From: an uncultured archaeon
GTDB lineage: Archaea; Thermoproteota; Nitrososphaeria; Nitrososphaerales; CALBXV01
Direction of reading: 5' to 3'
DNA: 19,320 nucleotides
Assembly (NCBI GenBank): GCA_937890045.1
Contig: CALBXV010000691.1
Location: 1 to 19,320 of the forward strand
Below, in pieces: positions 1 through 19,320 of this stretch; the first letter of the stretch is position 1; every line of letters begins with the position of its first letter. A program made the translations under genes and the position numbers. The notes under the pieces were generated by a model. That model saw nothing but the letters and a program-made list of their open reading frames with translations, was not told the origin of the DNA and did no database searches.

Positions 1-32
1 AGAGGGAAGGCACACCAACGTACCTTCCCTCT
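1..32. repeat. Perfect inverted repeat at window edge, possible terminator
   Basis: A 10-base arm AGAGGGAAGG (1-10) is exactly complementary to CCTTCCCTCT (23-32), with a 12-base loop. It lies 36 bases beyond the stop codon of the leftward gene ending at 69, where a terminator would be expected. Whether a T-run follows on the minus strand cannot be seen because the window ends there. On the plus strand no T-run follows. A GC-rich stem in such an AT-rich background is unlikely to be accidental, but its role as terminator is inferred. Confidence 0.5.
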
Positions 33-68
33 CCTTGAAGTGAGTAAAACATTTCTGAGTATCTCAAT

Positions 69-842
69 TTATTCATAATCCTCCTTACAATATAAATCAG
101 AAATTTCTTTTATAGAATTATCTGTTGCTGTATGTGGTATCCAAATCTTTGTCCTTTCATGTTTTGGAAGATACAAATGCCATGTTTGATCTGGATTAAC
201 ACGATTACCATAATTATCAACTACATCAAAATGGTGCAGTCGATACAATCCATCTTGATAACCATACTCATCTTTACCTATTATAAGTTTTGCATTTTGT
301 TTTTTAGTAGTAAACCGAATCTTAGTCCATTCAAGACATACTTGCATTAATTCACTATAACTTAATTCAATACCGTCATACTCATAAAGTTTAAAGTTAA
401 TAGAACATGAACCCTGTGGTGTATTAAAATGATCTGGCGCAAGACCCAGTTGACTCTTTGTTAAACCTTTCTTTCTATTATCCCATATTAATTTTGCTTC
501 TAATGTCCACCCACAACCTTCATTAGACCATAAAGAATTAATATTTGTATTACTACAATTTTTTGTTATTTCATAAACAAGATCAGTTAATCTATGTGAA
601 TCACTTGGATGTATATGTTTACCTTCTTTTCCAGCTGCATCAACATCATCATAATATTGTTGAGTTATATCAATGATGGCCCAAAAGTTTATAAGATTTC
701 CATATCCTTTTCTACTTTTTTCACAATAATCAATCACATTATAAAAAACATCTGAATCCATTTGTTCCATACATTCTAAATGTCTTTCTTTATCATAAAA
801 ATTCTTAAAAGAAAGAATTTCTGATGTTAAATTATTCTTCAT
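69..842 (-). CDS. Hypothetical protein, 257 aa, family not recognised
   Basis: An intact reading frame of 257 residues that I do not recognise. It is soluble in appearance, with no signal peptide or membrane segment. The first half is charged and helical in character. The second half is rich in Tyr, Trp, His and Gly, including a Gly-Cys-Gly-Trp stretch near residue 110 and an aromatic HLYLPKHERTKIWIPH segment near the C terminus, suggesting a compact beta-rich domain. The ATG at 842 is preceded by GAGG about nine bases upstream, inside the end of the preceding gene. The two coding regions overlap by 11 bases, so translation is probably coupled to the ParB-like gene and the two products may act together. 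A possible terminator hairpin follows at 1-32. No function is assigned. Confidence 0.75.
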   Translation of the reverse strand: MKNNLTSEILSFKNFYDKERHLECMEQMDSDVFYNVIDYCEKSRKGYGNLINFWAIIDITQQYYDDVDAAGKEGKHIHPSDSHRLTDLVYEITKNCSNTNINSLWSNEGCGWTLEAKLIWDNRKKGLTKSQLGLAPDHFNTPQGSCSINFKLYEYDGIELSYSELMQVCLEWTKIRFTTKKQNAKLIIGKDEYGYQDGLYRLHHFDVVDNYGNRVNPDQTWHLYLPKHERTKIWIPHTATDNSIKEISDLYCKEDYE

Positions 843-2175
843 TATCTATTTCCTCATTCTGCAACCATACTTTTCGTGTTTTAATCCATGACTTCGGAAA
901 AACAAACGGCTTACCAGTTACAATATCAATCAAACCTTTCTCTCCACTAAAATGTGGTGTTCTCCAACCAAAACGAAAACATTTCTTTAAATCTCGTTTC
1001 CATTGCTTTAATTGACTCTCTGATGCATTACCATGCCATTGTGCTTGCATTTGTAAAAATAAATTATCTATCCGGTCATTAACAAGTTTCATTATCCTCA
1101 AACCTTCTTGCTTTACTTCTGCTTTGGTCAAACCAGATTTAGTAATCAATACTGTCAATAAACAAGGATAAGTATTATTATATCTATGAAAATTTTTAGT
1201 AAATGCCGCTGTACCATTAAAAAAAGCATCTGTGACTGATTTAGTATCAAAAATCAAATGACCCTGATTGAAAATTTCACACTCATGATGAGTCGTTTGT
1301 TTAGTACCACCATACGGAGCATGAGCATCTGGAAATTTTGTATGTAACTTGGAAAGAAGATAAGCTGTACTTTGTGCTTTCTTCCAAGAATGTTGTTTAT
1401 CATGGTAATGAGTATAACAACCATTCTTTTCATTTATATCTTCAGAAAACTGAGCAAAATAAGACAAAAGTTGTACAATGATTTTGTCACGAACAGATGG
1501 TGCTGGAGGTCTAACACCAATTGGTATAATAAAATCGCGCATAAAAGAATCATAAGTTTTCTCTATATCCGTACGATTAATATTTTCAAAACTACCACTC
1601 CATTCTCTTTGCAAAGAAAGTTTAATAGTTTTCAACCAATCTGCGTTACCATTGCCAGCTGCAGCATTATGATTATTCAACTTATGTTTTAATGCGGCTA
1701 CATGATTTGCATTACACCCCTTTTCTTCTTCAATAACATCTACAACAATTTCAAAATAATTATTATGCAAATATGCTGTTAAGCGATGATGGCCATCAAA
1801 TATTCTATATCTCCATTTCTTCTTGGATTTATCATAATACTTTTTAACTACTATTGGGTGAGTACTATAATCAATATTATCTGGACAATTAAGTGCATCA
1901 TTAAGTTCGTCTTGTGAAAATTCAACTAATAACGTATCACGAATTTGCTCTTCATTAAAAGATTCAACATCACATGAATATATTGGTATAGCAATCCGTT
2001 CTTTGAGCTTTAACTTAGAGTTTTTATACTTATTTTTTGAACGATCAATCGTATAAGAAAGATTCCAATTATCTAATGATACTTTCTTTGTCTTTGACTT
2101 GCGTGTAACACTACTAACTGCACGACGCGTCTTTCTATTAGGTGTAGATACTTTCTTTTTAACTCTGCCTGTCAT
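832..2175 (-). CDS. ParB/Srx-superfamily protein with DGHHR motif, 447 aa
   Basis: The N-terminal 60 residues are strongly basic (many Lys/Arg/Ser/Thr), as in a DNA-binding tail. Residues about 60-170 look like a ParB/sulfiredoxin-type fold: IPIYSCDVESF, then a conserved strand (HPIVVKKYY) and the diagnostic RIFDGHHRLTAYL at about 124-136. In this superfamily the Asp-Gly-His/Gln-His-Arg motif binds nucleotide, and members include CTP-binding ParB, ParB-like nucleases and Dnd/DGQHR proteins. The roughly 250-residue C-terminal half is not recognised. I start at the ATG at 2175, because AAGGAG lies nine bases upstream; the longer frame from TTG at 2199 would place that ribosome site inside the gene. 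A promoter lies directly upstream at 2213-2241. A nuclease or nucleotide-dependent DNA-binding role is inferred, and no partition locus is visible. Confidence 0.7.
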   Translation of the reverse strand: MTGRVKKKVSTPNRKTRRAVSSVTRKSKTKKVSLDNWNLSYTIDRSKNKYKNSKLKLKERIAIPIYSCDVESFNEEQIRDTLLVEFSQDELNDALNCPDNIDYSTHPIVVKKYYDKSKKKWRYRIFDGHHRLTAYLHNNYFEIVVDVIEEEKGCNANHVAALKHKLNNHNAAAGNGNADWLKTIKLSLQREWSGSFENINRTDIEKTYDSFMRDFIIPIGVRPPAPSVRDKIIVQLLSYFAQFSEDINEKNGCYTHYHDKQHSWKKAQSTAYLLSKLHTKFPDAHAPYGGTKQTTHHECEIFNQGHLIFDTKSVTDAFFNGTAAFTKNFHRYNNTYPCLLTVLITKSGLTKAEVKQEGLRIMKLVNDRIDNLFLQMQAQWHGNASESQLKQWKRDLKKCFRFGWRTPHFSGEKGLIDIVTGKPFVFPKSWIKTRKVWLQNEEIDNEE

Positions 2176-2212
2176 AATATAATACTCCTTAATTATCAAT
2201 TAACACACTACT

Positions 2213-2241
2213 ATAATAACACAACTCTTTTCCAAATACAA
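2213..2241 (-). promoter_or_regulatory. Promoter P1, TTGTAT-17-TATTAT
   Basis: Reading leftward, -35 TTGTAT (2241-2236) and -10 TATTAT (2218-2213) are separated by 17 bases. The -35 sits in the extended motif TTCCTTGTAT, which recurs at 6669-6678, 9064-9073 and 18035-18044. Downstream comes ATAGTAG and then a leader sharing TTGATAATTA and GGAG with the leader of the promoter at 6646. The site fills the gap between the gp44 stop (2250) and the ParB-like start (2175). Confidence 0.75.
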
Positions 2242-2249
2242 GGAAAAAG

Positions 2250-3188
2250 TTATACAAACTCACACTCCATCATCATCTCTGTTAAACAAGCAACCATATT
2301 CACCTCTTGGTCTGCAACGAACGCAGCTTTATAAGAGTAATCTGCAATCGTTAATACTGCTTGTGGGATACTTTTCTTCTCAAACTTACTATATAGACTG
2401 TCATAGATTTGACGATACAATCGAACATGATCGTTATCAATATTCTCAGCCACCCACTTTCTCATGGATGTAAAATCTTTTTTCTTCAATGCAACAAACA
2501 ACTCTTTAAGATTCTCCTCAGATGCTTGTGTGAGAATATCTTCGTCTATCGTTCCACCTACAGAATGCTTCTGTAACTCGTTTATCACTCTCCTGAAATC
2601 TGGAAAGTGTTTCATAATTAACTGTGCAACTACATCTGGTTTATACTTAACTGTTTCATTATCCAAGATACCAGTTGCTATCTTTAAAAATCTTTGAGCT
2701 AATACTGGTTTGTCATCTTTCTTAATCTTGAAATCGACTACACTACATCTGGAATGTAATGCTGGTATGATTCGATTCTTAAAGTTACAAGTGAAGATGA
2801 AACGACAGTTCTGTGCGAACTGTTCGATAGAACCCCTCATGGCTGGTTGGACTGATTCGGGGTTCATGTAATCAGCCTCATCAATAATAAGCACCTTCTT
2901 CCCACCTGATAGACTTACAGTAGACGCAAAGTTAGTAATGGTAGTTCTCAAGGTGTCAATCATACGACCTTCATCACTACCATTTATCATCAGCCAGTCA
3001 CACTCTAGCTGGTTACACAAAGCTTTGGCTATTGTAGTCTTTCCTATCCCGGGACTCCCGGTGAGAAGAAGGTTCGGTATCTCACCCTTTTCAACTATCT
3101 CTGAAAAAACTTTTTGTGTATTATCTGGTAATACACAATTCTCTACCATCTTTGGTCTATATTTTTCGACCCATAAAATATCATTCAT
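2250..3188 (-). CDS. 44: Sliding-clamp loader large subunit (gp44), AAA+ ATPase
   Basis: ATPase subunit of the T4-type clamp loader, which opens the gp45 ring and places it on primer-template DNA. Visible motifs, numbered from the chosen ATG: clamp-loader N terminus WVEKYRPK (6-13), Walker A GSPGIGKTT (44-52), Walker B IIDEAD (101-106) and sensor/arginine-finger HSRC (145-148). The 312-residue length is close to T4 gp44 (319). I start at 3188, where AGGTG stands nine bases upstream; an upstream in-frame GTG at 3200 overlaps that site. In T4, gene 44 is followed by 62 (the small loader subunit) and regA. Here it is followed by a promoter and an unrelated gene, so the small subunit is not adjacent. 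The gene overlaps the preceding 37-aa micro-gene by 8 bases, suggesting coupled translation. Confidence 0.95.
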   Translation of the reverse strand: MNDILWVEKYRPKMVENCVLPDNTQKVFSEIVEKGEIPNLLLTGSPGIGKTTIAKALCNQLECDWLMINGSDEGRMIDTLRTTITNFASTVSLSGGKKVLIIDEADYMNPESVQPAMRGSIEQFAQNCRFIFTCNFKNRIIPALHSRCSVVDFKIKKDDKPVLAQRFLKIATGILDNETVKYKPDVVAQLIMKHFPDFRRVINELQKHSVGGTIDEDILTQASEENLKELFVALKKKDFTSMRKWVAENIDNDHVRLYRQIYDSLYSKFEKKSIPQAVLTIADYSYKAAFVADQEVNMVACLTEMMMECEFV

Positions 3189-3294
3189 TTGTATTATCAC
3201 CTTTACATAAATATAAAATCCACATAATAACTGAAACTAAACTAATCGCTTTAATCATTGTGATTGTATCACTTGTCCATTCTATAACTGTCAC
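3181..3294 (-). CDS. Predicted 37-aa single-span membrane protein
   Basis: A small frame starting at GTG (3294) with a strong AGGAG site six bases upstream. The stop overlaps the start of gp44 by a few bases. The product is MTVIEWTSDT followed by a hydrophobic stretch of about 17 residues (roughly 12-29, with ISLVSVIMWILYL) and a short polar tail. It is best read as a tiny one-span membrane peptide, or alternatively as a coupling leader that delivers ribosomes to gp44. The ribosome site and the tight packing are seen directly. No family is recognised. Confidence 0.55.
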   Translation of the reverse strand: MTVIEWTSDTITMIKAISLVSVIMWILYLCKGDNTNE

Positions 3295-3349
3295 AATATA
3301 CTCCTACATCTTCGTCAAATGGGATTGCCTTTGGAAAAACGTAAAACAT
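3269..3349 (-). CDS. Putative 26-aa micro-protein between gp45 and gp44
   Basis: The ATG at 3349 begins one base after the gp45 stop codon, with GGAG six bases upstream embedded in the last gp45 codons. It encodes MFYVFPKAIPFDEDVGVYCD plus six residues, and overlaps the next micro-gene by 26 bases in another frame. The ribosome site and position argue for translation. Its small size and the lack of any recognised family leave open that it is only a translational bridge. Confidence 0.4.
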   Translation of the reverse strand: MFYVFPKAIPFDEDVGVYCDSYRMDK

Positions 3350-3350
3350 A

Positions 3351-4025
3351 TTACTCTCCGTATTTAGAATCCGGTTCTAATGCAATCCAATATTCCAGAT
3401 TATCTTTCTTGTTTTTGAAATAAGATATACCCTGACTTGAAATAAATACATCATAATCACCCACAACCATTTTAAGATTCTCTGTTTTGAAATACATCTT
3501 AAATGGTTCATCAACTCCTTCACCAACCTTAACAGAATAATCATTTGATGTATCATTCTTCTTATTAGTTACAGCTATATAAATACCATTAGATTTTGGA
3601 CAACCCTTAACCAAGATATCATTCAATTGAAGTATGCTTGACATCTTTAACAAATCATTGTATTGATTCTCTGTTAAAGTAAAGTTAATCTCCTCAGAGG
3701 GTATCTTAATATCTTTCTCTGGTGATACCACTACTGATGGCTCTGCATAAAAATACTTCGTACAAGCTCCGTTCTCTTGAGATAACATTACATACTTATC
3801 ATGGAATGTTAAATCAGGATCATTCATTGTACTCAATACACCAATAAATTCATTCAACTGATAGATAGCAAAGTCTTGTGGAAAGTCCTCCTCCACTTCT
3901 GCGTGAGCAAGAATATTCTTCAATGTAGAAACAGTCTTGAGTTTCTTTCCTGTCTTAATTAAAACTGACTGATTAATCTCAGAGAAGTTCTTTAATATAT
4001 CCAAAGTATTATTACTTATCTTCAT
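3351..4025 (-). CDS. 45: DNA polymerase sliding clamp gp45
   Basis: T4-type processivity clamp, a trimeric ring that tethers DNA polymerase and, in T4-like phages, also activates late transcription by binding the gp55/gp33 sigma complex. The 224-residue length matches T4 gp45 (228). Family signatures are visible: MKISNNTLDILKNFSEIN at the N terminus, DFAIYQLNEFIGVLS at about 51-65, a PSVVVSP segment near 96-102, and the closing NLEYWIALEPDSKYGE, which mirrors the T4 C terminus. The ATG at 4025 has GGAG six bases upstream, within the end of the 135-aa gene, which it overlaps by 14 bases. It is co-transcribed with gp44 downstream, in the T4 order 45-44. Confidence 0.95.
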   Translation of the reverse strand: MKISNNTLDILKNFSEINQSVLIKTGKKLKTVSTLKNILAHAEVEEDFPQDFAIYQLNEFIGVLSTMNDPDLTFHDKYVMLSQENGACTKYFYAEPSVVVSPEKDIKIPSEEINFTLTENQYNDLLKMSSILQLNDILVKGCPKSNGIYIAVTNKKNDTSNDYSVKVGEGVDEPFKMYFKTENLKMVVGDYDVFISSQGISYFKNKKDNLEYWIALEPDSKYGE

Positions 4026-4419
4026 TAGTTACTCCTTCATCAACTGGTTGCTCAACATTATAATCAACTGTATCTGCTGGTTTCATAAATGGAACAGCAG
4101 GTTCTTTAACTGCTATATTTTGTTCTTGTAAATTCTTAGTATGTTCTTCCTGTGCTTTAAGAGCTTTCTTATAATCTGTTTGTGCTTCGTTACCAAAAAA
4201 CCCTTCCCCAACAGCATCTTTAAAATTCTGTATCAATGCTTCAAAGACTTTCTGATCTTTTCTTGCCCATGCAGCTGCAAACAAAAGTGCTGGATTAACT
4301 TTACCCGTGTTGTCAATCATCCCACCTGCTTCATCCACACCAGCAACTTCTATTGATCCATCCTTCTTAATCTTTAAACCACAATCACCTTCCCTAAACT
4401 TCAATAATTCTCTTGGCAT
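4012..4419 (-). CDS. Hypothetical 135-aa protein upstream of the sliding clamp
   Basis: A compact soluble protein with no recognised family. The N-terminal 45 residues look beta-rich (FREGDCGLKIKKDGSIEVAG). The middle is helical (NPALLFAAAWARKDQKVFEA), and the C-terminal 40 residues are low-complexity, rich in Pro, Glu, Val and Asp, and probably disordered. The ATG at 4419 has a near-perfect GGAGG eight bases upstream, encoded in the last codons of the preceding gene, with only one base between the genes. It overlaps gp45 by 14 bases. In T4 the gene just upstream of 45 is rpbA, but I see no clear resemblance. The tight linkage suggests a replication accessory role, which is inferred only. Confidence 0.75.
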   Translation of the reverse strand: MPRELLKFREGDCGLKIKKDGSIEVAGVDEAGGMIDNTGKVNPALLFAAAWARKDQKVFEALIQNFKDAVGEGFFGNEAQTDYKKALKAQEEHTKNLQEQNIAVKEPAVPFMKPADTVDYNVEQPVDEGVTNEDK

Positions 4420-4420
4420 A

Positions 4421-5299
4421 CTACCATCCTCCTATTCCAATATTCCAGTTGCCGTTACTATTTACATAAACATTCCATCTAACACCATTATTTCTTCTCA
4501 TACTTTTCATCCTACTATTAAACATCACACGTTCATTTTGTCTTTCATATAACTTTGCGATTGCTCTTCGTTCTGCAAACCATTGATTACCAGCAGAATG
4601 TAATGGTGTATTTAAAATTGCTAAACCACCATCATCATAATCATTATAGTATCTATTTGGTTCTACAGCCACAACAGCTTCCTCTGATTTGTTATTATAA
4701 TAACAACATCCTTCATAAAACCGTGTGTTTTGCAAATGAATATATTTTCCATCATCCATTTCTTTAAACATATCATCTTTCTTTTGTTTAAATCGTTTCT
4801 CAAGTTCTTGGGCATAAGCATAACCACGTTTAATAATATCGGCTTTCTCTTGCTGATATTCTTGTTGTGATAGTCTACCCGTATTAAACTGGGTACAAAG
4901 TTCTTGATACTCAGCTACCATGCGTTGAACATCAGATTTCCATTCTACACCAGAACTATGTCCAATTTTAATCTCTGGCCCAAATCCCCACATCAAACCA
5001 CCGAACTTCCAACCAAGTGCAAGACTGTCATCTTTCTTTCTCATAATAGAACAATCTTGTTTATCAACTTCTATTGTAGTTGAATGAGTCATATCAGTAT
5101 AGATTTTAATCTTACCTGATGGTAGCTCACCAACAACAATATCATTTTGAGCATGAAGTTCTAAATCATCTGCTACTTTGTTTCTATCAGGGATTGACTG
5201 CTCAACTTCTCCGACATTTTCTTCAATAATATCAAACTCAGCATATGCTGGGCCAATATATGTCAACATCAATATTAATACATAATAAATAAAAGTCAT
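4421..5299 (-). CDS. Secreted or periplasmic hypothetical protein, 292 aa
   Basis: Starting at ATG 5299, which has AAGGAG six bases upstream overlapping the stop codon of the CobS-like gene, the protein begins with a clear signal peptide: MTFIYYVLILMLTYIGPAYA, with probable cleavage after AYA. A longer in-frame start at 5368 would add a Lys/Arg-rich run that hides the signal peptide and is less likely. After a beta-like region (about 60-110), residues near 135-200 form a charged helical segment (EYQELCTQFNTGRLSQQEY) that resembles the short SHOCT-type helical motif. A Cys pair (GCCYY) follows, and the end is Asn/Gly/Trp-rich (NSNGNWNIGIGGW). An exported protein within a replication operon is odd; an envelope function during infection is inferred. 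Confidence 0.75.
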   Translation of the reverse strand: MTFIYYVLILMLTYIGPAYAEFDIIEENVGEVEQSIPDRNKVADDLELHAQNDIVVGELPSGKIKIYTDMTHSTTIEVDKQDCSIMRKKDDSLALGWKFGGLMWGFGPEIKIGHSSGVEWKSDVQRMVAEYQELCTQFNTGRLSQQEYQQEKADIIKRGYAYAQELEKRFKQKKDDMFKEMDDGKYIHLQNTRFYEGCCYYNNKSEEAVVAVEPNRYYNDYDDGGLAILNTPLHSAGNQWFAERRAIAKLYERQNERVMFNSRMKSMRRNNGVRWNVYVNSNGNWNIGIGGW

Positions 5300-5309
5300 T
5301 TTGTTCTCC

Positions 5310-6608
5310 TTAGAATGGTACTTCTTCTTTTGTTTCTTCAATCTTAACTTCTTCCTGCTCTTCATCACTCGGATTTAAATCTTCTATTGATACACCTGCA
5401 TCAATCTTAGTATAAAGATCCGTAAATGATTCTTTTGTTTCATCATCAAATCGTTCAAGACACATTGCTACTGCCTTCAACTTATCATTAAAGATTGAGA
5501 ACGACTTTGTAATATCAATCAGGCGTCGTGTAGTAACAATTTCATCCACAGCACCTTCTTTAAAAGACCTACGAATAACGTCAGCCCAACGAACCAACTT
5601 ATCAACAAACTCATCCTCATCCAGTTCACGCATAGCAAATTGCTTCTTGAGTATCTTTGTTTCCATTTTAGTAGTTGGATACTCTTGATAGAACGTAGCA
5701 GAGAACCTATCCAAGAATGCCTCATTCAATATGTTAGTACCAATGAAACGACCGTCATCAGAACCCTTGCCCTTAGTATTAGCTGTTGCGATTACAGTAA
5801 AACCTGGTGCTGGATAAACCACTTCATTAATCTTTTTAAGATAGATTGGTTTGCCTTCAAGCACCGGTTGTAGACACATGATCTTATGAGAAGCCAAATC
5901 AATTTCATCTACCAACGCAACTGAACCATTACGCATCGCATTAATCATAGGACCGTCTTGCCAAACAGTCTCACCATCAACTAAACGAAAACCACCCAAG
6001 AGGTCATCTTCATCAGTTTCAACTGTAATGTTTACACGAACCAAATCACGTTTTAATTTAGCACAAACTTCATGAATCATAGAAGTCTTGCCGTTACCAG
6101 AAAGTCCCGTAACAAATACTGGATAGAAAATCTTACTTCCAATAATAGTTTTAATGTCTTTGAAATGCCCCCAAGTAACATATTGAGGATCACTCTTTGG
6201 AATAAGTGAAACAGTATTTGATTTGGTTTTTACTGCTGGCTTAGAAACAGTTTTTGGTTTTTCAAAAGAGGCCTTAGCTTCTTTTGCTTTCTTCTCCCAC
6301 TTTTGTGCAACTTCATCAGTAGAAGAAATTACATCCATATCACTTTGCAGAGTTTTTTTCTTCTCAGCTTTCACAACTGCTGGTGAAGCTTTAACTGTTT
6401 TTTTACCAGAGCCAAAGGTGTGTTCTGCCGGGAAAGCATAGATGCCTTTATCAACTTTCACATGACGCAATACATGAGTAGAAATTGTTCTAAACTGGCT
6501 TTCATTCAAACCAATTTCTTCAGCAATTGCCTTTGCACTTACTTTGGTAAAGTTCATGTTACCAAACTTTTTAATAATTGCTTCTTTAAACTTTTCGCGA
6601 TTGTTCAT
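5310..6608 (-). CDS. cobS: CobS/MoxR-like AAA+ ATPase, 432 aa
   Basis: Residues 1-65 form a small winged-helix-like domain, followed by a Lys/Ala/Ser/Thr linker to about 135. The AAA+ core has Walker A GLSGNGKTS (168-176), Walker B ALVDEIDLA (231-239), sensor ATANTKGKGSDDGRF (274-288) with the GT..LNEAFLDRF signature typical of CobS-type MoxR ATPases, and the arginine finger in DRFS. Such genes are commonly labelled cobS (cobaltochelatase subunit) in marine T4-like phages. MoxR-class ATPases work with VWA-domain partners, and a VWA protein is encoded immediately upstream (6690-9011), which supports a paired machine. The C-terminal 30 residues are very acidic. The gene has its own promoter (6646-6674) and a GGAG nine bases before ATG. 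Chelatase activity is doubtful: no other cobalamin gene is present in the window. Confidence 0.88.
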   Translation of the reverse strand: MNNREKFKEAIIKKFGNMNFTKVSAKAIAEEIGLNESQFRTISTHVLRHVKVDKGIYAFPAEHTFGSGKKTVKASPAVVKAEKKKTLQSDMDVISSTDEVAQKWEKKAKEAKASFEKPKTVSKPAVKTKSNTVSLIPKSDPQYVTWGHFKDIKTIIGSKIFYPVFVTGLSGNGKTSMIHEVCAKLKRDLVRVNITVETDEDDLLGGFRLVDGETVWQDGPMINAMRNGSVALVDEIDLASHKIMCLQPVLEGKPIYLKKINEVVYPAPGFTVIATANTKGKGSDDGRFIGTNILNEAFLDRFSATFYQEYPTTKMETKILKKQFAMRELDEDEFVDKLVRWADVIRRSFKEGAVDEIVTTRRLIDITKSFSIFNDKLKAVAMCLERFDDETKESFTDLYTKIDAGVSIEDLNPSDEEQEEVKIEETKEEVPF

Positions 6609-6645
6609 AATATATAGCTCCTAATTATCAATCATTTATACTACT

Positions 6646-6674
6646 ATTATAGCAAATTTTAGTCCCCAATACAA
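6646..6674 (-). promoter_or_regulatory. Promoter P2, TTGTAT-17-TATAAT
   Basis: Leftward -35 TTGTAT (6674-6669), 17-base spacer and a perfect -10 TATAAT (6651-6646), again within TTCCTTGTAT and followed by ATAGTAG. It lies between the VWA gene stop (6690) and the CobS-like start (6608). It probably drives the operon CobS-like, secreted protein, 135-aa protein, gp45, micro-genes and gp44. TATAAATG, a near match to a T4 late promoter, occurs just downstream in the leader, but I do not call it. Confidence 0.8.
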
Positions 6675-6689
6675 GGAACAATGTGGCTT

Positions 6690-9011
6690 CTAAACTGTTG
6701 TATTATCAGTAATTAGATCAATGAATCTGCTCAATATGATCCTATTGGTCTTAAATGCGTTGTTTTTCTTCATAAAATTCTGTGCCATTCTATGAGCTGT
6801 CATTTCTGGTTTTACATTAAGGTCTGCGTCAAAGTCCTTCTTTAAATCAGTTCCTCTAATAACATAATATTCATCATAACCACATTCTGTTTTAAAAAAC
6901 CATCCATCATTCTTTACTTTAGTAACCCACTTTTTAAAATATTCTTGACCTGCCGCATATGTAGCGTGTTTTTGTTTTGGAACATATCTCCACAATTGTC
7001 TATTATTAAAGTTGTTAAGAATGAAAAACCCAACTATATTAATCCCAAGACGTTCCTTTACGATATCCAAAAGTGCTGGAGTAAGAAAACCACCTCTACC
7101 AAAAAACCCACCTTTCATAATAAGATGATTTTTCTTAGTCTTTGTATCTTTAATATAATAATTAACATTATCTTTATACATTTCATCACGACTTTTCCTT
7201 CGAGCCGCCTCAGTATCTTTTGTAATATCATACCTATATACTGAACCACTTGCCTCGCCATCTGTTAAGAAAGTAACATGAACACATTGTAGATTATTAT
7301 CTTTTCGGAACTTACGAATAACATGCTCAGACAACATTATTGCACCGCACAATGGAGTACCATGAAGCTCATCTTCATTAGGACATGGATAATAATGAAA
7401 TCGATCATAGCTCGAGTATTGCATATTTTGTTGAAAACGATTTGCAAGGATACTCATATTCAACAAACCATTATTATAGTCTTTAGCATTCATACGACTT
7501 GACAGATAATTTCGCAATCGCACCCGACAATCTACAACCAGATCATTATGCTTATAATGAAATGAAATTTGTTTATCCGAATCATCCTCTGTAAAACTAT
7601 ATACTTCAAATGGAATATTTACTTTCTTACAAAAGAATGAAAGTTCTATAACCTGTTTGATACATCCAAAGATATTATCAGACATAGAACCAGACCAATC
7701 AATAATCATCACCAAACCATGATTCTTACCTTCTGGCATACGAACGCTCTTCTTAAAAACATCATCATTATACTTAGCAGAAAACAACTTGTTGGTATCT
7801 AAAACACCAGTTTTTGTAACCATTACTTTCTTATATACATCAGCTGCTTTCTTGCGTTCAAACTCCATAGCAATATGATTAACAGTCTTAATAGAATCCT
7901 TCTTAAACTTATTAAGAGTTGCTCGGCCCCTATCATAAACAGCTTTCTTGAGAGCATTAAACTTTTCATTATCCCAACAATCCCATTGCTTTGGATTTTT
8001 TTCTTTATCACCATAAAAATCATCAATATTCTTATGGACAACTTTATAATCAACTACGGCATCTTTCAAGTTAGCCTTATCTGGAATTGTTAAATAAAAA
8101 TTCTCAACTGTTTTATCAACCAAACCATCCAATCGTTCCTGAAAATATTCATAAGTAGTACTACGAACTGCGTCTTTTGAATGTTTGTTTTCTTCAGGTT
8201 CTGGAATACTATCAACCGGTTCTGGTTTAGATGAATCATCATTCATATATCTATCAAAAGCATCTTGATCTTCATCAATTGGTGTTTCTTCACCTTCACC
8301 TTCTGCCTTTTCTGTTTCATCTATATCGACATCACCATCTTCACTTTCACTTTCACCAGATTCCGTTTCATCAGATTCTTCAAAAACCCCCTCCATTTTT
8401 TCATCAGAAAATTGTGGTTTAGAATTTTCATCATCACCAGCTTGTTCTTCTTTCTCTTGTTCTTCCTTTGCATAAGAATAAATTTCTTCAGCAATTACTT
8501 CCACATCTGTAAAAGACTTTGCAACTTCTATCTTATCAATAAAAGATTGTTCAATATCATTAAACTCAATATTGACTGTGTTTGGAATTTTGAAAAAGAG
8601 ATTGATCTTATCCAAAATATTCATTCCAGAGATAGGTCGTTTAGATATACCAAAGAAATCTTTTTCAATAAGATGTTGGTAGCCAGAAAAGAATTGCTTT
8701 CTCAAACCCGGATATCGGTTCTTGACTAATTTTTCGATTCTTACATCTTCTAATATATTGATGCAAGCCTTGGAAGTTTTCTTGTAAGCTTTAGTCAATC
8801 GGTCTTGACTAGCAGGTGTGAATAATGCGTGGCCAACTTCATGACCTACAAGAAGATCATAAAGATGGTTTGGCATATCCTTCCATGTCGGAAGAATAAG
8901 CGTACGGCTCTTTACGTCAAAGTAAGCAGTCTCAACCTGTTGGTGCTGAACATCTAAATCCTCAGTTGCCAACAGTTTTGCCAACTTTTCTTTACTCTCA
9001 ATTTTCATCAT
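6690..9011 (-). CDS. HExxH metallopeptidase-like and VWA-domain protein, 773 aa (CobT-like)
   Basis: Three parts are visible, numbered from the ATG at 9011. The N-terminal domain carries GHEVGHALFTP, a zinc-peptidase HExxH site (57-61), with NILEDVRIE (85-93) about 27 residues later offering a third acidic ligand as in gluzincins. Residues about 183-280 are a low-complexity Glu/Asp/Ser linker. The C-terminal VWA domain has the metal-ion-adhesion motif DWSGSMSD (438-445) and a later FLTDGEASG strand-loop. The order (N-terminal domain, acidic linker, VWA) resembles CobT, the partner of CobS, and the CobS-like gene follows directly. I prefer the ATG at 9011 because GAGG lies nine bases upstream; the ATG at 9026 overlaps that site. 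Likely an AAA+-activated protease or chelatase-like remodeller; its substrate is unknown. Confidence 0.85.
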   Translation of the reverse strand: MMKIESKEKLAKLLATEDLDVQHQQVETAYFDVKSRTLILPTWKDMPNHLYDLLVGHEVGHALFTPASQDRLTKAYKKTSKACINILEDVRIEKLVKNRYPGLRKQFFSGYQHLIEKDFFGISKRPISGMNILDKINLFFKIPNTVNIEFNDIEQSFIDKIEVAKSFTDVEVIAEEIYSYAKEEQEKEEQAGDDENSKPQFSDEKMEGVFEESDETESGESESEDGDVDIDETEKAEGEGEETPIDEDQDAFDRYMNDDSSKPEPVDSIPEPEENKHSKDAVRSTTYEYFQERLDGLVDKTVENFYLTIPDKANLKDAVVDYKVVHKNIDDFYGDKEKNPKQWDCWDNEKFNALKKAVYDRGRATLNKFKKDSIKTVNHIAMEFERKKAADVYKKVMVTKTGVLDTNKLFSAKYNDDVFKKSVRMPEGKNHGLVMIIDWSGSMSDNIFGCIKQVIELSFFCKKVNIPFEVYSFTEDDSDKQISFHYKHNDLVVDCRVRLRNYLSSRMNAKDYNNGLLNMSILANRFQQNMQYSSYDRFHYYPCPNEDELHGTPLCGAIMLSEHVIRKFRKDNNLQCVHVTFLTDGEASGSVYRYDITKDTEAARRKSRDEMYKDNVNYYIKDTKTKKNHLIMKGGFFGRGGFLTPALLDIVKERLGINIVGFFILNNFNNRQLWRYVPKQKHATYAAGQEYFKKWVTKVKNDGWFFKTECGYDEYYVIRGTDLKKDFDADLNVKPEMTAHRMAQNFMKKNNAFKTNRIILSRFIDLITDNTTV

Positions 9012-9040
9012 ATAAAATTTCCTCATTAAATTATGTAACT

Positions 9041-9069
9041 ATTATCTCATAATAGAGGAACTTATACAA
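9041..9069 (-). promoter_or_regulatory. Promoter P3, TTGTAT-17-GATAAT
   Basis: Leftward -35 TTGTAT (9069-9064) within TTCCTTGTAT, 17-base spacer, -10 GATAAT (9046-9041), followed by AGTTA in place of AGTAG. It stands upstream of the HExxH/VWA gene and downstream of the Hsp20 terminator. Confidence 0.72.
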
Positions 9070-9138
9070 GGAAAAAGATAGCCTGTAAGTTGTTGTATTT
9101 AAAGAAGTTATAAAGATATTTGTAACTCGTTGTAAAAT

Positions 9139-9170
9139 AAGGGGTTACAGATTTGTGTCCATAACCCCTT
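9139..9170 (-). terminator. Rho-independent-like terminator after hsp20
   Basis: AAGGGGTTA (9139-9147) pairs perfectly with TAACCCCTT (9162-9170) around a 14-base loop. Reading leftward, the stem is followed by ATTTTA, a short T-rich tract. It starts 17 bases past the hsp20 stop codon and separates this unit from promoter P3. AT pairs on both flanks could extend the stem, so it might also act in the other direction. Confidence 0.7.
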
Positions 9171-9186
9171 TATTTACAAGTACTTA

Positions 9187-9612
9187 TCACTTAATGTCTA
9201 TCGTTTTGCCCTTATTTGGCTCTTTCTTTGGTAAAACGATATACAAAATACCTTCTTTCATCTCAGCTGTTACTTTGTCAGCATTGACGCCTCTTGGAAA
9301 ATTACGGAAAGACTGATCCGTTTTTACACCATAAAACTGAGAATCTGAATCAGATACCTCTTTCTTACATTTGATAGAAAGTGTACCATCTTTGAATGTA
9401 AGATCAATATCTTTCTTAGTCATTCCTGGCATAACAATATCCAATGTATAAGAATTATCAGTTTCATTCCAACGATACTTATTAGTTGGTCTATGTCCTA
9501 CACTAGTAGTCCACGGGTCATTATTCATAAGATAGTTGTCAAAACGATCCCAGTTTGTCCATGTAGGAAAGATGTCATTAAAAAGGTCATTGTGTTTAAT
9601 TAAACTAGTCAT
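9187..9612 (-). CDS. hsp20: Small heat-shock protein Hsp20 (alpha-crystallin family)
   Basis: A 141-residue ATP-independent holdase chaperone. The short N-terminal arm is aromatic-rich (DLFNDIFPTWTNWDRF). The alpha-crystallin domain spans about residues 43-137, with the family-typical YTLDIVMPGMTKKDID strand and KEGILYIVLPKKE (the G-x-L signature). The tail ends in an I-x-I motif (TIDIK), which in this family docks neighbouring dimers. Hsp20 is a frequent gene of marine T4-like phages, where a role in assembly or stress during infection is presumed. It is its own transcription unit: a consensus promoter at 9656-9684, GGAG eight bases before the ATG, and a terminator at 9139-9170. Confidence 0.93.
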   Translation of the reverse strand: MTSLIKHNDLFNDIFPTWTNWDRFDNYLMNNDPWTTSVGHRPTNKYRWNETDNSYTLDIVMPGMTKKDIDLTFKDGTLSIKCKKEVSDSDSQFYGVKTDQSFRNFPRGVNADKVTAEMKEGILYIVLPKKEPNKGKTIDIK

Positions 9613-9655
9613 TTTTTATACTCCATTTAAATTATTATTATATGCTACTATAGAT

Positions 9656-9684
9656 ATTATAAGATTTGAATATCCACTTGTCAA
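9656..9684 (-). promoter_or_regulatory. Consensus sigma70-type promoter of hsp20
   Basis: Leftward TTGACA (9684-9679), 17-base spacer and TATAAT (9661-9656): both hexamers are perfect and the spacing is optimal. It differs from the TTGTAT promoters at the -35 but shares the CCTTG run-in and an ATAGTAG element a few bases downstream of the -10. Strong early expression by host RNA polymerase is expected. Confidence 0.85.
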
Positions 9685-9690
9685 GGTTTA

Positions 9691-9864
9691 TTAAAAAAAA
9701 TTAATTTTTCCCGTACAACTGGGTTTAGTGCTTTCTTTAATACATGGTATTTTTCCTTTACCTACAAGATGATCTATCGGCCACCACTTAAACGGATCAA
9801 TAATAAAAAATAAACCAAATAAAAGAGTAGTAATCATTGTAGCATATATCATTTTTTTAACCAT
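9691..9864 (-). CDS. Small membrane-anchored protein, 57 aa
   Basis: Begins MVKKMIYATM and runs into a hydrophobic span at about residues 5-25 (TTLLFGLFFIIDPF), followed by about 30 polar residues with two Cys (at PCIKESTKPSC) and several Lys. The Lys at residues 3-4 before the span predict that the C-terminal part is periplasmic, where the Cys pair could form a disulfide. The ATG at 9864 shares bases with the upstream stop (TAATG). An extended start at TTG 9876 is less likely. It follows a lipoprotein gene, so a spanin-like pair was considered, but the periplasmic part is short and has no coiled coil. Family not recognised. Confidence 0.6.
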   Translation of the reverse strand: MVKKMIYATMITTLLFGLFFIIDPFKWWPIDHLVGKGKIPCIKESTKPSCTGKINFF

Positions 9865-10058
9865 TATAGATTCCAACCAAGACCTATTCTAAAACTATCA
9901 ATTGTAGAATGTCCATCATAATCATCTCTTTCGTCTAAATTAATTCCCATATGCATACGAAGTTGATCAGGTGTTAAAATTTGTGAACTAGTTCTACTAG
10001 GTCTTTCAGAAGCACATCCAACAAACACTAGCATCATTAATACTGCTATAAATTTCAT
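9864..10058 (-). CDS. Predicted small lipoprotein, 64 aa
   Basis: The N terminus MKFIAVLMMLVFVGC is a short signal peptide ending in a lipobox-like FVGC, so Cys15 is the predicted lipidation site. The position -3 Phe is unusual but tolerated. The mature part of about 50 residues is polar (SERPSRTSSQILTPDQLRMH) and ends in RIGLGWNL, a beta-like terminus. The start overlaps the FmdB-like stop (ATGA), with a strong GAGGAG site, and the stop overlaps the next start (TAATG). Membrane-anchored periplasmic or outer-membrane protein of unknown role. Confidence 0.65.
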   Translation of the reverse strand: MKFIAVLMMLVFVGCASERPSRTSSQILTPDQLRMHMGINLDERDDYDGHSTIDSFRIGLGWNL

Positions 10059-10267
10059 TCCTCTTTCTCCTCTTTTTTTATTGTCTTACTACTATATCCA
10101 TCCTTATACCAACCGCCACCTTTCAACTGAAAAGAAGATAAATCGAGTATTCGACTACATGACTCTTTACATTGAGGACATATCAACTTAACATCTCTTT
10201 GTTTTATACTTCTCATATTTTCATAAACTTCATCACATTGTTCACAATGATAACTATATAAAGGCAT
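10055..10267 (-). CDS. FmdB-family zinc-ribbon protein, 70 aa
   Basis: Begins MPLYSYHCEQCDEVYENMRS, the typical start of the FmdB/CxxC regulatory-protein family, with zinc ligands C8, C11, C30 and C33. The tail includes LKGGGWYKDGYS, also common in the family, and ends in Lys/Glu-rich residues. These small proteins occur in many bacteria and phages; their molecular function is poorly defined. The gene is locked between neighbours by TAATG and ATGA overlaps, suggesting coupled translation with the PDZ-like and lipoprotein genes. Confidence 0.85.
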   Translation of the reverse strand: MPLYSYHCEQCDEVYENMRSIKQRDVKLICPQCKESCSRILDLSSFQLKGGGWYKDGYSSKTIKKEEKEE

Positions 10268-10638
10268 TATTTTAATTCCGAATAATTTGGTGGGAAAAAT
10301 ACATTATGTTTCAAATTTATTTGATTCAATGTAATCTTCCCATCTTTTTTTAATATTTTAAACTTGGGTTCATCATTGGGCATTAATGCCATCAAATTAT
10401 ATATTGTAATATCTTTTCCATTCATTTCTAAAATAATGTCCCCTTTATGAATACTCCATCTTCTAAAGGCACTCAACTTTCTAACATCTGTTATTATAAA
10501 ATCACCATTAGAATTTTCTATTACTGTAATTTTTAAATTACTTAAATATATTGGTGCGAAATCCATAACAACTCTATTCGGCCATGCATATGCATATGAA
10601 TTAAATGCTAACAACAATATGATAATTAAATATTTCAT
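10267..10638 (-). CDS. Exported PDZ-like domain protein, 123 aa
   Basis: A signal peptide (MKYLIIILLLAFNSYAYA, cleavage after AYA) precedes one domain. Residues about 46-106 look like a PDZ fold of the periplasmic protease/secretin type: SIHKGDIILEMNGKDIT, then a helix (NLMALMPNDE) and the strand pair FKILKKDGKITL. No protease domain is attached, so it may be a peptide-binding adaptor in the periplasm. Its start codon and leader derive from the duplicated gp46 3' end (10633-10686), meaning its translation start looks copied from, or ancestral to, that of the DUF7220-like gene. It is linked to the FmdB-like gene by TAATG. Confidence 0.65.
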   Translation of the reverse strand: MKYLIIILLLAFNSYAYAWPNRVVMDFAPIYLSNLKITVIENSNGDFIITDVRKLSAFRRWSIHKGDIILEMNGKDITIYNLMALMPNDEPKFKILKKDGKITLNQINLKHNVFFPPNYSELK

Positions 10639-10686
10639 TCTCTGGTTACCTGTGTGAAGTTTTTAACTTTTTCTACTATTAACTTA
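10633..10686 (-). repeat. Direct repeat copy B: remnant of the gene 46 3' end
   Basis: This 54-base stretch matches 10892-10945 at 50 positions, offset 259 bases. Read leftward it still encodes KLIVEKVKNFTQVTRE and a stop, the same as the last residues of gp46 except Arg for Gln. It begins two bases after the DUF7220-like stop codon and ends in the ATGAAA start of the PDZ-like gene. It is not translated as part of a larger protein; it is a scar of duplication. Confidence 0.92.
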
Positions 10687-10687
10687 A

Positions 10688-10897
10688 TTACTTTCCCCGA
10701 TTAAAACATCTTCGTACAATATACACTCTAATAATAGATGTAACAGTCAATATCATTACTATCTGAACATTCTGAAATAAAGTAATCTCTATATCATACA
10801 AAGGAAAAATTAACAACTGTACAGCAAGAGCCACAAAGAAACCAGATATAACTGTGGTAAACGATTCTATCAAACTCTGAAATTTACTCTGTTTCAT
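10688..10897 (-). CDS. DUF7220-like small membrane protein, 69 aa
   Basis: Two predicted membrane spans: residues about 12-32 (FTTVISGFFVALAVQLLIFP) and about 44-60 (VQIVMILTVTSIIRVYI), then a basic tail (VRRCFNRGK). The pattern of an N-terminal ESFTTVISGFFVA, a central FPLYDIEITLFQN and SIIRVYIVRRCF matches, from memory, the DUF7220 family of phage and plasmid membrane proteins of unknown function. The start overlaps the gp46 stop (ATGA). The gene plus one copy of the gp46 tail forms a 259-base unit bounded by the direct repeats, strongly suggesting it was inserted between gp46 and the PDZ-like gene. Confidence 0.75.
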   Translation of the reverse strand: MKQSKFQSLIESFTTVISGFFVALAVQLLIFPLYDIEITLFQNVQIVMILTVTSIIRVYIVRRCFNRGK

Positions 10898-10945
10898 TCT
10901 TGTGTTACCTGTGTAAAGTTTTTAACTTTTTCTACTATTAACTTA
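10892..10945 (-). repeat. Direct repeat copy A: gene 46 C-terminal codons
   Basis: The in-gene copy of the 54-base repeat, covering the gp46 end (KLIVEKVKNFTQVTQE, stop) and the overlapping ATGAAA start of the DUF7220-like gene. Compared with copy B, one change is synonymous (TTT/TTC for Phe) and three clustered changes alter the Thr codon wobble base and Gln to Arg. Confidence 0.92.
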
Positions 10946-12594
10946 TCTGGAAACTTATCATCAAGTATATCCAACTTATGTGATATGATAAATAAATTAG
11001 TGTTCTTCAATATGTTAAACAACTTCATCAAATCATCCACACCAGCTTGGTCTAAGCTCGCATCAAACACTTCATCTAATATAAGAAGATTCACATTAAC
11101 AGAATTTCTCATAGATGCTATATCTCGCCATGTCAATAACAAAGCTATATCAATACGTTTTTTCTCTCCTTCTGAAAAAGAATAATAAGAAAACTGATCC
11201 CTATGTCTGCTCTTAATGGTTTCTTGAAAATTCTCATCCAATTGAAAATTCACAAAGAAATCCATATCCTTAAGATAATCATTTACATGCTTATTAATAA
11301 CTGGTAAATACTTCTTAATAATTCGTGTTTTGATACCAGTATCATTCAATATATTACTCAATACATCATAATAAAATTTCTGTTCTACATATTGAAACCT
11401 TGTAGATTTAGAATCTTCAAATTCCTTATGCAATACATTCATAGATTCTTTTTTAATCTCAACTTGAAAAGATTCTAAATCAGAACTTAACTTATGTATA
11501 AAAGAATTATGAGCCTGAATATTACTTAACTTTTGTACTACCTGTGTTTCTTCTTTTTGTATCTTTTGAGTACACTTGGATATCTCTCCTAACCTATTAT
11601 ATACTTTTGTGACTTCCTTTTCAATCTGACCCAGACCATAATTCATTTCATCAATACCCTTGTCAACTTCTTTCAACTTACCCTCTTTAAATTCTTCATC
11701 AATATCCTGCTCACAAGTTGGACAGTTTTCTTTATCCTCAAAGAACTTTTTATCTCTGGTAAACTTTCTCAGGTTCTTTGCTATCTGTGAACGATAATTA
11801 TCCAGCTCTTGGTTTTTCTTTTCAACGGAAGTCTTATCTTTAATAGACTTGAAAAGTATATCAACTGTTTTCTGATGATTATCTATCTCTTTATTTAGTC
11901 TTGCAATTTCTCGTTCTGTTTCTTTAATCTTATCCAAATCAGATTTACGTTTCTGTTCAGATTCTTCTTCCATAGCTTTCAAATGTTTTTCCTGTAATGT
12001 AATCTTTTCTTGAAGAAGTTTAATCTCATAATCCAACTCATTCATTTCTTCTTTCAATGTTAATGATCTATCTTTTAATAGAGTTTTCATTACAGAGAAT
12101 ATACCAATGTCCAATATATCTTCGATAATGATTCTTCTATCATTAGCTGTTAGTTGCATAAATGGAACAAATGAAGCAGAACCTAATACAACAATCTGTG
12201 TGAATGATTTAAAATTTAGCTTCAGTACTTTTTCTTCAAGATACTTTTGATAGTCCATAGACTTAGCATCTTGATTAATTAAGATATCGTTATGATAAAT
12301 CTCAAACAGATTGGGTTTGATACCACGGCGTACTTTCCATTCAGCCGTACCAACAGAAAATTCAATCTCTGTTAAAGTATCTCTCTCATTAACAGAATTG
12401 ACTAGTTGGCCTTTATTAACTTTTTTGAATGGTTTTCCAAATAAAGAAAAAGTAATAGCATCAATCAAAGTAGATTTACCAGCACCATTTTTACCAACAA
12501 CCAACATCATTGCTTCTTGGTCTAGTTTTACTTCAATAAATCTATTACCAGTTGCGAGGAAGTTTTTCCATCTAACAGTTTTCAATCGAATCAT
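10894..12594 (-). CDS. 46: Recombination nuclease ATPase subunit gp46 (Rad50/SbcC-like)
   Basis: SMC-like ATPase that partners gp47 to resect DNA ends for T4-type recombination-dependent replication and host DNA breakdown. Motifs in order: Walker A GKNGAGKST (34-42), long coiled coil about 175-400, interrupted by the zinc-hook CPTC (291-294), ABC signature FSEGEKKR (473-480), Walker B LLILDEVFD (503-511) and the H-loop in FIISHK (535-540). The 566-residue length is close to T4 gp46 (560). The start lies three bases after the gp47 stop, as expected for a co-translated complex. Its 3' end is duplicated 259 bases downstream around a small membrane gene. Confidence 0.96.
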   Translation of the reverse strand: MIRLKTVRWKNFLATGNRFIEVKLDQEAMMLVVGKNGAGKSTLIDAITFSLFGKPFKKVNKGQLVNSVNERDTLTEIEFSVGTAEWKVRRGIKPNLFEIYHNDILINQDAKSMDYQKYLEEKVLKLNFKSFTQIVVLGSASFVPFMQLTANDRRIIIEDILDIGIFSVMKTLLKDRSLTLKEEMNELDYEIKLLQEKITLQEKHLKAMEEESEQKRKSDLDKIKETEREIARLNKEIDNHQKTVDILFKSIKDKTSVEKKNQELDNYRSQIAKNLRKFTRDKKFFEDKENCPTCEQDIDEEFKEGKLKEVDKGIDEMNYGLGQIEKEVTKVYNRLGEISKCTQKIQKEETQVVQKLSNIQAHNSFIHKLSSDLESFQVEIKKESMNVLHKEFEDSKSTRFQYVEQKFYYDVLSNILNDTGIKTRIIKKYLPVINKHVNDYLKDMDFFVNFQLDENFQETIKSRHRDQFSYYSFSEGEKKRIDIALLLTWRDIASMRNSVNVNLLILDEVFDASLDQAGVDDLMKLFNILKNTNLFIISHKLDILDDKFPDKLIVEKVKNFTQVTQE

Positions 12595-12597
12595 AAT

Positions 12598-13680
12598 TTA
12601 CTCATCAGTATTTAATGCCTCATCGTACAAGATTTGTAATAGCCTCTTTACTTTATTTCGTTCCACACGTTTCTCATGGTCTATTGGCATATTATCCACA
12701 TACTCCTCAAGAAACGTAGCTGTGTTACCAACCTCTACATCTTCACCTTCTTCTAGGTTTGAATACCTGGCAGTATATTCAGACAAGTCCTCCAGTATGA
12801 TTAAGTCTGTAGGATTTGATTTATACATTCTATCAAGAAAAGATTCAAACTCTGGTATCTTAGTTTTATTTTCTACAATAAGTTTGACTATCTTATCTGT
12901 ATAGAAGCTAGTATCTAATGACCTAAAATTATTCTCCCAATTCTCATCATCATAATATATCTTTTCAAACAAACGATAATCATTCTTTATAAACTCAATC
13001 TCTCTGGTTTCTGTATCAAAGATATGAAATCCTTTTGGGTCATCATAATCATTCCATGTTATTTCATATGGAGCTCCAAGATAATGTATGTTGCCCTGAC
13101 TTGACCTATGATGGTAATGTCCAGAAGCAACAAACTCATAACGATTAAAGATACTTGGTTTCAATCCAGTACCAGCTACATAGTTTTTGTACATAGCAAA
13201 CCCCTCAACTTCCAAATGTCCAAAGGCAACTTGTGATTTAGAGTTCTTGATAAACTCCATTGTCTTCTCATAGTTCTCAGAGTTTATCCAAGGAATCAAA
13301 TCAATATATGTACCGTCTAATGTTATTGTAGTTGGTGATGGATATGTGTTAACATTTTCATAATGTCCATAGAGTAATTCAGAACTATTAACATTATTAG
13401 TATTTCTATAATATGTGGAGTGGTTACCTACAATAGAATATAATGTAATACCACATTTATTTAAATTATCAAAATAAAATTTGCGTACCTGATCTAATAT
13501 AGCAAAGTTGACATACTTTCTACGGTCAAAGGTATCACCTAGGTCTATTACTGTTTTAATATTGTTTGCTAGCAAGTAAGGGAAAAATTGTTTAGTATAG
13601 AATTTTTCTATATAATCATTAAACGATTTACTATCACTCTTGCCACCAAAATGTTGGTCGCCTATCAATGCTATCTTCAC
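12598..13680 (-). CDS. 47: Recombination nuclease subunit gp47 (Mre11/SbcD-like)
   Basis: Metallophosphoesterase nuclease of the gp46/gp47 complex. Metal-binding motifs, numbered from the chosen start: GDQHFGG (7-13), DLGDTFDRR (46-54), GNHS (85-88), GHLEVEG (154-160) and GHYHHRS (187-193), all intact. I choose GTG at 13680: it overlaps the stop of the upstream zinc-ribbon gene as GTGA, has GGGAG upstream, and gives MKIALIGDQHFGG, just like the T4 gp47 N terminus. The longer ATG start at 13698 lacks a ribosome site and adds six residues inside the upstream gene. Length 360 versus 339 in T4. Confidence 0.95.
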   Translation of the reverse strand: MKIALIGDQHFGGKSDSKSFNDYIEKFYTKQFFPYLLANNIKTVIDLGDTFDRRKYVNFAILDQVRKFYFDNLNKCGITLYSIVGNHSTYYRNTNNVNSSELLYGHYENVNTYPSPTTITLDGTYIDLIPWINSENYEKTMEFIKNSKSQVAFGHLEVEGFAMYKNYVAGTGLKPSIFNRYEFVASGHYHHRSSQGNIHYLGAPYEITWNDYDDPKGFHIFDTETREIEFIKNDYRLFEKIYYDDENWENNFRSLDTSFYTDKIVKLIVENKTKIPEFESFLDRMYKSNPTDLIILEDLSEYTARYSNLEEGEDVEVGNTATFLEEYVDNMPIDHEKRVERNKVKRLLQILYDEALNTDE

Positions 13681-13829
13681 TTGTATTTTTTCTCCCATTT
13701 ATAATGACATCTTGTACATTCAAAAACTTGTATTGCTTTTCCATCTGAACCATGTTTTACATCAAAACTACAATCTGTAAATACATAATCTGGTTCATAC
13801 TCTTTGCACTTTGGACATTCTTGAAACAT
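13677..13829 (-). CDS. Small zinc-ribbon protein, 50 aa
   Basis: Starts at ATG 13829 and has two CxxC knuckles, CPKC (5-8) and CTRC (38-41), separated by 29 residues, typical of a zinc ribbon such as those in TFIIS-like or phage regulatory proteins. The end is basic (HYKWEKKYK). The stop overlaps the GTG start of gp47 (GTGA), so it probably feeds ribosomes to gp47. The ribosome site upstream of its own ATG is weak. The fold is clear from the spacing; the role is unknown. Confidence 0.7.
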   Translation of the reverse strand: MFQECPKCKEYEPDYVFTDCSFDVKHGSDGKAIQVFECTRCHYKWEKKYK

Positions 13830-13842
13830 TAATATGTTATAA

Positions 13843-14766
13843 TCATTTGACACTTACCATCTCCTTTACGATATTAGAAATTATAAACTTTAAATTTTTA
13901 AACTCACGCAATCTTCGTAAAGTGTATGGAAGCCAATCTTCACCAAATGGAACATATATCCTAACACAATAACCTTGCTTTAACAAGGAAGAACTTAAAT
14001 CACGGCGAATCCCGTATAACATCTCTATAAACAAATCATTCTTTTTCACATTATCATGCCCAACAATAAATCTATTTAAATAACTAAGTATATCATTTAT
14101 CAGTTCTTCATCATGTGTACCAATAGCTGGAATTGGTGCTGAATCATTTTTAAGATATTGATAAGACCTACATCTGTTTGATAACAAACGTAAAGCATTC
14201 TTTACAAATATATCATGTATTGTATTTTCTCCAAGAAATTTGTCTTGATATGCTTTTGTAATATGTTCTTTATAAGCACCCTTCACCAATCTAACAGATA
14301 TTTCTTTATCCATCATAAGAGATAAATCTTTTTCTGTTCTATGTAGATTTGATTGTAGAGCTATTCCAATATTCGGAAATTGTTTTCTTAACTTTATAGC
14401 TAAGTCAATCGTACCTTGTGTAACAGATGAATCTTCCATATCCAAACGTACTGTCATGCCATGAAGATATGCTCTATGCACAATATCACTCAATCGTGCA
14501 TAACACCTATCTTTATTTAATAACAATCCTAATTGTGTTGGTTTAATGGATATATCTAATGGATAGTTAACCGACGCATAATATTCAATTATATCAGCAT
14601 ACTGTTTTAAAGCTTTATTACAATCCACATCAGTCTTACTAATCTCACCTAGATAGTCAATCGTTATATCATAACCATCAGTAATGAGTTTACTGATTAC
14701 AGGTATGGCTGAATCAAAATCATGTCCAGCAATAAATCTCTTTGCTAAGGGATATAAAAATTTCAT
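13843..14766 (-). CDS. putA: Proline dehydrogenase (PutA-type FAD domain), 307 aa
   Basis: Oxidises L-proline to pyrroline-5-carboxylate, passing electrons via FAD to the quinone pool. It is the monofunctional PRODH barrel alone, with no aldehyde dehydrogenase domain. Family signatures are all present: DYLGE (37-41), SIKPTQLG (73-80), VRLDMED (106-112), IALQSNLHRTEKDL (135-148), VRLVKGAYKE (158-167), IGTHDE (215-220), EMLYGIRRDL (248-257), YVPFGEDW (271-278) and the substrate-carboxylate YTLRRLRE (281-288, Arg pair). No key residue seems lost, so an active enzyme is likely. It overlaps gp55 upstream by ATGA, so it belongs to a replication/late-switch operon. Inferred as an auxiliary metabolic gene; it could boost energy or alter proline pools. 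Confidence 0.93.
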   Translation of the reverse strand: MKFLYPLAKRFIAGHDFDSAIPVISKLITDGYDITIDYLGEISKTDVDCNKALKQYADIIEYYASVNYPLDISIKPTQLGLLLNKDRCYARLSDIVHRAYLHGMTVRLDMEDSSVTQGTIDLAIKLRKQFPNIGIALQSNLHRTEKDLSLMMDKEISVRLVKGAYKEHITKAYQDKFLGENTIHDIFVKNALRLLSNRCRSYQYLKNDSAPIPAIGTHDEELINDILSYLNRFIVGHDNVKKNDLFIEMLYGIRRDLSSSLLKQGYCVRIYVPFGEDWLPYTLRRLREFKNLKFIISNIVKEMVSVK

Positions 14767-15290
14767 TTCATAAATCTCTCAACACCTCTAATCTTATTTT
14801 TTTTCTTTTGTGATTTGTATGGTGACTCAGCATACTTCTCATGTGTATGCAGGTATTCTATATATGAAGTAACTTGTTTTTGATCATCTTCACCAGCTGC
14901 ACTCACTTGTTGTAAAACACCAGACCTTTCCACATACAAATATTTTAAATGCATCTGTTTCTTTTCCTTCTGTATTCTACGAACAAATGCATGATGAATA
15001 ATCTGTGTAAAATAAGAAAATGGATTTTTAGATTTCTCTGGATTAAAATTGTGGGCATAAAGTAAACAGTTCTCTATACCATCACTCACTAAGTCATCAC
15101 GAAATGTATAGTTAATGAAGTTAGGTTTCCATGCCAAGTTCTCTGATATCTTGAGAAAACACTCTGCCATATATGATGTACTAGGTGGATCGGGGTCATC
15201 TGTTTCTCTTGCATCCAACACCCATTGTTTCCACTTCTTCATTTCTTTAAAAAACATTTCGTTGTCCACATAATGCTTTGGATTAGCCAT
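14763..15290 (-). CDS. 55: Late-transcription sigma factor gp55
   Basis: T4-type sigma that directs host RNA polymerase to TATAAATA late promoters, together with the gp45 clamp. The family core is clear: FRDDLVSDGIENCLLYAHNF (63-82) and the nearly invariant NPFSYFTQIIHHAFVRRIQKEKKQ region at 89-112, equivalent to sigma region 2. Length 175 versus 185 in T4. The C terminus ends RGVERFMK; the hydrophobic clamp-binding tail known from T4 gp55 is not obvious. It is joined to dUTPase by TAATG and to proline dehydrogenase by ATGA. A matching late promoter is seen at 18825-18832. Confidence 0.93.
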   Translation of the reverse strand: MANPKHYVDNEMFFKEMKKWKQWVLDARETDDPDPPSTSYMAECFLKISENLAWKPNFINYTFRDDLVSDGIENCLLYAHNFNPEKSKNPFSYFTQIIHHAFVRRIQKEKKQMHLKYLYVERSGVLQQVSAAGEDDQKQVTSYIEYLHTHEKYAESPYKSQKKKNKIRGVERFMK

Positions 15291-15751
15291 TATTCGACTC
15301 CAGTTGAACCAAGACCACCGCCTCGATTTTTCATTTCAGATTCAGCTGTATGTTCATCTTTACAAATTTCAACCATGTTAGCAATTACAATTGGTTTGAT
15401 AACCAGTTGTGCTATTCTATCACCCTTCTTTACTTCGTATGGATGATGATTATGATTAATCATTATGATTTTAAGTTCATCACGATAACCAGAATCAATA
15501 GTGCCAGGTGTATTTAACACTTGCAATCCAAATCTTGCAGCTAGACCAGAACGTGATCTAACTTGTCCCTCATACCCGTATGGTATAATAATATAAAGAC
15601 CAGTACCAATTGTTGTCCAACTAAAGGCACGAATCGTTTTATATTCATCAGAACGAATGTCCATACCTGCATCACCAGAATTTTTATACTCTGGTATTGA
15701 ATTTTCAGTTTTTCTATAAACTTTAACTGGTAAAATCATTTCATTAAACAT
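15290..15751 (-). CDS. dut: dUTP diphosphatase (trimeric dUTPase)
   Basis: Hydrolyses dUTP to dUMP, supplying dTMP precursors and keeping uracil out of phage DNA. All five motifs of the trimeric family are visible: DAGMD (27-31), RSRSGLA (65-71), NTPGTIDSGYRDEL (80-93), KGDRIAQLV (109-117) and the C-terminal RGGGLGSTG (143-151). The 153-residue length is normal. I start at ATG 15751, ten bases after AGGA; TTG at 15760 is a weaker option. It overlaps the zinc-ribbon gene by 8 bases and shares TAATG with gp55. Confidence 0.95.
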   Translation of the reverse strand: MFNEMILPVKVYRKTENSIPEYKNSGDAGMDIRSDEYKTIRAFSWTTIGTGLYIIIPYGYEGQVRSRSGLAARFGLQVLNTPGTIDSGYRDELKIIMINHNHHPYEVKKGDRIAQLVIKPIVIANMVEICKDEHTAESEMKNRGGGLGSTGVE

Positions 15752-15968
15752 TATAATCAATTCCTATTGGTGAATGTATTGTTGAACTAACAGAGTATTC
15801 TGTTTTAGCTTGTGGAGGTCGTTTAATTGGAAACGTCTGCACACGTTTACATTCTTCACATTCATAATAACTATACCACTTTTGTTCATCATTATGTTCA
15901 GTAATTCCATCAGCTATGTGTTTCGATGTCCTCGTCTGACAATTCGGACAATTCCTTTTCGTTTTCAT
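15744..15968 (-). CDS. Small zinc-ribbon protein, 74 aa
   Basis: CPNC (7-10) and CEEC (37-40) form two zinc knuckles 26 residues apart in the first 45 residues. The remaining tail is Ser/Thr/Pro-rich and probably flexible. The layout resembles the 50-aa zinc ribbon before gp47, and the two may be distant relatives. The ATG at 15968 has GGGAG ten bases upstream; TTG at 15977 is the longer alternative. Its 5' part overlaps the 54-aa gene by 59 bases in another frame, so both cannot be optimised independently. Confidence 0.65.
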   Translation of the reverse strand: MKTKRNCPNCQTRTSKHIADGITEHNDEQKWYSYYECEECKRVQTFPIKRPPQAKTEYSVSSTIHSPIGIDYNV

Positions 15969-16074
15969 AGTCCTCAAGCTCCCTGATAATTTTACGTTTT
16001 ACTCTGAATGCTTTCCATTTATGATTTTTTTCTTTCTGTCTTTCTGTTTTGGTTTTTCGATACGTCTTACCCAC
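15910..16074 (-). CDS. Small basic protein, 54 aa
   Basis: Starts at GTG 16074 with AAGGAG about eight bases upstream, 14 bases after the UvsW stop. The first 30 residues are very basic (GKTYRKTKTERQKEKNHKWK); the last 20 are acidic (ELSELSDEDIETHS). Such a bipolar composition fits a small nucleic-acid- or polymerase-associated phage protein, but no family is recognised. The stop lies inside the next gene. The strong ribosome site supports translation. Confidence 0.6.
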   Translation of the reverse strand: MGKTYRKTKTERQKEKNHKWKAFRVKRKIIRELEDYENEKELSELSDEDIETHS

Positions 16075-16088
16075 TTTCCTATCTCCTT

Positions 16089-17573
16089 TTATACTGTTAC
16101 TTGTTTAAAATTATAATCAAACTTTTCATCTGCATATATCTTCACACGTTCCCTCCAATGTTTAAGTCCATAATTATCTCGCTTCTTCCAATGTAAATCA
16201 TCAACTATATCATATAGTACTGCTTGGTTGTTCATATCATCCAACCTCAATATTCTACCAATGGATTGTAAATTTCTAATCTTGGCTTTGTATGGATGAG
16301 CAAAAATTAATGATTGAAGATTCTTTATATTTACACCGGTAGATAAGACACCTGATGATGCTATGATAACTGCGTCTTTACATTTCTCTGTGATAGAACG
16401 AATGTTTTCACGTTCTTCAACATCAGTCTCACCAGCTATAAAAAATATGTCTCTCCCTTTAGATTTACTCTCCATCATCTTCTTTAATACTTTACCATGT
16501 TTCTCTACATAATTAAATAGAATTAACGTATTACCCTTTTGATCTAAAGCCAGATTACATATAAAGTTATTTCGTTTTGTATGTGATACAATAAAATCTA
16601 TTTCTTCTTTATATGTTGCTTTCTTAACCAACTCCCGTTCAACATCTGGATACTGCATCAACAAACATTGTATCTTCAAATCAGATATATGTTTGTCTTT
16701 CATCAACTGTTTAGATGTTACAGCTTTATATACTTTACCAAACAATCCTTCCAGAACAAATTGGTGTGTCTTGGATTCAGTTAATGTTCCAGTAGTTCCA
16801 AATCGGTATCTACAACTCACCATCTTTTCAAGTATGCCTTTCAATGATGTTGCACTACATAAATGTGCTTCATCACCAACTACCATACCAAACTGTTTAA
16901 AGAATGGAACACCCAGACGATATAAAGATTGCCATGTAGAAATTACAATCTGTTTATCTGTTTTCTTATCTCTACCAGAATATATCATATGACATTGACT
17001 CTTGCCATCCCACTTATCATGTGATGAATAATCCAGAAAATCATTATACATCTGTGTCACCAGATTTGTAGTAGGGACAAGTATTAATATTTTGTCATTG
17101 TCCAAGAAATTTTGATGCCACCTTATCAGAGAATAAATGACTAAACTCTTTCCAGAAGATGTTGGTGAGAGCAATAGAGCCCTCTCTTTCTTTACGCAGT
17201 GCGTAAAGGACTTAATCTGATAATCTCTTGGTATGATCGGCTTATTCTTACAATGAAGATTAAGTGCTTTAAAGAAATCTGCAATATTTTCATCTGATAA
17301 ACCAGAAGTAGGTGTGATACTAACGACATCACTTTTAACTACATATTGTCGTTGCATAGCAAACTTCATCAAATGGTCATACAGGCCTAGATAAAGCTGT
17401 TGCGTTTTTATATTGAATAAACGAATTTTGCCATCCCACATTTTATTTCGGTATTGTGGCATAAACGCAAAACCAGGGACTTGAAAAGCAAAGAATTCGT
17501 TAAGCTCTTGTGCTATATGTCGCTCACAGGAAATCAACAGGAATGTTTCATTTAATTTACCAACAGTTATCAT
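16089..17573 (-). CDS. uvsW: Recombination helicase UvsW
   Basis: Superfamily 2 helicase that unwinds branched DNA and R-loops and moves T4-type replication from origin- to recombination-dependent mode. Visible: an N-terminal substrate-binding domain (about 1-105), PRDYQ Q-motif-like (115-119), Walker A SPTSSGKS (136-143), VPTTNL (166-171), DEAH (234-237), TGT (261-263), and motif VI QSIGRILRLDD (436-446). Length 494 versus 503 in T4. It follows UvsY by three bases, with the same neighbourhood logic as in T4. No frameshift or lost motif. Confidence 0.95.
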   Translation of the reverse strand: MITVGKLNETFLLISCERHIAQELNEFFAFQVPGFAFMPQYRNKMWDGKIRLFNIKTQQLYLGLYDHLMKFAMQRQYVVKSDVVSITPTSGLSDENIADFFKALNLHCKNKPIIPRDYQIKSFTHCVKKERALLLSPTSSGKSLVIYSLIRWHQNFLDNDKILILVPTTNLVTQMYNDFLDYSSHDKWDGKSQCHMIYSGRDKKTDKQIVISTWQSLYRLGVPFFKQFGMVVGDEAHLCSATSLKGILEKMVSCRYRFGTTGTLTESKTHQFVLEGLFGKVYKAVTSKQLMKDKHISDLKIQCLLMQYPDVERELVKKATYKEEIDFIVSHTKRNNFICNLALDQKGNTLILFNYVEKHGKVLKKMMESKSKGRDIFFIAGETDVEERENIRSITEKCKDAVIIASSGVLSTGVNIKNLQSLIFAHPYKAKIRNLQSIGRILRLDDMNNQAVLYDIVDDLHWKKRDNYGLKHWRERVKIYADEKFDYNFKQVTV

Positions 17574-17576
17574 AAT

Positions 17577-18005
17577 TTAAAATGCCCCGCCCATAAATTT
17601 CTGGTGTTCAAGAGCGTTTTTTATATTGAAGCTTTTGTTTTGCATTACTTTTCCAGCTTCAACAACCAATTTTAATTTCTCTGCTTGTGCTGTAAGTCTG
17701 TCTTGCACTTCATTTAATATAGGATCAGAATCAAGATATATATTAACATCAGATTTTAAAACTTTATGGTCAAATGGTTCTTTAACATATACAGCTGGGT
17801 CTGCTTTACCCATGTAATACATCCATCTATTATAACGAGCAACATTATATTCTTTCTCAAGAAAGCGTAGCCTTAACGCTTCATCATGAGCTAGCTGCTG
17901 GTACTTAACTGCTTGCTCAGGAATCTTTAATGATTCGTTATCTAATTGAGTATGGTCAATTTTTTTATCTGCTTCGATTTGTTCTATTATTTCATCAATT
18001 TTCAT
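17577..18005 (-). CDS. uvsY: Recombination mediator UvsY
   Basis: Loads the UvsX recombinase onto gp32-coated single-stranded DNA. The 142-residue length matches T4 UvsY (137), and the pattern agrees: an N-terminal KIDEIIEQIEADKKIDHTQL (T4 has a similar Asp-x-x-Ile-Asp-x-Thr-x-Leu), a helical LEKEYNVARYNRWMYYMGKA followed by an acidic KSDVNIYLDSDP, and a C-terminal helix region. Adjacency to UvsW supports the call. There is no Shine-Dalgarno sequence before ATG 18005. The -10 of promoter P4 ends six bases upstream, so the transcript would start at or next to the ATG, that is, be leaderless. Confidence 0.85.
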   Translation of the reverse strand: MKIDEIIEQIEADKKIDHTQLDNESLKIPEQAVKYQQLAHDEALRLRFLEKEYNVARYNRWMYYMGKADPAVYVKEPFDHKVLKSDVNIYLDSDPILNEVQDRLTAQAEKLKLVVEAGKVMQNKSFNIKNALEHQKFMGGAF

Positions 18006-18011
18006 ATGTGT

Positions 18012-18040
18012 ATAATAACATAATGGATAAAGAAATACAA
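18012..18040 (-). promoter_or_regulatory. Promoter P4, TTGTAT-17-TATTAT, next to the uvsY start
   Basis: Leftward -35 TTGTAT (18040-18035) in TTCCTTGTAT, 17-base spacer, -10 TATTAT (18017-18012). Only ACACAT separates the -10 from the uvsY ATG. It occupies the 44-base gap after the tail gene stop and probably launches the long uvsY-to-gp46 operon. Confidence 0.75.
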
Positions 18041-18049
18041 GGAAGAATA

Positions 18050-18586
18050 TTAGACGATCTTTTCAATATCAAACTGTCCTCTAAAATTAAAGGAAGCATC
18101 AACCACAATGGGGTCAATCGTTGAGGGAGTAGAATCTAATTGTACTGAACTTAAAGCTGTAGGGAAAACATCTGTAAATGTAATCTTATAATTTGGATTG
18201 GACTTATTTGTATGTAACATAATATTAATATCTGAATATAAACTTTCAGTCTTTTCTGGAAATTCTTCAGCTGTTTTTAATGCAGCGAACTGTGTATGAT
18301 CTCTCGGAAATCCTATAGCAGTTAACCAGTTATATATTTCTATATAATTCTGCATATCTTCATCCACAATAAAACTTATACCTAATGACTCAAACGATAA
18401 TGTGTCACCTTCAAGAGGTGTATTCATAAATGGATTTGCTTGGTATGTTTCACCAAGCGTAACAGAAGGTACATTAATACGTTGACAAAAATAAGTTGTA
18501 GCAGGAAGACGAGAAAAATTAATTTCAAATCCAACTACATTAAGTTGATTTAAATTATCTGGTTGTGTTTCTGAAAGGTTACTCAT
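18050..18586 (-). CDS. Probable tail-tube-fold structural protein (gp19-like)
   Basis: A 178-residue protein whose strand pattern resembles T4 gp19 and related tube-fold proteins (gp48, gp54): an N-terminal NVVGFEINFSRLPATTYFCQ with RINVPSVTL, then DTLSFESLGISFIVDEDMQN, a helix (YIEIYNWLTAIGFP), and the closing YKITFTDVFPTALSSVQLDS plus VDASFNFRGQFDIEKI. Tail-tube monomers of this class polymerise through such sheets. Its position behind a TATAAATA late promoter fits a structural role. The match is from pattern, not a search; whether it is tube, cap or baseplate initiator is open. It overlaps the 44-aa gene by ATGA. Confidence 0.6.
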   Translation of the reverse strand: MSNLSETQPDNLNQLNVVGFEINFSRLPATTYFCQRINVPSVTLGETYQANPFMNTPLEGDTLSFESLGISFIVDEDMQNYIEIYNWLTAIGFPRDHTQFAALKTAEEFPEKTESLYSDINIMLHTNKSNPNYKITFTDVFPTALSSVQLDSTPSTIDPIVVDASFNFRGQFDIEKIV

Positions 18587-18717
18587 TTATATTTCTCTGT
18601 AAGTATTTCCACGGTTTCGATATCTTCATCTGTGATATCTTCTATATTTATATCTTCTGACATGGCTAGTTTTCTCTTATACCATATCATTGCTTCTTGA
18701 ATTTTTTCCTTTTCCAT
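18583..18717 (-). CDS. Small acidic protein, 44 aa
   Basis: Starts at ATG 18717 with GGAG seven bases upstream, and ends in an ATGA overlap with the tail gene. The sequence has a Lys/Glu-rich helical start (MEKEKIQEAMIWYKRKLAMS) and an acidic remainder (EDINIEDITDEDIETVEILT). No family recognised. The ribosome site and overlap support a real gene, perhaps coupling translation of the tail protein from the late promoter. Confidence 0.65.
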   Translation of the reverse strand: MEKEKIQEAMIWYKRKLAMSEDINIEDITDEDIETVEILTEKYK

Positions 18718-18738
18718 GTTATTTCTCCAGTTTGAGGA

Positions 18739-18789
18739 GGTGTAGATGATAAAAGTTAATCGTGAGATAATACTAATATCATCTACACC
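18739..18789. repeat. 13-bp perfect inverted repeat (hairpin) in the divergent region
   Basis: GGTGTAGATGATA (18739-18751) and TATCATCTACACC (18777-18789) are perfectly complementary around a 25-base loop. No T-run follows on either strand, so it is not a standard terminator. In a leftward late transcript it would form a 5'-leader hairpin ending 21 bases before the 44-aa gene start, where it could stabilise the mRNA or influence ribosome access. Confidence 0.8.
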
Positions 18790-18801
18790 ATATATTCAAA
18801 A

Positions 18802-18819
18802 ACAAGATATATATCTTGT
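18802..18819. promoter_or_regulatory. 18-bp perfect palindrome, candidate operator
   Basis: ACAAGATAT followed directly by ATATCTTGT, with no spacer. It overlaps the -35 of the rightward promoter (18816-18821) and the expected start site of the leftward late promoter. A dimeric repressor bound here would block both. No protein is identified; the role is inferred. Confidence 0.6.
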
Positions 18820-18845
18820 ATAAGTATTTATAACACTTTTACAAT
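18816..18845 (+). promoter_or_regulatory. Rightward promoter of the desaturase, TTGTAT-18-TACAAT
   Basis: TTGTAT (18816-18821) and TACAAT (18840-18845) are 18 bases apart. The -35 equals that of the leftward family, here within ATCTTGTAT. A transcript from near 18852 would have a leader of about 20 bases carrying AAGGAG before the desaturase ATG. Confidence 0.6.
18825..18832 (-). promoter_or_regulatory. T4-type late promoter TATAAATA
   Basis: The minus strand reads TATAAATA, the exact T4 late-promoter octamer recognised by gp55-programmed polymerase. Expected start near 18818-18820, giving a leader of about 100 bases before the 44-aa gene and tail gene. I found no other exact copy on the minus strand in the window, and this one precedes the only structural-type gene. 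Confidence 0.75.
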
Positions 18846-18870
18846 GGAACTTTTCACGAAGGAGTATATA

Positions 18871-19320
18871 ATGAAACTCAACAAAACAGTCATAGGATTC
18901 TTCATTTTTCTGCATCTTGGTGCTTTATCAGCTCTGCATCCTGCTACATTTGAATGGTGTGCTGTGTCATTAATGTTAATAATGTATTGGTTAACAGCCT
19001 CTATTGGAATATGTTTTGGATATCATAGATATTTAACACATAAGGGAATGTCTATGCCGAAATGGCTAGATTATCTTATTGTATTCTTTGGTACATTAGC
19101 ATGTCAAAATGGCCCGATCAACTGGGTAGCTCATCACAGGATGCATCACCGATTTTCAGATAAAGATGATGACCCACACAATGCCAGTCGTGGGTTTTGG
19201 TGGTCACACATCGGATGGATGCTTTACTATAAAGATAAAACAGATAGCCCCGAATCAATAAAATCATATACTAAAGATATCAATGGCGACAAATTTTATC
19301 AATTCTTAGATAAATATTTT
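18871..19320 (+). CDS. Fatty-acid (acyl) desaturase, N-terminal part, cut by window end
   Basis: An open frame of 150 residues runs to the window edge without a stop. The ATG at 18871 has AAGGAG six bases upstream. The product is a membrane di-iron desaturase of the delta-9 acyl-CoA/acyl-lipid class: hydrophobic spans at about 7-25 and 30-50, first histidine box HRYLTH (52-57), second box HHRMHH (88-93) and the family-typical DDPHNASRGFWWSHIGWM (100-117). The third box would lie beyond the window. It introduces a double bond in fatty acyl chains and so could alter host membrane fluidity. It is the only plus-strand gene here, divergent from the tail gene. Auxiliary metabolic role inferred. Confidence 0.92.
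   Translation, partial: MKLNKTVIGFFIFLHLGALSALHPATFEWCAVSLMLIMYWLTASIGICFGYHRYLTHKGMSMPKWLDYLIVFFGTLACQNGPINWVAHHRMHHRFSDKDDDPHNASRGFWWSHIGWMLYYKDKTDSPESIKSYTKDINGDKFYQFLDKYF

Follow-up and report, generated by a model that had tools for sequence, protein, structure and literature searches.

A gene end that recurs beyond an additional gene has been described for mycobacteriophage Island3, in which genes 67 and 68 have a 60-bp sequence in common at their 3′ ends; Brujita, a related phage without gene 68, contains one copy, and the authors propose recombination between sequences of approximately 50 bp, leaving gain versus loss undecided (PMC3029335). PeSL-mediated modular shuffling in T4-like phages involves units of promoter and stem-loop (Arbiol 2010 and Comeau 2014, as excerpted from PMC4503421), and free-standing homing endonucleases of these phages are, in the relevant excerpts of PMC2988022, inserts between conserved genes, accompanied by exchange of the flanks. 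Morons are small genes present in one phage and missing from relatives (PMC3029335, in part), and in the hypervariable regions of pelagimyophages, conserved modules are split by variable genes; in the excerpted text on these regions, gp46 is never mentioned and joints are not analyzed (PMC7029224).

Here, we describe a locus in a window of 19,320 nucleotides (the whole stretch of DNA that was analyzed), whose phage is, judged by its gene content, a marine T4-like myovirus, like the pelagimyophages. An islet of small genes lies between the genes for gp46 and HSP20, and a detached end of gp46, hereafter the scrap, runs into the start of a PDZ-like gene. The features are listed below (L numbers denote loci used for comparison).

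9187–9612, minus strand: HSP20 gene, opposite border of the variable islet (PF00011, E = 1.4e-15)
9691–10058, minus strand: lipo and m61, two small islet genes (m61 96.2% identical to L027)
10055–10267, minus strand: zinc-ribbon gene ZnR (PF09723, E = 6.6e-11; 95.8% DNA identity to L027)
10267–10638, minus strand: PDZ-like gene with signal-like N terminus, the probable newcomer (PF00595, E = 1.5e-4)
10633–10686, minus strand: repeat copy 2 (scrap), detached gp46 tail (KLIVEKVKNFTQVTRE, stop) and ATGAAA of the PDZ start
10686–10687, minus strand: joint, where homology switches between PDZ-less relatives and a unit of the L059 lineage
10688–10897, minus strand: DUF7220 gene, 69 aa, in ATGA overlap with the gp46 stop (PF23858, E = 1.7e-23; phrog_4276)
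10892–10945, minus strand: repeat copy 1, intact gp46 end and ATGAAA of the DUF7220 start
10894–12594, minus strand: gp46 gene, intact (SbcC-like recombination endonuclease subunit; phrog_77, E = 2.2e-162)

We read this arrangement, with a probability of roughly 60%, as the scar of a gene gain between two phages in which the PDZ-like gene is the newcomer, a polarity opposite to that of the preliminary description. As in Island3, a 3′-terminal piece of the upstream gene, about 50–60 bp long, recurs beyond an extra gene (54 nt in the window, 50 of them identical). In Island3, however, it is the inserted gene whose own coding end forms the repeat, whereas the window holds a detached tail before the next gene, and a similar tail occurs at a second genomic site. 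Three aspects are new with respect to the Island3/Brujita precedent: the donor junction that is implied, the polarity, and the role of the tail as a tracer between two sites; within the open-licence literature searched, this case was not found in print. With PeSL shuffling, as far as the excerpted source describes it, the locus has in common that small genes move among related T4-like phages and do so at recurring sites, but the shared piece is the end of a core gene, a simple scan found no terminator-like site at 9100–11100, and neither early promoter nor stem-loop was seen at the borders. The PDZ-like gene resembles a moron, in the partial account considered, by its absence from relatives, but it depends on an overlapping operon; simple scans revealed neither a terminator-like site at 9100–11100 nor a strong promoter before the gene in the window (best match there 9/12), whereas the second site does have a promoter. 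For comparison with homing endonucleases, no endonuclease match was obtained for the DUF7220 and PDZ-like proteins in Pfam or PHROGs. A promoter-like TTGACA-17-TATAAT sequence (12/12) lies upstream of the HSP20 gene (9656–9684, minus strand).

The DUF7220 assignment is well above its cut-off (83.2 bits versus 28). The PDZ domain match falls just below (22.5 versus 23.2 bits) and the predicted structure is too poor to decide on a PDZ fold (mean pLDDT 40.5); we therefore speak of a PDZ-like gene only. Among the INPHARED matches listed, the best gp46 was that of Synechococcus phage Sf-CH11 (49.2%). A proline dehydrogenase gene (13843–14766, minus strand; PF01619, E = 9.6e-29) lies in the replication-gene region near gp47.

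The repeat was confirmed by recomputation in the dimensions first reported, i.e., 54 nt, 50/54 identical positions, and a start-to-start spacing of 259 (10633–10686 and 10892–10945). It was likewise confirmed that, in the gp46 frame, the downstream copy reads KLIVEKVKNFTQVTRE followed by a stop, and that its final ATGAAA is the start of the PDZ-like gene; the copy codes for VTRE, and the intact C-terminal end is VTQE. Chance does not explain the repeat, since it scores 80.6 bits as the top direct repeat of the window, compared to a maximum of 37.4 among 100 dinucleotide shuffles. IMG contig 3300020423_000210, a separate contig possibly from the same water sample, matches the window with 99.93% identity over 9,585 bases (seven mismatches, no gap) and carries the identical scar. 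An assembly error was rejected on this basis, and with nothing found in its favor, an artefact of assembly or chance is barely conceivable. A second tail copy was present in one of 97 distinct gp46 3′ ends, namely that of the window's phage (L001), with flanks of varying length, so that tail duplication as a general habit was rejected as well. A scan of 37 loci (310 kb, some near duplicates) found repeats of the scar kind in the window and L001 only. The other repeats, none of them scar-like, comprise L025 (67% over 368 bases) and L050 (69% over 547), a 115-base direct repeat in L020 and L021 (6851–6965 and 9406–9519, 86% identical, away from ORF ends), and 2172–2248 and 6605–6681 of the window (74%). 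The latter two belong, with 18006–18047, to leader-like repeats near minus-strand gene starts that are 67–74% alike.

To place the scar among its relatives, the neighboring genes of 63 IMG/VR loci with gp46 relatives were charted; in 32, the gp46 3′ end was present with ≥65% identity, one being the window's phage and 31 others. DUF7220 directly follows gp46, with a single tail, in 11 of the 31 (L002, L003, L004, L005, L006, L008, L020, L021, L026, L027, and L048), which represent about eight lineages (L002/L003, L020/L021, and L026/L027 are near duplicates) and are scattered across the gp46 tree on several of its deep branches. In two more (L017 and L019), a 2OG-Fe(II) oxygenase gene (PF13759 in L017, E = 1e-10) separates gp46 from DUF7220, and 18 lack DUF7220 behind gp46, some of them with just 130–270 bases downstream. 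A second gp46 tail was found in none of the 31. Relatives at 81–89% gp46 identity have one tail each, mostly with DUF7220; no near-identical relative without the scar was found. One of the 18, L007, retains the first 17 bases of DUF7220 behind a gp46 whose extended end now reads VMNETE (5690–5710), which marks a DUF7220 deletion. The gp46 tree places the window with L002–L007 (support 100/99), and this clade of seven rows has DUF7220 in six, the seventh being the L007 stub, and PDZ in two. Mosig, a cultured phage with 43% gp46 identity, has a 2OG-Fe(II) oxygenase gene behind gp46 and DUF7220 elsewhere. In L006, the gp46 frame from 3131 is interrupted within the gene, 387 aa being followed by a 179-codon frame with the gp46 end, perhaps through a sequence error.

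These distributions bear on the history first proposed, in which a phage with a direct gp46–PDZ junction gained DUF7220 together with a gp46 end, i.e., the same joint with the other phage as recipient. It was to be contradicted by related phages that carry DUF7220 here without tail duplication, and the 11 loci are such phages. Of the insertion scar, gene gain by recombination stands, but the single-tail DUF7220 loci and the L007 stub argue against DUF7220 as the insert, as does its presence in most of the clade compared to two rows for PDZ. However, DUF7220 requires at least five changes on the gp46 tree, versus three for PDZ, and the identity of the window's copy to L006 (94.7%) and L069 (96.9% over 195 bases) exceeds that of the window's gp46 to any relative (nearest L005 and L002, 85–89% at the DNA level). 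DUF7220 is thus mobile, too, and has been exchanged in the window's phage, perhaps as a late arrival, and its high identity speaks against a simple order of events. Taken with the gp46-tail/PDZ unit of the L059 lineage described below, this leaves DUF7220 as the insert an unlikely but serious alternative.

The boundary itself is precise to the base. Alignments with the PDZ-less L002, L004, and L006 span gp46 and DUF7220 and end at 10687, whereas the alignment with L059 begins at 10686 and covers the scrap, PDZ, and ZnR down to 10052. Both the DUF7220 stop and the PDZ start are kept, and as at most one base is shared at the joint (by eye), it looks illegitimate.

The second site was found in five contigs (L059–L063) that are identical over 1 kb and hence counted as one lineage. 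Here, PDZ and ZnR stand behind some 80 bases of gp46 tail, without a gp46 gene. Only the last 33 residues of gp46 were found by searches of the L059–L062 contigs (15 to 38 kb), and in the 5.4 kb of L063 examined, the tail is the sole gp46 part. The preliminary description had postulated a former direct gp46/PDZ ATGA junction; such a junction is indeed implied, because the tail in these contigs runs to the PDZ start. Upstream of the L059 unit lies a TTGACA-17-TATAAT promoter match (12/12), and downstream a permease-like gene with a weak phosphate-transporter match below the cut-off (PF01384, E = 8e-6). Of 218 relatives of this gene, 80 were taken and 27 of these inspected. L171, L174, and L176 have 240–270 bases of the upstream region in common with L059, and L172 and L173 have 53. 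In all five, this homology ends 42 bases before the L059 promoter, and the permease-like gene follows 115 bases on without the unit; a promoter-like stretch at this unit-less site was read by eye. At this place, L177 and L179 instead carry a gene homologous to the window's lipo (52% and 42%), so small genes are common to both sites. PDZ-ZnR of L059 and L005 are 96.5% identical over 601 bases, and the L059 tail and the L005 gp46 end 88.8% over 89; the tail/PDZ/ZnR unit was thus shared recently, its tail stemming from another gp46 lineage or having diverged separately. L059 also encodes an aminotransferase-like protein (2035–3240, minus strand; PF00155, E = 1.1e-68), by its look a putative 5-aminolevulinate synthase, an enzyme reported for pelagiphage-like contigs in the excerpted text of PMC11480375.

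In total, PDZ was found in ten viral contigs: the window's phage, the five of the L059 lineage, L005, L069, and L026/L027. The protein had no match in INPHARED and at least ten distant matches (29–37%) in GTDB genomes. L005 has the order gp46-DUF7220-TAGAGA-PDZ without a full tail, in L069 a peptidase M15 gene precedes DUF7220, which is joined to PDZ without a tail, and L026/L027 have a divergent PDZ behind DUF7220, in L027 without a tail. TAGAGA, a word picked after being seen, is the hexamer immediately preceding the start in such gp46 tails; of 640 distinct ATGAAA frames, five are preceded by it, namely four gp46 tails and the L005 joint. As the word is otherwise confined to gp46 tails among these frames, the L005 joint probably retains six tail bases. 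Furthermore, L005 has TAGAGAATGAAA on both sides of DUF7220, and recombination between these copies would yield an L059-like gp46–PDZ junction. An in-place junction of this kind was found in none of the loci examined.

The tails were then compared directly. Over 54 nt, the window's own gp46 tail and the scrap are identical at 50 positions, the own tail and L059 at 49, and the scrap and L059 at 50. These distances form nearly a star, so that the donor cannot be named by distance. The four differences between scrap and L059 tail are all synonymous in the gp46 frame, suggesting that both diverged while still within working gp46 genes, although four sites are few. At the codon that is CAA in the window's gp46, and also in L017 and L019, the scrap, L059, L002, L004, and L005 all have AGA. 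Near identity of the copies had been taken as a sign of a recent event or of ongoing recombination; with the scrap just as close to the L059 tail, it is no evidence of a recent duplication in place. Such a duplication, by which a gp46-DUF7220-PDZ phage copied its own 54-base gp46 end into the DUF7220–PDZ joint, could start from the tail-less order of L005 and would account for the match of own tail and scrap. However, the scrap codes for VTRE as in other lineages, not for VTQE, it is equally near to L059, and the L059 lineage shows tail and PDZ travelling together, which makes this origin rather improbable.

For the gain of PDZ, we infer two parents. The first would have had the order gp46-DUF7220-ZnR, which is the arrangement of several relatives, and in the second, gp46 would have led directly into the PDZ gene, the two overlapping by ATGA. 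Joined across little or no common sequence, the 54 terminal bases of that second gp46 would have come to lie, together with PDZ, immediately behind the DUF7220 stop, leaving gp46, DUF7220, and PDZ all intact. The tail piece may owe its retention to the end-to-start overlap and any ribosome site of PDZ that it carries. In favor of PDZ as the newcomer are the DUF7220 distribution with the L007 stub, the 10687/10686 boundary, the detached tail before PDZ in L059, the synonymous differences, the shared AGA, TAGAGA in L005, and the mixed ancestry of the islet. Against it stand the missing in-place junction, which leaves the donor inferred, the mobility of DUF7220, the star-like distances, CAA in L017 and L019, the weak ribosome site of the scrap, and the tail-less PDZ genes of L069 and L027.

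Ribosome-site energies, computed against a 16S end, were −8.2 kcal/mol for the L059 gp46 end (CAGGTGAC) and −3.9 for the window scrap (CAGGTA); among 400 random positions, 5% reached −7.5 and a quarter −4.1 kcal/mol. The corresponding PDZ values are −7.3 in L027 and −1.0 in L069. By these energies, a role of the gp46 tail as ribosome site is plausible for L059 and weak for the window, where no start codon was seen within the scrap, which is probably an untranslated leader. This touches on the reading that a regulatory function, as leader or ribosome site, preserves the repeat independent of descent. The L059 tail would fit, as it follows the 12/12 promoter and holds CAGGUGAC, among the strongest 5% of random positions. 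However, the window site is weak, PDZ occurs without a full tail in L005, L069, and L027, and an exact pattern scan of viral contigs gave 66 matches, six of them detached tails that all abut PDZ and no other gene, although more diverged tails escape such a pattern. A regulatory element at unrelated positions, which the preliminary description had named as an argument against itself, was thus not seen; we rejected this reading, which we regard as highly improbable.

The islet as a whole is mosaic, its nearest relatives differing gene by gene. HSP20 is nearest to L006 (87.6%), and ZnR and m61 to L027, as listed above, whose gp46 protein is 67% identical. The ZnR tree agrees with L027 as nearest (99/97), and lipo matches L027 across only 93 of 195 bases. 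From these patterns, the stretch between gp46 and HSP20 appears to be a place for small-gene swaps at start/stop overlaps, by which small genes are exchangeable within tightly overlapping operons with gp46 unharmed. The scar is ordinary in kind and unusually readable. Joints in mosaic genomes often leave no trace of their formation, and the detached gp46 piece is searchable, records the former neighbor of a mobile small gene, and bears on the direction of exchange. As a tentative generalization, genes whose start overlaps the coding end of their upstream neighbor may move together with that end, so that tails of core genes would act as portable translation leaders. If true, the gp46 tail would mark the route of genes out of the gp46 flank, to the promoter/permease-like site and into the gp46 flanks of other phages, and detached core-gene tails would betray the former neighbors of many small phage genes.
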